Shown here one piece after another: positions 1 through 64,000 of a stretch of DNA of 64,000 nt. The stretch's first letter is position 1; each line of letters starts with the position of its first letter. Origin of the DNA: Egicoccus halophilus (GTDB lineage: Bacteria; Actinomycetota; Nitriliruptoria; Nitriliruptorales; Nitriliruptoraceae); the NCBI RefSeq assembly GCF_004300825.1, contig NZ_CP036250.1, positions 2,925,001 through 2,989,000 on the forward strand, read 5' to 3'. The notes under the pieces were generated by a model. It did not search any database, was not told the DNA's origin, and saw nothing but the letters and a program-made list of their open reading frames with translations. The position numbers and the translations under genes were made by a program.

Positions 1-290
1 TTCTACTACAACTCTCGACAACCAGACACCAAAGCATCCGGCCGACAAGGGCATGTGTACACACACCCACCCAAAAGGGCAGGCGCGTCACTGGCTTCTC
101 GCACCCTGTGCAGTTCTCAAAGAACACCACAACACCACACCCGAACCCACAACCCCACCACACGGCAGGCGGCTCTCGAGACCGATGTCGCTTCGTTGAC
201 CGCAGTACTTCGCGGACCGAAGACGGTACCGCGTCTTGCTGCGATCGGCCAACCGAGCGGTCGGCGTGCTGCCCGGCGTTTCGAGCAGGC
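1..290 (-). other. rRNA operon leader (16S gene off the left edge)
   Basis: No credible protein is encoded here. Read on the minus strand, 112-125 gives GTTCTTTGAGAACT, closely resembling the conserved boxA-type antitermination and processing element (..TTTGAGAACT..) in the leader of actinobacterial rRNA operons. It lies downstream of a strong promoter at 296-324 that points the same way. The region is less GC-rich than its neighbours, as expected of an untranslated leader. The 16S gene should begin shortly beyond position 1. The motif is seen in the sequence; the operon itself is inferred. Confidence 0.65.
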
Positions 291-295
291 TGCGT

Positions 296-324
296 ACTCT
301 AGCCTGCCTCGCGTTGCCGTGCAA
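296..324 (-). promoter_or_regulatory. Sigma-70-type promoter of the rRNA leader
   Basis: On the minus strand a -35 hexamer TTGCAC (319-324) is separated by exactly 17 bases from a -10 hexamer TAGAGT (296-301). This is by far the best sigma-70-like element in the region and would start transcription near 289, running into the boxA-like leader. Both hexamers are close to consensus, which is uncommon in such a GC-rich genome and fits a stable-RNA promoter. Confidence 0.65.
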
Positions 325-465
325 GTCGTTCTTGTCAGTGCCGCTCGGGCGGGGCGTAACGTAACCGTCCCGTCCCTGAGCTGCAAACCGGGCGATGGTG
401 GACCTCGCTGAGGCCCGCGCGTCGAACGTGCTCGCGCCACCCGATCAGGGAAGGCAGCGTACCGA

Positions 466-480
466 CACCGGACGCCGGTG
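466..480 (-). terminator. Small hairpin after the marR-type gene
   Basis: CACCGG and CCGGTG pair around a three-base loop, 11 bases past the stop of the MarR-type gene. There is no T-tract. It may end the amidotransferase-MarR transcript before the rRNA promoter, but the stem is only 6 bp. Confidence 0.25.
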
Positions 481-491
481 CCAACTCCGCC

Positions 492-1043
492 TCAGGACGG
501 ATCCTCGAGCGGCAGCCCACGGACGAGTTCGCGCAGTCCCGAGGCGAAGGCGTCGCGTCCATCCTGCGACAGCAGCGCAGCGATGCGCGCCTCCTGGGCG
601 TTGAACCGCGGGTACAGCCTGCGGATGAGCTCCTCCCCCGAAGCGGTCAGCCCGGCACTCAGCAGGCGCCGGTCGTCGTCGTGGCGTCGACGTGCGACCA
701 GCCCCCGTCGCTCGAGCGTGTCGAGCACGCCCGTCAGCGTCCCCTTGGTGACCCCGGCTTCCGCGGCGAGGTGGCGCGCTTCCATCTCGCCCCAGATCCA
801 CAGCACCCACAGGGTCACGAACGCCGTCCACGACAACTGCTCCGGGCCGAGCACGGACTGTTCCATGTGCCGCCGGATCGCCGACGCGGCGCGATAGATG
901 TTCGACACCACCGACAGGGCACCGAAGTCGACCTCGAGACCGACGTCGTCGAAACGGGCGACGATGTCCCGCTCGGCCTCGATGAGGTCGTCGAGGCGGG
1001 GCCCGGTGTCGCCTTCGGCACGCTCCGCGGCAGCACCCGTCAC
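492..1043 (-). CDS. MarR-family transcriptional regulator
   Basis: A 183-residue protein of normal MarR length (140-180 plus a short tail). The winged helix-turn-helix spans about residues 72-140, with a recognition region around VTKGTLTGVLDTLERRGLV and a basic/acidic wing (RRRHDDDRRLL) typical of the family; helices on both sides would form the dimer interface. The start is a GTG whose bases form a GTGA overlap with the stop of the upstream amidotransferase gene, so the two are probably co-translated. Members are usually ligand-responsive repressors of their own or neighbouring operons; the ligand cannot be read here. It may control the amidotransferase. Confidence 0.85.
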   Translation of the reverse strand: MTGAAAERAEGDTGPRLDDLIEAERDIVARFDDVGLEVDFGALSVVSNIYRAASAIRRHMEQSVLGPEQLSWTAFVTLWVLWIWGEMEARHLAAEAGVTKGTLTGVLDTLERRGLVARRRHDDDRRLLSAGLTASGEELIRRLYPRFNAQEARIAALLSQDGRDAFASGLRELVRGLPLEDPS

Positions 1044-1789
1044 GGCGTCGCAGCCACGACCGGTCGGATCGCGTCACGTGCGAGTGCCACGAAGGCCTCG
1101 AACAGCATCCGGTCGGCGCCCTCGAGCTTCTCCGGATGCCACTGCACCGCGAGCAGCGGCCAGGGGTCGTCGACCGGCTCCACCGCCTCGATGACGCCGT
1201 CCGGGGCGACGGCGGTGACGCGCAGGCCCGCCGGCAGGTCGTCCACGGCCTGATGGTGGATCGTGTTCACCGTCCTCGTGCCGGCGCCGAAGATCGCGGC
1301 CAGTCGCGTGTCGTCGAGCACCTCGACGGGGTGACGGGCACCGATCACGGCGTCGGGATCGTTCGAGATCGGCTCGTGCACGCCTCCCGGCCGCCCGATC
1401 TCCTGCAGCAGCGTCCCACCGGCGGCCACCACGGCCAGCTGCATCCCGCGACAGATGGCCAGGGTCGGGACCCGCCGTCGTCGTGCGCAGCGCAACAGCG
1501 CGAGTTCGCTGGTGTCCGCCTCCGGATCGACGTCCTTGCTCGCGACGTTCGCCGCGCCGTAGCTGGCCGGGTCGACGTCACCACCACCGGCGACCAGGAG
1601 TCCGTCCACCGCGTCGAGCACGGCATCCGCCTCCTGCTCACCCCGCACGTGGGGTACCAGCAGTGGCAGCCCGCCCACGTCACGCACGCAGGTCACGTAC
1701 TCGTCCGCGAGCGTGTGCAGGAGCGTGCGCTCGGCGACGAACGTCGGCAGCGGCCGTCGCCACGTGGTGATCGCGATCCTCGGCCGCAT
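1040..1789 (-). CDS. Class I glutamine amidotransferase, gamma-glutamyl-GABA hydrolase (PuuD) type
   Basis: A 249-residue protein of the peptidase C26 / PuuD-like family. The catalytic triad is visible: nucleophile Cys113 in AICRGMQ, His218 and Glu220 in QWHPE. The N-terminal RPRIAITTW segment and the GGGDVDPASY loop are also typical. The E. coli PuuD relative hydrolyses gamma-glutamyl-GABA in putrescine degradation; other members cleave different gamma-glutamyl amides, so the substrate is inferred. The ATG start is preceded by a weak GGGAG element. It is translationally coupled to the downstream MarR gene. No other putrescine-pathway gene is adjacent, although an FAD oxidoreductase of the DAO family lies at 60583. 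Confidence 0.82.
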   Translation of the reverse strand: MRPRIAITTWRRPLPTFVAERTLLHTLADEYVTCVRDVGGLPLLVPHVRGEQEADAVLDAVDGLLVAGGGDVDPASYGAANVASKDVDPEADTSELALLRCARRRRVPTLAICRGMQLAVVAAGGTLLQEIGRPGGVHEPISNDPDAVIGARHPVEVLDDTRLAAIFGAGTRTVNTIHHQAVDDLPAGLRVTAVAPDGVIEAVEPVDDPWPLLAVQWHPEKLEGADRMLFEAFVALARDAIRPVVAATP

Positions 1790-1865
1790 CGGCTCCCCTT
1801 GTCGACCCGCGGTGCGTAGCGGGCCGCACCGACGCCCACAGGGTAACCGTCCGGACCCGAACGAT

Positions 1866-1884
1866 GACGCGCCAACGGCGCGTC
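1866..1884. terminator. Perfect 8-bp inverted repeat between hemW and the amidotransferase gene
   Basis: GACGCGCC and GGCGCGTC flank a three-base loop in the 235-bp gap after hemW. It could terminate the hemW transcript or act as an operator upstream of the amidotransferase gene. There is no T-tract on either side. Confidence 0.3.
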
Positions 1885-2024
1885 GGCGCACCTCGACCAC
1901 CACCTCGGCGACGGCGCGCGTGGGCGCGTGGGCGCGTCCCACGGCGTTGTCCCGCAGCAGCCGGCGCGTGAACCGGCCGGACGGGCGGATGCGGCCCGGG
2001 CCGGCGACGGACCGGGCAGGGTGG

Positions 2025-3266
2025 TCAGACCAGCCGGCGGACGGCCTCGTCGAGCAGGAACCAGCCCTGTTCGGTGCACTGCAGGCGCCCGCAGGCGGTG
2101 GTGACCAGCCCGGCGTCCAGCGCGTCCTCGAGCGCCAACGGGTCGATCGCCGGCACGTCGGCCGGGTGCAACCCCTCGCGCACCCGCAGGCCCAGCAGCA
2201 ACCGCTCCTCGGCCTGCTCGTCGACGTCGAGGTCCTCGGCGCCGCTGACGGGCGACATGCCGGCCTCGACCGCAGCCAGGTAGCGGGCCGTGGACCGCGT
2301 CGTCCACCAGCGGCGGCCCGCGAGGTGACCGTGGGCGCCGACACCCAGCGCGAGGTAGTCCCCGTGGCGCCAGTACAGCAGGTTGTGCCGGCTGCGGCGG
2401 GCGCTGCCGAGCGCCCAGTTGGAGACCTCGTAGTGCTCGAACCCGCTGCCACCGAGCAGTTCCCGCGCGGCGTCGAACCGGTCGGCCTGCACGTCCTCGT
2501 CCGGGGACGGCATCGCCCCGCGGGCGATGGCACGCCCGAACGGCGTGCTGTCGTGGATGGTGAGCGCGTAGGCCGACACGTGGTCGGTGCCGGCGGCGAC
2601 GACCGCGCGCAGGGTCTCGCGCCAGTCCTCGTCGGTCTCCCCGGGCGTGCCGAAGATCAGGTCGAGGTTCACCTCGTCGATGCCGGCGGCGCGGGCCTGC
2701 CGGACGGCCTCGACGGGGCGTTCGGCGCTGTGCCCGCGCTCGAGGGTGGCGAGCACCGACGGCGTGAACGACTGGGCCCCCATCGAGATGCGGGTCACCC
2801 CGGCCTCGACCAGCGCGCCGAACAGCTCCTCGTCGGCGGTCTCGGGGTTGCACTCGACGGTGATCTCGGCGTCCGGCGCGACGTCGAGTTCGTCGGACAC
2901 GCCGCGCACCACCGCAGCGAGCAGGTCGGGCGGCAGCAGGGTGGGCGTGCCGCCACCGACGAAGACCGAGGTGACCGTCGGCCAGGCGTCGTCCAGCTGC
3001 GGGCCCCGCCGGGCGGGGGCGTGCGCGCGACGGCCCGCAGCGACCTGGCGGGCGAGGTCGTCGCGCAGGGCCGTCACGTAGCGGGAGAACAGCGCGTCGG
3101 TGTCGTCGCGACCACCGACGGCGTCGGTCGCGAAGTCGCAGTACCCGCACCGGTGGGAGCAGAACGGCACGTGCAGATAGACCCCGAATCCGGCGGCGGC
3201 GCCCGACTCGATCGGGTCGGTCAGCCACCGCTGTGCACCGCTGGACACGGCGGGGGCGACGCTCAC
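2025..3266 (-). CDS. hemW: Heme chaperone HemW (radical SAM, CPO-III-like)
   Basis: A 413-residue protein of the HemN/HemW family. The radical SAM cluster motif is CSHRCGYC (Cys36, Cys40, Cys43), with CX3CX2C spacing, followed by the GGGTPT SAM-binding loop. The extra N-terminal Cys of true HemN is absent, which favours HemW, a heme-transfer protein, over a coproporphyrinogen dehydrogenase. The C-terminal HemN domain (about 300-413) is present. I chose the GTG at 3266 because it forms a GTGA overlap with the upstream stop; an ATG at 3281 would add five residues. hemW commonly neighbours lepA in actinobacteria and other phyla, as here. Confidence 0.9.
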   Translation of the reverse strand: MSVAPAVSSGAQRWLTDPIESGAAAGFGVYLHVPFCSHRCGYCDFATDAVGGRDDTDALFSRYVTALRDDLARQVAAGRRAHAPARRGPQLDDAWPTVTSVFVGGGTPTLLPPDLLAAVVRGVSDELDVAPDAEITVECNPETADEELFGALVEAGVTRISMGAQSFTPSVLATLERGHSAERPVEAVRQARAAGIDEVNLDLIFGTPGETDEDWRETLRAVVAAGTDHVSAYALTIHDSTPFGRAIARGAMPSPDEDVQADRFDAARELLGGSGFEHYEVSNWALGSARRSRHNLLYWRHGDYLALGVGAHGHLAGRRWWTTRSTARYLAAVEAGMSPVSGAEDLDVDEQAEERLLLGLRVREGLHPADVPAIDPLALEDALDAGLVTTACGRLQCTEQGWFLLDEAVRRLV

Positions 3267-3886
3267 GTCCCGCCGTCCCACGGGTCGACCTGCAGGCGCT
3301 CACGCACGGCCGCGGCCAGCTCGGCGTCGGCGGTGGTGGCCAGCAGGCGGCCGGGGAACCGGCCGACCTCGTGCAGGGCGCGGGCGCGGTGGCAGTCGCG
3401 CACGAGCAGGAACAGCGCCGAGGACCCGTCCCCGAGTTCCTCGCCCATCTGCTTCATCTGGTCGTCGTCGATGCCGTAGTCGCGCAACTTGCCGAACAGG
3501 CCGCCGGCGGCGGCGCCGAGCGCACCACCGATGAGCGGTCCCCCGGGCCCGAGGAAGAGCCCGGCGAGAATGCCGAGCCACGCGCCGCCCATCGCGCCGG
3601 TCCGCGGCGTGACGTCACGGGTCTGCGTGATGCGCACCCGGGTACCGACCTTGGTGACGATGGCCGCGTCCTCGAGATCGAGGTGCTGCCGGCCGACCAG
3701 CCGCATGGTCGCCAGCAGCGCCTCCTGGCTGCGCATCGGCCCGTCGAACGCGAACACCCACAGGTCCGACTTGCTGTCGGCGCGGGCGGCCTGCGCCAGG
3801 GCGTCGAGCGCCCGAACCTCCTCGCTGGTGAGGGTGTCGCGCGGGTCTTGCTCGGCCGGCGGCGGCGGCGGGGGCGGCTGGCTCAT
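3263..3886 (-). CDS. DUF1269-family membrane-associated protein
   Basis: A 207-residue protein. A run of seven prolines (residues 4-10) is followed by a DUF1269-like region with the DLWVFAFDG strand. A glycine-rich hydrophobic stretch (about 97-130, GAMGGAWLGILAGLFLGPGG) resembles a glycine-zipper hairpin that enters the membrane. The tail has an EELGDGSSALFLLV segment typical of DUF1269 proteins. Function is unknown for the family. It is translationally coupled to hemW through a GTGA overlap, so co-expression is likely. The polyproline run would be expected to need EF-P for efficient translation. Confidence 0.75.
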   Translation of the reverse strand: MSQPPPPPPPAEQDPRDTLTSEEVRALDALAQAARADSKSDLWVFAFDGPMRSQEALLATMRLVGRQHLDLEDAAIVTKVGTRVRITQTRDVTPRTGAMGGAWLGILAGLFLGPGGPLIGGALGAAAGGLFGKLRDYGIDDDQMKQMGEELGDGSSALFLLVRDCHRARALHEVGRFPGRLLATTADAELAAAVRERLQVDPWDGGT

Positions 3887-4013
3887 GGACGCATCCTGGC
3901 ACGGGCGGCGTCACGGACGGGAGAGGTCCGCGTTGCGGCATGCGTTGCGGATTCCACGGTACCCCCGCGCACAGCAGGTCGGTCGTGCGCGCCCCGCGGC
4001 GGTGAGCTCGCGG

Positions 4014-4175
4014 CTACGTGATCGGCTCGTGGTCGAGCGCCGGCAGACCGTCGATGGAGACCGCGTTCTTGCGGCGGCGGTCGTCGGCGAGCTCCTGCTC
4101 GGAGCGGCGCTCGTCCCACCGGCACAGCGTCGCGTTCCGTGACCAGGCCCCATGCGCGGGATGCCGTAGCCGCAC
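4014..4175 (-). CDS. Possible small protein downstream of lepA, 53 residues
   Basis: An open frame starting at a GTG and ending at TAG, just after the lepA stop on the same strand. From about residue 18 the third codon position is almost always G or C, and the composition looks protein-like (CRWDERRSEQELADD, then SIDGLPALDHEPIT). Before that the codon pattern is poorer, so the true start may be later or the gene may be a remnant. I recognise no family. It is the only plausible gene in the 334-bp gap between lepA and the DUF1269 gene. Confidence 0.35.
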   Translation of the reverse strand: MRLRHPAHGAWSRNATLCRWDERRSEQELADDRRRKNAVSIDGLPALDHEPIT

Positions 4176-4220
4176 GAGGTCGAGACCCGGTCGGCGGCGA
4201 CGTCGGCGCGCAGGTGGGCG

Positions 4221-6098
<1,878 letters not shown>

Positions 6099-6408
6099 CG
6101 GGTGGCGAGGTGCCGGGCGGCACACGGGCGCGGGAGCTGGTGCGGACCCGCCAGGGTGCCGCCAGCACGTGGTGCGCGAGCGTACCGGTGTCGCTGGCGC
6201 CGTCCCGAGCACGGACATCTGCCCGCGTGGGCTACGACGCCGTGGTCGTCCGACCGGGACGGCCCCGACGACGTTGGGTGGACGGTGTTCGCGTGGCGGG
6301 CAGGCGAAGGGCCAGCCGGGCGAAGGCCCGTGGGCAGGGGTGCTCGCTGACGGCAAGCTGCTGGTCCACTCCGGTTCCCGCAACCCGACCGATCGAAAAG
6401 GACATCCC
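6099..6408. other. Divergent intergenic region between lepA and the Gly/Arg-rich gene
   Basis: About 310 bp separating two outward-reading genes, so promoters for both should lie here. I find no hexamer pair that I would defend and no strong inverted repeat. Long open frames cross it on both strands, but their codon pattern is that of shadow frames. Confidence 0.4.
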
Positions 6409-6591
6409 GTGGGATTCTTCAAGAAGGCCCTGATGGCGAAGGCCGGCGCGTTCGCGTTCAACAAGTTCCAGCAGCGTCGCGGCTCGGGGTCGGGTCGAGG
6501 CCGGGGTCGAGGCCGGGGTGGCTCCAACAGCGGGCTGGGCGGCCTGGTGCAGCAGTTCCTCGGCGGCAGTGGCGGCGGCCGGCGACGCTAG
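6409..6591 (+). CDS. Small Gly/Arg-rich basic protein, 60 residues
   Basis: Starts at GTG 6409 with a good AAAAGGA Shine-Dalgarno seven bases upstream. The first 22 residues ([19 protein letters not shown]) form a potential amphipathic, positively charged helix. A low-complexity [10 protein letters not shown] tract follows, then a hydrophobic patch ([12 protein letters not shown]) and an RRR end. The Gly-Arg tract is encoded by short DNA repeats of the type GGTCGAGGCCGG. No family is recognised; nucleic-acid or membrane binding is plausible from charge alone. Its stop shares the palindrome CTAG (6588-6591) with the stop of nirD on the other strand. Confidence 0.6.
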
Positions 6592-6962
6592 TCCGGCGAC
6601 GCCACCGCGACCCGGCCGCCGTCGACCCGCACCGCGTGGACGTCCACGCACCGGTCCTCGGCGTCGAGGCAGCGGCCGGTCGTGAGCGAGAAGCGCTGCT
6701 TGTGCACCGGCGAGGCCACGACCGGGTCGCCGCCGGCGTCACCGACGATCCCGCGGGCCAGCACGTTGGCGCCCGAACACGGGTCGTGGTGGTCGATCGC
6801 GAACACGCGCCCGTCGGACAGGCGGAAGACCGCGACCTGGCGACCGCCGACGAGTGCCGCGACCCCGGTGTCGGGCAGGATCGCCTCGAGGTCGCACACC
6901 TCGACGTGTCCTGGGTGCGACGTGTCGTCGCGTTCGGGTACGAGGGTCGCCAAGTCGCTCAT
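6588..6962 (-). CDS. nirD: Nitrite reductase small subunit NirD
   Basis: A 124-residue Rieske-like fold protein of the NirD family. As in other NirD proteins, the cluster-binding Cys/His pairs of true Rieske proteins are mostly missing: the first pair region reads IDHHDPCSGANVL and the second SPVHKQRFSLTTGRCLD. NirD is required for activity of the NADH-dependent cytoplasmic nitrite reductase, together with NirB. Its ATG forms an ATGA overlap with the nirB stop, so the two subunits are coupled. Length matches the family (about 105-125). Confidence 0.93.
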   Translation of the reverse strand: MSDLATLVPERDDTSHPGHVEVCDLEAILPDTGVAALVGGRQVAVFRLSDGRVFAIDHHDPCSGANVLARGIVGDAGGDPVVASPVHKQRFSLTTGRCLDAEDRCVDVHAVRVDGGRVAVASPD

Positions 6963-9592
6963 CCGCCCACCTGTCCGTCGGATCGGCCGGTGCCGCTGGT
7001 GGCGAGCACGGGCAGCAGCTCGCGCTCGTGGTCGAAGACCGGCCGTCGCTGTCCGCGCTCGCGGACGTACGCCAGGTCCGGGTCCGGGGTGTCGTCGTTC
7101 ACGAAATGGCGGAACCGGGCGACCTTCTGCGGATCGGCCAGGGTCGCCGCCCACTCGTCGGTGTAGCTCGCGACGTGGTCGGCCATTGCCGCCTCGAGCT
7201 CGTCGCAGATGCCCAGCGAGTCGTCGAGCAGGATCGCCCGCAGTTCCTCCATGCCGCCCTCACGCCGTTCGAACCACGTGCTGGTCCGCTCGAGCTTGTC
7301 GGCGGTGCGCACGTAGAACATCAGGAACCGGTCGAGGACGCGGACCAGCGTCGGCGTGTCGAGGTCCTCGGCGAGCAGGTCCGCGTGGCGCGGACGCATG
7401 CCGCCGTTGCCACAGACGTAGAGGTTCCAGCCCTTCTCGGTCGCGATGACCCCGAAGTCCTTGCTCTGCGCCTCGGCGCACTCGCGCGAGCAACCGGACA
7501 CGGCCGACTTGAGCTTGTGGGGTGAGCGCAGGCCGCGGTAGCGCAGCTCGAGCTGGACGGCGAGTGCCGTCGAGTCCTGCACGCCGTAGCGGCACCACGC
7601 CGTCCCGACGCACGACTTCACCGTCCGCAGCGCCTTGCCGTAGGCGTGCCCCGACTCGAAGCCGGCGTCGATCAGCCGCTGCCAGATGGACGGCAGCTGG
7701 TCGAGGCGCGCCCCGAACAGGTCGACGCGCTGCCCACCGGTGATCTTGGTGTACAGGTCGAACTCGGTCGCCACCTCGCCGAGCACGATCAGCTGCCGCG
7801 GGGTGATCTCGCCGGCCGGCACCCGGGGCACGACCGAGTAGGTGCCGTCGCGCTGGAGGTTGGCGAGGTAGCGGTCGTTGGTGTCCTGCAACGGCGCGTG
7901 CGCCGCGTCGAGGACGTGTTCGTTCCACAGCGTGGCCAGCATCGACGCGACCGCCGGCTTGCACGTGGCACAACCGCTGCCGGTCCCCCAGCCGTCGAGC
8001 AGCTCGGCGAAGGTGCGCACCCGCCGGGTCCGCACGATGTCGAACAGCTCCTGGCGGGTGTGGGGGAAGTGCTCGCACAGGCTGCGGTCGACCTCGATGC
8101 CGGCCGCTTCGAGTTCGTGCTCCATCAGCCGCTGGCACAGGGTCGCGCACGACCCGCAGCCGGTCCCGACGTTCGTCGCGGCCTTCAGCTGCGCGAGGGT
8201 CGTGATCCGCCCGCCGGCGGTCGCCGCCCGGACCTCGCCCTTGGTGACGTTGCTGCAGGTGCACACCGTGCAGCTGTCGGGCAACGCGGCCGGGCCGAGG
8301 GCGGGCGCCGCGTCCCCGGCCGCCGGCTGGAGCAGCGTGATCGGGGCGGCCGGCAGCGGCTCGCCACCGAGGTGGAACTGGTGCAGCACGGCGTACGCGT
8401 CGGCGTCCCCGACCAGGATGCCGCCCAGCAGGCGACCGTCGTCGTCGACCACCAGCTTCTGGTGCACGGCGGCGACGGGATCGTCGACGACCACGCACCG
8501 GGCGGCGGGGGTCGTCGCCTTCGCGTCCCCGAAGCTCGCGACGTCGACACCCAACAGCTTCAGCTTCGTCGACAGGTCGGCGTCGGGCACCTCGCCGTCG
8601 CCGCCCGCGAGGCGCGCGGCGACGACGCGGGCCTGCGCGTAGCCAGGGCCGACCAGGCCGTGGGTGACCCCGTCCACGGCGGCGACCTCGCCGACGGCCC
8701 ACACGTGCGGGTCCTCGGTGCGGCAGGTGCGGTCGACCAGCACGCCGCCGCGCTCCCCGACCGGCAGGCCGCAGTCGCGCGCGAGCTCGTCACGGGGCCG
8801 GATGCCGGCCGAGTAGACGACGACGTCGGTGTCCAGGGTCGTCCCGTCGGCGAACTCGAGGGCGCGCGGGCGCCCGTCGGCGGCGCGCACGACCCGCTTC
8901 GTCGCGTGTTCGGTGCGCACCTCGATGCCGAGGGCCTCGACGTGGCGGCGCAGCGCGGCAGCCGCCGGGGCGTCGAGCTGCGCGGGCATCAGGTGCGGCG
9001 CGAACTCCACCACGGTGGTGTGCAGCCCGAGGGTGCGCAACGCCTCGGCGGCCTCCAGGCCGAGCAGCCCGCCGCCGATGACCACGCCGCGTCGGGCGCC
9101 GGACGCGACCGAGGCGACCAGGTCGTCGAGGTCCTCGATGGTGCGGTAGACGTGGCACCCCGGCCCGTCGCCGTCGCCGACCGGCGGGACGAAGGGTCGC
9201 GACCCGGTCGCCAGCACCAACTCGTCGTAGGCCTCGTCGGCCCCCTGGTCGGTGCGCACGACCTGCCGGTCACGGTCGATCGCGACCACCCGGCTCGCGC
9301 TGCGCAACTGCACGTCCGGGTGCTCGTAGACCTCGGGCTCGGCGAGCGCCAGCGCCGTGACGTCGCGGGTCGCGACGTAGGAGCTCAGTCGCACCCGGTC
9401 GTAGGCGGGGCGCGGCTCGTCGCCGAACACCACGATCCGGTGCCCGACGTCGGCGGCGACCAGCCGGCGGACCAGTTCGTGGCCGACCATGCCGTTGCCG
9501 ACGACGACGACGCGACGGGGCGACGAGCGGTGCGCGGCGGTGGCGCGGGCGCCGGCCGTCTCGGGCGGGGTGGTGGCGGGGGAGGTCTTCAT
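6959..9592 (-). CDS. nirB: Assimilatory nitrite reductase [NAD(P)H] large subunit NirB
   Basis: An 877-residue enzyme that reduces nitrite to ammonium in the cytoplasm. Domains in order: FAD/NAD(P)H-binding reductase (about 27-330, GNGMVG and later GGGLLGLEAA dinucleotide folds); a BFD-like [2Fe-2S] domain (CTVCTCSN near 440, GTGCGSC near 475); a second BFD-like segment (GSGCATCKP near 540); and the siroheme/[4Fe-4S] domains with CVGTAWC near 660 and CSREC near 700, the C-x5-C and C-x3-C ligands. Length is typical. The first 26 residues look dispensable, so a later start is possible. A GlnR-like box lies just upstream on the same strand. Confidence 0.95.
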   Translation of the reverse strand: MKTSPATTPPETAGARATAAHRSSPRRVVVVGNGMVGHELVRRLVAADVGHRIVVFGDEPRPAYDRVRLSSYVATRDVTALALAEPEVYEHPDVQLRSASRVVAIDRDRQVVRTDQGADEAYDELVLATGSRPFVPPVGDGDGPGCHVYRTIEDLDDLVASVASGARRGVVIGGGLLGLEAAEALRTLGLHTTVVEFAPHLMPAQLDAPAAAALRRHVEALGIEVRTEHATKRVVRAADGRPRALEFADGTTLDTDVVVYSAGIRPRDELARDCGLPVGERGGVLVDRTCRTEDPHVWAVGEVAAVDGVTHGLVGPGYAQARVVAARLAGGDGEVPDADLSTKLKLLGVDVASFGDAKATTPAARCVVVDDPVAAVHQKLVVDDDGRLLGGILVGDADAYAVLHQFHLGGEPLPAAPITLLQPAAGDAAPALGPAALPDSCTVCTCSNVTKGEVRAATAGGRITTLAQLKAATNVGTGCGSCATLCQRLMEHELEAAGIEVDRSLCEHFPHTRQELFDIVRTRRVRTFAELLDGWGTGSGCATCKPAVASMLATLWNEHVLDAAHAPLQDTNDRYLANLQRDGTYSVVPRVPAGEITPRQLIVLGEVATEFDLYTKITGGQRVDLFGARLDQLPSIWQRLIDAGFESGHAYGKALRTVKSCVGTAWCRYGVQDSTALAVQLELRYRGLRSPHKLKSAVSGCSRECAEAQSKDFGVIATEKGWNLYVCGNGGMRPRHADLLAEDLDTPTLVRVLDRFLMFYVRTADKLERTSTWFERREGGMEELRAILLDDSLGICDELEAAMADHVASYTDEWAATLADPQKVARFRHFVNDDTPDPDLAYVRERGQRRPVFDHERELLPVLATSGTGRSDGQVGG

Positions 9593-9616
9593 GCGGACAG
9601 ACGGTGACGGTCCGCC

Positions 9617-9654
9617 GTTTCCGCCACGTTACGTCGACCGTCCGAACGCGTGAC
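9617..9654 (-). promoter_or_regulatory. GlnR-type box upstream of nirB
   Basis: On the minus strand this 38-bp site reads GTCAC-n6-GGACG-n6-GTAAC-n6-GAAAC. That is the architecture described for GlnR boxes in actinobacteria (gTnAC-n6-GaAAC-n6-GtnAC-n6-GAAAc). Both a-sites and the last b-site match fully; the first b-site is weak. It ends 24 bp before the annotated nirB start. GlnR activates nitrate and ammonium assimilation genes under nitrogen limitation in this phylum. Whether this genome encodes GlnR cannot be seen here. Confidence 0.6.
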
Positions 9655-9698
9655 GGCGTGGTCGCCCGCCACGGACGCGACCCGGTCGTCGACGTCGC

Positions 9699-9714
9699 GT
9701 AACACGGTGCGAAC
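9699..9714 (+). promoter_or_regulatory. Half GlnR-like box upstream of the nitrate reductase genes
   Basis: GTAAC-n6-CGAAC, one a/b pair of the GlnR consensus, located 33 bp before the ATG of the rightward nitrate reductase operon. The next pair in register (CAAAT) is poor. Together with the full box at 9617-9654 it occupies the short divergent promoter region. Confidence 0.35.
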
Positions 9715-9747
9715 GCGCCGCAAATGCCCGCCCGCCACGCTCACGAC

Positions 9748-11439
9748 ATGAGCGAAACCACCGTCCGAACCCTCATCGACGAGTTCCTGGCCGAGCAGGC
9801 CGGGACCACGGCCGTCGAACGCTTCGCGCGTGCCCATGACGACGCCCTCGACGCCTCGCCGACGGCGCCCCTGGCCGCGCGCCGCTACCGCGACCTGCTG
9901 CCCGCCACGCCGCCCGCCCCGGGACAGCAGTACGCGTTCGAGGTCGACCTCGACGCGTGCTCGGGCTGCAAGGCGTGCGTGGTCGCCTGCGGCAGCCTCA
10001 ACGGGCTGCCCTCGGGCCAGTCGTTCCGCCGGACCGGGACCCTCGTGGGCGCCAACGACGCCGAGGGCACCGGCCGGAACCTGCCGGTGCTGCGCACGGT
10101 GACGACGGCCTGCCACCACTGCGCCGAGCCGGGCTGTCTCGCGGGCTGCCCCGCCGACGCCTACGTCAAGGACCCCGACACCGGCGTGGTACGCCACCTC
10201 GACGACCAGTGCATCGGCTGCCAGTACTGCACGCTGACCTGCCCCTACGAGATCCCCGCGTACGACGCCGAGCGCGGCATCGTGCGCAAGTGCGACCTGT
10301 GCGCCGACCGGCTGTCGGCCGGCGAGGCCCCGGCGTGCGTGCAGGCCTGTCCGACCCACGCGATCAGCATCCGGGTGGTCGACCTCGACGACGTGCACGC
10401 CCGCGGCGAGGACCCGTGGCCGATCCCCTCCCCCGACCCGGCCGTCACCCGGCCGGCGACCCGGTGGCGCACGTCCGAGGACCTGCGCGACGGCGTCCGC
10501 GCGGTCGACGCGGACGCGGTCGTCCCGGGCCACGCGCACCCGCCGTTGACCGTCATGCTGGTCCTGACCCAGGCGGCCGTCGGGACGCTGCTCGCCCTGC
10601 TGCTGGGCACCTGGTTCGTCCCCGAACTGGCGGCCGTGGTCGCCGGCCCTGCCGCCGCGACGGCGTTGGGCACCGGCGTCGTCGCACTCGGCGCCAGCGT
10701 GCTCCACCTGGGTCGACCGCTGCAGGCCTGGCGCGCCGTGCTGGGGCTGCGCCACTCGTGGCTGTCACGCGAGATCGTCGCCTTCGGGGCCTTCGCCGGC
10801 CTGACCGCGACCGCCGCCGCCGCGCTGGCGACACCGACCGGGCCGCTCGCCGAGGCCGCCACGTGGCTGCTGCCGACCGCCACGGTCGTCGGCCTGCTGG
10901 GGGTGTTCACCTCGGTGATGGTGTATGCCGTCACCGGCCGTCGCTGGTGGTCGACACCACGGGTCGCCGCCCGGTTCGCGGCCACCACCGCCCTGACCGG
11001 CTGCGCCACCCTGCTGCTCGTCGTGGTCGGCACGGCGGCGGTCACCGGCGCCGACGTCCGCGGGGCGGTGCGTGCCCTGGCGATCGCGTCGGGAAGCGTC
11101 GGCGTCGGCGTCGGCGCGGCGGACCTCGCCCTGCTGCGCCACCACCGACGGCACGACGTCACGGCCGGCCGGATCGCCGCCATCGACGACGAACTCGCCC
11201 GCGTCGCCTGGTTGCACGTACGCCGGATGCCGGGCCTGACCGCGTCGCGACTGGTGGCGCTGTGCCTCGGCGCGCTCGCGGCGCCGTGGCTGACCTGGCG
11301 CATGCTCGCCGACGACGTCGGCGTCGGGATGCTCACCGCGGGGGCGGGGCTGATGACCGTCGTCGCGGGAGAACTGCTGGAACGGTGGCGGTTCTTCACC
11401 GCCAGCGCGCCGCCGCGGATGCCCGGAGGCCTGCGATGA
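9748..11439 (+). CDS. Nitrate reductase electron-transfer subunit: four-cluster ferredoxin fused to a DmsC-type membrane anchor
   Basis: A 563-residue fusion. The N-terminal half is DmsB-like, with 16 cysteines in four groups (71/74/77/81, 122/125/130/134, 155/158/161/165, 182/185/197/201), enough for four [4Fe-4S] clusters. From about residue 262 to the end it is a DmsC/NrfD-class polytopic membrane domain with eight or so hydrophobic helices, a fold that oxidises quinol in DMSO reductases. No Tat or Sec signal is visible, so the ferredoxin part faces the cytoplasm. The ATG at 9748 is preferred over one at 9724. It is coupled by an ATGA overlap to the catalytic subunit, suggesting quinol-driven assimilatory nitrate reduction. 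Confidence 0.85.
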   Translation: MSETTVRTLIDEFLAEQAGTTAVERFARAHDDALDASPTAPLAARRYRDLLPATPPAPGQQYAFEVDLDACSGCKACVVACGSLNGLPSGQSFRRTGTLVGANDAEGTGRNLPVLRTVTTACHHCAEPGCLAGCPADAYVKDPDTGVVRHLDDQCIGCQYCTLTCPYEIPAYDAERGIVRKCDLCADRLSAGEAPACVQACPTHAISIRVVDLDDVHARGEDPWPIPSPDPAVTRPATRWRTSEDLRDGVRAVDADAVVPGHAHPPLTVMLVLTQAAVGTLLALLLGTWFVPELAAVVAGPAAATALGTGVVALGASVLHLGRPLQAWRAVLGLRHSWLSREIVAFGAFAGLTATAAAALATPTGPLAEAATWLLPTATVVGLLGVFTSVMVYAVTGRRWWSTPRVAARFAATTALTGCATLLLVVVGTAAVTGADVRGAVRALAIASGSVGVGVGAADLALLRHHRRHDVTAGRIAAIDDELARVAWLHVRRMPGLTASRLVALCLGALAAPWLTWRMLADDVGVGMLTAGAGLMTVVAGELLERWRFFTASAPPRMPGGLR

Positions 11440-13634
11440 GGACCCGACTCGAGGCACTGCTGCGGCGCACCGACGGTCCGCTGACCCGCGAGCTGCTGCG
11501 CGAACCGGGCGGCCACGGCCTCGGTCAGCTCCCGGCCGGTCGGGCTCCCGACCGGGTCGTGACCAGCGTGTGCGGCTTCTGCTCCACCGGCTGCTCGCTG
11601 GACGTCCACCTGCGCGACGGCGAGGCGGTCGGCCTCACACCGACGGTCGGGTACGCCGTCAACGACGGCATGGCCTGCCCCAAGGGCTGGGAGTCGCTCA
11701 CGCCGTTGCGCGCCGACACGCGGGCGACGACGCCGCTGCTGCGCGACGCCGGCGGCCGCCAACGGCCGGTCGGCTGGTCCGAGGCCGTCGACGCGTTCGT
11801 CGGTGGCCTGCGGGGCGTGCAGCAGCGCCACGGACCCGCGTCGGTCGCGTTCCTGTCGACCGGCCAGATCCCGACCGAGGAGATGGCGCTGCTCGGCGCC
11901 GTCGCCAAGTTCGGGATGGGCATGGTCCACGGCGACGGCAACACCCGCCAGTGCATGGCGACCGCGGTGCAGGCCTACAAGGAGTCGTTCGGGTCGGACG
12001 CCCCGCCCTACACCTACGCCGACCTCGAGGCGTCCGACGTGGTGGTGCTCGTCGGCGCCAACCCGGCGATCGCGCACCCGATCCTGTGGGAACGCCTGCA
12101 CCGCAACCCGCACGCGCCGGCGGTGATCGTCGTGGACCCTCGCCGGACCGAGACGGCCGCCGCCGCGACCCAGCACCTCGCCGTGCGTCCGAAGGCCGAC
12201 CTCGAACTGCTCTACGGCCTCGGGCACCTGCTGATCGGCCTCGGCGCGGTCGACGAGGACTTCGTGCGCGACTCGACGCACGGCTACGCCGCCTATGCCG
12301 ACCACGTCGCCGGCTACCCGCCCGAGCGGGTGGCCGCGGCCACCGGCATCCCGGTCGCCGACCTCGAACGCTGCGCCCGGACCATCGCCGCCGGCCGGGC
12401 CGTGTCGTTCTGGTGGACGATGGGCGTCAACCAGTCCCACCAGGGCACCCGCACCGCGCAGGCCGTCATCGACCTCGCGCTGCTGACCGGCAACATCGGC
12501 CGCCCCGGCACGGGCGCCAACTCGATCACCGGCCAGTGCAACGCGATGGGCTCGCGGCTGTTCTCGAACACGACCAGTCTGCTCGGCGGACGCGACTTCA
12601 CCCGCGCGGCCGACCGGGCCGAGGTGGCCGAGGTGCTGGGGCTCGACGCGGCCTGCATCCCCGACCGGCCGAGCCTGCCCTATCACCGCATCGTGGAGGG
12701 CATCGCGAACGGGCAGATCCGCGGCCTGTGGATCGTGGCGACCAACACCGCCCACTCCTGGATCGGACAGGACGACGTCCGCGACCTGCTCGGCCGGCTC
12801 GACTTCCTGGTCGTGCAGGACCTGTACACCACGACCGACACGGCGCAACTGGCCGATCTGGTGCTGCCCGCGGCCGGCTGGGGCGAGAAGGAGGGCACCT
12901 TCATCAACTCCGAGCGCCGCATCGGACGCGTCCGCAAGGTCGCCCGGGCACCGGGACTCGCCCTCGCCGACTTCGCGATCTTCCGCCTGCTCGCCGAGGC
13001 CTGGGGCGTCGGCGGGCACTTCCGACGTTGGTCGTCACCGGAGGCGGTGTTCGGACTGCTGCAGGAACTGTCACGCGGCCGACCGTGCGATTTCTCCGGC
13101 ATCGACGGCTACGCCGACCTCGAGGCCCAGGGTGGCATCCAGTGGCCGCAACCCGTCCCCGGTGCGCTCGTCGAGAAGGAGCGTCGCCTGTTCGCCGACG
13201 GGGTCTTCCACCACCCCGACGGCCGCGCCCGGTTCGTCGTGGACGAGCCGCGCCCGCCGGCCGAACTGGTGCGTCCCCGCCGCCCGCTGGTGCTGCTGAC
13301 CGGACGTGGGTCGTCGGCCGAGTGGCACACCGGCACCCGGACCTCGACCTCGCCGGCGCTGCGCAACCTCGTGCCGGCCGACCCCTACGTCGAGGTGGCA
13401 CCGGCCGACGCCGCCGCCCGCGCCATCGTCTCGCACGACTGGGTCGAGCTCGTCAGCGAACGCGGGACCATGCGCGCACGCGCGTTGGTCACCCCCACGA
13501 TCGCGACCGGGAGCGTGTTCGTGTCGATGCACCACGTCGACACCAACCGGCTGACGATGCCGAGCTTCGACCCGCACTCGCACCAACCGGCCTACAAGCA
13601 CGCCGCCGTGGAGGTCCGCCGGGTCCACGACTGA
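11436..13634 (+). CDS. nasA: Assimilatory nitrate reductase catalytic subunit (molybdopterin oxidoreductase)
   Basis: A 732-residue protein of the DMSO reductase superfamily. The N-terminal [4Fe-4S] site is Cys46, Cys49, Cys53 and Cys81 (CGFCSTGC and MACPKG). The molybdenum ligand is a cysteine, Cys173 in GDGNTRQCMA, as in NapA/NasA and unlike the aspartate of NarG. No Tat signal is present, so it is cytoplasmic. The usual C-terminal molydopterin-dinucleotide binding domain is present (about 610-730), but there is no extra [2Fe-2S] tail. Context with nirBD, cobA, an NnaR-type regulator and NarK supports nitrate rather than formate as substrate. Its ATG overlaps the stop of the fusion subunit. 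Confidence 0.88.
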   Translation: MRTRLEALLRRTDGPLTRELLREPGGHGLGQLPAGRAPDRVVTSVCGFCSTGCSLDVHLRDGEAVGLTPTVGYAVNDGMACPKGWESLTPLRADTRATTPLLRDAGGRQRPVGWSEAVDAFVGGLRGVQQRHGPASVAFLSTGQIPTEEMALLGAVAKFGMGMVHGDGNTRQCMATAVQAYKESFGSDAPPYTYADLEASDVVVLVGANPAIAHPILWERLHRNPHAPAVIVVDPRRTETAAAATQHLAVRPKADLELLYGLGHLLIGLGAVDEDFVRDSTHGYAAYADHVAGYPPERVAAATGIPVADLERCARTIAAGRAVSFWWTMGVNQSHQGTRTAQAVIDLALLTGNIGRPGTGANSITGQCNAMGSRLFSNTTSLLGGRDFTRAADRAEVAEVLGLDAACIPDRPSLPYHRIVEGIANGQIRGLWIVATNTAHSWIGQDDVRDLLGRLDFLVVQDLYTTTDTAQLADLVLPAAGWGEKEGTFINSERRIGRVRKVARAPGLALADFAIFRLLAEAWGVGGHFRRWSSPEAVFGLLQELSRGRPCDFSGIDGYADLEAQGGIQWPQPVPGALVEKERRLFADGVFHHPDGRARFVVDEPRPPAELVRPRRPLVLLTGRGSSAEWHTGTRTSTSPALRNLVPADPYVEVAPADAAARAIVSHDWVELVSERGTMRARALVTPTIATGSVFVSMHHVDTNRLTMPSFDPHSHQPAYKHAAVEVRRVHD

Positions 13635-13667
13635 CGGCTCGTCCAGCCGCGGTGCGCGGTGACGCGG

Positions 13668-14804
13668 TCAGCTCCGGGTGGTCGGCCAGGCACCGGTCCG
13701 GCGGGCACGACGGATCTCGTCGACCAGGCCGGCGACCAGCAGCGCCCGCTCGACCATGGCGTCCACGAGCAGGTACTCGTGGTCGGCGTGGGCGCCCCCA
13801 CCGACGGCGCCGAGCCCGTCCAGCGTCGGCACGCCGAGGGCTGCCGTGAAGTTGCCGTCGCTGCCCCCGCCGACCGCGGTGCCGACCAGGTCCGGGACGA
13901 TCTGCCGCGCCATCGCGAACAGGCCCGCGGACGCCGACTCCGGCATCGGTGGCCGGTCCACGAACCCGTGCACGGCGATCCGCGCGCCGTCCAGATGCGG
14001 CCGCAGTCCGGCGAACGCCGCCTCGACCCGCGCCTTCTCGTCGGCGGTCTCGACCCGGACGTCCACGACGACGGTCGCCTGCGCCGGCACGACGTTGTCG
14101 ACCGTGCCCGCGGACGCCACGGTCGGGGTCACGGTCGTGCCTCGCTCGGGTCGACCCATCGCCGTGATCGTCAGCACCTGGCGCGCGGCCTCGACCAGCG
14201 CGTTGACGCCGGCATCCGGCTCGAGACCGGCGTGCGACGCCCGGCCCGTCACCTCGACCCGGAAGGTGCCGCACCCCTTGCGGCCGGTCTTGACGGCACC
14301 ACCCTCGGCCGCGCCCTCGGCGACCAGGACCGCCCCGCACGCCCGGGCGCGCTCCTCGATCACCGCCCGGGACGTACCCGACCCGACCTCCTCGTCGGCG
14401 GTCACCAGGATCTCGACCCCCGAACGGTCCTCCAGCGTCGCCAGGCCGTGCACGGCCTGCACCAGACCGCCGAGCATGTCGAAGACGCCCGGACCGGTGA
14501 CCCGACCCTCCGCGACCTGGAACGGACGACGTTCGAGCGTGCCGAGCGGGAAGACGGTGTCGTGATGTCCGAGGACCAGCACCTGGGGATCTCCACCTCC
14601 CGACCAGTGCACGTGCGGGCCGGCGTCCCCGTGCACGAGCTCGGCCCGGCCGCCCAGGCGGCGCTCCAGCAGGTCGGCCAGGGTCCGTGCGGAGGTCGCG
14701 AGCGCCTCGGGATGACGGGACGGGGACTCGATCTCGACGAGCGTGCGCAGGTCCTCGAGCATCGACTCGACCTGCACTCCCGGTGGACGGACCGAACCCT
14801 GCAC
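13668..14804 (-). CDS. M20-family metallopeptidase (glutamate carboxypeptidase-like)
   Basis: A 378-residue zinc hydrolase. Metal and catalytic motifs in order: GHHDTVFPLGT (His and catalytic Asp), GPGVFDMLGG (bridging Asp), TADEEVGS (catalytic Glu and ligand Glu) and HADHEYL (C-terminal His). The inserted dimerisation domain (about 180-290) has the expected ASHAGLEPDAG segment. Relatives such as carboxypeptidase G2 remove C-terminal glutamate from peptides or folates; the substrate here is unknown. A second ATG 14 codons in (14762) is also possible. It sits convergent to the nitrate reductase gene with a gap of 33 bp and may be unrelated to nitrate use. Confidence 0.85.
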   Translation of the reverse strand: MQGSVRPPGVQVESMLEDLRTLVEIESPSRHPEALATSARTLADLLERRLGGRAELVHGDAGPHVHWSGGGDPQVLVLGHHDTVFPLGTLERRPFQVAEGRVTGPGVFDMLGGLVQAVHGLATLEDRSGVEILVTADEEVGSGTSRAVIEERARACGAVLVAEGAAEGGAVKTGRKGCGTFRVEVTGRASHAGLEPDAGVNALVEAARQVLTITAMGRPERGTTVTPTVASAGTVDNVVPAQATVVVDVRVETADEKARVEAAFAGLRPHLDGARIAVHGFVDRPPMPESASAGLFAMARQIVPDLVGTAVGGGSDGNFTAALGVPTLDGLGAVGGGAHADHEYLLVDAMVERALLVAGLVDEIRRARRTGAWPTTRS

Positions 14805-14917
14805 GCGTGGTACCTCCCCGACGCCGGCCCGTCACCGTAGGCGAACCCTGCACCGCGATCGAAGCGCGCCCGACGCCGGCATGCGACCCGTCGCGCCGTC
14901 GCGCCGTCGGGGGAGCT

Positions 14918-15724
14918 TCAGGCGATCGCCGGCACCCGGGTCGTGGCCGCGAGGAGACGGTCGACCGCGGCGGGGACGCCGACGACGTCACCGACGACGG
15001 CGGTGGCCGGCGTCAGGCGCTCCCCCGGCTCCCCGGACATCGCCGCGGCGTGCTCGGCGACGCGGGCCGCCAGGTTCCCGAGCGTGCCGGTCACCAGGGT
15101 CTGCTCGGGACGACCGGCGTGCGCGATCAGTGCGGCAGGAGTGTCACCGCGGCGGCCGAGGTCGACCAGGCCGCGGCACCAGGCGGCCAGGCGCGTCGCC
15201 CCCATCAGCAGCACGACCGTGCCGTCGAAGGCGGCCGCGACCGCGAGGTCCATCGGGCACGGCTCACCACCACGGGCCCGTTGGCCGGTCAGCACGAGCA
15301 CCCCCGCCGACAGGCCGCGATGCGTGACCGGGATGCCGGCCAGCTCGGGCGCCGCGACCGCCGAGGTGATCCCGGGGACGTACGCGGTCGCGACACCCCG
15401 AGCGGCGAGGTCGAGCGACTCCTCACCGCCACGGCCGAACACGACCGGGTCGCCACCCTTGAGGCGGACCACGTGCTGGCCGGCGTGGGCGGCGGCGGCC
15501 AGCAGCGCCACCACCTCGTCATGGCCGAGGACCACGTGACCCTGCCGGCGTCCCACCGACACCAGCCGCGCCCGCGGTCCGACCAGGCGCAGGACGTCAG
15601 GGGTCACCAGTTGATCGTGCACCACCAGGTCGGCCTCACCGAGCAGCCGGGCAGCACGCAACGTCAGCAGGTCCGCGGCGCCCGGGCCGGCGCCGACGAG
15701 GTGGACGACGGGCGTGGAGGTCAC
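14918..15724 (-). CDS. cobA: Uroporphyrinogen-III C-methyltransferase (siroheme pathway)
   Basis: A 268-residue SUMT. The N-terminal SAM-binding loop VGAGPGAADLLTL and the conserved segments DLVVHDQLV, VRLKGGDPVVFGRGGEE and VPGITSAVAAPELAGIPVTHRG are all present. It adds two methyl groups to uroporphyrinogen III, giving precorrin-2, the precursor of the siroheme needed by NirB. The GTG start forms a GTGA overlap with the stop of the HemD/winged-helix regulator, so the two are coupled. No CysG-type oxidase/chelatase domain is fused, so those steps must be encoded elsewhere. Confidence 0.92.
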   Translation of the reverse strand: MTSTPVVHLVGAGPGAADLLTLRAARLLGEADLVVHDQLVTPDVLRLVGPRARLVSVGRRQGHVVLGHDEVVALLAAAAHAGQHVVRLKGGDPVVFGRGGEESLDLAARGVATAYVPGITSAVAAPELAGIPVTHRGLSAGVLVLTGQRARGGEPCPMDLAVAAAFDGTVVLLMGATRLAAWCRGLVDLGRRGDTPAALIAHAGRPEQTLVTGTLGNLAARVAEHAAAMSGEPGERLTPATAVVGDVVGVPAAVDRLLAATTRVPAIA

Positions 15725-16917
15725 GTGCTGCTCCCCTCGAGTCGGTACCCGACGCCCCGGACGGTGCGGATCTGCACCCCCGTGCCGTCGAGCTTGCGCC
15801 GCAGACGGGCGATCTGGTGCTTGATGGCGCTCGGGTCGTCGGGCGCGGCATACCCCCAGGCCTCGGCGAGCAGCTGCTCGGGCGGACACACCATGCCGGG
15901 CCGGCGGGCCAGCGCCGCCAGCACCGCGTACCCGCGCTCGCCGAGGGCGATCTCGCGCCCCTCGGCGCACCGCACCGCGTGCGTGGCGGGGACGAGCTGC
16001 ACGGGTGGCCGCCAGTGCGACGGCGCGGTCGTGCGGCGCGACGCCCACCGGTCCAGCGACCGCAGCAGATCACCGGTGCGCGACCGGGTCGGCGTCAGCC
16101 ACGACGGGATGCCCAGCTCGTCCAGGGCCGCCGAGGTGACCGGCCCGATGACGGCCGTCGCCACCCGCTCGCGCAGTGCCTGCACCAACGCGTCGGCGTG
16201 GTCCGAGCTGCGCTGGGCGGCGATCGTGACCAGGTTGCGGCCCGCACCGGGCGAGGTCAGCACGACGATGTCGAGCTCGCCGGCCACGATCGCGTCGCCG
16301 AGCGCCAGGCCAGGGCCGACGTCGTCGGGCAGGGCGTGCCGGTAGGTCTCGACCGAGAGCACGTCGGCGCCCGCGTCCGCGACGGGCGCGAACGTCGTGG
16401 CGGCTGCCGTGCCGTGCAGTTGGACGGCGACGACCTCGCCGGGCAGGACCCGGCCACGCAGCCAACCGGCGACGTCGGCGTCGGTCTGCTTCTGCGAGGT
16501 CCACACCGCCCTGGCCCGCAACGCCTGCAGCCCACCGAGCGCCTTCGCGCCGCGCGCGACGCAACGTGCCGCGCCCGCCGCGGCCTGCAGCGCCTCGAGC
16601 CGACCGTGCTGGTCGGCCGCCTGCGCCCACAGCCGCATGCCGACCCCCGTCGAGGCGACGAACCAGTCGGGCGAGGCGTCGAGGATCGCGTCGGTGTCGG
16701 CCACGATGTGCTCGTCAGGCACCGGCACGTCGCCGCCGATGGTCGGCCCGTGCAGCACCGAGGCGCCGCGCCGTTCGAGGGCCGCCACCAGTTCGGCGCC
16801 CTTGCGCTGGGAGGTCACCCCCACCCGGATCCCCGACAGCGACAGTTCCCGACCTCCTGGGTGCTCGACGTTCCTGTGCCGTCGTCGGGCGTGCACGCCC
16901 GCAACAGCGACACGCAT
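15721..16917 (-). CDS. nnaR: NnaR-type regulator: HemD-like domain fused to an OmpR-type winged helix
   Basis: 398 residues from ATG 16917. Residues about 28-280 are a uroporphyrinogen-III synthase (HemD) fold with the linked Rossmann-like lobes (VLTSPGAGRNLV and TAVIGPVTSAALDELG). Residues about 305-395 are a Trans_reg_C winged helix of the OmpR/PhoB class, ending in IRTVRGVGYRLEG. This is the architecture of NnaR, known in Streptomyces and Mycobacterium as a co-regulator, with GlnR, of nitrate and nitrite assimilation. Its position between cobA and narK fits. The true start may be a CTG at 16845, eight bases past a perfect AGGAGG. Whether it retains HemD enzyme activity is open. Confidence 0.85.
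   Translation of the reverse strand: MRVAVAGVHARRRHRNVEHPGGRELSLSGIRVGVTSQRKGAELVAALERRGASVLHGPTIGGDVPVPDEHIVADTDAILDASPDWFVASTGVGMRLWAQAADQHGRLEALQAAAGAARCVARGAKALGGLQALRARAVWTSQKQTDADVAGWLRGRVLPGEVVAVQLHGTAAATTFAPVADAGADVLSVETYRHALPDDVGPGLALGDAIVAGELDIVVLTSPGAGRNLVTIAAQRSSDHADALVQALRERVATAVIGPVTSAALDELGIPSWLTPTRSRTGDLLRSLDRWASRRTTAPSHWRPPVQLVPATHAVRCAEGREIALGERGYAVLAALARRPGMVCPPEQLLAEAWGYAAPDDPSAIKHQIARLRRKLDGTGVQIRTVRGVGYRLEGSST
16853..16858 (-). promoter_or_regulatory. Perfect Shine-Dalgarno inside the annotated 5' end of the NnaR-type gene
   Basis: AGGAGG on the minus strand, followed after seven bases by an in-frame CTG (16843-16845) at exactly the point where HemD similarity begins. 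The upstream ATG at 16917 has no such site, so translation may really start at CTG, or the ATG form may be leaderless. Confidence 0.4.
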
Positions 16918-17024
16918 GGTGACGCCTCACCGTCGCCGGCGCGTTGAGGGCCTGTTTCGCCGCCGTGAACTGGCCGTCGCGCCGAGCGCCCGCGCCGGCA
17001 CGCATCGTCGTCCGCGACGCCGGT

Positions 17025-17062
17025 GTCACGCCGTCGCAACCTGGCGCGCACGCCGCTGGAAC
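17025..17062 (+). promoter_or_regulatory. GlnR-type box upstream of narK
   Basis: GTCAC-n6-GCAAC-n6-CGCAC-n6-GGAAC over 38 bp, matching the GlnR box layout. The first a-site is perfect, both b-sites match 4 of 5 positions and the second a-site keeps only its AC. It lies 59 bp before the narK start, in the divergent region shared with the NnaR-type gene, so it could serve both directions. Confidence 0.55.
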
Positions 17063-17121
17063 CCCCGCCGTCCATCGTGTCGCGGTCCGCACCACCCCAC
17101 CCGTGCCCCAGGATGGTTGCC

Positions 17122-18633
17122 ATGACCGCATCCAGCACCCGGCCCTCGGTCGGTTCCCACGTGTCCGGCCTGTGGCGGTTCACCGGCCGCCACCGGATCC
17201 TGCACCTGACCTGGTTCGCGTTCTTCCTCACCTTCGTGGTGTGGTTCTCGTTCGCGCCGCTGGCGGGGACCGTCGCGGCGGAGCTGGACCTGACATCCGA
17301 ACAGCTCGGCGTGCTGGCCCTGTGCAACGTCGCACTGACCGTGCCCGCCCGCCTGTTCGTCGGCATGGCCCTGGACCGCTGGGGGCCACGGCGCGTCTAC
17401 ACCACGATCCTGACCTTCTGCGCCGTCCCGGCCCTGCTCACCGCCCTGGCGACCAGCTTCGGCATGCTCGTCGTCGCCCGACTCGCGGCCAGCCTCGTCG
17501 GCGCCGGCTTCGTCGTCGGCATCCGGATGGTGTCGGAGTGGTTCCCGCCCCGCGAGGTCGGCGTCGCCGAAGGGCTCTACGGTGGGTGGGGCAACTTCGG
17601 TTCGGCGGCTGCCGCGATGACGCTGCCGACGCTGGCCGGGATGCTCGGCGGTTGGCGGGTCGCCCTCGCCAGCGTCGGGATCCTGGCCGCCGCCTACGGG
17701 CTGGTCTACCTGCGCTCGGTGTCCGACACCCCCGACGGGCGCACCTACGCCCGACCCGGTCGCCAGGGCGCGCTCGAGGTCACCAGCCGCCGGGCCGTGT
17801 TCGGCCTGCTCGCCCTGAACGTCCCGCTGGTGGCCGTGCTCGGACTGATCCTGTGGCGGCTGATGCTGGTCGGATTCCTCGCCCCCGCGACGATGTGGGG
17901 CGGACTCGCGGTGCTCGCCGTGTTGCTCGCCCTGCAGAGCCGCACGATCTGGCGGGTGAACGAACCGGCACGTCGCGACGCCTACCCGGCCCAGGACCGC
18001 TATCCGTTCCGAAACGTCGCCGTGCTCTGCCTCGCCTACGCGGTCACGTTCGGCTCCGAACTCGCGGTCGTGTCGATGCTGCCCGGCTTCTTCGCCGACA
18101 CCTTCGGCCTGTCCCCCGTCGTCGCCGGGCTCGCCGCCAGCGCGTACGCGTTCATGAACCTCGTCGCCCGCCCCACCGGCGGTGTGCTCTCCGACCTGCT
18201 CGGCAACCGCCGGCGCACGCTGTTGCTGCTGTGCGCCGCGCTGGGCTTCGGCTACGCGCTGCTGGCCGCCGTCGACGGCCGCTGGCCGCTGGTCCTCGCC
18301 GTCGCCGCCACGATGGCGTGCTCGTTCTTCGTCCAGGCCGGTGAAGGCGCCACCTACGCCATCGTGCCGCTGGTCAAGCGACGCGTCAGCGGTCAGATCA
18401 GCGGCATCGTCGGGGCCTACGGCAACATCGGATCACTGGTGTTCCTGACGCTGCTGCTGGTGACCGGACCGACCACCTTCTTCGTCACCATCGGCGTCTG
18501 CGCGGTCGTCGCCGCCGTCGCCTGCCGGTGGCTGGTCGAACCCGACGGTGCCTTCGACGCCGAGCTGACCCCGACCCCCGCGTCCACGCCCACCGACGCC
18601 AACCACCAGCCCCCGGCCACGGTGCCGGTGTAG
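17122..18633 (+). CDS. narK: Nitrate/nitrite porter NarK (MFS, NNP family)
   Basis: A 503-residue protein with twelve predicted membrane helices. The two NNP signature segments are visible: GGWGNFGSAAAAMTLP in the first half and GAYGNIGSLVFL in the second. The MFS loop 2-3 motif reads GMALDRWGPRR. It moves nitrate in, and possibly nitrite out, across the cytoplasmic membrane. The start at ATG 17122 has AGGA nine bases upstream; an ATG three codons earlier (17113) is the alternative. The last 30 residues are a Pro/Thr-rich cytoplasmic tail. The neighbouring NnaR-type regulator and the GlnR-like box support a role in assimilation. Confidence 0.92.
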   Translation: MTASSTRPSVGSHVSGLWRFTGRHRILHLTWFAFFLTFVVWFSFAPLAGTVAAELDLTSEQLGVLALCNVALTVPARLFVGMALDRWGPRRVYTTILTFCAVPALLTALATSFGMLVVARLAASLVGAGFVVGIRMVSEWFPPREVGVAEGLYGGWGNFGSAAAAMTLPTLAGMLGGWRVALASVGILAAAYGLVYLRSVSDTPDGRTYARPGRQGALEVTSRRAVFGLLALNVPLVAVLGLILWRLMLVGFLAPATMWGGLAVLAVLLALQSRTIWRVNEPARRDAYPAQDRYPFRNVAVLCLAYAVTFGSELAVVSMLPGFFADTFGLSPVVAGLAASAYAFMNLVARPTGGVLSDLLGNRRRTLLLLCAALGFGYALLAAVDGRWPLVLAVAATMACSFFVQAGEGATYAIVPLVKRRVSGQISGIVGAYGNIGSLVFLTLLLVTGPTTFFVTIGVCAVVAAVACRWLVEPDGAFDAELTPTPASTPTDANHQPPATVPV

Positions 18634-18696
18634 TGACAGTGGCCCGCGCGTGCCCGGACATCGGCGGCGGCCACCACCGGCCGGCCACACCGGACA

Positions 18697-18710
18697 CCGC
18701 ACCGGTGCGG
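18697..18710. other. Perfect 14-bp palindrome upstream of the aldehyde dehydrogenase gene
   Basis: CCGCACC followed directly by GGTGCGG, with no spacer, in the 167-bp gap between narK and the dehydrogenase gene. It is suitable as a binding site for a dimeric regulator; it has no T-tract, so it is a poor terminator. Chance occurrence in high-GC DNA is possible. Confidence 0.25.
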
Positions 18711-18800
18711 ATGCCTGTACGGCCGACGCCCCCGGCCGCTCCGGCGAGGGCGTCGACTGTCGTACCCCGGTCCTCCCACCTTCGAACACGAGGACCGTCA

Positions 18801-20267
18801 ATGCCGTTCCTGGACGTCGACCGTTGGAACAGCTCCCGTCATCTCGGGCGCTGGGAACCCGCCGAGGGCGAGAGGACCGCCGTCACCGACAAGGCCACCG
18901 GACAGACCCTGCTCGAGATCCCGCTCGCGACCAGCGACCACCTCGACACGGCCGTCGAGCGGGCCCGGGCCGCCCAGGCCGAGTGGGCCGCCCGCCCCTT
19001 CCAGGAGCGCGCCGAGGTGTTCGCCACCGCTGCCGCACTGCTGCAGGAGCACGGCGACGAGTTCCGGCCCTGGTTCGTGCGCGAGTGCGGCGGTACGTGG
19101 ATGAAGGCCGACTTCGAGGTGGAGCTGGTCACCGGTGAGTTGCACCACGCCGCCGCGCTGCTGCACCAGCCACAGGGGCACCTGTTGCCCACCACCCAGG
19201 CCGACCGGCGCAGCGCCGTCCGTCGCGTCCCGCGCGGGATCGTGGGCGTCATCTCCCCGTGGAACTTCCCGGGTGAGCTGACCATGCGCTCGGTCGCGCC
19301 GGCACTCGCGTTGGGCAACGCCGTCGTGCTCAAGCCGGCCACCGACACGCCCGTCACCGGCGCGCTGCTGTGGATCGACCTGTTGCGCGCCGCCGGCCTG
19401 CCCGACGACCTGCTGCACGTGCTGCCGGGCAGCGGCTCGGAGATCGGCAACGCCATCGTCGAGCACCCGGACGTCGACATGGTGTCGTTCACCGGCTCGA
19501 CCGACGTCGGCCGCAAGATCGGCGAGAAGGCCGGGGCGAACCTGATCCCGGTCGCGCTCGAACTCGGCGGCGACAACGCCTTCGTCGTGCTCGAGGACGC
19601 CGACGTGGAGGTGGCCGCCTCCGCCGGCGCCTTCGGCACCTTCTTCCACCAGGGCCACATCTGCATGGCGATCGGCCGTCACCTCGTCCACGAGTCGATC
19701 GCCGAGCGCTACACCGACCTGCTGGTCGAGAAGGCCGAGGCCCTGAAGGTCGGCAACGCCTTCGAGGACCACGACGTCACCCTCGGGCCGATCACCAACG
19801 CCTCACAGCTGGACACCATCGACGAGATCGTCCGCGACACGCTCGACGCCGGCGCCCGGCTGCGCACCGGTGGCGAGCGCGACGACCCGTACTACCGGCC
19901 CACCGTGGTCGACCGGGTCCGGCCCGAACACCGGTTGTTCCGCGAGGAGCACTTCGGTCCCGTCGCGGTCGTGACCACCTTCGCCGACGACGACGAGGCG
20001 GTGGCGCTCGCCAACGACACCGAGTACGGCTTCGTGGCCGGCATCCACGCCGGCACGCTCACCCGCGCCCGGGCGATCGGTGACCGGCTCGACGTCGGCA
20101 TGGTCCACCTCAACGACCAGCCGGTGAACGACGAGGCCGTCGCGCCCTTCGGCGGCAACCGCGCGTCGGGCAACGGTGGCCGCTTCGGCGGGTTCGCCGA
20201 CTTCGACGAGTTCACCGAGTGGCAGTGGGTCACCGAGCGCGACACGCCGGTGGCGTATCCGATGTGA
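18801..20267 (+). CDS. NAD(P)-dependent aldehyde dehydrogenase (benzaldehyde/vanillin dehydrogenase-like)
   Basis: A 488-residue ALDH of standard length. Catalytic Cys288 lies in GHICMA, general base Glu254 in ELGGDNA, and Asn155 in SPWNFPG. The cofactor-binding FTGSTDVGRKIG turn is intact. The GHICMA context resembles aromatic aldehyde dehydrogenases, but the exact substrate is not readable. The ATG is preceded by AGGA at six bases. A zinc alcohol dehydrogenase follows 40 bp downstream in the same direction, so the pair may oxidise an alcohol to an acid in two steps. It contains no obvious targeting signal and should be cytoplasmic. Confidence 0.87.
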   Translation: MPFLDVDRWNSSRHLGRWEPAEGERTAVTDKATGQTLLEIPLATSDHLDTAVERARAAQAEWAARPFQERAEVFATAAALLQEHGDEFRPWFVRECGGTWMKADFEVELVTGELHHAAALLHQPQGHLLPTTQADRRSAVRRVPRGIVGVISPWNFPGELTMRSVAPALALGNAVVLKPATDTPVTGALLWIDLLRAAGLPDDLLHVLPGSGSEIGNAIVEHPDVDMVSFTGSTDVGRKIGEKAGANLIPVALELGGDNAFVVLEDADVEVAASAGAFGTFFHQGHICMAIGRHLVHESIAERYTDLLVEKAEALKVGNAFEDHDVTLGPITNASQLDTIDEIVRDTLDAGARLRTGGERDDPYYRPTVVDRVRPEHRLFREEHFGPVAVVTTFADDDEAVALANDTEYGFVAGIHAGTLTRARAIGDRLDVGMVHLNDQPVNDEAVAPFGGNRASGNGGRFGGFADFDEFTEWQWVTERDTPVAYPM

Positions 20268-20307
20268 CAGGCTCCGCGGTCCCCGAACGCGAGGTCCGCA
20301 CCCGCCC

Positions 20308-21360
20308 ATGCACGGTCTGATCTTCTCCGGTCCCGCCGACGTCCGGTTCGCCGACGACCTGCCCGACCCGACGCTGCGCGGGTCGGGCGAGGCGATCGTC
20401 GCCGTGGACGCCGCCGGCTTGTGCGGCTCGGACCTGCACCCCTACGAGGGCCGCGAGGCCGCCCGCGGGGACGTGGTACCGGGCCACGAGGCGGTCGGAC
20501 GGGTCCTCCAGGTGGGCACGGGCGTGCGCGGGTTCGTCCCGGGCGACCGCGTCCTGGTGCCCTTCACCACCTGCTGTGGCCGCTGCGCCGCGTGTGCCCG
20601 CGGGTTGTCGGCCCGCTGCGCACACGGGCAGCTGTTCGGCTGGGGCGACCCCGACGACCCGACCGCCGAGCCGCTGCACGGCGGCCAGGCCGAGCGCCTG
20701 CGCGTCCCCCTCGCGGACGGCACGCTCGTCGCACTCCCGCCCGGACGCAGCCTGCTCGACGGGGTGCTGCTGGCCGACAACCTGCCGACCGGCTGGACCG
20801 CCGTGGAACGGCTCGGCGAGGTCGCGGGCCAGACGGTCGTCGTGCTGGGACTCGGCGCGGTCGGGCTGTGTGCGGTGTGGGCCGCGCGACGGCTCGGCGC
20901 CGCCGCCGTCATCGCCGTCGATCCGGTGCCCGCACGGCGCGGACGGGCCGAACGGCTCGGCGCCGTGGCCGTGTCCCCGGACGGCGCCGCGACGCTCGCG
21001 GCCGAGGTGGCACCCGACGGCGTCACCGGCGTGGTCGAGGCCGCCGGGACCGCGGCTGCCCAGCGGGCGGCTGCGTCGCTCGTGCGCCCCGGCGGCACGA
21101 TCTCGCTCATCGCCGTGCAGACGGCGGCGCACCTGGGGTTCTCGGCGGTGACCCTCTACGACCGCAACCTGACGGTCGTCTCCGGGCGTGCGTCGGTGCG
21201 CTCGCTGCTCGAGCGGCTGCTGCCCGGGCTCGACGGGGTCACGCTGCCCACCGACGTGGTCGTCAGCCATCCCGAGCTGCCCCTGTCCGACGGCCCGGGT
21301 GCCTACGCGACCTTCGCCGCCCGCGGCGACGGACTGGTCAAGGCCGTGTTCCGCCCGTGA
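20308..21360 (+). CDS. Zinc-dependent alcohol dehydrogenase (MDR family)
   Basis: A 350-residue medium-chain dehydrogenase. Catalytic zinc ligands are Cys39 (GLCGSD) and the His60-Glu61 pair (PGHE). The structural zinc lobe has Cys90, Cys93, Cys96 and Cys104. The Rossmann fold shows GLGAVGL near 185. It probably acts with the aldehyde dehydrogenase encoded 40 bp upstream. Substrate and cofactor preference are unknown. A second enzyme with identical zinc-ligand spacing is encoded at 34783. Confidence 0.85.
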   Translation: MHGLIFSGPADVRFADDLPDPTLRGSGEAIVAVDAAGLCGSDLHPYEGREAARGDVVPGHEAVGRVLQVGTGVRGFVPGDRVLVPFTTCCGRCAACARGLSARCAHGQLFGWGDPDDPTAEPLHGGQAERLRVPLADGTLVALPPGRSLLDGVLLADNLPTGWTAVERLGEVAGQTVVVLGLGAVGLCAVWAARRLGAAAVIAVDPVPARRGRAERLGAVAVSPDGAATLAAEVAPDGVTGVVEAAGTAAAQRAAASLVRPGGTISLIAVQTAAHLGFSAVTLYDRNLTVVSGRASVRSLLERLLPGLDGVTLPTDVVVSHPELPLSDGPGAYATFAARGDGLVKAVFRP

Positions 21361-21366
21361 GCGCCG

Positions 21367-21636
21367 TCAGTCCAGACCGCGCGAGAACGACTCCGCGACG
21401 ATCTCCGAGCAGGTCTGACACATCGGGTAGCGCGACGGGTCCCCGTCCGGGACCCACTTCTTGCCGCACAGGGCCGTGACCGGCTTGCCGGTGCGGCGCG
21501 CGCGCTCGAGTTCCCGCTGACGCACGTAGTGGGTGAACCGGTCGTGGTCACCCGGCTCGCCCGTCTGGGGATGCTCGCGGACCTCCGGTTCGACGACCGG
21601 GGACTGGCGGGTGGGGAGATGTGTCGGTGCAGGCAT
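21367..21636 (-). CDS. DUF3039 family protein
   Basis: An 89-residue protein with the features of the actinobacterial DUF3039 family: a central HYVRQRELERARRTGKPVTA segment, then ALCGKKWVPDGDPSRYPMC and CQTC. Three cysteines (CGKKW, MCQTC) could bind a metal. Function is unknown; family members are widespread single genes in Actinobacteria. The ATG at 21636 gives the usual length. It is convergent with the alcohol dehydrogenase, six bases apart. Confidence 0.85.
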   Translation of the reverse strand: MPAPTHLPTRQSPVVEPEVREHPQTGEPGDHDRFTHYVRQRELERARRTGKPVTALCGKKWVPDGDPSRYPMCQTCSEIVAESFSRGLD

Positions 21637-21662
21637 GTCGGCAAAGATACCCCGCTCGCGGC

Positions 21663-22103
21663 TCAGTACGAGCCGGCGACGTAGGACTCGAGCTGGCGGT
21701 TGTGGTCGTGCAGTTCCTCGAAGCGTTCCTTGACGACGTCGCCGATGGAGACGATGCCGACCAGCCGTCCGTCCTCGCAGACCGGCAGGTGGCGGATCCG
21801 GCGCTCGGTCATCTGCTCCGTCAACTCGTCCATCGTCGACTGTGGCGTGCAGGTGTGCACCGGCGTGGTCATCACGTCGGCGACCCGCGCCAGCAGCACG
21901 TCGCCGCCGACCTCGGCGAGATGACGCACGACGTCGCGCTCGGACACGATCCCGGCCACGCCGTCGTCGCCGTCGACCACGACCAGCGCACCGATGCCGC
22001 GTTCCCGCAACGCGGCGACCACCTCGCTGACGGTCTGTTCGGGCGCGATGGTGACCACCTCGTGGCCCTTGCGTTCCAGGATCGCCGCGATCGTCGTGCT
22101 CAT
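21663..22103 (-). CDS. CBS-domain pair protein
   Basis: A 146-residue protein made of two CBS motifs (about 8-62 and 75-128), each with the GALVVVD / GIVSERDVVR and RHLPVCEDGRLVGIVSIGDVV pattern. Stand-alone CBS pairs bind adenosine ligands such as AMP, ATP or NADH and act as sensors. The ATG follows GGGAGGGAG at a good distance. Its partner is not evident from neighbours. This stress-linked class is often near hypoxia or redox genes. Confidence 0.88.
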   Translation of the reverse strand: MSTTIAAILERKGHEVVTIAPEQTVSEVVAALRERGIGALVVVDGDDGVAGIVSERDVVRHLAEVGGDVLLARVADVMTTPVHTCTPQSTMDELTEQMTERRIRHLPVCEDGRLVGIVSIGDVVKERFEELHDHNRQLESYVAGSY

Positions 22104-22258
22104 GGGTGCTCCCTCCCAGTGGCTCCCGCGACGAGTCTCGCACGTGGGCCGGCCGATCGGAAGGGCGCGGTGACCGATCGGCGGGGCGGGTCGCCGTCCT
22201 GCGGCGGTCGGCACGAGGATGCTGCGCGTACGCGACCCGACCCGACGAGGAGGCCGCC

Positions 22259-22474
22259 GTGAGCGACGCCGACACCCCGGACCTGGAGATCGTCGAGCAC
22301 GAGGACGGCTGGGCCGTCCGGCGTGGCGGGGAGGTCCTCAGCACCCACGAGCGGCGTGCGGGCGCCGAGGCCGACCGTTTCCGGCTCGCGGAGACCGACG
22401 CGTCCGACGCCGAGGAGGCCGACGACGTGCTCACCGACGACCAGGGTGCGCAGCCCGGCAACGAGGGTTCCTGA
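22259..22474 (+). CDS. Small acidic protein, DUF2188-like
   Basis: 71 residues from GTG 22259, with AGGAGG six bases upstream, which fixes the start. The core EIVEHEDGWAVRRGGEV followed by a helix (RAGAEADRFRLAE) resembles the DUF2188 pattern of a short beta sheet and one helix; the C-terminus is a very acidic tail. Function is unknown. It reads divergently from the CBS gene. Confidence 0.6.
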   Translation: MSDADTPDLEIVEHEDGWAVRRGGEVLSTHERRAGAEADRFRLAETDASDAEEADDVLTDDQGAQPGNEGS

Positions 22475-22542
22475 CGGGCGTGCAACCCGCGGCCGCTCGA
22501 CGACGTCACACCCGGTGACCACTGCTCGACCAAGGAGTTGCC

Positions 22543-23019
22543 GTGGGATCCCTGCTTCGCCGTCTCACCCCTGCGATCGGACTCGTCCTGGTGCTCGGCG
22601 CCTGCGGTACCACCGCGGACACCGCCGCGCCGACGCCCGCGGGTGACGACACGGCCGCACCCGACACGACCGGGGAGGACACGGACGGCGGTGCTGCCGC
22701 CGGCGCCTGTCCCGAGGGCACCGAGGACTGCGTCGATGCCGACCTCGACGGCGGCGACCTCGAGCCGCCGGTCGACGGCGCCTTCGACGTCGAGGCCGCC
22801 CGTCGGGACGCCGAGTCGCTGCTCGGCGCGACCGAGGAGGATCTCGAGATCTGGGGTGACGTCCGCGTCGGCCGAGTCGGCGAGGAGGAGTATTCGACGA
22901 CCATGGACCTGGTCCCCGGTCGCAAGACCGTCGAGCTCGACGAGGACGACGAGGGGGTCCTGCGCGTCACCTCGGTGACCCTCGAGCTGCCCGACGGGGA
23001 CACCGAGACCTTCGAGTGA
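22543..23019 (+). CDS. Secreted lipoprotein with an inhibitor-I78-like domain
   Basis: 158 residues from GTG 22543 (AAGGAG six bases upstream). A lipoprotein signal peptide ends in LVLGAC, with the lipid-accepting cysteine near residue 21. A Thr/Asp/Ala-rich linker follows. Residues about 85-150 (DAESLLGATEEDLEIW, VRVGRVGEE, TMDLVPGRKTVELDEDDEG) resemble peptidase inhibitor I78 domains, which fold like potato inhibitor I. It would be anchored on the outer face of the membrane. The inhibitor assignment rests on motif likeness only. Confidence 0.65.
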   Translation: MGSLLRRLTPAIGLVLVLGACGTTADTAAPTPAGDDTAAPDTTGEDTDGGAAAGACPEGTEDCVDADLDGGDLEPPVDGAFDVEAARRDAESLLGATEEDLEIWGDVRVGRVGEEEYSTTMDLVPGRKTVELDEDDEGVLRVTSVTLELPDGDTETFE

Positions 23020-23133
23020 GCCGGCCCGGTCGGTGGTCGCCGCCGCGACGTGCGGCGGCCACCGTCGGCGTGCCACCATCTGCCCCGGTGCCGGCGTCGC
23101 CGTGCGCCACCCGCGACGACGGCAGGAGCCCCC

Positions 23134-23913
23134 ATGACCTTCGACCCCCGCGGCAAGGTGGCCGTGGTGACCGGCGCCTCGAGCGGCATCGGTGAGGCGA
23201 CCACCCGACGGCTGGCCACGGCGGGCATGACCGTCTATGCCGTGGCTCGCCGGACCGACCGCCTCGAGCAGCTCGCCCGGCGGCATCCGACGGTGGTGCC
23301 CTGCACGGTCGACGTCACCGACCGGGACGCCGTCGACGCGCTCGCCCGGCGGGTACGCGACGAGCACGGGTTCTGTTCCGTGCTGGTCAACAACGCCGGG
23401 ATCGGCGGCGGGGCGTTCGACGGTCGCGGGGACCTCGACGACGCCCTGCGCACCCTCGACGTCAACGTCAACGGGGTGCTGCGTTGCACGGCCGCGTTCG
23501 CCGACCTGCTCGAGGCCGGCGCACCCGCCTTCGTGGTCAACGTCGCCTCCGTGGCGGGCAAGCTCGGCATCGGTCCGGCGGCGTACGCCGCCAGCAAGTT
23601 CGCGGTCGTGGGCTTCAGCGAGGCGCTCGCGCTGTCCTGGCGTTCCCGGCGGATCACCGTCTGTCAGCTCAACCCCGGTTTCATCGAGACCGAGGGGTTC
23701 CCGCAGACCCAGGCCAAGCGGGGGCCGATGGCCCGCCTGGTCGGGCGGCCCGAGCTGGTCGCCGACGCCGTCGTCGACGTGATCGCGCATGCGCGGACCG
23801 AACGCACGGTGCCGGCGTTCTACCGCGCCTTCGTGACGCTGCGACACCTCGCCCCGCCGCTCTACACGGCCATCGCCCGGCGCATGGAGCGCGCCGGCGG
23901 CACCCGCGACTGA
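23134..23913 (+). CDS. Short-chain dehydrogenase/reductase
   Basis: A 259-residue classical SDR. TGASSGIG (13-20) binds the dinucleotide, NNAG is present, Ser sits in VNVASVAGK and the catalytic pair is YAASK. The ATG at 23134 follows AGGAG at six bases. The C-terminal segment after residue 210 is longer and basic (RAFVTLRHLAPPLY), similar to membrane-associated SDRs acting on lipids. Substrate is unknown. Confidence 0.85.
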   Translation: MTFDPRGKVAVVTGASSGIGEATTRRLATAGMTVYAVARRTDRLEQLARRHPTVVPCTVDVTDRDAVDALARRVRDEHGFCSVLVNNAGIGGGAFDGRGDLDDALRTLDVNVNGVLRCTAAFADLLEAGAPAFVVNVASVAGKLGIGPAAYAASKFAVVGFSEALALSWRSRRITVCQLNPGFIETEGFPQTQAKRGPMARLVGRPELVADAVVDVIAHARTERTVPAFYRAFVTLRHLAPPLYTAIARRMERAGGTRD

Positions 23914-24032
23914 CGGACGGTCGGCGACCAGGTCGGCGAACACGGTGCACCCTGGCCGTCCGCCCGCCCATCGGTGCTGCGGCGAGCGGGCCGCGCGAGG
24001 ACGATGGGGGTCGGAAACGACAAGGAGTCCGC

Positions 24033-24839
24033 ATGCAGTTGCACGACCTCTCCGACAAGCTCACCGGGACGCTCAGTACCGGCATCGACGAGATCCGCGA
24101 CCGGACCGCCGAGGCCGTCGGTGGTGATGGCGGCTCGGTGTTCCGCGAGCTCGGGCGGCTGAGCAAGCAGATCGCCGGTCTCGAGACGCACCTCAGCAGC
24201 CGCATCGACGACCTCGACAGCGACCAGAGCGAGCTGGTCGAGGACCTCGCGGACACCGGCAACCGCACCAGTTGGCCGCGGCGGCTGTTCTGGCTCCTCG
24301 TCGGCGTCGCGGCCGGGTACGGCATCGCCTACCTCACCGACCCCGATCGCGGCCAGGCACGGCGCCAGAAGCTCGGCGACGAACTGAACTCGCGCGCCGA
24401 CGAGGTACGCGACCAGGTCGCCACGCAGACCGACCAGCTGCGTGACGAGGTGACCCAGCAGGCCCACGTCGCGCTCGACGCCGCGACCCAGACGGCCGAC
24501 GACCTGCGTGGCGAGGCCGAGCAGAAGGCCGAGGAACTGCGGGTACAGGCCGAGCACAGCCTGCAGCAGGCACAGGGCGCGGCGGTCGAGACGGCCAAGG
24601 ACACCCTGCCCGAGCGTCCCACCGACGACCCCGGGCGGCTCGAGGACCGCATCAAGAGCGAGGTGTTCGGCTACCGCGACGACGTCGACGACGTCGTGAT
24701 CAAGGTGGACGGCCCCGGTCAGGTCGCCCTCAAGGGCACCGTGCCCACCTCCCAGAACGAGCGTGACCTGCTCGCCTCGGTCGCCGAGGTCGAGGGCGTC
24801 GTCGACGTCCGCTCGGAGCTGACGGTCCGCAGCATCTGA
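24033..24839 (+). CDS. YtxH-like membrane protein with a C-terminal BON domain
   Basis: 268 residues from ATG 24033, eight bases after AAGGAG. One membrane segment (about 83-100, LFWLLVGVAAGYGIAYL) is followed by the basic GQARRQK stretch typical of YtxH proteins. A long charged helical region (about 110-200, heptad-like AEQKAEEL and QTDQLRDEV repeats) suggests a coiled coil. A BON domain occupies about 210-268 (VALKGTVPTSQNERDLL, EGVVDVRSELTV). BON domains bind phospholipid or bridge membranes. Likely an envelope stress protein, though its role is not established. Confidence 0.75.
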   Translation: MQLHDLSDKLTGTLSTGIDEIRDRTAEAVGGDGGSVFRELGRLSKQIAGLETHLSSRIDDLDSDQSELVEDLADTGNRTSWPRRLFWLLVGVAAGYGIAYLTDPDRGQARRQKLGDELNSRADEVRDQVATQTDQLRDEVTQQAHVALDAATQTADDLRGEAEQKAEELRVQAEHSLQQAQGAAVETAKDTLPERPTDDPGRLEDRIKSEVFGYRDDVDDVVIKVDGPGQVALKGTVPTSQNERDLLASVAEVEGVVDVRSELTVRSI

Positions 24840-24863
24840 CCGCACGAGAACGCGAACCAGACG

Positions 24864-24904
24864 CGCACGACGACGGCCCGCCGAGCGCGGGCCGTCGTCG
24901 TGCG
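24864..24904. terminator. 17-bp perfect hairpin after the YtxH/BON gene
   Basis: Arms at 24864-24880 and 24888-24904 pair without mismatch around a seven-base loop, starting 25 bases after the stop codon. There is no T-run, as is common for actinobacterial terminators. It also lies upstream of the MFS gene and would insulate the two transcripts. Confidence 0.65.
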
Positions 24905-24978
24905 ATGCACGCCACGTCCCGTGCCACCGTCGGGAACCGTGCCGTACGGTGCGCCGCACCTCTCCCTCCCGAGACGTC

Positions 24979-26232
24979 ATGACCCGCCCCGCACTCGGTC
25001 GGGTCGAGTTCACCGCGGTCCTGGCCATGTCCATGGCCCTCGCGGCGCTCGGCCTGGACCTCATGCTGCCCGCCTTCGGCGCCATGCGCGACGTTCTCGG
25101 CCTGCCGGCCGACTCGACCGCCATCGCCGGGGTGGTGACCGCCTACATGCTCGGTCTCGCCGTCGGCCAACTCGCCTACGGGCCCCTGGCCGACCGTTTC
25201 GGGCGACGCCCCACGATGTTCGTGGGCTTCGGGGTCTACGGCTTCGGCGCCCTGCTGTGCACGCTCGCGCCCGGTCTGCAGTGGCTGCTGCTGGGGCGGT
25301 TCGTGTGGGGGCTCGGGGCCGCCGGGCCCCGGGTGGTGACCCTGGCCGTCGTCCGTGACCGTTTCGAGGGCGAGGACATGGCGCGGGCCATGTCGATGAT
25401 CATGGCCGTGTTCATCGTCGTGCCCGTGATCGCACCGACGCTCGGGGCCGCGATCACCGCCGTCACCACCTGGCGCGTGCTGTTCGTCCTGTGCCTGGTC
25501 GCCGCCGTGGGGATGACGCTGTGGGTGCGCCGGCTGCCCGAGACGCTGCCGCCCGAACGTCGCCTGGACCTCAACGTCGGCCGCATCACGCGCACCGCCC
25601 GGCTGGTGATCACCAACCGGCAGACGTTCGGCTACACCCTGGCGCTCACCGCCCTGTACGGGGTGTTCACCTCCTACCTCGCCAGCTCGGAGATCATCTT
25701 CTCGGACACGTTCGGGGTTCCCGAGGCCTTCCCGCTGATCTTCGGCGGGGTCGCCGCCGTCATGGGTCTGGCCATGCTCGTCAACGCCCGACTCGTCGGC
25801 CGCTACGGCACCCGTCGCACGGCGCACGTGATGCTGTTCGTCTACGTGGCGGTGTCGACGGTGCTGTTCGTGGTCGCACTCGTCACCGACGGCCGACCGC
25901 CGTTGGCGGTGTTCCTGCCGCTCCTGGCCGCGATCCTCGTCGGGCACGCCCTGCTGATCCCGAACTTCAACACCATCGCGATGACGCCCATGGCGGCGCA
26001 CGCGGGCACCGCGGCGTCCGTCATCGGTGCGGTGCAGCTCGCCGTCGGTGCCTCGCTGGGCGCCGTGCTCGACCGGCTCTTCGACGGCACGATCCTGCCG
26101 CTGGCCGCCGGGTTCCTCGGCTACGGCGTGCTCGCCACACTCGTCGTCGTGGTCGTCGAACGGGGTCGACTGTTCCGTCCACTGGTCGACCCCGTCACCC
26201 GCCAGAGCCCCGGCGCCGCACGGGAGGCCTGA
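24979..26232 (+). CDS. MFS drug-resistance transporter (Bcr/CflA type)
   Basis: 417 residues with twelve membrane helices. The loop 2-3 motif is GPLADRFGRRP, and helix 5 carries the antiporter-type sequence PVIAPTLGAAI. The first helix, AALGLDLMLPAFGAM, matches Bcr/CflA proteins, which export drugs by proton antiport. No dedicated regulator is adjacent. The next gene starts seven bases after its stop and is probably co-transcribed. Confidence 0.85.
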   Translation: MTRPALGRVEFTAVLAMSMALAALGLDLMLPAFGAMRDVLGLPADSTAIAGVVTAYMLGLAVGQLAYGPLADRFGRRPTMFVGFGVYGFGALLCTLAPGLQWLLLGRFVWGLGAAGPRVVTLAVVRDRFEGEDMARAMSMIMAVFIVVPVIAPTLGAAITAVTTWRVLFVLCLVAAVGMTLWVRRLPETLPPERRLDLNVGRITRTARLVITNRQTFGYTLALTALYGVFTSYLASSEIIFSDTFGVPEAFPLIFGGVAAVMGLAMLVNARLVGRYGTRRTAHVMLFVYVAVSTVLFVVALVTDGRPPLAVFLPLLAAILVGHALLIPNFNTIAMTPMAAHAGTAASVIGAVQLAVGASLGAVLDRLFDGTILPLAAGFLGYGVLATLVVVVVERGRLFRPLVDPVTRQSPGAAREA

Positions 26233-26239
26233 GCCCGAC

Positions 26240-27535
26240 GTGACCGCCACCGCGCGCCGTGCCCGCGACGACCGGCGCCGCGACGTGCTCGCGGCGGCGG
26301 CGCTGCTGCTGGTGCTCGCCGTGCTCTACCTCGCCACCGCCTCGCGCGGTCCGGCGCAGGTCAACGACACCCGGGCCGCCACGGTCGCCTCCTGGTCGTT
26401 GGGCACCCGGGGGGATCCGGCGCTGCCGAGCGCCTGGCCGCCCAGCCACAACTACTGGGGCACCACCGCGCCCGACGGCCGGGTGTTCGTCAACCGCTTC
26501 CCGGGGGTGGCCTACTGGGCGGCGCCGGCGTACGCGCTCGCCTCGCTGGGCGACCAGCGCCCCGCGCCGGCGCACCCGTTCCTGGTCGACCGACGCCCGG
26601 CCGGGAGGATGGCCGCGATCACCGCCGCACTGGCCGCGGTCGGCTTGTTCGCCGTGCTGCGTACCGTGACCGGCCGGCGTCCGGCGCTGCTCGGTGCGGG
26701 TCTGTTCGGCCTGGGGACGTCACTGTGGTCGGTCGCCGCCGACGCCCTGTGGCCGCACGCGCCGGCCTGCCTCGCCCTGGCCGGCGTGCTGCTCGGCTGG
26801 CGCCGGCAACGACCGGTGGTGGCGGCCGCGGCAGCCGGCGTCGCGGTGCTCGTGCGACCGCACCTCGTCGTCGCGATCGGCGTGCTCGCCCTGGTCGCCT
26901 GGCGCGACCGCGAACGGCGGGCGTCCGCCGCGATGACCGCCGGCGCGGGGCTCGGACTCGCGCTGCTGAGCGCCTACAGCTGGTGGGCGTTCGGCACGCT
27001 GCTGCCCGTCGCGGGCTACGACACCGCCGGACATCTCGGTGGCCTGGTCGACCACTCGCCGTGGCAGACGCTGCGGGCGTTCGCGCTCGCACTGGTCGGA
27101 ACCGAGCGCGGTGTGCTGCGGTACTCGCCGGTCGTCGCCGGGGCGCTCGTCGCGCTGCTGCTCGCCCGCCGTCGGGTTCCCGGGTGGGCCCTGGGGAGCG
27201 CGCTCGCGGGACTGGTCTACCTGTTCGTGCAGGTCCGCGCCGTCGGCCACCGCGGTGGCGCCCACTTCTTCGCCTACCGCGTGACGCTCGAACCGCTGCT
27301 GCTGGCCACCCCGGCCCTCGTCGCGGCGAGCGTCGCGGCGGTCCGCGAGCACCGGTGGGTCGGGCCGGTGCTGGGGCTGCTGGGGCTCGCCTCGGTCGGC
27401 ATCCACGGGTTCGGCGCCGTCGTCGGCGGCATCGACGCGACCACCACGTCGCGCTGGGAGCACATCGACCGCAGCGTGCGCGAGGCCTTCGGGGACCGGG
27501 AGCTCGGCGAGGTCGACCTGCGCCCCCGACCCTGA
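26240..27535 (+). CDS. Polytopic membrane protein, GT-C glycosyltransferase-like
   Basis: 431 residues from GTG 26240, with about ten hydrophobic helices. An extracytoplasmic loop after helix 1 carries VNDTRAATVASWSLGT, with the acidic residue in the first loop typical of GT-C enzymes, and conserved aromatic patches (HNYWGTTAPDG, NRFPGVAYW). No soluble catalytic domain is present. Such proteins transfer sugars from lipid-linked donors, but this one is too divergent to assign a substrate. It starts seven bases after the MFS gene. Confidence 0.6.
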   Translation: MTATARRARDDRRRDVLAAAALLLVLAVLYLATASRGPAQVNDTRAATVASWSLGTRGDPALPSAWPPSHNYWGTTAPDGRVFVNRFPGVAYWAAPAYALASLGDQRPAPAHPFLVDRRPAGRMAAITAALAAVGLFAVLRTVTGRRPALLGAGLFGLGTSLWSVAADALWPHAPACLALAGVLLGWRRQRPVVAAAAAGVAVLVRPHLVVAIGVLALVAWRDRERRASAAMTAGAGLGLALLSAYSWWAFGTLLPVAGYDTAGHLGGLVDHSPWQTLRAFALALVGTERGVLRYSPVVAGALVALLLARRRVPGWALGSALAGLVYLFVQVRAVGHRGGAHFFAYRVTLEPLLLATPALVAASVAAVREHRWVGPVLGLLGLASVGIHGFGAVVGGIDATTTSRWEHIDRSVREAFGDRELGEVDLRPRP

Positions 27536-27569
27536 CCCCGCCCGGGGCGACGGCCGCGCTCGGCGCCGC

Positions 27570-28451
27570 TCACGGCAGCGCGAACCCGCGCCGCAGCGGG
27601 ACCAGCACGCGCTCCTCGACGAAGCCGGTGGCCGCGTAGACGCGGCGGGCCGCGGCGTTGCCGACCCGCACGGTCAGGTGCGCGCGGTCGCAGCGGAACG
27701 TGGTCCGCAGTTCGGCGCAGGCCGCGGCGACCAGCCCGGTCCCGACCCCGTGCCCGCGAGCTGTCGGGTCGACCCCGAGGAAGTCGAGGTAGCCGCTGCC
27801 GTCCTCGTGCCGCTCGACGACGGCGTAGCCGACGGGACGGTCCCCGTCGAGCACCGCGAGGAGGCGATCGGCGTCGTCGGCGACCAGCCGCGCACCCGGG
27901 GTGTGCGTGTCGACGAACAACCGGTCGTGCAGCGTGGCCACCGCCGCCCGCTGCACCGCGTCGAGCACGGTGCCGGGGACGGTCACGACCGTCCGCGTCG
28001 GCAGGTCGGTGTCGAGACGGCGCGCCAGCACCGCCGACGCCTCCTGGGCGACGAAGCCGTGCGGCCCGGCCCAGTCCTCCAACCACGCGTGACGGGCGTC
28101 GCCGCAGGCCTCCTCCTGGGTGACCTCCACCGGCAGCAGGGTGCGGGCGCGTGCCAGCAGCGCGTCGGCCACCTCGGTCGGGTCGACGCCGCGAGCCACG
28201 AACGGGCCGTGCCACCAGCAGCGCGGCGGGTCGGTGTCCCACTCCGCGGCGATCACACCGACGAGCCGACCGCGGTCGACGGCGACGACCAGGCCGTCGG
28301 TGCCCACCGGCTCGAGCGCGGCCAGCTCGGCCGCGACCGGCTCCGGGTCGAGGCTGAGGTAGCCGATGTGGCTGGCCGGGTCGTGCTGCTGCTCGGCGAC
28401 GAAGCGCGCCACGGCGCTCAGGTCGGCGGGTCCGAGGTCGAGCTGCACCAC
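27570..28451 (-). CDS. GNAT-family N-acetyltransferase with two GNAT-like halves
   Basis: 293 residues. The C-terminal half (about 150-293) is a clear GNAT domain with acetyl-CoA loop ARGHGVGTGLV and the following NAAARRVYAATGFVEE segment. The N-terminal half has a degenerate GNAT fold (GLVVAVDRGRLVGVIAAEW). This tandem layout is shared by mycothiol synthase and relatives, but the substrate is unknown and no mycothiol genes adjoin. The gene starts with GTG GTG after GGGAGG. Confidence 0.78.
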   Translation of the reverse strand: MVQLDLGPADLSAVARFVAEQQHDPASHIGYLSLDPEPVAAELAALEPVGTDGLVVAVDRGRLVGVIAAEWDTDPPRCWWHGPFVARGVDPTEVADALLARARTLLPVEVTQEEACGDARHAWLEDWAGPHGFVAQEASAVLARRLDTDLPTRTVVTVPGTVLDAVQRAAVATLHDRLFVDTHTPGARLVADDADRLLAVLDGDRPVGYAVVERHEDGSGYLDFLGVDPTARGHGVGTGLVAAACAELRTTFRCDRAHLTVRVGNAAARRVYAATGFVEERVLVPLRRGFALP

Positions 28452-28537
28452 GTCGCGCCTCCCGGTCGTCGGCAGCCGGCGGACCCTAGCCGCAGCCGGG
28501 CTCCTACCCTGCCGGTCCCGGTGGCGAAGGAGACGAC

Positions 28538-29035
28538 GTGCGCGTGGTGGTCACCGCCGACACCCACCTGCGACGCGACTGGCCCAACCGGCGGCTGCCG
28601 GCCGCCGCGCTGCGGTGGCTGGCACGCGCCGACGTCATCCTGCACGCCGGCGACATCACCCAGGCCGAGCACCTCGAACGGTTCGGCGGGTTCGCCCCCG
28701 TCCACGCGGTGCTGGGCAACAACGACCGCGAGCTCGTCGGCGCGCTGCCCGAGACGCTCGAGCTGACCCTCGCGGGGGTCCGGATCGGCATGATCCACGA
28801 CAGCGGCCAGGCCCGCGGGCGGTCGCGCCGCCTCTCCACCCGGTTCCCGGACGCCGACCTGGTCGTGTTCGGCCACAGCCACGTCCCGGTCGACGCACCG
28901 GGTGAGGGTGACCAACGCCTGTTCAACCCCGGCTCCCCCACCGAACGGCGTCGCATGCCCCACCGGACGATCGGCGTGCTCGACCTGGCCGAGGGCGAGA
29001 TCCTCGACGCCCGGATCGAGGTGGTGGACGACTGA
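28538..29035 (+). CDS. YfcE/MJ0936-type metallophosphoesterase
   Basis: 165 residues from GTG 28538 (GAAGGAG upstream). Dinuclear metal motifs are complete: ADTHL (Asp, His), GDIT, GNND, MIHDSG and GHSHVP. This compact calcineurin-like fold hydrolyses phosphodiesters in vitro; natural substrates are seldom known. It reads divergently from the GNAT gene. Confidence 0.87.
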   Translation: MRVVVTADTHLRRDWPNRRLPAAALRWLARADVILHAGDITQAEHLERFGGFAPVHAVLGNNDRELVGALPETLELTLAGVRIGMIHDSGQARGRSRRLSTRFPDADLVVFGHSHVPVDAPGEGDQRLFNPGSPTERRRMPHRTIGVLDLAEGEILDARIEVVDD

Positions 29036-29100
29036 CGGTGCGGCGCACGTCACGCGCGGTCGACTCGACGCGCGGACGGCCACGCGCCACACTGCCCGCC

Positions 29101-29286
29101 ATGTCAACGACCACACGTTCCATCGCCACGGTGCAGGCCGAGATCGAGGCCGTCCGCCGTCACCTGCACGAGGCACCGCCACACGCCGGCAGTGGAACGC
29201 GGGTCGCCCTCGAGGAGCGGCTGCGTGGCCTCGAGCGGGAGTTGGCCCGACGCCGGGCTGCGACCACCGGGCCGGGCGTGCGCTGA
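29101..29286 (+). CDS. Small helical protein, 61 residues
   Basis: From ATG 29101 the product is rich in Arg, Glu and Ala with heptad-like spacing (VQAEIEAVRRHLHEA, LEERLRGLERELARRR), suggesting one short coiled coil. GC at third positions is high. No family is recognised. It follows the phosphoesterase gene by 65 bp in the same direction. Confidence 0.5.
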   Translation: MSTTTRSIATVQAEIEAVRRHLHEAPPHAGSGTRVALEERLRGLERELARRRAATTGPGVR

Positions 29287-29311
29287 CGCACCGGTCCGGC
29301 GAGGCGCCGTT

Positions 29312-30169
29312 TCAGGGTCGCGGCGCCTCCGGCAGGCACAGGACGAAGGCCGCGCCCTGCCCAGGGCGGCTGGTCGCCGACAGCGAGCCACCGTGCGCCT
29401 CGGCGAGCGCCCGGCTGATGAACAGCCCGAGTCCGGCGCCCGAGGCGACCCCGCCGCGCTCGAACTTGCCGAACACCCGGGCGAGCTCGTCGGGCGCCAT
29501 GCCGGGACCGTCGTCGACGACCCGGAGCTCCACCGTGCCCGGCGTGGCGCCCGCGTCGAGCTCGATCCTGGGCGCCATGCGGGCGTACTTGAACGCGTTG
29601 GCGACCAGGTTGGTCAGGATCTGTTCGACGCGCAGTGGATCGGCCGCGACCGGCGGCAGCTGCGGCGCCGAGGTGACCGCGATCGGACCGTCGTCGGCGA
29701 ACAGGTCGACGACCCGCTTGACGCTGGCCTCGAGGTCCATCGGCGCCACCTCGAGCACCAGGCCGCGGTCGGCCTCGAGGCGGGCGAGGTCGAGGAACTG
29801 CCGCACGAACCGCTGCAGGCGCTCGATGGCCTGCTCCATCAGCGGCAGGGTCGCCTCGACGTCCTCGGCCGACTGCGAGCTGCGCAGCACCGTCACCGCG
29901 CCGAGCAGCACCGCCATGGGCGTCTGCATGTCGTGGCTGAGGTAGGCGAGGAACTCCTGCTTGGCCTCCATGCCCGCGACGCGGCGCAGCGCGTCCTCGC
30001 GTTCGCGCTGGCGGTACTCGAGGTCGTCGAGCAGCACGTTGACGGCGTTACCGATCAGGCCGAGCGGGTCGTCGAGGGCCTCGGGGTCGACCTGGGCCCG
30101 GGTCGTGGTGTCCCCCAGGCAGGCCAGGGAGATCACCTCGAGCAGTTCCTCGAGGTCCGGGACCCTCAC
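29312..30169 (-). CDS. Cytoplasmic sensor histidine kinase
   Basis: 285 residues from GTG 30169. Phospho-acceptor His79 is in FLAYLSHDMQTPM, the N box is TNLVANAFKYA, the G1 box DDGPGMA and the G2 box SGAGLGLFIS. There is no membrane segment or recognisable sensor domain in the first 60 residues, so input must come from a partner. The GTG forms a GTGA overlap with the STAS-like gene, a strong hint that the STAS-like protein is that partner. No response regulator gene is adjacent, although a GGDEF-EAL protein is encoded nearby. Confidence 0.85.
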   Translation of the reverse strand: MRVPDLEELLEVISLACLGDTTTRAQVDPEALDDPLGLIGNAVNVLLDDLEYRQREREDALRRVAGMEAKQEFLAYLSHDMQTPMAVLLGAVTVLRSSQSAEDVEATLPLMEQAIERLQRFVRQFLDLARLEADRGLVLEVAPMDLEASVKRVVDLFADDGPIAVTSAPQLPPVAADPLRVEQILTNLVANAFKYARMAPRIELDAGATPGTVELRVVDDGPGMAPDELARVFGKFERGGVASGAGLGLFISRALAEAHGGSLSATSRPGQGAAFVLCLPEAPRP

Positions 30170-30564
30170 GACGGCACGCGCTGCCCGCTCAGCCAGTCGC
30201 GCGCCTCGTCCTCGGTGGCGAACGCCTGCCCGGTGACCCCGGTGCCCTTGATGAACATCAGCACGATCAACTGGATGCGGGGGTTGGCGTTGAACCAGGC
30301 CAGCGTCGCGTGGTCGCGGTCCGCGCGGAAGTGCTCGCCCCAGATCGCCCGCCAGGACGCGTCCACGTCGACGATCTCCGAGCAGTCCACCAGGAAGTCG
30401 TAGGGCACGGCGGAGTCCCCCACCCATCCCTGCAGCCGCCGCACCAGCCGCTCGGCCTCGACGCGACCACCCCGACCGTGCTCGACGAAGCGCAGGACGC
30501 CTCGCCGCTGGCCGGTGTCCCACTCGAGCTGCGCAGGTCCGACGGTCTCCACCTCGACGGCCAC
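30166..30564 (-). CDS. SpoIIAA/STAS-like protein
   Basis: 132 residues from a GTG start. The middle reads VPYDFLVDCSEIVDVDASWRAI, the strand-loop-helix of SpoIIAA-like STAS domains that respond to light, nucleotides or phosphorylation. The last third (ATEDEARDWLSGQ) matches the common end of the family. It is co-translated with the soluble histidine kinase. No phosphorylatable serine can be assigned with certainty. Confidence 0.65.
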   Translation of the reverse strand: MAVEVETVGPAQLEWDTGQRRGVLRFVEHGRGGRVEAERLVRRLQGWVGDSAVPYDFLVDCSEIVDVDASWRAIWGEHFRADRDHATLAWFNANPRIQLIVLMFIKGTGVTGQAFATEDEARDWLSGQRVPS

Positions 30565-30759
30565 GGTGCCTCGTACTGGTACGTGTCGGCCGCCACGTCG
30601 GCCACCGAAGGGACGCGGCAGCGTAGCGAGGGTCAGGGCCGACAGGTCTCGTCCCGCTGCGGTCCCGGTGAACTCGCTGGCCGAACGGGCGGGCCGGGCC
30701 CGCGTCGGGGGGACGAGCGGGGGGTGAACCTCGTGGTCAACCGATCACGAGGTTTCGAA

Positions 30760-31002
30760 GTGACCCAGGCGACCTTCCGCTCCTCCGCCGCCGTCGACGG
30801 CCCCCCCGGCTACCGCGAACGGTCCGGCCAGCTCGTCACCATCGTCGAGGAGGTCCGGGGTGACCAGGACCCCGACGCCGGGGACGACGACGTCGCGACG
30901 CTCTACCGGGTCCGCTTCGAGGACGGCGTGGAGACCGAGGCCTTCGAGGACGAGCTCGAACTCGACCTGACCGCCATGGAGGAGGCCGACACCTCGGCCT
31001 GA
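30760..31002 (+). CDS. Small acidic protein, 80 residues
   Basis: GTG 30760 has an AGG element at seven bases. The product reads like a small SH3-type barrel (RSGQLVTIVEEV, LYRVRFEDGVETEAFEDELELD) with a very acidic end. No family is named. It overlaps the 3' end of the opposing GGDEF-EAL gene by 100 bp, so one of the two ends may be wrongly placed; the opposing frame has no earlier stop. Confidence 0.5.
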   Translation: MTQATFRSSAAVDGPPGYRERSGQLVTIVEEVRGDQDPDAGDDDVATLYRVRFEDGVETEAFEDELELDLTAMEEADTSA

Positions 31003-32759
31003 GTCGCGCCCGTGCCGGGACGGCTCGCGAGCGGGCCGTCCACGAGGTCGGCCAGCTCGCCGGGTGGCATCGGACGCGCGAACCGGTAGCCCTGGCCGAC
31101 CCGGCACCCGAGCTCGAGCAGCCGCTGCCACTGCGCGTCGGTCTCGATCCCCTCGGCGACCACCGACAGGCCCAGCGAGCGGGCGAGCTCGATCACGGCC
31201 CGGGGCACGGCCTCGGTCCGTTCCCCGTTCCCCAGCGAGGCGATGAACGAGCGGTCGATCTTCAGCTGGTCGACCGCCAGTTCGCTCAGGTAGGCCAGCG
31301 ACGAGTAGCCCGTGCCGAAGTCGTCGATGGCGATGCGCACGCCGAGTCGCTTGAGGTCGCGGACGACGTCCCAGCTGCGCTGGCGCATCAGCGCCTGCTC
31401 GGTGACCTCGACGACCAGGCGCTCGGGCGCCAGGGCGCTCGACTGGAGGGCGGCCTCCACCTGCCCGACCAGTCGCGGCTGCAGCTGCACGGGCGAGACG
31501 TTGACCGACACGCTCCACGGGCGGCCGCCCGCGGGCCACTGCCCGGACAGCCAGGCGGTCGCCTCGTGCAGCACCCACAGGCCGATCGGCACGATCGCAC
31601 CGGTCTCCTCGGCCAGGGGCACGAACGCGTCCGGCGGCACGGTGCCCACCGGTGGATGGTGCCAGCGCAGCAGCGCCTCGACACCGATCGGCTCCGCGTC
31701 GACCAGGTCGACGACCGGCTGGTAGACCAGCGTCAGCTCGCCCCGCTCGAGGGCCCCGCCCAGCGCGCTGCGCAGCTCCAGTCGGCGCAGCGCGTCGCGG
31801 TGCAGCTGCGGCTCGTAGGTGGCCACGCACGACTTGCCGGACCGTTTCGCGCGGTACATGGCCAGGTCGGCGTTGCGCAGGGCCGCCTCGGTCGACGGCG
31901 CGTCGGCGAGGTAGGCCACCCCGACGCTGGCCGGGACGATGACCGACCGCCCACGCAGCCGGTGCGGGCGTTCGAGCGCCAGCCGCAGGCGCTCGGCGAC
32001 CTCGATCGCGTCGGCCGGGTCCGCCAGATCGTCGAGCAGGACGGCGAACTCGTCACCACCGAGCCGGCCGGCCGTGTCGTCGGGACGGATGCTGTCGCGC
32101 AACCGCCGGGCGACCGAGCGGATCAGCTCGTCGCCGGCCGCGTGTCCGAGGCTGTCGTTGACGGTCTTGAAGTCGTCGAGGTCGACGAAGAGCACGGCAC
32201 CGCGGCGGCCCGGGGCCGGTCGCGCGTGCATGCAGGCGTCGACGCGCGCACGGAACAGCTCGCGGTTGGCCAGCAACGTCAGCGGGTCGTGGAACGCGAG
32301 ACGTTCGAGCCGCGCCTGCAGCTCACGTTGCTCGGTCACGTTCTCCAGCATGCCGATGGCGAGGTCGGGTCGACCGGCCTCGTCGCGCAGCAGCGACACC
32401 GTCAGACGGCCCCAGATGACGGCGCCGTCGCGATGGAAGAACCGCTTGTCCATCTCGAAGCGCTCGCGGCCACCGGCCGCCAGCTCGGCGAACAGTTCGA
32501 GGTTGCGCGCGACGTCGTCGGGATGGGTGAACTGCTCGAAGCGCATCGTGGCGAACTCCTCGGCGCTGTAGCCGAGCAGGTCCCGCAGGGCCCCGTTGGT
32601 CAGGATCGTGTGCCCTCCGAGGTCGACGAGCCCGATCCCGACGGGTGCCAGCTCGAAGATGGTGCGCAGTTGCGCCTCGACGTCCACGCTGCGGCTCCCG
32701 CCGGCGGCCACGGGGGGCGCCGCGGTGGCGGAGAGCACGGGCGCTGGCGGATGGGCCAT
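30903..32759 (-). CDS. PAS-GGDEF-EAL cyclic-di-GMP turnover protein
   Basis: 618 residues from ATG 32759; a GTG 13 codons upstream (32798) is also possible. Order: PAS (about 30-140, TNGALRDLLGY), GGDEF (about 155-315) with active motif GGDEF and an RPDD inhibitory I-site five residues before it, then EAL (about 325-575) with EALLRW, NVSPVQL, DDFGTGYSS, QLKID and AEGIE. All catalytic residues of both domains are present, so synthesis and hydrolysis of c-di-GMP are possible. There are no membrane segments. The last 30 residues are a Ser/Arg tail encoded opposite the small acidic gene. Confidence 0.9.
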   Translation of the reverse strand: MAHPPAPVLSATAAPPVAAGGSRSVDVEAQLRTIFELAPVGIGLVDLGGHTILTNGALRDLLGYSAEEFATMRFEQFTHPDDVARNLELFAELAAGGRERFEMDKRFFHRDGAVIWGRLTVSLLRDEAGRPDLAIGMLENVTEQRELQARLERLAFHDPLTLLANRELFRARVDACMHARPAPGRRGAVLFVDLDDFKTVNDSLGHAAGDELIRSVARRLRDSIRPDDTAGRLGGDEFAVLLDDLADPADAIEVAERLRLALERPHRLRGRSVIVPASVGVAYLADAPSTEAALRNADLAMYRAKRSGKSCVATYEPQLHRDALRRLELRSALGGALERGELTLVYQPVVDLVDAEPIGVEALLRWHHPPVGTVPPDAFVPLAEETGAIVPIGLWVLHEATAWLSGQWPAGGRPWSVSVNVSPVQLQPRLVGQVEAALQSSALAPERLVVEVTEQALMRQRSWDVVRDLKRLGVRIAIDDFGTGYSSLAYLSELAVDQLKIDRSFIASLGNGERTEAVPRAVIELARSLGLSVVAEGIETDAQWQRLLELGCRVGQGYRFARPMPPGELADLVDGPLASRPGTGATQAEVSASSMAVRSSSSSSSKASVSTPSSKRTR

Positions 32760-32860
32760 GTCGGTGGCGTCTCGTCGTCGACGGATGGGCACGACCACCT
32801 CGTCGGCCCACCCGCCCCGTCGGCGGTGATCGCGGCGACTTGAGCACCGTCGGGCCGGAA

Positions 32861-34558
32861 TCAGTCCCGGCGACCGCCGTAGCGGGCCACGAAGCGCTCC
32901 TCGGCGTCCTCGTCACCGATCAGGACGAGGTCACCGCCGGCGGGCAGCGGCTCGTCGGGGTCCGGGTTGGCCTCGAGATGGTCGCCGCGGGCGATGGCCA
33001 CGACGTGGCACCCGGTGCGGCCGCCGAGCTGGCACTGCGACAACGACTCACCCTGCAGTCTCGTGGGCATGGGCACCCGGAAGATCTCGAGCCCCTCGGC
33101 GACGACGAGCCGCCGGTTGCGGCCCATCGCGTTCCACAGCGCGGTCGCCCCGATGCTGCCGTAGGACAGCACCGCGTCGGCACCGGCCCGCTGCAGCGAC
33201 GAGACGTTGCGATCGCGGGTGGCGCGGGAGATGACCTGCAGATCCGGACGCAGTCGGCGCAGGTAGAGCGTCAGGTAGACGTTGGTGTCGTCGGCGTGGG
33301 ACGTGACCAGCGCGGCCGCGGCCTGCTCCAGCCCGGCGGTCTCGAGCACCGACAGGTCGGCGGCGTCGCCGAGCACGGAGGTGAACTCCTCGCGGATGCG
33401 CTCGGGCCGCAGTTCGACCACCACCGCCTCGACGCCGGTCTCGCCCAGCGCGCGCGCCGCGGCACGGCCGACCCGCCCGCCGCCCAGCACCAGCACCGGC
33501 GCGTCGAGGTGCCGCTCGACGCCGAACTGACGGTCGTAGGCCGCCAGTTGCCGTTCGGAGCCCGCCAGGATCAGCACGCTGCGCTCCGTCAGGCGCGTGT
33601 CCGGTCCGGCCGGTTCGAAGTGGGCGTCCTGCCACACCCCCACGACGTTGACGTGGCCACGGTTGCGCAGGTCAGCCTCCCGCAGCGTCGTGCCCACCAA
33701 CGAGGTGCCGTTGACGCTCGCCTCGGCGATGCGCAGGTCCCCGAACTCGCCGATGACGTGGGTCTTGGCGTCGATGCCGACCACCCGGCGGGCCATCGCC
33801 CGTCCCAGCAGGTCCCCCAGGTGCACCACCTCGTCGCAGCCCGCCAGCTCCAGCACGTCGATCGAGGCCCCGCGGTTGGCCAGTGCCGCGATCGGCACCT
33901 GCTCGTCGATCTCGCGCACCGTGAAGGCGAGGTTGGTGTTGGCCTCGTCCGCGAGCGTGAGTGCCACCAGGGCCGCGTGTTGCACCCGCGCGTCGCGGTA
34001 GGTGTCGGGATCGTCGTAGGACCCGACCATCACGTCGTAGCCCCGGTCGGTGAGACGCAGGGCCTCGTCGAGCTCCTCGATCAGCACGACGTAGGGCATG
34101 CCCGCGGCCTTGGCCCGGTCGATCAGCGCGTCGCTGATCGGGTCGACGCCGCACACCACGACGTGGTCGCGCAGGTCCTTGTCGACCCGGCGCGGGGCGC
34201 GGGCGTTCTCCCGCTGCGACATCCACGGCGTGAAGATGAACTGTATGAACAGGAACGGCAGCAGGACCAGGATGAACACCGACCCGGTCAGCAGCACCAC
34301 GACGGAGAACATCCGCCCGAGGTCCGACTCGAACACGATGTCGCCGAACCCCAGGGTCGACATCGTCACGAACGTCCAGTACAGCGAGGTCGCCCAGGTG
34401 AACTGCCGCCCCTCGAGCGCCATCAACTCGTGGAAGATCACTGTGTAGACCGCGACCATGACGAAGAACGCGGCCACGAGGATGACCGCGAACTTCACGT
34501 TCCAGCGCTTGAGCGGCGCCGCCAGCGTCGCGAACAGCAGGCCGAAGGACTTCAGCAC
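32861..34558 (-). CDS. Potassium channel with two RCK (TrkA-N/TrkA-C) domains
   Basis: 565 residues. Two membrane helices (about 23-43 and 84-108) flank a pore loop with filter TLGFGD (68-73), a variant of the usual TVGYGD. Two cytoplasmic RCK units follow: TrkA-N at about 130-250 and TrkA-C at 265-340, then a second TrkA-N beginning at VLGGGRVGRAA (about 352) and a TrkA-C from about 480. Having both RCK units in one chain differs from MthK, which assembles RCK subunits separately. Ligands may be nucleotides or Ca2+. Phe in place of Tyr in the filter is known in some functional K+ channels. Confidence 0.85.
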   Translation of the reverse strand: MLKSFGLLFATLAAPLKRWNVKFAVILVAAFFVMVAVYTVIFHELMALEGRQFTWATSLYWTFVTMSTLGFGDIVFESDLGRMFSVVVLLTGSVFILVLLPFLFIQFIFTPWMSQRENARAPRRVDKDLRDHVVVCGVDPISDALIDRAKAAGMPYVVLIEELDEALRLTDRGYDVMVGSYDDPDTYRDARVQHAALVALTLADEANTNLAFTVREIDEQVPIAALANRGASIDVLELAGCDEVVHLGDLLGRAMARRVVGIDAKTHVIGEFGDLRIAEASVNGTSLVGTTLREADLRNRGHVNVVGVWQDAHFEPAGPDTRLTERSVLILAGSERQLAAYDRQFGVERHLDAPVLVLGGGRVGRAAARALGETGVEAVVVELRPERIREEFTSVLGDAADLSVLETAGLEQAAAALVTSHADDTNVYLTLYLRRLRPDLQVISRATRDRNVSSLQRAGADAVLSYGSIGATALWNAMGRNRRLVVAEGLEIFRVPMPTRLQGESLSQCQLGGRTGCHVVAIARGDHLEANPDPDEPLPAGGDLVLIGDEDAEERFVARYGGRRD

Positions 34559-34782
34559 CGGTGGGCCCCTGGTCGTTGGTCGATCCGGACGCTGCCGAGG
34601 CGTCCGGAGGGCGGGGGAGGTGCCGGTCGAGCACCCGAGGGCGGACCCTACCGTCGTGCAGCACGACGGCTCGTCGTCGGATCGACGGCGGTCGTCCCCC
34701 CGTCTTCGAAGAGAGCAGCACGGACTTCGGCGGGCATCACGAACCCGAGGCGTCCGGCGTGGCGCAGGAGGACAGCACCGAC

Positions 34783-35964
34783 ATGAAGGCGCTCACCTGG
34801 CAGGGCAAACGCGACGTGCGGGTCGAGGACGTGCCCGATCCGACCATCCAGGAGCCGACGGACGCGATCATCCGCGTCACCTCGTCGGGCATCTGCGGCT
34901 CGGACCTGCACCTGTACGAGGTCCTGGCGCCGTTCCTCGACGCCGGTGACGTCCTGGGCCACGAGCCGATGGGCATCGTCGAGGCCGTCGGCAGCGAGGT
35001 CACCGCGCTCAAGCCCGGGGACCGCATCGTGGTGCCGTTCCAGATCTCCTGTGGTCACTGCTTCATGTGCGAGCAGAACCTGCAGACCCAGTGCGAGACC
35101 ACCCAGGTCCGCGACCAGGGCATGGGTGCGGCGCTGTTCGGCTACACCAAGCTCTACGGCCAGGTCCCCGGCGGCCAGGCCGAGTACCTGCGGGTGCCGC
35201 AGGCGCAGTACACCCACGTCAAGGTGCCCGACGGTCCGTCCGACGACCGCTTCGTCTACCTCTCCGACGTCGCCCCGACCGCCTACCAGGCCGTCGCCTA
35301 CGCCGACGTCCCCAAGGGCGGCACGGTCGCGGTGATCGGGCTCGGCCCCATCGGTGACATGTCCTGCCGCATCGCGATGCTGCAGGGCGCGCGCGTGATC
35401 GGCATCGACCTGGTGCCCGAGCGGCTCGAGCGCATGCGCCGGCTCGGCGTCGAGACCATCTCGTTGACCGAGCACGACGACGTCGTGGAGGCGGTCAAGG
35501 ACCTCACCGGTGGCCGCGGACCCGACGCGGTGATCGAGGCGGTCGGCATGGAGGCGCACGGTTCGCCGGCCGGCAAACTGGCCCAGACGATGGCGTCGCT
35601 GATGCCCGACGCGCTCGCGGCACCGATGATGCAGAAGGCCGGCGTGGACCGCCTCGAGGCGTTCTACCTCGCCATCGACCTCGTGCGTCGCGGCGGGACC
35701 ATCTCGTTGATCGGCGTGTACGGCGGTCAGGCCGACCCGCTGCCGATGCTGACCATGTTCGACAAGCAGATCCAGCTGCGCATGGGCCAGGCCAACGTCA
35801 AGCGGTGGATGGACGACCTGCTGCCGCTGGTGCTCGACGACCGCGACCCGCTGGGCACCGAGACCTTCGCCACCCACCACATGCCGCTGTCGGAGGCCGC
35901 GCACGGCTACGAGATCTTCCAGAAGAAGGACGACCAGGCGATCAAGATCGTGCTGCACCCATGA
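34783..35964 (+). CDS. Zinc-dependent dehydrogenase, formaldehyde dehydrogenase-like
   Basis: 393 residues. Catalytic zinc ligands are Cys38 and His60-Glu61; structural zinc residues are Cys90, Cys93, Cys96 and Cys104. The long central insert between the domains (about 240-290, VGMEAHGSPAGKLAQTMASL) and overall length match glutathione-independent formaldehyde dehydrogenase-type enzymes and other long MDR proteins. NAD(P) fold: GLGPIGDMS. AGGAGG precedes the ATG at 12 bases. Substrate is inferred only. Confidence 0.83.
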   Translation: MKALTWQGKRDVRVEDVPDPTIQEPTDAIIRVTSSGICGSDLHLYEVLAPFLDAGDVLGHEPMGIVEAVGSEVTALKPGDRIVVPFQISCGHCFMCEQNLQTQCETTQVRDQGMGAALFGYTKLYGQVPGGQAEYLRVPQAQYTHVKVPDGPSDDRFVYLSDVAPTAYQAVAYADVPKGGTVAVIGLGPIGDMSCRIAMLQGARVIGIDLVPERLERMRRLGVETISLTEHDDVVEAVKDLTGGRGPDAVIEAVGMEAHGSPAGKLAQTMASLMPDALAAPMMQKAGVDRLEAFYLAIDLVRRGGTISLIGVYGGQADPLPMLTMFDKQIQLRMGQANVKRWMDDLLPLVLDDRDPLGTETFATHHMPLSEAAHGYEIFQKKDDQAIKIVLHP

Positions 35965-36071
35965 GTCCGCGGCCGTGACCGCACGGCGGGCCGGGACCTC
36001 GCGTCCCGGCCCGCGCTCATGGTCGCGCGAACCGGACGACAACGGTCCGGGTCCCGTGCGAGAGTGCCGGC

Positions 36072-37028
36072 ATGGAGACCGCGACCCGCCTGCTGCGCCT
36101 ACTCGCCCTGTTGCACACCCGGGCGACGTGGACCGCCCCCGAACTCGCCGAGCGACTCGGAGTCACCACCCGGACCGTCCGTCGCGACATCGCCCGGCTG
36201 CGGCGACTGGACCACCCGGTGCAGGCCTCCCCCGGCCCGCACGGTGGGTACCAGCTCGGTCGCGGCCCCGAGCTGCCGCCGCTCGTCCTCGACGACCGCG
36301 AGGCGCTCGCCGCCGTCGTCGGCCTGCGCTTCGCGACCGCGGGCACCGGCGTCGGGCTGGCCGAGGCGGCCGTCTCCGCGCTCGCGAAGCTCGAACGGGT
36401 GTTGCCCGACCACCTCGCCGAACGTCTGCAGGACGTGCAGGCCGCCACGGTCGCGCTGGCGTCGGGCCCGGGGGTCGCGACCGACCCGGACTGCCTGGTG
36501 GTGCTCGCCCAGGCCTGCCGTCGTCGCGAGCGCATCCGTCTGATGTACCGCGACCGCGAGGGCACCCGCAGTCTGCGTCATCTCGAACCGCTCCGGCTCG
36601 TGCACGCCCACTGGCGCTGGTACCTCGTCGCGTTCGACCTCGACCGCGACGACTGGCGCACGTTCCGGGTCGACCGGGCCCACGCGCCCATGGCGACCGG
36701 TGTGCGCAGCGTCGAACGCGACGGGCCGGACCCGGTCGACCTGGTCCGCGCGGCGATGAGCGTCGCGCCCTACGACCTGCGGGCGATCGTCCGGCTGCAC
36801 CTGCCGCTGGCCGAGGCCGAGGCGACCTCGGCTGCCCGGTTCGGGCTGCTCGAGGCCGACGGGGACACGACCCTGCTGCGCACCGGCGGGAACGACCCCG
36901 CCTGGCTGGCGGGCTATCTCGCCGGGCTGCCCTGCCGGGTCGAGGTGCTCGAGCCGGTCGAGGTCCGCGACGCGCTGCGCCGCCACGTCGAGCGCCTGCT
37001 GGGGGCCGACGGGCCCGTACCGGCCTGA
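36072..37028 (+). CDS. HTH-WYL transcriptional regulator
   Basis: 318 residues. An HTH_11/DeoR-like winged helix spans about 1-55 (LAERLGVTTRTVRRDIARLRRL). A WYL domain follows (about 140-220, RWYLVAFDLDRDDWRTFRVDRA) and then a C-terminal WCX segment. WYL domains bind nucleic acid or nucleotide ligands, and such regulators control DNA damage, phage-defence or metabolic genes. Neighbours do not reveal its target. Confidence 0.87.
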   Translation: METATRLLRLLALLHTRATWTAPELAERLGVTTRTVRRDIARLRRLDHPVQASPGPHGGYQLGRGPELPPLVLDDREALAAVVGLRFATAGTGVGLAEAAVSALAKLERVLPDHLAERLQDVQAATVALASGPGVATDPDCLVVLAQACRRRERIRLMYRDREGTRSLRHLEPLRLVHAHWRWYLVAFDLDRDDWRTFRVDRAHAPMATGVRSVERDGPDPVDLVRAAMSVAPYDLRAIVRLHLPLAEAEATSAARFGLLEADGDTTLLRTGGNDPAWLAGYLAGLPCRVEVLEPVEVRDALRRHVERLLGADGPVPA

Positions 37029-37071
37029 AGCGACACGGCCGCGTCCGGGTGGTCACGGCCGAGGTCAGGAC

Positions 37072-37506
37072 TCACCCCTCGACGAGGGCGGCGCAGCTCG
37101 CGCAGCGCCGCACGGCTGGGCGGGCCAACAGCCGTTCGCGCGGGATCGGCTGGCCACACTCGGCACAGAAGCCGTAGTCCCCCGCCGCCAGCCGGTCGCA
37201 CGCGTCGTCGAGTTCTGCCAGGCGGCTACGGGCCGCACGCAGGAGCGCGACGACCTGCTGCCGTTCGAAGGCGATCGTGGCCCCCTCGGGATCGTGCTCG
37301 TCGTCGGGGCTGTCGGCCGTGGCGTCCTGGAGCACCGCGAGGTCACGCTCGAGCGCGACGATGCGGCCACCGGTGCGTTGCTGCTCGAAGTCGATCGCGG
37401 TCCGCAGTGCCGCGGCGTCGGGCCGCGTCGCCCCGCGCACCGCCGCGCCGGGCAGCATCCGGCCGTCCTCGACGCCGTCCTCGGCGTGCCCGTGCCCTCG
37501 GGACAT
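37072..37506 (-). CDS. TraR/DksA-type C4 zinc-finger protein
   Basis: 144 residues from ATG 37506, which follows GGAGG at six bases; an in-frame TTG two codons upstream is less likely. The long N-terminal coiled coil (about 35-110) and the C-terminal finger CAECGQPI then RRCASC are typical. Members bind RNA polymerase through the secondary channel or act as general stress proteins. The acidic coil-tip residues needed for DksA action cannot be aligned with certainty. Confidence 0.8.
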   Translation of the reverse strand: MSRGHGHAEDGVEDGRMLPGAAVRGATRPDAAALRTAIDFEQQRTGGRIVALERDLAVLQDATADSPDDEHDPEGATIAFERQQVVALLRAARSRLAELDDACDRLAAGDYGFCAECGQPIPRERLLARPAVRRCASCAALVEG

Positions 37507-37564
37507 GCCCAACCTCCCGCGTCGCTGTCCCCGGCCAGGCCGGGGACACGACGACAGCCTACGA

Positions 37565-40111
37565 CTATTCGGTGGCGATGGCCGTCAACACGTCCAGACG
37601 CGCCGCGCGACGGGCTGGCCGCAAGGCCGCCACGATGCCGACCAGCGCCCCCAGCGCGACGACGAGCGACAACGGCCCGAGCGGGGCGGCGAAGGTGCCG
37701 ATCCCCTCCTCCGCGGCGATGGCGCGGATGAACACCCAGCCGAGGAAGGTGCCCAGGACCAGCCCGGTGGCGGTCCCGAACAGCGCCACGATCACCGATT
37801 CCCAACGCACCATGGCCCGCAACTGCGATCGCGTCTGTCCGAGTGCGCGCAACAGGCCGATCTCGCGCGTGCGCTCGTGGACCGACAGCGACAACGTGTT
37901 GGTGATCCCCATGAGGGCGATCACGATCGCGAGCGCGAGCAGGACGTAGACGATGCCGAGCAGTTGGTCGACGTCCCCGGTGGCCTGCTCGGCGTAGGCG
38001 TCGCGGTCCAGCACCTCGGGCCGTCCGTGCTCGGCGGCCACCTGCTCGACGGCCGCCTGCCCCTCGGGGATGCCGACCCCGTCGGCGAGCAGGACGAACG
38101 CGGACACGTAGGCCAGCTGCGGCACGGCCGCCGCCACCGGCTCGAGCGGCACGATCAGCGCGCCGACGGCGTCGCCCGGTCCGGCCTCGAACAGGGCCCG
38201 GACGTGCAACTCGAGCACGGTGCCGGTGAGCAGGTCGAGTTCGACCGCGTCACCGAGCTCCCAGCCACGTTCCCGCGCGCTCTGCTCGTCGACGGCGAGG
38301 CCGTCGTCGCCGAGGTCCGCCAGGGACCCGGCGACCAGCTCGAGGTCCAGCACGCCGGTCACGGCGTCCGGGTCGACGACCGAGTAGGTGCGTTCCTCGC
38401 CGTCGACCAGCCCCTGCCCGAACCCGACCCCGAAGGCCCGGTCGACCTGCGGCAGGGCATCGACCTCCGTCACGAGCTGCGGGCTGATGCCCGCGCCGCT
38501 GAACCCCCCGCCCTGGATCACCAGGTCGCCACCGAACCCACCGCGGACCGCCTCGTCGATGGTCGCGTTGATCGAGGCCGCCACGACCGTGAACAGGGTC
38601 ACGATCCCCACGCCGACCATCAACGCCGAGGAGGTGCTGGCGGTGCGGCCCGGGTTGCGCACGGCGTTGCGGTGGGCGAGCCCACCGGTCACCCCGCGCA
38701 GACGCCGGATGGGTCCCCCGATGACGCCGGCGAGGGGCCGGGCGGTCACCGGACCGAGCAGGAACACCCCGATCGAGACCCCCACCGCTCCCACCGCCGC
38801 CCGTCGCAGGGCACCGTCCTCACCGGTGAGCGCCAGCACCACGAACACCGCACCGACGGCCAGTGCCGCCAGCCCCGCCCACCGTCGGCCGCGCGACTGG
38901 TCGCTGCGGTCCACGGACACCTCGCGCAGCGCCGCCAGCGGCGCGACGCGCGAGGCCCGGACCGCCGGGAGCAGGCTCGCGAGCAGGGTGATGCCCACGC
39001 CCACCGCGAACGCCGCGCCGACCGAGCGGGCCCCGACCTCGAGCCCGGCGCCCTCCACCGGCAGACCGAACTGGCCGAGCAGGCCGAGCAGGCCGAGCAG
39101 CCCGGCGGCGAGCGCGATCCCGAGGCCGAGTCCGAGCACGGCCGCGACCAGCCCGGTGAGCAGCGCCTCGAGCAGCACCGACGCGAGCACCTGCCGGCGT
39201 GAGGCGCCAAGGGCGCGCAACAGCGCCGACTCGCGCAACCGCTGGGCCACCGTGATCGAGAACGTGTTGTAGATGCTGAACGTGGCCACCAGCAGCGCGA
39301 TCGCGGCGAACACCAGCAGGAACGCCTCGAAGAAGTCGAGGAAGCTGCGGCCGAGGTCGTCGAGGGCCTCGTTGGTGTAGACGGTGCCGGTCACCGCCTC
39401 GACCCCGTCGGGCAGGACCGGGGTGATGCGGTCCACCAGCTGCTGGTCGTCACCGCCGTCCGCGGCGAGCAGGATGCGGGTCACCCGGTCCTCGTCGCCG
39501 AGCAGCAGTCGCTGCGCCTCCGCGGTCGGGAACGCGGTGATGGTCACGCCGGCACCCGACCCGCCGCGGGGGGTCAGCAGTCCGACGACCTCGACCTCGA
39601 TCGGTGCCGGCGTGCGTACGACGGCGACGTCACCGACCGAGAGCTGGCCGACCTCGGCCGTGTCGACGTCGATGACGACCTCGCCGGCGGCGGTGGGCGC
39701 ACGGCCCTCGACCAGTTCGTAGGGCGCGAGGACGGGGTCCTCGATCCAGTTCACCCCCAACGTCGGCGGGCCGTCACCGCCGATGGAGGTGCCGTCGGCA
39801 CCGACGACCTGCGCGAGCGCCTCGACCTCCGGCGCGACCGAGCCGACGCGGTCGAGCGCGGCGAGCTCGTCGACGAGCGCGGCGTCGACGAGCGCGCGCC
39901 GCGACGAGGCGCCCTCCGCGAGCGGCTCGCCGCGCACGACCGCGTCGATGCCGGCGTTGACGTCGGTGAACACGGTGCGGAAGCTGGCACGGATCGTGTC
40001 GCTGAGCACCAACGTGCCGACGAGGAACGCCGTGCCGAGCACCACGGCGAGGGCGGTGCCGAGCAGGCGTCGACGGTGCTGCCAGCTGCTGGCCAGGGCG
40101 ATGCGCAACAT
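37565..40111 (-). CDS. FtsX/MacB-type ABC transporter permease, double FtsX
   Basis: 848 residues. One N-terminal helix (about 15-38) is followed by a large extracytoplasmic MacB-PCD domain. A first FtsX unit (about 250-400) leads to a linker with two helices, then a second periplasmic-type domain and a second FtsX unit (about 715-845). This ten-helix layout is typical of actinobacterial lipoprotein- or peptide-handling ABC permeases. The ATPase gene ends four bases upstream, so they are one operon. Confidence 0.9.
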   Translation of the reverse strand: MLRIALASSWQHRRRLLGTALAVVLGTAFLVGTLVLSDTIRASFRTVFTDVNAGIDAVVRGEPLAEGASSRRALVDAALVDELAALDRVGSVAPEVEALAQVVGADGTSIGGDGPPTLGVNWIEDPVLAPYELVEGRAPTAAGEVVIDVDTAEVGQLSVGDVAVVRTPAPIEVEVVGLLTPRGGSGAGVTITAFPTAEAQRLLLGDEDRVTRILLAADGGDDQQLVDRITPVLPDGVEAVTGTVYTNEALDDLGRSFLDFFEAFLLVFAAIALLVATFSIYNTFSITVAQRLRESALLRALGASRRQVLASVLLEALLTGLVAAVLGLGLGIALAAGLLGLLGLLGQFGLPVEGAGLEVGARSVGAAFAVGVGITLLASLLPAVRASRVAPLAALREVSVDRSDQSRGRRWAGLAALAVGAVFVVLALTGEDGALRRAAVGAVGVSIGVFLLGPVTARPLAGVIGGPIRRLRGVTGGLAHRNAVRNPGRTASTSSALMVGVGIVTLFTVVAASINATIDEAVRGGFGGDLVIQGGGFSGAGISPQLVTEVDALPQVDRAFGVGFGQGLVDGEERTYSVVDPDAVTGVLDLELVAGSLADLGDDGLAVDEQSARERGWELGDAVELDLLTGTVLELHVRALFEAGPGDAVGALIVPLEPVAAAVPQLAYVSAFVLLADGVGIPEGQAAVEQVAAEHGRPEVLDRDAYAEQATGDVDQLLGIVYVLLALAIVIALMGITNTLSLSVHERTREIGLLRALGQTRSQLRAMVRWESVIVALFGTATGLVLGTFLGWVFIRAIAAEEGIGTFAAPLGPLSLVVALGALVGIVAALRPARRAARLDVLTAIATE

Positions 40112-40115
40112 GGGC

Positions 40116-40907
40116 TCAGGCCTCGAGGTGCTTCATGCGGTCGAGCACCTTCTCCGCGTCCGGTTCCGGGATCCGGTCCACGAGCCGGCCGTCGGCGAGG
40201 AACAGCACCTCGTCGGCGTACCCGGCCGCGATCGGGTCGTGGGTCACCATCACCACGGTCTGGCCGAACTCGTCGACCGCGCGACGCAGGAACCCGAGCA
40301 CCTCCGCGCCGGAGCGCGAGTCGAGGTTGCCGGTCGGCTCGTCGGCGAACACGACCTCGGGGCGGCTGACGAGCGCACGCGCGACCGCGACCCGCTGCTG
40401 CTGGCCACCCGAGAGTTCGGAGGGACGGTGCCCCAGGCGGTCGCCGAGGCCCACCACGTCGATGACGGTCGCGTACCAGTCGGGGTCCGGGTCGCGCCCG
40501 ACCAGCGCCAGCGGCAGCGTGATGTTCTCCTTGGCCGTGAGGGTCGGCAGCAGGTTGAAGGCCTGGAACACGAAGCCGAGCCGCTCGCGGCGCAGCACCG
40601 TCAGCTGCTGGTCCGACAGCCCGCCCAGCGCCAGGTCCCCGATGAAGGCCTCGCCGGAGGTGAGCGTGTCGAGCCCAGCCAGGCAGTGCATGAGCGTCGA
40701 CTTGCCCGACCCGGACGGCCCCATCACGGCCGTGAACCGCCGGGCCGGCACGTCGACGCTGAGCCCGTCGAGGGCCCGGACGGCGGTGTCGCCGCGGCCG
40801 TAGACCTTGACGGCGTCCACGGCGCGGGCCGCCGGCGCCGCAGCCGCAGCCGCGGCATCGGCATCGGCGGGCACGGCGGGAAACGGGTTGCGCGAGGAGG
40901 TGTCCAT
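40116..40907 (-). CDS. ABC transporter ATP-binding protein (MacB/LolD type)
   Basis: 263 residues from ATG 40907. Walker A is GPSGSGKST, Q-loop FQAFNLLP, signature LSGGQQQRVAVARAL, Walker B VVFADEPTGNLDS and switch VTHDP. An Ala-rich N-terminal extension of about 30 residues precedes the domain. It powers the FtsX-type permease encoded four bases downstream. Mechanotransmission rather than direct transport is the known mode for this class. Confidence 0.93.
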   Translation of the reverse strand: MDTSSRNPFPAVPADADAAAAAAAPAARAVDAVKVYGRGDTAVRALDGLSVDVPARRFTAVMGPSGSGKSTLMHCLAGLDTLTSGEAFIGDLALGGLSDQQLTVLRRERLGFVFQAFNLLPTLTAKENITLPLALVGRDPDPDWYATVIDVVGLGDRLGHRPSELSGGQQQRVAVARALVSRPEVVFADEPTGNLDSRSGAEVLGFLRRAVDEFGQTVVMVTHDPIAAGYADEVLFLADGRLVDRIPEPDAEKVLDRMKHLEA

Positions 40908-40960
40908 GGTCGCTGACCATACGTGGCGGCGGGCCGACCCGGATCGGGGACCCCCCTTGG

Positions 40961-41005
40961 CCGGACCCCGAACCACCCGTCGCTCGTCAGGGTTCGCGGG
41001 TCCGG
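40961..41005. other. Near-perfect 15-bp inverted repeat
   Basis: CCGGACCCCGAACC at 40961-40974 and GGTTCGCGGGTCCGG at 40991-41005 pair with a single bulged base, spaced by 16 bases. It may be an operator or RNA hairpin in the leader of the leftward MacB-type operon. Confidence 0.4.
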
Positions 41006-41088
41006 GTCGCCGGGGTCCCCGCGTCGGCGGGGGCGCCAGTGGCGCGGCCACGCGGTCGGGATCGCGCGTTGCGGCCGACGGCACGGGG

Positions 41089-41113
41089 GTCGCGGACCGG
41101 CAGGGTCCGCGAC
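41089..41113. promoter_or_regulatory. Perfect 10-bp inverted repeat, probable operator
   Basis: GTCGCGGACC and GGTCCGCGAC around five bases, in the middle of the divergent region. Symmetry and spacing suit a dimeric repressor such as a TetR-family protein, but no regulator gene is adjacent. Confidence 0.4.
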
Positions 41114-41353
41114 AGGCCGTAGGTTCGTCCTGCACGTCGCGCCGCGTCTCGTGCTCGCCCTGAGCCCGCCGCGCCCATCCGCGCGCCCGATCGCCGGACC
41201 TCGGACCGGCACCGCGTTCACCGGAATCGAACGATGAGTTCGGGGCCCGGTGCACGTCGAACCGAACGAGCGTGCGCTGCCACGCGTCCACATCGGGGCG
41301 CGACGGCACGTGCAGGCGGGCGCGTCGCGCGTCACCGTCGAGGAGAAGCACCC

Positions 41354-42415
41354 ATGAACGAAGGCATCCGGGCCACCGGCCTGGTCAAGCGCTACCGGGA
41401 CGTGACCGCGTTGGCCGGCCTGGACCTGGTCGTGCCGGCAGGGACGGTGCAGGGCCTGCTCGGACCCAACGGCGCCGGCAAGACCACCGCCGTGCGCATC
41501 CTGAGCACCCTGTTGACCCCGGACGAGGGCTCGGTCGAGGTGGCCGGCATCGACGCCATCGCCGACCCGGAGGCCGTCCGCCACCGCATCGGCCTGTCCG
41601 GCCAGTACGCCGCCGTGGACGAGCAGCTCACCGGCTACGAGAACCTGGACATGATCGGCCGGCTCTACCACCTCGGGCGTTCGGCCGCGCGCGCCCGTGC
41701 CCGGGAGTTGCTCGAGCGGTTCGCGCTCAGCGACGCGGGTGACCGACCGGTCAAGACGTACTCGGGCGGGATGCGCCGGCGACTCGACCTCGCCGGCGCG
41801 CTGGTCGCCGAACCCGACGTCATCTTCCTCGACGAACCGACCACCGGGCTCGACCCGCGCAGCCGCTCGGACATGTGGGAGGTGATCCGCGAGCTGGTCG
41901 GGCGGGGCACCACGTTGCTGCTCACCACCCAGTACCTCGAGGAGGCCGACCTGCTGGCCGACGACATCGTCGTGATCGACCGTGGCCGCGCGATCGCACA
42001 GGGCACCGCCGACCAGCTCAAGGGCCAGGTCGGCGGCGAGCGGGTCGAGGTCGTGGTCGCCGACGACACCGATCTCGCGCCTGCCGAGCAGGTGCTGCGG
42101 GGCCTGGCCGTCGGCGAGGTCCAGCTCGACCGGCACACCCGGCAGCTGACCGCCCCGGTGGCCCGCGGCGCCGACGACCTGATGGCCGCGCTGCGCCAAC
42201 TCGATGCGCGCGGGATCCGCGTCAGCGACGTCGGCCTGCGACGCCCGACGCTCGACGACGTGTTCCTGACCCTGACCGGACACGCCGCCGAGTCGGACGA
42301 CGCGCGCCACGACGGGGACCCCGACACCGACGCGGCCACGGCCGCCAGCCCCCTGGTGGCGACCACGGACGCCGGGAGGCCCGACACCACCTCGAGCCCG
42401 GAGAACGTCCGATGA
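41354..42415 (+). CDS. DrrA-type ABC exporter ATPase
   Basis: 353 residues. Walker A GPNGAGKTT, signature YSGGMRRRLDLAGAL, Walker B VIFLDEPTTGLDPRSR and the H-loop replaced by TTQYLEEAD, as in DrrA. After the ABC domain come the DrrA C-terminal domain and a 50-residue Asp/Thr-rich tail. It energises export of drugs or lipids with the membrane protein encoded next (ATGA overlap). The ATG follows GAGGAG at eight bases. Confidence 0.9.
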   Translation: MNEGIRATGLVKRYRDVTALAGLDLVVPAGTVQGLLGPNGAGKTTAVRILSTLLTPDEGSVEVAGIDAIADPEAVRHRIGLSGQYAAVDEQLTGYENLDMIGRLYHLGRSAARARARELLERFALSDAGDRPVKTYSGGMRRRLDLAGALVAEPDVIFLDEPTTGLDPRSRSDMWEVIRELVGRGTTLLLTTQYLEEADLLADDIVVIDRGRAIAQGTADQLKGQVGGERVEVVVADDTDLAPAEQVLRGLAVGEVQLDRHTRQLTAPVARGADDLMAALRQLDARGIRVSDVGLRRPTLDDVFLTLTGHAAESDDARHDGDPDTDAATAASPLVATTDAGRPDTTSSPENVR

Positions 42416-43218
42416 GCAGCCTCGCCACCGCCTTCGCTGACGGCGCCGTCGTCGCCAAGCGCAACGTGATCAAGATCCGACGGGTGCCGGAGGTGCTCGT
42501 CTTCGTCCTGCTCTCCCCCATCATGTTCGTGCTGCTGTTCGCCTACGTGTTCGGGGCCTCGATCGAGATCCCGGGCGTGAACTACCGCGAGTACCTGATC
42601 GCCGGCATCTTCGCCCAGACGGTCGTGTTCGGGGCCACGTTCACCGGCGCCGGCATCGCCGAGGACATGCAGAAGGGCATCATCGACCGGTTCCGGTCGC
42701 TGCCGATGTCGCGCTCGGCGGTGCTGATCGGCCGCACCGCCAGCGACGTGATCTACAACCTGCTCTCGATCGCCATCATGGCGCTGACCGGGCTGCTGGT
42801 CGGCTGGCGCATCCGCGGATCGTTCCTCGACGCGGTCGCCGGGTTCGTCCTGCTGCTGCTGTTCGCCTACGCCCTGAGCTGGGTGATGGGCTTCGTCGGG
42901 CTGGTGGTGCCCAGCGTCGAGGTGATCAACAACGCCTCGTTCCTGGTGATCATGCCGCTGACGTTCGTCTCCAACGCCTTCATCGACACCCGGGGGTTGC
43001 CGACGCCGCTGCGGGTGTTCGCCGACTGGAACCCCGTCTCGGCGGTCACCATGGCGGCACGGCAACTGTTCGGCAACACCGGGGACGGGGCCTTTCCCGT
43101 CCCCGAGGCATGGTCGATGCAGAACCCGGTCCTGTACACGCTGGCCTGGATCGGCCTCATCCTGGCCGTGTTCGTCCCGCTGAGCGTGCGTCAGTACCGG
43201 CTGAGCACCACGAAGTGA
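42412..43218 (+). CDS. DrrB-type ABC-2 exporter permease
   Basis: 268 residues with six membrane helices. The family features PIMFVLLFAYVFGASI, the cytoplasmic segment GIIDRFRSLPMSRSAVLIGRT and the ADWNPVSAVTMAARQLFGN region near the end are clear. It forms the translocation path for the DrrA-type ATPase and is coupled to it by overlapping codons. The exported compound is unknown. Confidence 0.92.
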   Translation: MSSLATAFADGAVVAKRNVIKIRRVPEVLVFVLLSPIMFVLLFAYVFGASIEIPGVNYREYLIAGIFAQTVVFGATFTGAGIAEDMQKGIIDRFRSLPMSRSAVLIGRTASDVIYNLLSIAIMALTGLLVGWRIRGSFLDAVAGFVLLLLFAYALSWVMGFVGLVVPSVEVINNASFLVIMPLTFVSNAFIDTRGLPTPLRVFADWNPVSAVTMAARQLFGNTGDGAFPVPEAWSMQNPVLYTLAWIGLILAVFVPLSVRQYRLSTTK

Positions 43219-43221
43219 CGC

Positions 43222-44265
43222 TCAGCGCTCCGCGAGCGCCGGGTTGTGCGCGACGGGGACCTGCTCGTCGACCGGCGGGGGTCCGGGCGGTGTCCCCTCG
43301 CCGAAGGGGGCCCCGCCGAGCTCCTCGCGGAAGTGCGGCGTCGCCCAGTTGGCGAGGTCCGGGCCCGCCGGCACCACCCCGGTGGGGTTGATGTCGAGGT
43401 GGACCTCGTAGTAGTGGCGCTTGATGTGGTCGAAGTCGATGGTGTCACCGAAGCCCGGGGTCTGGAACAGGTCCCGGGCGTAGGCCCACAGCACCGGCAT
43501 CTCGGTCAGCTTCTGCCGGTTGCACTTGAAGTGCCCGTGGTAGACGGCGTCGAAGCGCACGAGCGTGGTGAACAGGCGCACGTCGGCCTCGGTGATGGTG
43601 TCCCCGACCAGGAAGCGCTGCTCGGACAGACGCTGTTCGAGCCAGTCGAGCCGGGCGAACAGCTGCTCGTAGGCCTGCTCGTAGGCGTCCTGCGTACCGG
43701 CGAACCCGGCCCGGTACACCCCGTTGTTGACCTCGCGGTACACCAGTTCGGCGACCTCGTCGATCTCCGCGCGCAGATGCTGCGGATACAGCTCCGGCGC
43801 GCCGGAACGGTGGAAGTGGGTCCACTCGGTCGACAGGTCGAGGGTGATCTGGGCGAAGTCGTTGGTCACGACCCCGCCGGTGGAGATGTCGACGATCGCG
43901 GGGACGGTGATCCCACGCTCGTAGCCGGGCACCGCCGCCTCGAAGGCGTCCTTGAGGCGTGGGATGCCCAGCACGGGGTCCACGCCACCGGGGTCGAGGT
44001 CGAAGGTCCAACTGTCGGCGTCGTGGGTCGGCCCCGCCACGCCCATCGACAGGGCGTCCTCAAGGCCGAGCAGGCGACGCACGATGATGGACCGGTTCGC
44101 CCACGGACACGCCCGGCTGACGACGAGCCGGTAACGGCCGGCCTCGACCGGCCACCCCTCGCGTCCGTCGGCGGTGATCCGCGCCGACAGGTAGCGGGTG
44201 TCCCGTTCGAACGCCGGCTCCACGTAGCTGCCCTGGCTGCTCTGACTGGTGGTCTGCTCACTCAT
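43222..44265 (-). CDS. Glutathionyl-hydroquinone reductase-like S-transferase (YqjG/ECM4 family)
   Basis: 347 residues. The active-site motif SRACPWANR has the nucleophilic cysteine of the xi class. The thioredoxin-like half is followed by an all-helical domain with AGFAGTQDAYEQAYEQLF and GDTITEADVRLF. It reduces thiol-quinone adducts. Because most actinobacteria use mycothiol instead of glutathione, a mycothiol adduct is the more likely substrate (inference). The final 40 residues are Pro-rich and extend beyond the usual end. It is convergent with the DrrB gene. Confidence 0.85.
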   Translation of the reverse strand: MSEQTTSQSSQGSYVEPAFERDTRYLSARITADGREGWPVEAGRYRLVVSRACPWANRSIIVRRLLGLEDALSMGVAGPTHDADSWTFDLDPGGVDPVLGIPRLKDAFEAAVPGYERGITVPAIVDISTGGVVTNDFAQITLDLSTEWTHFHRSGAPELYPQHLRAEIDEVAELVYREVNNGVYRAGFAGTQDAYEQAYEQLFARLDWLEQRLSEQRFLVGDTITEADVRLFTTLVRFDAVYHGHFKCNRQKLTEMPVLWAYARDLFQTPGFGDTIDFDHIKRHYYEVHLDINPTGVVPAGPDLANWATPHFREELGGAPFGEGTPPGPPPVDEQVPVAHNPALAER

Positions 44266-44335
44266 GGATGCGACGCTACTCCCACCGGCCACGTCGGACG
44301 CCTACCGTGCCCGGCCGATCGACGAGGAATCCAGG

Positions 44336-45850
44336 ATGAGCGACGGCTCCGAGTCCCTGCAGGGCGTGCAGTTCCCGACCGTGGACGGACGTCGCAGCAC
44401 GAGCGCGACCGGCCGCGAGGTGTTCGCGGCCGCCGCACGCGCCGTGGATCCCGCGCTCGCAGAGCGCATCGCGTCGGGGGGCGCGTGGCACACGAGCTAC
44501 GTCGACCGGCTGCGTGACCTCGTGTCCGCCGACCTGCGCAGTACGGGCGCGGATCTCGACGCGGTCCCCCGGGCCGGTCTGGCCGCCGTCGCGGACACGT
44601 TCGCCTACCACCGGGACGGCCAGGTGGTGTCGTTGGCCGAGGCCGCGAGCGTGCCGACCGCGCCGCTGCCGACCACGGCGGTCGTTCCCGGACGCCGGCC
44701 CCCCGCCCGTCGACTGGTCGTGCCCTACCGCGGACGGCAGCTCGAGGGCCCGACGCTGCGCCGCCAGCTCGGGGCCTGGGTCGACACGGACGTGATCGAG
44801 CCGACGGTGGCCGCCGCCGTCGAGCGGGTCCTCGACGAACCCGACTGGCTGGACCTGTCGGACCTGACCGTGCTGGTGCTCGGCGCCGCCGCGGAGATGG
44901 GACCGCTCGCGCACCTGCTGCGGTGGGGCGCGACCGTGATCCCGGTCGACCTACCCCGTCCACGGCTGTGGGAGCGGGTGCTGAGCGCGGTGCGCGAGGG
45001 GGCCGGCCGCGCGCTGGTACCGGTCCGCCACCCGGTCGATCCCGACGACCACGCGGCCCTGGCCGTCGCGGCCGGCATGGACCTCGACCGGGAGCTGCCG
45101 GAGTTGGCCGCCTGGCTCACGACGCTGGACGCGCCGGACGTGATCGGCACCTACGTCTACGCCGACGGGGCCGACAACGTGCGCGTGTCCCTGGCCGCCG
45201 ACGTGCTGACCACCCGCGTGCTCGAGCGGGCCCCGCGCGCGACGCTGGCCGGCCTGCTCACGCCGACCGACGTCTACGCCGCGCCCGCGGACGCGGTGGC
45301 GGCCGCGGAGGCGCGACGGGCAGCGGCCGGTGCCCCCCCGCGGCTGGCCCGGACGGTGACGCGGGGACGCGGCTATCGCCCCGCCTACGCCGGAACGGTC
45401 GCCAGCGCGTCGGGGACCGCGTTCGGTCTGGCCGACGCGCAGGTTCCCCAGCAGGGCCCCAACTACGCGCTCGCCAAGCGACTGGCGCGCTGGCGGCTGC
45501 GCGTGGCCCGGGCGGCGGGCACCCCGGTCTCGGCCAACGTGGCACCTGCCACGGCGACCCGTTCGGTGACCAGCAACCGGCTGCTGGCGGCGGCCTACGC
45601 CGGCGCGCACCACTTCGGCGTCGAGGTGTTCGCGCCGGCGACCAGCACGGCGCTGATGTCGGCGCTGCTCGTCCGCGACCTGCGCGACCCGCGGGCGGCC
45701 GGCCGGCCCGACGTCTCGCTCGCGCACCCGCTGGCGTTGTTCGCCGACACCGCCGCGCACGGCGGGCTGTGGCGCCTGCCCTGGGCGCCGCGCTCGGTGT
45801 TGCCGTTGGCGGCCGTCGCCGGGCTGCCCGCGGCCGTACGCGGCCGTTGA
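44336..45850 (+). CDS. Conserved-looking protein of unknown function, 504 residues
   Basis: From ATG 44336 with AGG close by. I do not recognise a family. A central segment, LVLGAAAEMGPLAHLLRWGATVIPVDLPRP (about 180-205), has the pattern of a Rossmann fold (nucleotide or NAD-binding loop, acidic end of strand two). Near residue 270 TYVYADGADNVRVS and near 375 GPNYALAKRLARWR look like catalytic or binding segments. There is no signal peptide or membrane helix. Codon use is fully typical of the genome. It may be a dehydrogenase-like enzyme. Confidence 0.7.
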   Translation: MSDGSESLQGVQFPTVDGRRSTSATGREVFAAAARAVDPALAERIASGGAWHTSYVDRLRDLVSADLRSTGADLDAVPRAGLAAVADTFAYHRDGQVVSLAEAASVPTAPLPTTAVVPGRRPPARRLVVPYRGRQLEGPTLRRQLGAWVDTDVIEPTVAAAVERVLDEPDWLDLSDLTVLVLGAAAEMGPLAHLLRWGATVIPVDLPRPRLWERVLSAVREGAGRALVPVRHPVDPDDHAALAVAAGMDLDRELPELAAWLTTLDAPDVIGTYVYADGADNVRVSLAADVLTTRVLERAPRATLAGLLTPTDVYAAPADAVAAAEARRAAAGAPPRLARTVTRGRGYRPAYAGTVASASGTAFGLADAQVPQQGPNYALAKRLARWRLRVARAAGTPVSANVAPATATRSVTSNRLLAAAYAGAHHFGVEVFAPATSTALMSALLVRDLRDPRAAGRPDVSLAHPLALFADTAAHGGLWRLPWAPRSVLPLAAVAGLPAAVRGR

Positions 45851-45868
45851 CCGCGCCGAGGGGTCGGC

Positions 45869-47341
45869 TCAGACCGCCTCGGTCCGGCGCGGCAGCAGCA
45901 GCCGGGCGGCGGTGAACGCGAGCACCGCGAGGATCCCGAGCGCGACGAACAGGTTCGGGTGCGTGGGTTGCTGCAGCAGCATGAGGTCCTGCGCACCGAG
46001 GAAACCGTGTGTCGCCGGCAGGGCGTAGGAGATCCAGCGCATCGGGAACCCGATCCGTTCCAGCGGCATGAACAGCCCGGAGAAGAAGATCGTCGCCAGC
46101 AGCAGCAGCATGGCGATCTGCACCGCCTGCGAGTCGCTGCGGCTCACGGCGGCGACGAGGAACCCGATCCCGATCGAGGCGACGACGGTCAGGGCGAGCA
46201 GGGCCACGAACGTCAGCCAGTGCGCGGGCAACGGCACCGCGAACACCGCCACGATCAGCGCCGTCAGGCCGGCCGCCGCCAGCGCCCCGAGCAGCAAGAA
46301 GGCGAGCGTCTTGCCGGCCAGGCGCTCACCGACCGTGGCCGGGGCCACCCGCAGCACCTCCAGGGTCCCGGGGCGACGCTCGCGCACCAGCGCGAGCGCG
46401 GCGAAGGTGACGCCCAGGTGCTGCAGCATCAGCGCCAGCACGCCGGGAGCGAAGTAGGTGTCGAGCGCGATCGGCACCGGCGTCTGCGTCCGCAGGTCGA
46501 GGGCGAAGGGCCGGGCCGCCACGACCGGGTCGACGTCCTGGAGGGTCGCGACGACCATCTCGAGCTCCGCCAGGGTCTGTTCGGTCTCGTCGAGGCGGGC
46601 CGCACCGTCGGTCTCGGCGAAGACGTCCAGCATGGCCGCGGTCGAACGCAACGTCGCCGGCAGGTCCTCGGGACCGCCCAGCAGGGGCGACACCCCGACG
46701 AACGGATCGTCCTCGATCGCGGCCGACAACGCCTCGAGCCGGGGGGCCAGCTGGCGTGCCCGGTCACGTGCGCTCACCAGGTCACCGTCGTCGACCGCCT
46801 CGCGCAGCGCCGCCAGCTGTTGCCGGGTGCGCGTCAGGTCGTCCTCCACCTCGCCGCTGCGCCGGCGGGCGACCGCCAGCACCTCCTCGAGGACCTGGTC
46901 GTTGATCTGCGCCACCGCGACGTCCGAGGCGATCGCGATCTGCTCGGAGGTGACCGGGTCGAGACTGCGGTGGTGGACCTCGATGCTGGCGTGTTCGCCG
47001 GCCCGCAACGACGCGGCCGCGTCCGGCGGGAGGACGATGACCAGATCGACCTGCCCGCTGCGCAGGTCCTCGAGCGCCTGCTCGCGGTCGGCGGAGGCCC
47101 CCTGGTACTCGATGCTGCCGGGCTGTTCGTCCTGCAGGAACGCGTCGACGCGAGCGGTGAGCTCGTCGTCCCCGCCGACCACGACGGTGTCGAGCCGGGG
47201 AACGCGTTCGTCGTAGCCGAGACCGAACAGGAACAGGACCAGGAACGGTCCGAGGATGAGCAGCAGCAGCAACCGCGGCTGGCGCATCGTGGAGACGGTC
47301 TCTCCCCGGGCGAAGGCGGCGATGCGCAGCGGGCTACGCAT
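45869..47341 (-). CDS. ABC-2 type transporter permease
   Basis: 490 residues. The first helix (about 24-43, LLLLLILGPFLVLFLFGLGY) is followed by a 250-residue extracytoplasmic region with helical segments. Five helices follow from about 310 (LMLQHLGVTFAALALVRER, then VLRVAPATVGERLAGKT). This is the ABC-2 (YhgE/YbhR-like) fold. It overlaps the ATPase gene by eight bases and forms an exporter with it. Confidence 0.88.
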   Translation of the reverse strand: MRSPLRIAAFARGETVSTMRQPRLLLLLILGPFLVLFLFGLGYDERVPRLDTVVVGGDDELTARVDAFLQDEQPGSIEYQGASADREQALEDLRSGQVDLVIVLPPDAAASLRAGEHASIEVHHRSLDPVTSEQIAIASDVAVAQINDQVLEEVLAVARRRSGEVEDDLTRTRQQLAALREAVDDGDLVSARDRARQLAPRLEALSAAIEDDPFVGVSPLLGGPEDLPATLRSTAAMLDVFAETDGAARLDETEQTLAELEMVVATLQDVDPVVAARPFALDLRTQTPVPIALDTYFAPGVLALMLQHLGVTFAALALVRERRPGTLEVLRVAPATVGERLAGKTLAFLLLGALAAAGLTALIVAVFAVPLPAHWLTFVALLALTVVASIGIGFLVAAVSRSDSQAVQIAMLLLLATIFFSGLFMPLERIGFPMRWISYALPATHGFLGAQDLMLLQQPTHPNLFVALGILAVLAFTAARLLLPRRTEAV

Positions 47342-48182
47342 CGGCGGCGTCTCCGGTCCCGGCGCGGTAGCGCTCCAGCAGGGTCACGAACACGTCGTCG
47401 AACGTCGCACCGTCCGGCGGGGCGTCGCCGTAGGCCGCGCTGCGCAGGCCCGACGGGGAGTTGACGACCACCATCCGGCCGTCGACGAGGAAACCGACCA
47501 GGTCGCAGTCCGCGGCCTCCTCGACGTACTGGGTGGTCACGAACACGGTGGTGCCGGCGTCGCGCAGCGTCTCGAGCCGGTCCCAGATCCGTCGTCGCAG
47601 CAGGGGGTCGACCCCGGCGGTCGGCTCGTCGAGCACGAGCAGCTCCGGCTCGTGCACGAGCGCGGCCGCCAGTCCGAGGCGACGCTGCTCGCCGCCGGAG
47701 GCCTTCGACAGGCGCACCTTCTGCCGGTCCTCGAGGTCGAGGAACGACAGGGTGTCGGCGATTCGTCGCCGGGCCTTCCGGGCGCGCCGGCCCGGCAGGA
47801 AGCGCGAACGCGACGGCATGCCGTACAGCGAGGCCATCAGGTGCAGGTTGTGCCGCATCGACAGCTCCGGGTAGAACGCCGCCGACTGGGGCAGGTAGCC
47901 CATCCGCCGCCGCAGCGCCGAGTCGAAGCCTTCGGGTGCGACGCCGAGGACGCGCAGCTGACCACGTTCGGGCGCCTCCATGCCCAGCATCAGCTTGACG
48001 ATGGTGGACTTGCCCGAGCCGCTGGGGCCGATGAGTCCGAAGATCGTGCCCTCCGGCACGGTCATCGACAGCCCGCGCACGCCCCGCTGGCCGGGGAAGG
48101 TGCGCCAGACGTCCTCGGCGACGACCACCGCGGCTCGGGACGCGGACAGTCCCCTGGTCTGTGACACGGCATCCGTGGGCAC
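47334..48182 (-). CDS. ABC exporter ATP-binding protein
   Basis: 282 residues. Walker A GPSGSGKST, Q-loop YLPQSAAFYPELS, signature variant ASGGEQRRLGLAAAL, Walker B LLVLDEPTAGVDP and FVTTQYVEEA in place of the H-loop. It partners the ABC-2 permease. Substrates of this class include drugs, lipids and polysaccharides; none can be chosen here. Confidence 0.9.
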   Translation of the reverse strand: MPTDAVSQTRGLSASRAAVVVAEDVWRTFPGQRGVRGLSMTVPEGTIFGLIGPSGSGKSTIVKLMLGMEAPERGQLRVLGVAPEGFDSALRRRMGYLPQSAAFYPELSMRHNLHLMASLYGMPSRSRFLPGRRARKARRRIADTLSFLDLEDRQKVRLSKASGGEQRRLGLAAALVHEPELLVLDEPTAGVDPLLRRRIWDRLETLRDAGTTVFVTTQYVEEAADCDLVGFLVDGRMVVVNSPSGLRSAAYGDAPPDGATFDDVFVTLLERYRAGTGDAADA

Positions 48183-48285
48183 GTCGCCTCCGACCCGCGT
48201 GGCGACGCCGTCGCCGCCTGGCGGGTGGACGAAACCTAGGCAGCGACCGTGCGGCAGCGGTCTGGCCCAACGACCGGCCCCGACC

Positions 48286-49932
48286 TCATTCGGTGACCAG
48301 CAGGTCGTTGACCACGACGTGCTCGAGGCTCAGCGTCCGGTAGCCGCCCTCGTCGAACAGCACGACCACCTTGTCGTCCTCGTAACGGGTGACGATGCCG
48401 TTGCCCCACTTCGGGTGGTGGACGCGCGACTCGAGGGGGAAGGGCACCTCGTCCGGCGGCGCCTCGGCGGTCCCGGCTCGGCAGTGGTCGCAGTGCCCGC
48501 AGGTGTCGTCGAGGTGCTCACCGTAGTAGTTGAGCAGGAACTGACCGCGGCAACCGTCGGTCTCGGCGTAGGCCCGCATCATCTCGAGCCGCGAGGACTC
48601 GTAGCGCTGCTGGGCCTGGTCGCGGGCGATCGCCGCGTCGACCGCCTCCCGTGGTGCCGGGGCGTCGTCGAGGTGTTCGACCCGGCCGTCGTGGTGCAGC
48701 TCCACGAAGTCGGTCTCCTCGAGCCGGGTGAGCCCCACGGTCAGCGCGGTCTCGGTCAGTCCGAGCCGGTCCTGCAGGTCGACGCTGTCGACGTACCCCT
48801 CGGCGGCGGCGATGCCCACCGCGAGGTCCTCGAGGGTGTCGGCGTCCATGCCACCGGCAGCGTTGAAGAACTTGCGCAGCCCGAGGTCGGCCTCGCGGAA
48901 GAACAGCACGGCGCGGGCCGGTTCCCCGTCGCGTCCGGCCCGACCGACCTCCTGGTAGTAGCTGTCGACCGATTCCGGGATCTGCGCGTGGTGGACGAAG
49001 CGCACGTTGGGCTTGTCGATCCCCATCCCGAACGCCGGGGTGGCCACCACCACGTCGAGTTCGTCGGCGAGGAAGGCGCGGTGGCTCGCGTTGCGCTCGT
49101 CCTTGGACATCGCGCCGTGGTAGTGGTCGGCGCGCAGCCCGGCGACCCGCAGGTCCGCGGCGTAGCGTTCGGCCTCCCGCCGCGTGGCCACGTAGACGAT
49201 GCCGGGCAGCTCGCCACCGGCGACCTCGTCGATGACCGCGCGCCGATGGACGTCCTCGTCGTGCGTACGCCGGACCTCGAGGAAGATGTTGGGGCGGTCG
49301 AAACCCCGGATCACGAGGTTCGGGTCCCGCAGCGAGAGCCGTTCGACGATCTCCTGACGCACCGGCGGCGCGGCCGTGGCGGTCAGCGCCAGCACGGTCG
49401 GGTGCCCGAGTGCCTCGATCGCGCTGCCCAGGCGCAGGTAGTCGGGCCGGAAGTCGTGCCCCCACTCGCTGACACAGTGCGCCTCGTCGACCACGAACAG
49501 GCGCACGCCGGCGTCGCGCAACTCGTCGAGCGTGTCGGGGTTGGCCAGCTGCTCGGGGGCGAGGAACACGAACTCGAGCTCCCCGCGCCGCAGCCGCTCG
49601 AACAGCTCGCGCCGCTCGGCCGCGCGCAGCGTCGAGTTGAGCGCCACGGCTTCGCCGAGCCGTTCGTGACCCGCGATGGAGCGCACCTGGTCGGCCTGCA
49701 GGGCGATGAGCGGCGAGACGACGATGGTGGGCCCGTCGATCAGCTCGGCGGCGAGCTGGTAGATGGCCGACTTCCCCGAGCCGGTCGGCAGGACCACCAG
49801 GGTGTCGCGACCGTCGAGGACGCCCTGCACGGCCTCCTTCTGCCCGGGCCGCAGGCGATCGTGGTCGAGCAGGTCACGGGCAGCGACCCGGATGATGCCG
49901 GTCGCGGACGGGTCGAGCGCCTCGGGGGACAC
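48286..49932 (-). CDS. RecQ-family ATP-dependent DNA helicase with a PcrA-like C-terminal module
   Basis: 548 residues. Walker A LPTGSGKS (49-56), DEAH box VVDEAHCVSEWGHDFRPDY (about 148), and helicase C motifs including PAFGMGIDKPNVRFVHH and QEVGRAGRDG. The RecQ zinc module is CRGQFLLNYYGE then CGHCDHC (about 462-487). There is no HRDC domain. Instead residues about 500-545 (VHHPKWGNGIVTRYEDDKVVVLFDEGG) resemble the Tudor-like C-terminal domain of UvrD/PcrA, which binds RNA polymerase. Likely a role in repair or fork restart, possibly transcription-linked. Confidence 0.88.
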   Translation of the reverse strand: MSPEALDPSATGIIRVAARDLLDHDRLRPGQKEAVQGVLDGRDTLVVLPTGSGKSAIYQLAAELIDGPTIVVSPLIALQADQVRSIAGHERLGEAVALNSTLRAAERRELFERLRRGELEFVFLAPEQLANPDTLDELRDAGVRLFVVDEAHCVSEWGHDFRPDYLRLGSAIEALGHPTVLALTATAAPPVRQEIVERLSLRDPNLVIRGFDRPNIFLEVRRTHDEDVHRRAVIDEVAGGELPGIVYVATRREAERYAADLRVAGLRADHYHGAMSKDERNASHRAFLADELDVVVATPAFGMGIDKPNVRFVHHAQIPESVDSYYQEVGRAGRDGEPARAVLFFREADLGLRKFFNAAGGMDADTLEDLAVGIAAAEGYVDSVDLQDRLGLTETALTVGLTRLEETDFVELHHDGRVEHLDDAPAPREAVDAAIARDQAQQRYESSRLEMMRAYAETDGCRGQFLLNYYGEHLDDTCGHCDHCRAGTAEAPPDEVPFPLESRVHHPKWGNGIVTRYEDDKVVVLFDEGGYRTLSLEHVVVNDLLVTE

Positions 49933-50216
49933 GGCAGGCTCCTGGAAGGGGGTGGGGCCGCCGCGTCGAACTCGGACGCCGCGGCCGCCGGGCGAGTGAC
50001 GGTGCCGGCAACCGGGTCACCGCCACCCCGCCCGCCCCCGTCGAAGGATGACCGGCCGCGAACGGGGTCTGCCCACCCGGCCGCCGACCGCACGCGCCCC
50101 GGTCGTGCCGACCGCGCGCCGGGGCGGACGTCGTGCCGGCGATGTGCGGTGATCTCCGACCGGCGGGGCTACCGTGCACGCCGTGGCCGCCCAGGACGCG
50201 GCCGTGGAGGCCTGTG

Positions 50217-50903
50217 ATGAATCGTCGTGCGAGTCTGCCCGGCATCGATGCGTTGTTCGGTTCGCCCCAGTCGGGCGGAGCCGAACGTGCCGAGGAGCCC
50301 CTCACGTCCGCGACCCCGTCGCTGCCGGCCGGTGTGCCCGAGACCGAGGGCGTCGTGGCAGCGCGGCAGCGGGTGCCCGAGGGCACCGACGTGCCCGACG
50401 CGGCCGGGACCTCCCTGCTCGGCTGGCTGGTGTCGACCGGCTCGGTCCGCACGGCCGTCGAGATCGGCAGTGCCGCCGGCGTCTCGGGTCTCGCGCTGCT
50501 GGCCTCGCTGGCCGAACGCGGGGTGCTGACCTCGATCGAACCGGATGGTCAGCTCCACGGGTTGGCCGGTGAGGCCTACCGGTCCGTGCGTGCCGGCGCA
50601 CGCGTGCGCTCGATCCACGGGGACGCCACCACGGTGCTGCCGCGGCTGACCGACGGCGGCTACGACCTGGTCGTGTGGCAGCTGCCGGTCACCGATGCCG
50701 CCGCGACGATCGACCACGCCCGTCGACTGCTGCGGCCCGGCGGCATCCTGTTGGCACGAGGGCTGGTCACGGCACCCGAAGCGCGATGGGAGGCCGAGGC
50801 GTTCATCCTCGCGCTCGTCGACGACGAGGACTTCGCCGTGTCCGTGCTGCCGGTCGACGGCGGCGTGGTGCTCGCGACCCACCGCGCCGCGCCGCCGGCC
50901 TGA
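50217..50903 (+). CDS. SAM-dependent O-methyltransferase family protein
   Basis: 228 residues from ATG 50217 (GGAGG seven bases upstream). Motif I is AVEIGSAAGVSGLALLASL (about 79-97), motif II LTSIEPD, and later YDLVVWQLP and RLLRPGGILLARG. It most resembles the O-methyltransferase (COMT-like) group found in many actinobacteria. A 40-residue N-terminal segment of low complexity precedes the domain. Substrate is unknown. The 284-bp gap before it shows no other gene. Confidence 0.8.
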   Translation: MNRRASLPGIDALFGSPQSGGAERAEEPLTSATPSLPAGVPETEGVVAARQRVPEGTDVPDAAGTSLLGWLVSTGSVRTAVEIGSAAGVSGLALLASLAERGVLTSIEPDGQLHGLAGEAYRSVRAGARVRSIHGDATTVLPRLTDGGYDLVVWQLPVTDAAATIDHARRLLRPGGILLARGLVTAPEARWEAEAFILALVDDEDFAVSVLPVDGGVVLATHRAAPPA

Positions 50904-50911
50904 TCGCCGGA

Positions 50912-51325
50912 TCAGGCGTCGCGGTCACCGCGACGCCGCAGCCGCTCGTCGAGACGCCGCAGGAACTCCGGGTCGTCGTCGGGCCCCTTCGGCTTCGGAC
51001 CGGGCCGCGGTCCGGGCTTCGGACCGGGCGTCGGGCCCGCAGGGGTGTGCCCGGACGGGCGGCCGGTCGAGGGGTGCACGCCCCCGCCGAGCCCGCGTGG
51101 CGGGAACCCCGCCGAGCGGGAGACACCGCCGCCCGGGGCCGCGCCGGTACGGGCGGGCCGTCCGGCCAGCAACCACAGCAGGCCGCCGATGCCGACGACG
51201 AAGACGACCAGCAGCGCCCACACCAGCTTGGGCAGGTTGCGCACCTCGTCCCGATCGCTGAGGGCGACGTCGAGCAGGCAGTAGAGGGTGAAGGCGAACA
51301 GCAGTAACGATCCCACCTGCAACAT
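50912..51325 (-). CDS. PLDc_N-type membrane protein with a Pro/Gly-rich tail
   Basis: 137 residues. Two membrane helices (about 4-20 and 36-54) frame SDRDEVRNLPKLVWALLVVF, the phospholipase D-nuclease N-terminal (PLDc_N) signature. The cytoplasmic tail has GPKPGPRPGPKPKGP repeats and an acidic/basic end. Such proteins lack the PLD catalytic part; their role is unknown. Confidence 0.8.
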   Translation of the reverse strand: MLQVGSLLLFAFTLYCLLDVALSDRDEVRNLPKLVWALLVVFVVGIGGLLWLLAGRPARTGAAPGGGVSRSAGFPPRGLGGGVHPSTGRPSGHTPAGPTPGPKPGPRPGPKPKGPDDDPEFLRRLDERLRRRGDRDA

Positions 51326-51488
51326 GCGCGTCCTCCCACCGTCGGACCGACGATGGTAGGCCCGACGGCGTCGGCGCGAGGCGCCGGGTCAGGTCCGGGT
51401 GGACGGCGGAGAGGGGGCCTGCCCGCGGGCCGCACACAGCTGCCGCGGCATCGGCCACGGCGTCACGGCGTCGATCGGCGGCTGGCGG

Positions 51489-52352
51489 TCAACCCGCGTC
51501 GGACCGTCGCTCGATGCCCGTGACCGTGCCGGCGTCGCTGTCGGGGACGGCCGCGGGTTCGACCGAGCGCAAGGCGGTGAGCGTGACGTACCCCGCCCGG
51601 CACAGGGCGGTGTCCGTGGTCGGGTCGAGCCCGCTGGTTCGGTCGGTGACCTCGAGGGTGAGCGCAGCGCCGGCGACGTCGGCGGAGGCGACCGAGAAGT
51701 AGCCGAAGTCGTCGAGCCGCGCCCAGCGCGCCCCTCGCAAGCGTTCGACCGGCACGGACGGGACGTTGAGGTTGATCACGGCCGGCGCCGCGTCGCTGCG
51801 CATCCAGCCCACCACCGCCACGGCCACCTGCACCGCGGTGTCCCAACGGCGCTCGCCGTCGGGACCGAGCTGGTCGACGTCGAGGCTCACCGCCAGTCCA
51901 CGGCCACCGAAGGTCGCTGCCGTCAACGCGCCGCCGACCGTGCCCGAGTGCAGCACCGAGTGCCCGGTGTTCATGCCGTTGTTGACCCCGGAGACGACCA
52001 GGTCGGGTGCGGCGCCGAAGGCGCCGAGCGCGGCGGCCATGACGGCCAGTCCCGGCGGCCCGTCGATCGCGTAGCCCTCGATCCCGTCGACGTCCGCCCG
52101 GCGCATGCCCACGCCGGCGTCCGGGTCGTAGCGGCCGATGCCGGTCCCGGTCCCGCTGAGGTCGCTCGAGGGCGCGGCGACCAGGACGTCGTCGAAGCGG
52201 TCGGCGAGCCCCGTGGCGAGCAGGCGCAGCCCGGGTGCCTCGATGCCGTCGTCGTTGGTCACCAGGATGCGGCCTGGTCGGCGCACCACCTCGCTGGTGT
52301 CGATCTCGACGTCGACGTGCGCGTCGTCGCGGTCGGCGGTCGACTCGGTCAT
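51489..52352 (-). CDS. surE: SurE-type 5'/3'-nucleotidase
   Basis: 287 residues. The metal-binding NDDG (33-36) starts the SurE domain, with AAPSSDLSGTGTG, GPPGLAVMAAL, VVSGVNNGMN and SGTVGGA following, all typical of the active site. It dephosphorylates nucleoside monophosphates and possibly short polyphosphate. The ATG forms an ATGA overlap with the stop of the PfkB-family kinase gene, so a phosphatase and a sugar/nucleoside kinase are made together. An N-terminal extension of about 27 acidic residues precedes the usual start. Confidence 0.9.
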   Translation of the reverse strand: MTESTADRDDAHVDVEIDTSEVVRRPGRILVTNDDGIEAPGLRLLATGLADRFDDVLVAAPSSDLSGTGTGIGRYDPDAGVGMRRADVDGIEGYAIDGPPGLAVMAAALGAFGAAPDLVVSGVNNGMNTGHSVLHSGTVGGALTAATFGGRGLAVSLDVDQLGPDGERRWDTAVQVAVAVVGWMRSDAAPAVINLNVPSVPVERLRGARWARLDDFGYFSVASADVAGAALTLEVTDRTSGLDPTTDTALCRAGYVTLTALRSVEPAAVPDSDAGTVTGIERRSDAG

Positions 52353-53290
52353 GGTGCTTCCAGTCGGTCGACGGTGACGTGGGTGAGCAACTCGTCGATG
52401 AGCCCCGGGCTCGCGCCGCCGCTGCCGCGGCGCGTGATGTTGGCGGCTCCTGCGGCCCAGGCACGGGCGAGCATCGGCTCGGTGTCGAGTCCGGCGGCGA
52501 TCCCCGCCGCGAACGCGGCCGTCATGGAGTCCCCCGACCCCTGCGAGTCGACCTTGGACAGCTCGGGGCCGGTCACCCGGTACACCGCCTCCCCGAACCG
52601 GGCGATCACGGGGCGGTCCGAACGCGACAGCACGACCGCGCCGGCGCCCTGCTCCTGCAGCTCGGCCGCCGCGGCGAGCGCCGCCTGCTCCGAGCGGTCG
52701 CCGGCCTCGATGAGCCCGTCGTTGACCAGGTCGCCGTCGCTGACCTTGAGCAGGTCGAGCCGCCCACCCTCGAGGTAGGCCGACAACTCGGCATCGTGGA
52801 AGTCGCCCACGACCCGGACGTCGTAGCGCGTCAGATCGGCGGCGAGACGACCGTAGAACGACACCGGCAGGGAGCGTTCCGGGAACTGTCCGGTGATGAC
52901 GCAGGTCCCGGCGGCCAACGCCGTCTCCAGGGTCTGGTTGTAGAGCTCGTCGACCTCGTGCCGGGTCAGCACCGGCGGCCGGGTCCGGGCGAGTTCGCGA
53001 CGTTCGTCGCCCTCGCGGCGGTCGCTGACCTCCACCGGTGAGGGCGCCGAGGTGTCGACGTCACGCAGCTCGATGCCCCAGTCGGCGGTGAGGCCACGGA
53101 ACGCCCGTCCGCTCTCGCCACCGACCGGCGCACAGACGATCGGTTGCGCACCCAGCTGCCGCAGCATCCGGGCGATCCAGATGCCCTGACCGCCGGCATG
53201 GAGATGGACGTCGTCCTCCTCCTGCGCATCCTGTTCCAGGGTGACCGTCACCCACACCGACGGCGCGAAGACCGCGATCGTGCCCGCCAT
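52349..53290 (-). CDS. PfkB-family carbohydrate or nucleoside kinase
   Basis: 313 residues from ATG 53290. The first PfkB signature is LHAGGQGIWIARML (about 30-43). The second is DSQGSGDSMTAAFAAG with catalytic Asp254; the anion hole reads GSGD rather than the usual GAGD. It resembles 1-phosphofructokinase/tagatose kinase-like members. It is coupled to surE. An open frame continues upstream through the tandem repeat to 53515, but that is an artefact of the repeat. Confidence 0.85.
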   Translation of the reverse strand: MAGTIAVFAPSVWVTVTLEQDAQEEDDVHLHAGGQGIWIARMLRQLGAQPIVCAPVGGESGRAFRGLTADWGIELRDVDTSAPSPVEVSDRREGDERRELARTRPPVLTRHEVDELYNQTLETALAAGTCVITGQFPERSLPVSFYGRLAADLTRYDVRVVGDFHDAELSAYLEGGRLDLLKVSDGDLVNDGLIEAGDRSEQAALAAAAELQEQGAGAVVLSRSDRPVIARFGEAVYRVTGPELSKVDSQGSGDSMTAAFAAGIAAGLDTEPMLARAWAAGAANITRRGSGGASPGLIDELLTHVTVDRLEAP

Positions 53291-53387
53291 GCGCCACTCG
53301 CTCCCGACCGTGCCACGCCACCCTGGCGTGGAGACGGCGTCATGCTCGCTGCTGCGACGCCGGCCCGGATCGCGACCGAGACGGCCG

Positions 53388-53567
53388 TCGGCCGGGGGCC
53401 GCCATCGGATCGGCCGGGGGCCGCCATCGGATCGGCCGGGGGCCGCCATCGGATCGGCCGGGGGCCGCCATCGGATCGGCCGGGGGCCGCCATCGGATCG
53501 GCCGGGGGCCGCCATCGGATCGGCCGGGGGGCCGCGAACGCGTTCGGCCGGGGGGCTGCGAACGCGC
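53388..53567. repeat. 22-bp tandem repeat array (six identical copies plus two 24-bp variants)
   Basis: Six exact copies of a 22-bp unit run from 53388 to 53519. Each carries the inverted repeat GGCC-ggg-GGCC and a GCCATCGGAT segment. Two degenerate 24-bp copies follow, in which the second half becomes GCGAACGCG. There are no spacers, so it is not CRISPR. It fills the gap between the pfkB start and the SDR stop. Since 22 is not a multiple of three, all frames stay open and give a false 22-residue peptide repeat. Copy number is likely variable between strains. Confidence 0.9.
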
Positions 53568-53580
53568 TCGGCCCCCCGGC
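53547..53580 (-). terminator. GC hairpin after the stress-type SDR gene
   Basis: GCCGGGGGGC (53547-53556) and GCCCCCCGGC (53571-53580) form a perfect 10-bp stem with a 14-base loop, beginning nine bases past the SDR stop on the minus strand. It merges with the last degenerate copy of the tandem repeat. No T-run follows. Confidence 0.5.
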
Positions 53581-53588
53581 GGGGTGCG

Positions 53589-54431
53589 TCAGATGATCGG
53601 CTTGCCCCCGGTGACCGGGATCTCCGCGCCGGAGATGTAGCTCGACTCGTCGGAGGCGAGCAGGACGTACGCGGGCGCGAGCTCGGCCGGCTGCCCCACC
53701 CGGCCGAGCGGCGTGCCCGAACCGAAGCCCTCCACCATCTCCGCGGGCAGGGTGGCCGGGATCAGCGGGGTCCAGATCGGACCCGGCGCCACGCAGTTCA
53801 CCCGGATGCCGCGCTCACCGAGCATCTTGGCCAGGTTGCCGGTGAAGCTCAGGATCGCGGCCTTGGTGGCCGCGTAGGGCAGCAGGTGGGGTGAGGGCTG
53901 GTCCTCCTGGATCGAGGTGGTGTTGATGATCGACGCCCCTTCCCCCAGGTGCGGCAGGGCGGCCTTGCACAGGTGGAACATCGCGGTGATGTTGACCTGG
54001 AAGGTGCGGTCCCACTCCTCGTCGGGGATCTCGCTCAGGTCCGCGCGCGCCATCTGGAACGCGGCGTTGTTGACCAGCACGTCGAGTCCGCCGAACTCGT
54101 CGACGGCGCGCTGGACGACGTCGCGGCAGTGGTCCGGGTCGGCGAGGTCGCCGGGGACGAGGACGGCCCGCTGTCCGGCCTCCTCGACCAGACGCGCCGT
54201 CTCCTGCGCGTCGTCGTCCTCCTCGAGGTAGCTGATGAGGACGTCGGCGCCCTCGCGCGCGAAGGCGATCGCCACGGCCCGACCGATGCCGCTGTCCGCA
54301 CCCGTGATCACGGTGCGCTTGCCGGCGAGGCGTCCCGAACCCTGGTAGGAGTCCTCCCCGTGGTCGGCGGGCGGCTGCAGCTGGTCCTCACGACCGGGAT
54401 AGGGCTGGCTCTGGGCTGGCGGGTTGCTCAT
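53589..54431 (-). CDS. SDR family oxidoreductase (general stress protein 39 type)
   Basis: 280 residues. The N-terminal 35 residues ([23 protein letters not shown] in part) are the Pro-rich leader seen in Gsp39/YhdF-like SDRs. TGADSGIG (43-50), NNAA, the Ser in INTTSIQE and the pair in YAATK define a classical SDR; the end ([14 protein letters not shown]) is typical of the group. These proteins are induced by stress in Bacillus and actinobacteria; substrate is unknown. Confidence 0.87.
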
Positions 54432-54598
54432 GCGTCACCTCTGTCAGGTCGGTCAGGGTCGTCCGATGCCGGCAGCCTGCGGCGTGGACGGGGCGCGCCG
54501 CACTCGCCGGCACGGACCGACGTCTCACCGACCATGGGGCACTGGACTGGACGGCCCCCATCGACGGCCGCCGTCCGTCCCCGCCACCCGCTACGGTA

Positions 54599-54613
54599 CT
54601 TGCATTCGCAAAC
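54599..54613. promoter_or_regulatory. Small palindromic site before the LLM oxidoreductase gene
   Basis: CTTGCATTCGCAAAC contains TTGC-attc-GCAA, an AT-rich island in GC-rich DNA 46 bp before the ATG. It suits a small dimeric repressor (MarR-type sites often look like this) or could overlap the -35 region. Confidence 0.4.
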
Positions 54614-54658
54614 AGTTTCGGCTGCATCGCCCTCGTCACCGCCGGTTCGGGAGCACGC

Positions 54659-55696
54659 ATGGAGCTCGGGATCTACAGCTTCGTCGAGTCCACACCCGAC
54701 CCGGTCACGGGCGTCGCGGTGTCCCCGGTGCAGCGCCTGCGCGACCTGCTCGAGGAGATCCAGCTCGCCGACGAGGTCGGCCTCGACGTGTTCGGCATCG
54801 GTGAGCACCACCGCCCGGACTACCTCTCGTCGTCGCCGGCGACGGTGCTCGCGGCCGCCGCCGCACGCACGCGGCGGATCCGGCTCACCAGCGCCGTCAG
54901 CGTCCTGAGTTCCGACGACCCGGTCCGGGTGTTCCAGGCGTTCGCGACGCTCGACCTGCTCTCGGAGGGGCGCGCCGAGATCATGGCGGGACGGGGCTCG
55001 TTCGTGGAGTCGTTCCCGCTGTTCGGCTACGACCTGCACGACTACGACGAACTGTTCGACGAGAAGCTGCGGCTGCTCGACGAACTGCGCGGGTCCGAGC
55101 ACGTCACCTGGCACGGCCGGCACCGGGCCCCGATCGAGGACCGCGGTGTCTATCCCCGGCCGCTGCAGGACCCTCTGCCGTTGTGGGTCGCGGTCGGCGG
55201 CAGCCCGCCCTCGGTGGTACGGGCCGCACGGCTCGGCCTGCCGATGGCACTGGCGATCATCGGTGGACAGCCGGCCCGCTTCCGACCGCTCGTCGAGCGG
55301 TACCGACAGGCGGTCACCGAGGCCGGGCACGCCGCGTTGCCGGTGAGCATCAACGGCCACGGGTTCCTGGCCGACACCAGCCAGCGGGCCAGCGACCTCG
55401 CCTGGCCACCGACCGAGCTGATGATGAACCGGATCGGCCGGGAACGTGGCTGGCCGCCCCAACGCCGGGTCGACTTCGAGGCCCAGACCCAGCTGTCGGG
55501 CGCCTACGTCGTCGGCAGCCCCCAGCAGGTCGCCGAGAAGATCCTGTGGCAGCACCGGCTGTTCGCCCACGACCGGTTCCTGCTGCAGCTCACCGTCGGC
55601 ACGATGCCCCACGCCGACGTGCTGCGCGCCATCGAGCTCTACGGCACGGAGGTGGCGCCGATCGTGCGCCGCGAGCTCGCGACGGGCGAGCGCTGA
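54659..55696 (+). CDS. LLM-class flavin-dependent oxidoreductase (luciferase-like)
   Basis: 345 residues from ATG 54659. The TIM-barrel features of bacterial luciferase-like monooxygenases are clear: [20 protein letters not shown] near the start, [34 protein letters not shown] and the late [14 protein letters not shown]. The group uses FMNH2 or F420H2 to oxidise or reduce varied substrates; cofactor and substrate are unknown. A palindromic site upstream suggests inducible expression. Confidence 0.88.
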
Positions 55697-55890
55697 CCCC
55701 CGGCGCGGGTGGACGTTTGGCCACCATCCGACGCCGGGCCGATCCAGACGTCCAGCACGCGGCGTGGGCGGTCGGCGCCGGCGTGACCGGCTGGTAGCTG
55801 TTGGGTCGCGTGGGACGTGCGGCACCGTGGGAGGGCCGCCAGCACGACCGTGACCCGGTCGTCGGCGTCCTGCGCTTCGACAGAGAGGCG

Positions 55891-58821
55891 ATGCGCATGG
55901 CGCGCAAGCGAGTCAGGAGAGCGGTCGTCGGGATGCTCAGTACGGGCATCCTGGCGACCCTGGTGGTCCCGACGATCGCGCAGAACCCCAGCGACGAGGT
56001 GGTCGCGGGAGCACGCGAGGTCGAGTACCCGGAGATCGTCGAGGTCAGTGCACCCGACCGGGAGACCCTGAGCGAGCTCGGCTCGCTGGGCGTCGACGTC
56101 GGTGAAGAGGTGTTCGACCTCGACGACGGCAGCGTGATGGTGCACGCCATCCTCACCAGCGACCAGAAGACCAAGTTGCGTGGCAAGGGCGTCACGATCG
56201 GTGACACCGTCGTCACGGAGGCCGAGGCCGTGGCGCTGCAGGAGGAGTTCGCGGCCATGACCGCGGAGCTGACCGCGGCGGAGGCCGAGGCCGAGGAGTC
56301 GGGCGACGAACTGCGCGTCCAGCGTGCCCAGTGGTACGAGGACCCCAACCAGGGCCGCTTCCTCGAGGTGGAGGTGTGGACGGCGACGGGCAGCGTGTCC
56401 GCGTCGGTCACCGTCAATGTCGCCTTCGACGCCGGTGCGGGCACCGAGATCGGTGGGCCCGGAACCCAGAGCTTCAACCTGTCACGGTTCGTCGACGCGG
56501 GCCAGTACATGTTCCACCGCGCCAACTCCCCGGTGCTGATCACGACCGCGGCGGCGCCGACCCGTATGCGGGTGACCACGACACTGGCCGGTCAGGTCAT
56601 CGGCACCCGCGAGGTGGCGGTCACCGAGACCCTGACCGGGGTGGACCGCACCGGTCCCGGGGCCCCGGTCGACGCCAGCGACACCTACCAGACCAGCTTC
56701 ATCGACAAGTACCTCGACGCGACCGAGAGCACCGAACGCATCGAGGCGCTCGCGGCGCAGTTCCCGCGCCTGGCCGAGATCGTCGAGTTCCCCCACCCGT
56801 CCAACGGCTACCGGCGACCGGCGATGGCGCTGCTCGACCCGGCCGGCCCACGCGTGAACGTCGCCTCCGGCCCGGCGGCCGGCGACTACGCCTACGCCGC
56901 GGCCAGCTACGGCCCGTCCGTGCCCGCCAGCGGCGTCCCGGCGGCCGACGCCGCCTTCGCCGACGCACGCGGCACGGGCGAGTTCCCGGCCACCGACGGT
57001 TGCGGTCCCTACAGCCCCGGCTTCCCGTCCGGCGCGATCGCGCTCGTCGACCGCGGCAACTGCAACTTCTCGGTCAAGACCATCCACGCACAGAACGCCG
57101 GCGCGTCGGCGGTCGTGATCGTCAACAACGTCGCCGGCGCTCCGACCGCCCCGGGCGGGACGGCCGAACCGGGCACGACGGTCCCGACCGTGATGATCGC
57201 CCAGGCGGACGGTGCGACGATCCGCGGCGCCCTGGCGGCGTCGACCGGTCGCGTGCTGCCCGGTGCGGCGGTCAACAACAACGCCCGTGTCGGCGTCGAG
57301 TCGCGTGCCTACGGTCACGAGGGCGGCAACGACCTCACGATCCGGGCGGTCGACCCGGGAGCGCCGAACTCGCCGTTGACCGTGACGGTGAGCGGCGACC
57401 ACATCGAGATCGGCCTCGCCACCAACGCGGCCGGCACCCGCAACAGCACCGCCGTGCAGGTGCGCGACGCGATCAACGCCCACCCGCAGGCGAGCCAGCT
57501 GGTGTGGGCGTACCGCTACCGCAACCAGGCCGGCACGGGTGTCGTCGCGCCGACCCCGCGGATCGCGCTCAGCGACTACCTGGCCGCGCCCGACTCGGTG
57601 TCGCGCGACCCGTTCACGATCAAGGCACTGCGCATCGGACGGCACCGCGACGGCTCCCGGGTGGGCGTGTTCGCCTACGCCCAGGAGCACGCCCGCGAGT
57701 GGGCGACCCCACTCGTGGCGGTGGAGACGGCCGAGCGGTTGCTGCGCAACTACACCAACGACGACAACACCCGCCGGCTGGTCGACGACCTCGACATCTT
57801 CATCGTCCCGTCGATCAACCCGGACGGCACCCACTACTCGATGCACGACTTCACCCTGCAGCGGCGCAACCTGGCCCGCTACTGCGGTGAGGGGCAGAAC
57901 AACGACCTGCTCGCCCGCAACACGTGGGGCGTCGACCTCAACCGCAACTTCTCGGTCGGCAGCCTCTTCGACGGCTACGCCGGCGCGTCGACGAGCTGCA
58001 CGAGCGACACCTTCGCCGGCCCGTCCGAGCTCTCCGAGCCCGAGGCGCGCAACGAGGTGTGGCTGACCGAGAACCATCCGAACATCAAGTTCTCGATGAA
58101 CATCCACAGCCACGGCGGCTACTTCATGTGGGCCCCCGGTGCGTACAAGTCGGCCGGTCGCGAGTCGCTGCCCCGCCCGAGCTACGGCACCGAGCGGTTC
58201 TTCTACGAGGCGTCGTCGCACATCCTCGACCGCATCAAGGAGCACCGTGGGACCGCCATCTGGGACTCGCGGGTCGGCCCGATCAGCGACGTGCTGTACT
58301 CGGCGGCCGGCAACTCCGGCGACGAGCACTTCTACAACCGCGGCATCTTCGCCTGGTCGTTCGAGGTGGGCGCGTCGCGTCGCAACGCCGCGAACACCGG
58401 CTGGGTCACCATCGGCAACGGCTTCACGCCCCCGTTCGAGGAGGGCTACGAGCAGGCGATGGAGTTCTCCAACGGCCTGATCGGGATGCTCGAGGTCGCC
58501 CGGATGTACGCCCGTGACACCGTGCCACCGAAGTCGGTTCTGACCCCCGCCGGTACGAGCTTCGACCGGCCGACCCGCCTGACCTTCTCGGTCGACGAAC
58601 CCGCCGACGTGTACTACACGCTCGACGGTTCGCGACCGACCTACGACTCGCCGAAGCTCACCTACCAGGGGCCCCGCCAGACCGAGGCATCGATCCTCGT
58701 CGACCGCTCGACGACCGTCCGCTGGTTCTCGGTGGACGTCCGTGGCAACGTCGAGGCGAACTACAAGCCGACCGGGACCGGCAAGAACCACCGGGAGGCG
58801 AAGATCACGATCCGCCCGTGA
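55891..58821 (+). CDS. Secreted M14 zinc carboxypeptidase with an inserted PA domain and a C-terminal CHB-like domain
   Basis: 976 residues. A signal peptide (1-31, basic start then VVGMLSTGILATLVVPTIAQ in part) leads to a long propeptide-like region with a coiled segment (about 110-150). The M14 domain begins near 270, is interrupted by a PA domain (about 330-457, ALVDRGNCNFSVKT) and resumes near 565. Zinc ligands are in QEHAREW (about 600) and NIHSHGG (about 738); the catalytic Glu is in WSFEVG (about 825). The last 90 residues (YYTLDGSRPTYDSP) resemble a CHB_HEX_C/Fn3-type domain. It is probably exported to digest peptides. Confidence 0.88.
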   Translation: MRMARKRVRRAVVGMLSTGILATLVVPTIAQNPSDEVVAGAREVEYPEIVEVSAPDRETLSELGSLGVDVGEEVFDLDDGSVMVHAILTSDQKTKLRGKGVTIGDTVVTEAEAVALQEEFAAMTAELTAAEAEAEESGDELRVQRAQWYEDPNQGRFLEVEVWTATGSVSASVTVNVAFDAGAGTEIGGPGTQSFNLSRFVDAGQYMFHRANSPVLITTAAAPTRMRVTTTLAGQVIGTREVAVTETLTGVDRTGPGAPVDASDTYQTSFIDKYLDATESTERIEALAAQFPRLAEIVEFPHPSNGYRRPAMALLDPAGPRVNVASGPAAGDYAYAAASYGPSVPASGVPAADAAFADARGTGEFPATDGCGPYSPGFPSGAIALVDRGNCNFSVKTIHAQNAGASAVVIVNNVAGAPTAPGGTAEPGTTVPTVMIAQADGATIRGALAASTGRVLPGAAVNNNARVGVESRAYGHEGGNDLTIRAVDPGAPNSPLTVTVSGDHIEIGLATNAAGTRNSTAVQVRDAINAHPQASQLVWAYRYRNQAGTGVVAPTPRIALSDYLAAPDSVSRDPFTIKALRIGRHRDGSRVGVFAYAQEHAREWATPLVAVETAERLLRNYTNDDNTRRLVDDLDIFIVPSINPDGTHYSMHDFTLQRRNLARYCGEGQNNDLLARNTWGVDLNRNFSVGSLFDGYAGASTSCTSDTFAGPSELSEPEARNEVWLTENHPNIKFSMNIHSHGGYFMWAPGAYKSAGRESLPRPSYGTERFFYEASSHILDRIKEHRGTAIWDSRVGPISDVLYSAAGNSGDEHFYNRGIFAWSFEVGASRRNAANTGWVTIGNGFTPPFEEGYEQAMEFSNGLIGMLEVARMYARDTVPPKSVLTPAGTSFDRPTRLTFSVDEPADVYYTLDGSRPTYDSPKLTYQGPRQTEASILVDRSTTVRWFSVDVRGNVEANYKPTGTGKNHREAKITIRP

Positions 58822-58908
58822 CCCACTGACACGGGTGGTCCAGGAGGGCGTCGGCCACTCGGCCGGCGCCCTCCCGGCGTCGCGCGAACCCCGACACGTT
58901 CACGCCAC

Positions 58909-58925
58909 TTCAGTCATACTTCAGT
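58909..58925 (+). promoter_or_regulatory. Direct repeat TTCAGT, 11 bp apart, upstream of the Lrp/AsnC gene
   Basis: TTCAGT at 58909-58914 and 58920-58925, centred one helical turn apart, 29 bp before the start. Spacing of one turn suits a regulator binding one face of DNA, possibly the gene's own product. CATACT between them may be the -10 element. Confidence 0.4.
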
Positions 58926-58953
58926 GGCAGCGGGGTCGGACCGGGAGTGGCGC

Positions 58954-59520
58954 ATGAGCATCGGGTACGCCGTCGACGTCGACCCAACGGGCGTCTCACC
59001 GGTCGCCCCACCCGTCGCCTCGCCGGACGCCGGTCGGCCAGGCGCCGTCCCCGATCCCACCGATCGCCGCATCCTCGCCCTGCTGTGCGAGGACGGTCGC
59101 ATGTCGGTGCGCGCCGTCGCCGCCGCCGTCGGGGTCTCGCGCGCCAGTGCCTACGCCCGCATCGAACGGCTGCGCGCTTGCGGCATCATCACCGGCTTCT
59201 CCGTCCAGCTCGACCCGGCGCGCCTCGGCCTGACGGTCACCGCGCACGTGCTCGTCACCCTCGACCAGCAGCGCTGCGACGACGCGCTGGCGGCCTTCCG
59301 GGCGCTGCCCGAGGTCACCTACTGCGCCGTGCTGGCCGCTGACCACGACGTCCTGCTCGTCGTCCGCGCCCGCGACATCCCCACCTTGCGCGAGGTGGTG
59401 CTGCGGCGACTGCAGGACCTGCCGCACGTGCGGCGGACCCGCACCGTCCTGGTGCTCGACGAACGCACGGCGACGCCGGCAGACCTGCTCGCCAGCACCC
59501 GGGACGGGCGGGCGGGATGA
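58954..59520 (+). CDS. Lrp/AsnC-family transcriptional regulator
   Basis: 188 residues from ATG 58954 (GGGAG six bases upstream; a GTG at 58924 would add ten). The winged helix is about 45-95 (LLCEDGRMSVRAVAAAVGVSRASAYARIERLRACGII). A RAM-type effector domain follows (about 105-175). The first 35 residues are a Pro/Val-rich extension not usual in the family. It likely senses an amino acid. Nearest genes give no clear regulon. Confidence 0.87.
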   Translation: MSIGYAVDVDPTGVSPVAPPVASPDAGRPGAVPDPTDRRILALLCEDGRMSVRAVAAAVGVSRASAYARIERLRACGIITGFSVQLDPARLGLTVTAHVLVTLDQQRCDDALAAFRALPEVTYCAVLAADHDVLLVVRARDIPTLREVVLRRLQDLPHVRRTRTVLVLDERTATPADLLASTRDGRAG

Positions 59521-59542
59521 CCACCACGGTGGTCCGGTCGGG

Positions 59543-60217
59543 TCACGCGCCGTCGACGGGTGACCGACGCAGGGCGGTGCCGAGCTCGTCGAGGTGGACC
59601 GCACCGCCGTCCTCGGCCAACAGCGTGTGCAACGCGTCGCTCGCTTCGGGCAGCAGTGCCAGCTCGAAGCGAGCGCCCTCGGCGTCGTAGGTGCCCGGCG
59701 CGACCTCGACCTGACCACGCGCCCCGGCCCAGATGCGCAACCGGTGCTCGAGTCGGCCGGCGTCCTCGTGGCGGGTGTGCACGGCAACGCGCCGCACGGT
59801 GCGGCGCCGCAGCCGGGTCGCCGCCGCCACGGCGTCGGTGACCGCGCCACCGTAGGCGCGGGCCAGACCGCCCGTTCCGAGCAACGTCCCGCCGAAGTAG
59901 CGCGTGACGACCACCACGACGTCGGTCAGCCGGGCACCGCGCAGGACCGCGAGCATCGGCGCCCCGGCGGTGCCCGAGGGTTCACCGTCGTCGTTGGACC
60001 GTTGCCGCGCGCCGTCGGGCCCGATCACCAGTGCCGTGCAGTGGTGACGCGCGTCGGAGAACTCGCGACGTGCCGCGACGATCGCCGCGTCGGCCGCCGC
60101 GAGGTCGACCACCGGCACGAGGTCGCCGATGAACCGGGACCCCTTGACCTCCGACTCGACCCGCACCGGCGCCGCCACGGTGTCGAGTGGGTCGGCGGAC
60201 ACGTCGGGCCGGCTCAC
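59543..60217 (-). CDS. IMPACT/YigZ family protein
   Basis: 224 residues from GTG 60217. The N-terminal IMPACT signature is complete: SEVKGSRFIG, RHHCTALVIG, SNDDGEPSGTAGAPML and VVTRYFGGTLLGTGGLARAY. A DUF1949-like C-terminal half follows. Bacterial members may bind RNA or ribosomes; function is unresolved. The GTG forms a GTGA overlap with the upstream DUF2277 gene. Confidence 0.9.
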   Translation of the reverse strand: MSRPDVSADPLDTVAAPVRVESEVKGSRFIGDLVPVVDLAAADAAIVAARREFSDARHHCTALVIGPDGARQRSNDDGEPSGTAGAPMLAVLRGARLTDVVVVVTRYFGGTLLGTGGLARAYGGAVTDAVAAATRLRRRTVRRVAVHTRHEDAGRLEHRLRIWAGARGQVEVAPGTYDAEGARFELALLPEASDALHTLLAEDGGAVHLDELGTALRRSPVDGA

Positions 60218-60468
60218 GCCCGCGCGACACGCACGCGGCGCTGGACCGGGTCGGCCGGTTTCGAACCCGGTGCGACGACGAGGTCGTCGAGCAGCCGGCG
60301 CGTCGCCGCGGCGATCTCGGCGACGGCGGCGTCGAACGCCTCGCTGTTGGCGGCCGACGGGGCCCGGTACCCGCTGATCTTGCGCACGTACTGCAGCGCG
60401 GCGTCGCGGACCTCGTCGTCGGTTGCGGGCGGTTGGGCGCCCCGCAGCTGCTGGATGGATCGGCACAT
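60214..60468 (-). CDS. DUF2277 family protein
   Basis: 84 residues, with the family start MCRSIQQLRG and the conserved PATDDEVRDAALQYVRKISG helix and EAFDAAVAEIAAATRRLLDDL. Members are small, often next to ribosome-associated genes; no role is known. Coupled to the IMPACT-family gene. Confidence 0.9.
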   Translation of the reverse strand: MCRSIQQLRGAQPPATDDEVRDAALQYVRKISGYRAPSAANSEAFDAAVAEIAAATRRLLDDLVVAPGSKPADPVQRRVRVARA

Positions 60469-60582
60469 GCGACGCAGCGTACGTCGCCGGCAGGGTCGAT
60501 GGCGGGGTGAACGGGACCGGGTCAGGCCGGACGGCGGGGAACGGGCCCGACGCTCGACGACGCCCTGGCGACCGCGCTGCCA

Positions 60583-61791
60583 CTACACCGGCAGCTCCGG
60601 TCGTCCGCCGTCGAGGGCCGCGTCCGCGGCCAGGCGGGCACAGGCGGTGCCGATCAGGTTGCCGTGGCCGCTGTAGCCACCGACGGCGAACACCCCGGGC
60701 CGGACCTCGTCGCACACGGGGAGCCGATCGGTCGTGAACGCCGCCCGTGCCGCCCACCGGTGGGTCACCGGGGCGCGAACGCCCAGCCGACGCAGTTCGG
60801 CGTCCAGGCACGCCTGCACGTCGTCGGACGGGACCGGTGGCGCTCCCTGCTCGGCGCGCCCGCGGTCGCGGAACCCGCCGAGCAGCACCTCCCCCGAGGA
60901 CAGTTGCTGCACGTAGTCGGAACCCCAGCGACGATAGACGGGCCGCGGCAGCGTCACCCCCTGCTCCGGTGCGGTCGCCAGCATCTGCAGGCGCACCGTC
61001 TCGACACGCCCGGCGAGCTCGGGCAGCAACACCTCGAGTCCGCCGTCGACGGCGACGACGACGCGGTCCGCCGCGATCCGCAGCCGCCGGGCGTCGCCCC
61101 GCCCGTCGGTGTCGCCCCGCCCGACGTCGGCGTCGTCCCGCACCCCGTTGGCGGTGACCCGGACGCCGTCGGTGGCGACGTCGGTCACGCGCGTCGGCGC
61201 GTGCAGACGGGCGCCGGCCGCGAGTGCCCGCTCGGCGAGGACGGCGCAACGGGCGTGCGGGTCCATGACCGCATCGCTGGGCACCAGTGCGCCGGTCCCC
61301 TCGGGTCCCACATAGGGTTCGGCCGGCAGCCCGTCCGCCTGCAGCTGCGCGAGCATCCGATCGACGTCGGCGAACTCGGCGTCGTCGGCCGCGATGCGCA
61401 GGCTCCCGACCCGGCGGGCGACGTCGTCGGGAAGGTCGGCCAGCGTCCGGTCGAGCTCGTCGAGCGTCCAGCGGTAGAGCCCCACCGCACGTGCACGTCC
61501 GTAGGCGGCGACGGCGTCGTGGTGGAAACGGGCCAGCCCGGCGAGCAGGAAGCCGCCGTTGCGTCCAGCGGCACCGGCCGCGATCCCGTACGCGTCGATC
61601 GCGACCACCTCGGCGCCGCGCTCCGCCAGGTGCAGCGCGGCGGTGAGCCCCGAGGCTCCGAGGCCGACGACGCACACGTCAGCACGGGTCGACGTGGTGA
61701 GCGGTTCGAGAGGTGGCAGCGGACGCGCGGCGATCCCGACCCGCCCCCAGGCGGGTGCGGGTCCGGGCGCGCGGTACGGGTCGTCGGCCAT
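60583..61791 (-). CDS. FAD-dependent oxidoreductase (DAO family, PuuB/GlyOx-like)
   Basis: 402 residues from ATG 61791. The FAD-binding loop is VVGLGASGLTAALHLAERGAEVVAID (about 41-66 in part), followed by GRNGGFLLAG and, near the end, VGGYSGHGNLIGTACARLAA, the flavin-contact segment. The N-terminal 35 residues place RAPGPAPAW and PPLEPLTTSTRADV before the fold, as in gamma-glutamylputrescine oxidase-like proteins. The substrate could be a secondary amine or D-amino acid; the PuuB link is inferred. Confidence 0.83.
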   Translation of the reverse strand: MADDPYRAPGPAPAWGRVGIAARPLPPLEPLTTSTRADVCVVGLGASGLTAALHLAERGAEVVAIDAYGIAAGAAGRNGGFLLAGLARFHHDAVAAYGRARAVGLYRWTLDELDRTLADLPDDVARRVGSLRIAADDAEFADVDRMLAQLQADGLPAEPYVGPEGTGALVPSDAVMDPHARCAVLAERALAAGARLHAPTRVTDVATDGVRVTANGVRDDADVGRGDTDGRGDARRLRIAADRVVVAVDGGLEVLLPELAGRVETVRLQMLATAPEQGVTLPRPVYRRWGSDYVQQLSSGEVLLGGFRDRGRAEQGAPPVPSDDVQACLDAELRRLGVRAPVTHRWAARAAFTTDRLPVCDEVRPGVFAVGGYSGHGNLIGTACARLAADAALDGGRPELPV

Positions 61792-61888
61792 TGCTGGCGG
61801 GACGCTAGTCGGACCGTCCGTCCGATCACGACGCCGTCCACGAACCGGTCCCGCCCGACCCACGATGCGAGCCGACCCAGGAGGCGAC

Positions 61889-62223
61889 GTGGACGACGAC
61901 ACCCGCGAGACGCTCGACGACTTCCATGAGGCGGTCAACATGCCCGCCACGGAGCTCGAGGAGTGGCTGGAGACCGACGAGTCGCAGTCGGTCGGGGACA
62001 CCGGCGGGGACGGTGAGTCGACCGGTCATGCCTCGGGCCGTCGGATCGTGGACCTGCAGCGCACGAACACCGCGACGACTACACCGACGACGACCTCGCA
62101 CACATGCGCAAGGTCGTCGGCTACGTCAACCGACACACCGCGCAACGTCCGTCGGGCGACGTCGAGGACAGCAAGTGGCGCTACTCGCTGATGAACTGGG
62201 GCCACGACCCGCTCGAGGAGTGA
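61889..62223 (+). pseudogene. DUF3140 protein gene with one frameshift
   Basis: GTG 61889 follows AGGAGG at four bases. The first frame gives FHEAVNMPATELEEWLETDE, SVGDTGGDGE and GHASGRRIVDLQRTN, matching the front of DUF3140. Near 62071-62074 the match moves to another frame, which reads YTDDDLAHMRKVVGYVNRH, QRPSGDVEDSKWRYSLMNWGHDPLEE and a TGA at 62221-62223. One missing base in ACCGCGACGAC explains both halves. The rest of the sequence is intact, so this is either a very recent mutation or a consensus error. Confidence 0.8.
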
Positions 62224-62307
62224 CCCGGACGGCAGGACCGTGGCGTCGTCCACAGCTCCGGGAACGCTCGATCTGGCGGTGTCCCACCCCGGTGCGACAC
62301 TGGGGTC

Positions 62308-63952
62308 ATGCTGCTGATCGAGGCGTGTGCGGACCTGGTGGCCGAACCGGCCACCTGCTACGACCCTGCCCCACCTCGCCAGCGCGAGGCACCGGCGACC
62401 GGCCCGACGTCCGACCCGGCCGACACGGTGTCCGACCCGGCCGGCACGGTGTCCGCCGGTGGGGTGGCTCTGAACTCTCCGGTGTTGGCCGAGGCGCCGC
62501 TGTTGGGGCAGCTGCTGGCCACGCTCCGGCAGGTCGACCGGCTGATCGCCGACGCGATCGACACCATCGTGGAGTTGCAGGACACCGAGCTGGCCGAAAC
62601 GGTCACCGGCGTCCCGCTCGAGCAGTGGCTGCTCATCGTGGCCCGCCGCACGGGCACCGACCGGCGCATGCTGCTCACCACCGCCGACGTCTGCCGCCGC
62701 CTGCCCGCCCTCCGACACGCCTCACCGCCGGACGGATCTCCTGGAGCCAGACCCGCACCCTGGTCCTGCAGCTCCACCGGCTCCCCCGCCGGCTCGACCA
62801 CCAGTTGGACGCCGCGGTCGAGCAGGCCATCGATCGGGCCGAGACCGCCGACCCCGACAACCTCGCCACCCTGACCGGCTGGGTCGTCACCGACCTCACC
62901 ACCACCGACCAGCCCGACGACCCCCGGACGGCGGACCGGCCGAATACCTGGCGCTGCAACCGAGGCTGGACGGCACCGGCGGCCGGTTCCACGGCGAAGC
63001 CGGCCCCGAAACCTTCGCCCGCCTCGAAGCCGCCTGCGACCCCGGCCCGGTCGGCGGTCCGACCCGGACCCGCTTCGGTGCCAGCCCCGACCCCGACCGG
63101 CTGACCGGCAGCATCGCCGAACGCGGCCGACGCCGGCTGCACACCCTGCTCGACCGGCTCGAACAGACCGCCTGCACCACCTGCACCACCACCGACCAGG
63201 ACGGCGGCAGCAGCGGAGGTCGCGTTGGGAGGCGGCGGCTCCCGCCGGTGCGGCTGCTGCTGCGTGCCGAACTCGACACCCTGTGCGACCGCCGACAGAC
63301 CCCGGCACAACTGTTGACCCGGCTCGCCGGTGGGCGCATGACCCTCACCGCCACCGCCGCACGCCGGCTGATCGACGAACGCGGCGCAGAGCTGCGCACC
63401 ATCGTCCTCGACACCACCGGCAACGTCGTCGGCGTCGGACGCCGTACCCGGATCCCGCCCGGCTGGCTCACCGACGCCGTCCTCGCGGTCCACGACACCT
63501 GCACCGAACCCGGCTGCAACATCGCCGCCACCGCCTGCGACCTCGACCACGCCACCCCCTGGCACCCCACCCGACCCGACCACCCGCCCGGGACCACCGA
63601 CATCGACAACCTCGCCCCGCTGTGCCGCACCGCCAACCGCACCAAGGAACCCGACGGCTGGAGCGCCACCCAGACCCCCGACGGCACCCGCCGCTGGCAC
63701 CACCCCCGCACCCGCCTCACCATCGACACCCTCCCCGCCACCACCCGCCTGCGCGTCCCGCCACCAGATGACCTGACACTGGCCGACCCGGCACCACACG
63801 ACCGCAGCACGGCCGCCCCCGACGGCCACGACCCACCGACGTCACCGCCCCTCGTCGGCTCGACCCGGCTCGTCCACCCCGGCGAACAACCCGACCAACC
63901 CGCCCGCAGTGACCCTGCGCCGACCGGCAGTGACCCGCCCCTGCCCTTCTGA
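62308..63952 (+). pseudogene. DUF222/HNH endonuclease-type (13E12 family) gene with two frameshifts
   Basis: ATG 62308 starts the DUF222 region (LLGQLLATLRQVDRLIADAI). At about 62720-62722 the coding frame changes (to LTAGRISWSQTRTLVLQLHRLP). It changes again within the C-run 62921-62925 (to DGGPAEYLALQPRLDGTGG). From there the frame runs to 63952 without a stop, through AAELDTLCDRR-like and HNH segments (DLDHATPW, DNLAPLCRTANRTK). One missing base at each place restores about 548 residues. The last HNH histidine appears as Asn. Family members are common in actinobacteria, often in many copies; activity is uncertain. Confidence 0.8.
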
Positions 63953-64000
63953 CACCGCCCCAGTGGCACCCACCCTCCCCGCCTCTTCCCGGACCGCAGC

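Follow-up and report, generated by a model that had tools for sequence, protein, structure and literature searches.

The GlnR operator of Streptomyces coelicolor has an a-b-a-b organization, gTnAc-n6-GaAAc-n6-GtnAC-n6-GAAAc (Tiffert et al. 2008, cited in PMC10704036), and in the GlnR transcription activation complex four DNA-binding domains are arranged head to tail and bridged to RNA polymerase (Shi et al. 2023, PMC10704036). Co-regulation of nirB and narK by NnaR and GlnR has been described in Streptomyces and mycobacteria (PMC6277429, PMC11162112, PMC10704036), and mycobacterial NnaR/GlnR targets are reported to have leaderless transcripts (PMC6277429). The nirB promoter of Egicoccus halophilus shares with the S. 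coelicolor operator four 5-bp elements in 11-bp steps, a strong last b-site and placement on the coding strand at nirB, amt and glnA. However, the first b-site at nirB is degenerate here, and nitrate promoters of this class carry an additional in-phase GCGAC ahead of the array. The NnaR-GlnR systems likewise combine a regulator of the HemD plus winged-helix type, encoded among the nitrate genes, with a GlnR box at the same genes, but in the present locus the CTCAC-n-GTGAG palindrome was not found, the extra element is a direct in-phase GCGAC, and the recognition helix is of another type. Agreement with the published activation complex concerns promoter geometry only, in which 10 bp separate the last of the four repeats from the -10 hexamer. 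A GlnR box at nirB is already known in kind, whereas the in-phase GCGAC extension together with a divergent NnaR is the new part, and no account of a GlnR/NnaR system in Nitriliruptoria was found in the open-access literature, to which the search extended.

The nirB array and its conservation

The source genome is a single contig of 3,980,161 bases, and the window, meaning the whole 64,000-nucleotide stretch analysed, covers its positions 2,925,001-2,989,000 (Table 1). Positions 9654-9617 of the minus strand read GTCAC-n6-GGACG-n6-GTAAC-n6-GAAAC in 11-bp steps, 24 nt upstream of the nirB ATG (9592). The letters, strand and coordinates given in an earlier note on this DNA are exact on re-reading, and its count of three elements out of four matching GTnAC/GAAAC is borne out, the exception being GGACG, which agrees with GAAAC at 2 of 5 positions. 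Allowing at most one mismatch, the pattern GTNAC-n6-G-n10-GTNAC-n6-GAAAC has a single match in the 3.98-Mb genome, the nirB site itself, and its backwards control has none; the half pattern GTNAC-n6-GAAAC has 8 matches genome-wide (backwards control, 0), and no nitrogen gene was recognised among the open reading frames inspected at the other 7. A siroheme-pathway methyltransferase is also encoded near the nirB site.

Table 1. Promoter elements and genes of the nitrate/nitrite region (window coordinates)
Feature	Position	Strand	Sequence details or evidence
nirD-like Rieske protein	6588..7010	-	PF13806, 124.8 bits
nirB, nitrite reductase large subunit	6959..9592	-	TIGR02374, 993 bits
nirB -10-like hexamer CACCGT	9601..9606	-	10 bp past GAAAC, 8 nt before ATG; CACGGT in G015, CACGCT in G021
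GlnR-type array of nirB	9617..9654	-	GTCAC 9650-9654, GGACG 9639-9643, GTAAC 9628-9632, GAAAC 9617-9621; kept in G015 and G021
nirB fifth repeat GCGAC, candidate NnaR element	9661..9665	-	
Nitrate-reductase promoter fifth repeat GCGAC, in phase	9677..9681	+	
Nitrate-reductase operon array GTCGA-GTAAC-CGAAC-CAAAT, weaker	9688..9725	+	fourth in window with -10 hexamer; stronger in G015
Nitrate-reductase promoter -10-like hexamer CACGCT	9736..9741	+	6 nt upstream of ATG 9748
4Fe-4S protein fused to DmsC-like anchor, first gene of operon	9748..11439	+	PF13247, PF04976
Molybdopterin oxidoreductase, probable nitrate reductase catalytic subunit (name from context)	11454..13634	+	PF00384, PF01568, PF04879
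nnaR-like gene, uroporphyrinogen-III synthase domain and OmpR-type winged helix	15721..16917	-	PRK07239, 244.7 bits; PF00486, 68.3 bits
nnaR array TTCAC-GAAAC-TCAAC-GCGAC	16932..16969	-	top window score, 26.22; counterparts in G015, G021
nnaR fifth repeat GCGAC, in phase	16976..16980	-	
narK fifth repeat GCGAC, in phase	17014..17018	+	
narK array GTCAC-GCAAC-CGCAC-GGAAC	17025..17062	+	second score, 24.41; repeats almost identical in G015, G021
narK, nitrate/nitrite transporter	17107..18633	+	TIGR00886, 329.8 bits against a cut-off of 311.7

Full NirB is encoded in 3 of 35 genomes of the family Nitriliruptoraceae (the source, G000, together with G015 and G021). In all three the nirB array, a hexamer of the form CACnnT 10 bp beyond it and the start ATG hold their positions, with GAAAC-to-ATG distances of 24, 23 and 24 nt and hexamer-to-ATG distances of 8, 7 and 8 nt, respectively. 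Counting the fifth repeat with the other four, 18 of 25 repeat columns at nirB are invariant among the three genomes against 2 of 24 spacer columns, and the corresponding values are 23/25 and 4/24 at narK and 21/25 and 5/24 at nnaR; at the nitrate-reductase promoter, compared in two genomes, they are 14/25 and 11/24. The nirB repeats have been kept while the spacers diverged across two related genera, and the four-element site before nirB is confirmed as real and exceeds chance.

Comparison with amt and glnA1 promoters

Arrays of this type occur at the classical targets of the same family, namely at glnA1 in 6 of 6 genomes and at 23 of the 24 amt loci with sufficient upstream DNA (the exception being L193), the amt arrays mostly reading GAAAC-n6-GAAAC-n6-nCAAC-n6-GAAAC-n10-TAGCGT or near variants. 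The distance from the last repeat to TAGCGT is 10 bp in most amt promoters (L129-L203), and likewise at glnA1. The 23 amt and 6 glnA1 promoters (n=29), with no nirB included, served to train a scoring matrix; amt loci without an array (L193) or with short upstream DNA (L187, L194, L196, L204, L205 and L206) were left out, as were L135 and the other glutamine synthetase loci, L142-L152, among which there is no comparable array save a partial one at L146. Because training sites were chosen by top consensus score, their repeats are partly selected; the -10 hexamer played no part in the choice.

With the hexamer included, the top four matrix scores of the window lie at nnaR, narK, nirB (13.60) and the nitrate-reductase operon (8.31), followed by 3.04, and all four exceed the maximum of 5.69 over 797,880 positions in a 400-kb genomic sample, although at narK, nnaR and the nitrate-reductase operon the -10 hexamer was itself located by a matrix that contains it. 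A clipped matrix gave 21.31 for nirB and 15.53 for the nitrate-reductase operon against a sample maximum of 13.50, and altered repeat spacings of 4, 5, 7 or 8 yielded scores no higher than 3.75. When the matrix was reduced to the four repeats, nirB ranked sixth in the window, 11 sampled positions scored as high, and two other window places equalled or beat it. Equally good sites elsewhere, which the earlier note had regarded as evidence against a GlnR box, are thus absent when the -10 hexamer is part of the matrix, and some appear when it is not. Among 300 column-shuffled matrices run on the window, 4 reached 13.60 and none reached 24.41.

The same shuffles reached 8.31 in 28 of 300 cases; the nitrate-reductase array of the source genome, taken alone, is therefore not significant, and its weight derives from the homologous gene of G015, which is preceded by a stronger array, TTCAC-GCAAC-GCTCC-GGAAC. 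The suggestion that the nirB site might also govern the divergent nitrate reductase operon holds insofar as the operon appears to be included in the control, but through its own weaker plus-strand array rather than through the nirB site. A 4Fe-4S/DmsC-like membrane-anchor fusion heads this operon, an odd partner for an assimilatory enzyme. The nnaR-like gene is divergent to narK. Its ATG as listed (16917) overlaps the proposed -10 hexamer (window positions 16840-16921, minus strand), and an in-frame CTG preceded by AGGAGG, approximately 66 bp downstream of that ATG, may be the true start.

With 10 bp between the last nirB repeat and the -10 hexamer, the array occupies the position where a -35 element would lie. 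Hexamer-to-ATG distances are short at nirB as well as at the nitrate-reductase promoter (6 nt in G000, 7 nt in G015), which fits leaderless transcripts. All 29 training hexamers conform to nAnnnT, and 22 of them begin with T, compared with none of 11 nitrate/nitrite promoters (nirB, narK and nnaR in three genomes and nitrate reductase in two); the nitrate promoters consequently look weaker and may need an extra activator.

The GlnR orthologue, the NnaR-like protein and the in-phase GCGAC repeat

A glnR gene, the absence of which would have spoken against the reading, is present: one of nine OmpR-type domains encoded in the genome belongs to a 235-aa GlnR orthologue. Its nearest solved structures are 8hih (3e-65) and 8hig (2.6e-64), which we take to be GlnR structures, the chain names themselves being generic; it also matches the GlnR receiver entries 4o1i and 4o1h, and MtrA is far weaker (1.5e-30). 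The GlnR receiver aspartate is preserved in the structure-match alignment, and glnR is adjoined by an MshD-like gene (144.3 bits, under the cut-off of 163.1); in Mycobacterium tuberculosis glnR lies next to mshD. GlnR was detected at E < 1e-80 in 24 of 35 family genomes. Five of the 11 genomes without a match at this level (G004, G020, G021, G024 and G034) still have amt arrays, and glnR is therefore probably missing from these assemblies; G027 has neither a GlnR orthologue match nor an array at amt, no amt match was obtained in G003 or G007, and the upstream DNA of G008, G018 and G019 is too short. G021, an incomplete genome (89%), has arrays but no GlnR match better than 6.8e-24. With a GlnR orthologue present and the site conforming in its behaviour to the family's amt and glnA1 arrays, the nitrogen-status control of nirBD that had been proposed is the best reading of the sequence, and on sequence grounds control of nirB by GlnR is well supported.

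The protein encoded divergently to narK joins a HemD domain to a winged helix of the OmpR type, and as its score against NCBIfam PRK07239 does not reach the cut-off of 273 it is called NnaR-like, of a divergent type. Its distribution across the 35 family genomes coincides with that of full NirB, both being confined to G000, G015 and G021 (the chance of one particular set of three being 1 in 6545). A second relative in G021 (L210) shares 49% identity, and its match stops at residue 301 of 398, so that the winged helix is probably missing.

Ten of the 11 nitrate/nitrite promoters carry GCGAC one 11-bp step upstream of the four repeats, and the remaining one carries ACGAC there. RCGAC thus occupies this position in 11/11 of these promoters vs 0/29 amt/glnA1 promoters, or 0/6 amt/glnA1 promoters when only the three genomes with full NirB are considered, and its background frequency is 0.0073 per position in the genomic sample. 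If the promoters were independent the two comparisons would correspond to 4e-10 and 8e-5, but these are not real probabilities, because the arrays compared come from related genomes. Within the set examined, the GCGAC extension is specific to nitrate promoters. The pair RCGAC-n6-KTCAC alone was rejected as a specific mark, with 7 occurrences in the window against 2.23 expected (at least 7 in 1 of 100 shuffles), 3 of them at nitrate promoters, and 15 matches in the 400-kb sample.

Further loci (L237-L256) were surveyed by taking the best three places per locus and counting shifted registers of one array once. Among NnaR-encoding genomes of the class that lie outside the family, 7 of 8 arrays above the sample maximum carry GCGAC; at L242 the nnaR promoter array has CTCGC instead, and a second array, downstream of nnaR, has GCGAC, while at L243 and L244 no array exceeds the sample maximum. 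Among 12 loci from other classes, the best arrays of 11 exceed the sample maximum and none of these 11, taken irrespective of the gene served, has RCGAC; L247, one of these loci, has GTGAG, the published NnaR half-site, at the fifth-repeat position. Recognition helices are KHQ.ARLRRKL-like in Nitriliruptoria NnaR and HAVETA.ARLR-like in other classes, so NnaR type and fifth repeat change together, though common descent alone could explain this. No conserved palindrome partner was seen upstream of GCGAC in 18 aligned arrays, a set without the CTCGC array of L242, and T stands at -6 in 11 of the 18.

The published NnaR motif CTCAC-n13..18-GTGAG was not found in the window or at L231-L235, and among 45 actinobacterial loci (269,715 bases) the palindrome occurs at three places (L074, L244 and L247), with GTGAG 6 bp ahead of a GlnR-like array at L247 and, by eye, at L074, but not at L244. 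A search of 396 genomes of the phylum for GTGAG-n(0-25)-GTAAC-n6-GNAAC gave 102 matches, including 10 at gap 6, 23 at gap 19 and approximately 3 at each other gap; the near-identical letters of the 23 gap-19 matches suggest to us that they are 16S rRNA. Six of the 10 gap-6 loci were read, and because 5 of these have a promoter in common, which is not that of nitrate genes, a link between NnaR and this register is not supported. That shared promoter (L278, L279, L281, L283 and L284, all in large genomes) reads GTGAG-n6-GTAAC-n6-GCAAC and precedes similar genes, which we presume to be DUF1989/urea-amidolyase associated; it is likely a GlnR array with a GTGAG lead repeat.

Proposed regulation and alternative explanations

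Taken jointly, the sequence features make it probable, in our judgement, that the site is a genuine GlnR operator at the heart of a nirB promoter that depends on an activator and is probably leaderless, with GCGAC most likely read by NnaR. When nitrogen is limiting, each of the four 11-bp-phased repeats would take up one GlnR DNA-binding domain, the four being aligned head to tail, and from the place of the -35 element GlnR could hold RNA polymerase as in the published GlnR activation complex. The divergent NnaR of the same gene group would most likely read GCGAC and add a pathway-specific key, GlnR conveying the nitrogen-limitation signal and NnaR the signal of the pathway. We infer GlnR occupancy, activation, NnaR recognition of GCGAC and the leaderless start from this arrangement.

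A simpler explanation of GCGAC, that it is merely a fifth GlnR repeat and that longer GlnR arrays rather than NnaR mark nitrate genes, is unlikely but carries some weight, since GCGAC fits the loose GlnR repeat GNNAC, keeps the 11-bp phase and also forms the fourth repeat of nnaR arrays. However, GlnR repeats vary at positions 2 and 3, whereas the fifth repeat is nearly invariant, the arrays at ammonium and glutamine-synthetase genes have no such repeat, and NnaR is confined to genomes with full NirB. Less probable still is that another OmpR-family regulator of the MtrA or PhoP type binds the array, replacing or competing with GlnR: the MtrA and GlnR motifs are nearly identical, mycobacterial MtrA is described as binding nirB (PMC6277429), and the genome offers nine OmpR-type domains, but among the four scanned response regulators other than GlnR (L001, L004, L005 and L006; L002 and L007 lay outside the scan) the best MtrA score was 262 against a cut-off of 300, the arrays sit on classical GlnR targets, and G027, lacking the orthologue match, lacks the amt array as well.

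A chance origin of the four-element layout in GC-rich intergenic DNA is highly improbable. One element in four is mismatched, the repeats-only score is not unique and a few shuffled matrices equal the nirB score in the window; nevertheless, the layout, the ATG distance and the -10 place are common to two other genera despite diverged spacers, and the site is the only match in the genome at one mismatch or fewer.

Judged by sequence, the GlnR/NnaR logic established for Streptomyces and mycobacteria recurs in another class of Actinomycetota. Its spacing is clearly defined, at 11 bp per repeat and 10 bp to the -10 hexamer, and the latter step is a clean rule for finding GlnR-activated promoters in Nitriliruptoria. 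The GCGAC extension provides a simple sequence rule telling nitrate from general nitrogen promoters, and it reduces the question of NnaR-GlnR cooperation to a five-base mutation test. We give roughly even chances to a two-key operator in Nitriliruptoria, in which a four-repeat GlnR array, lengthened in phase by a single GCGAC that the divergent NnaR reads, would be covered head to tail by one unbroken row of proteins that checks for nitrogen shortage and for a tetrapyrrole or nitrate signal before a weak, leaderless -10 promoter fires. Switching on the nitrate/nitrite genes of these bacteria may therefore take a low-nitrogen signal together with a partner specific to the pathway.
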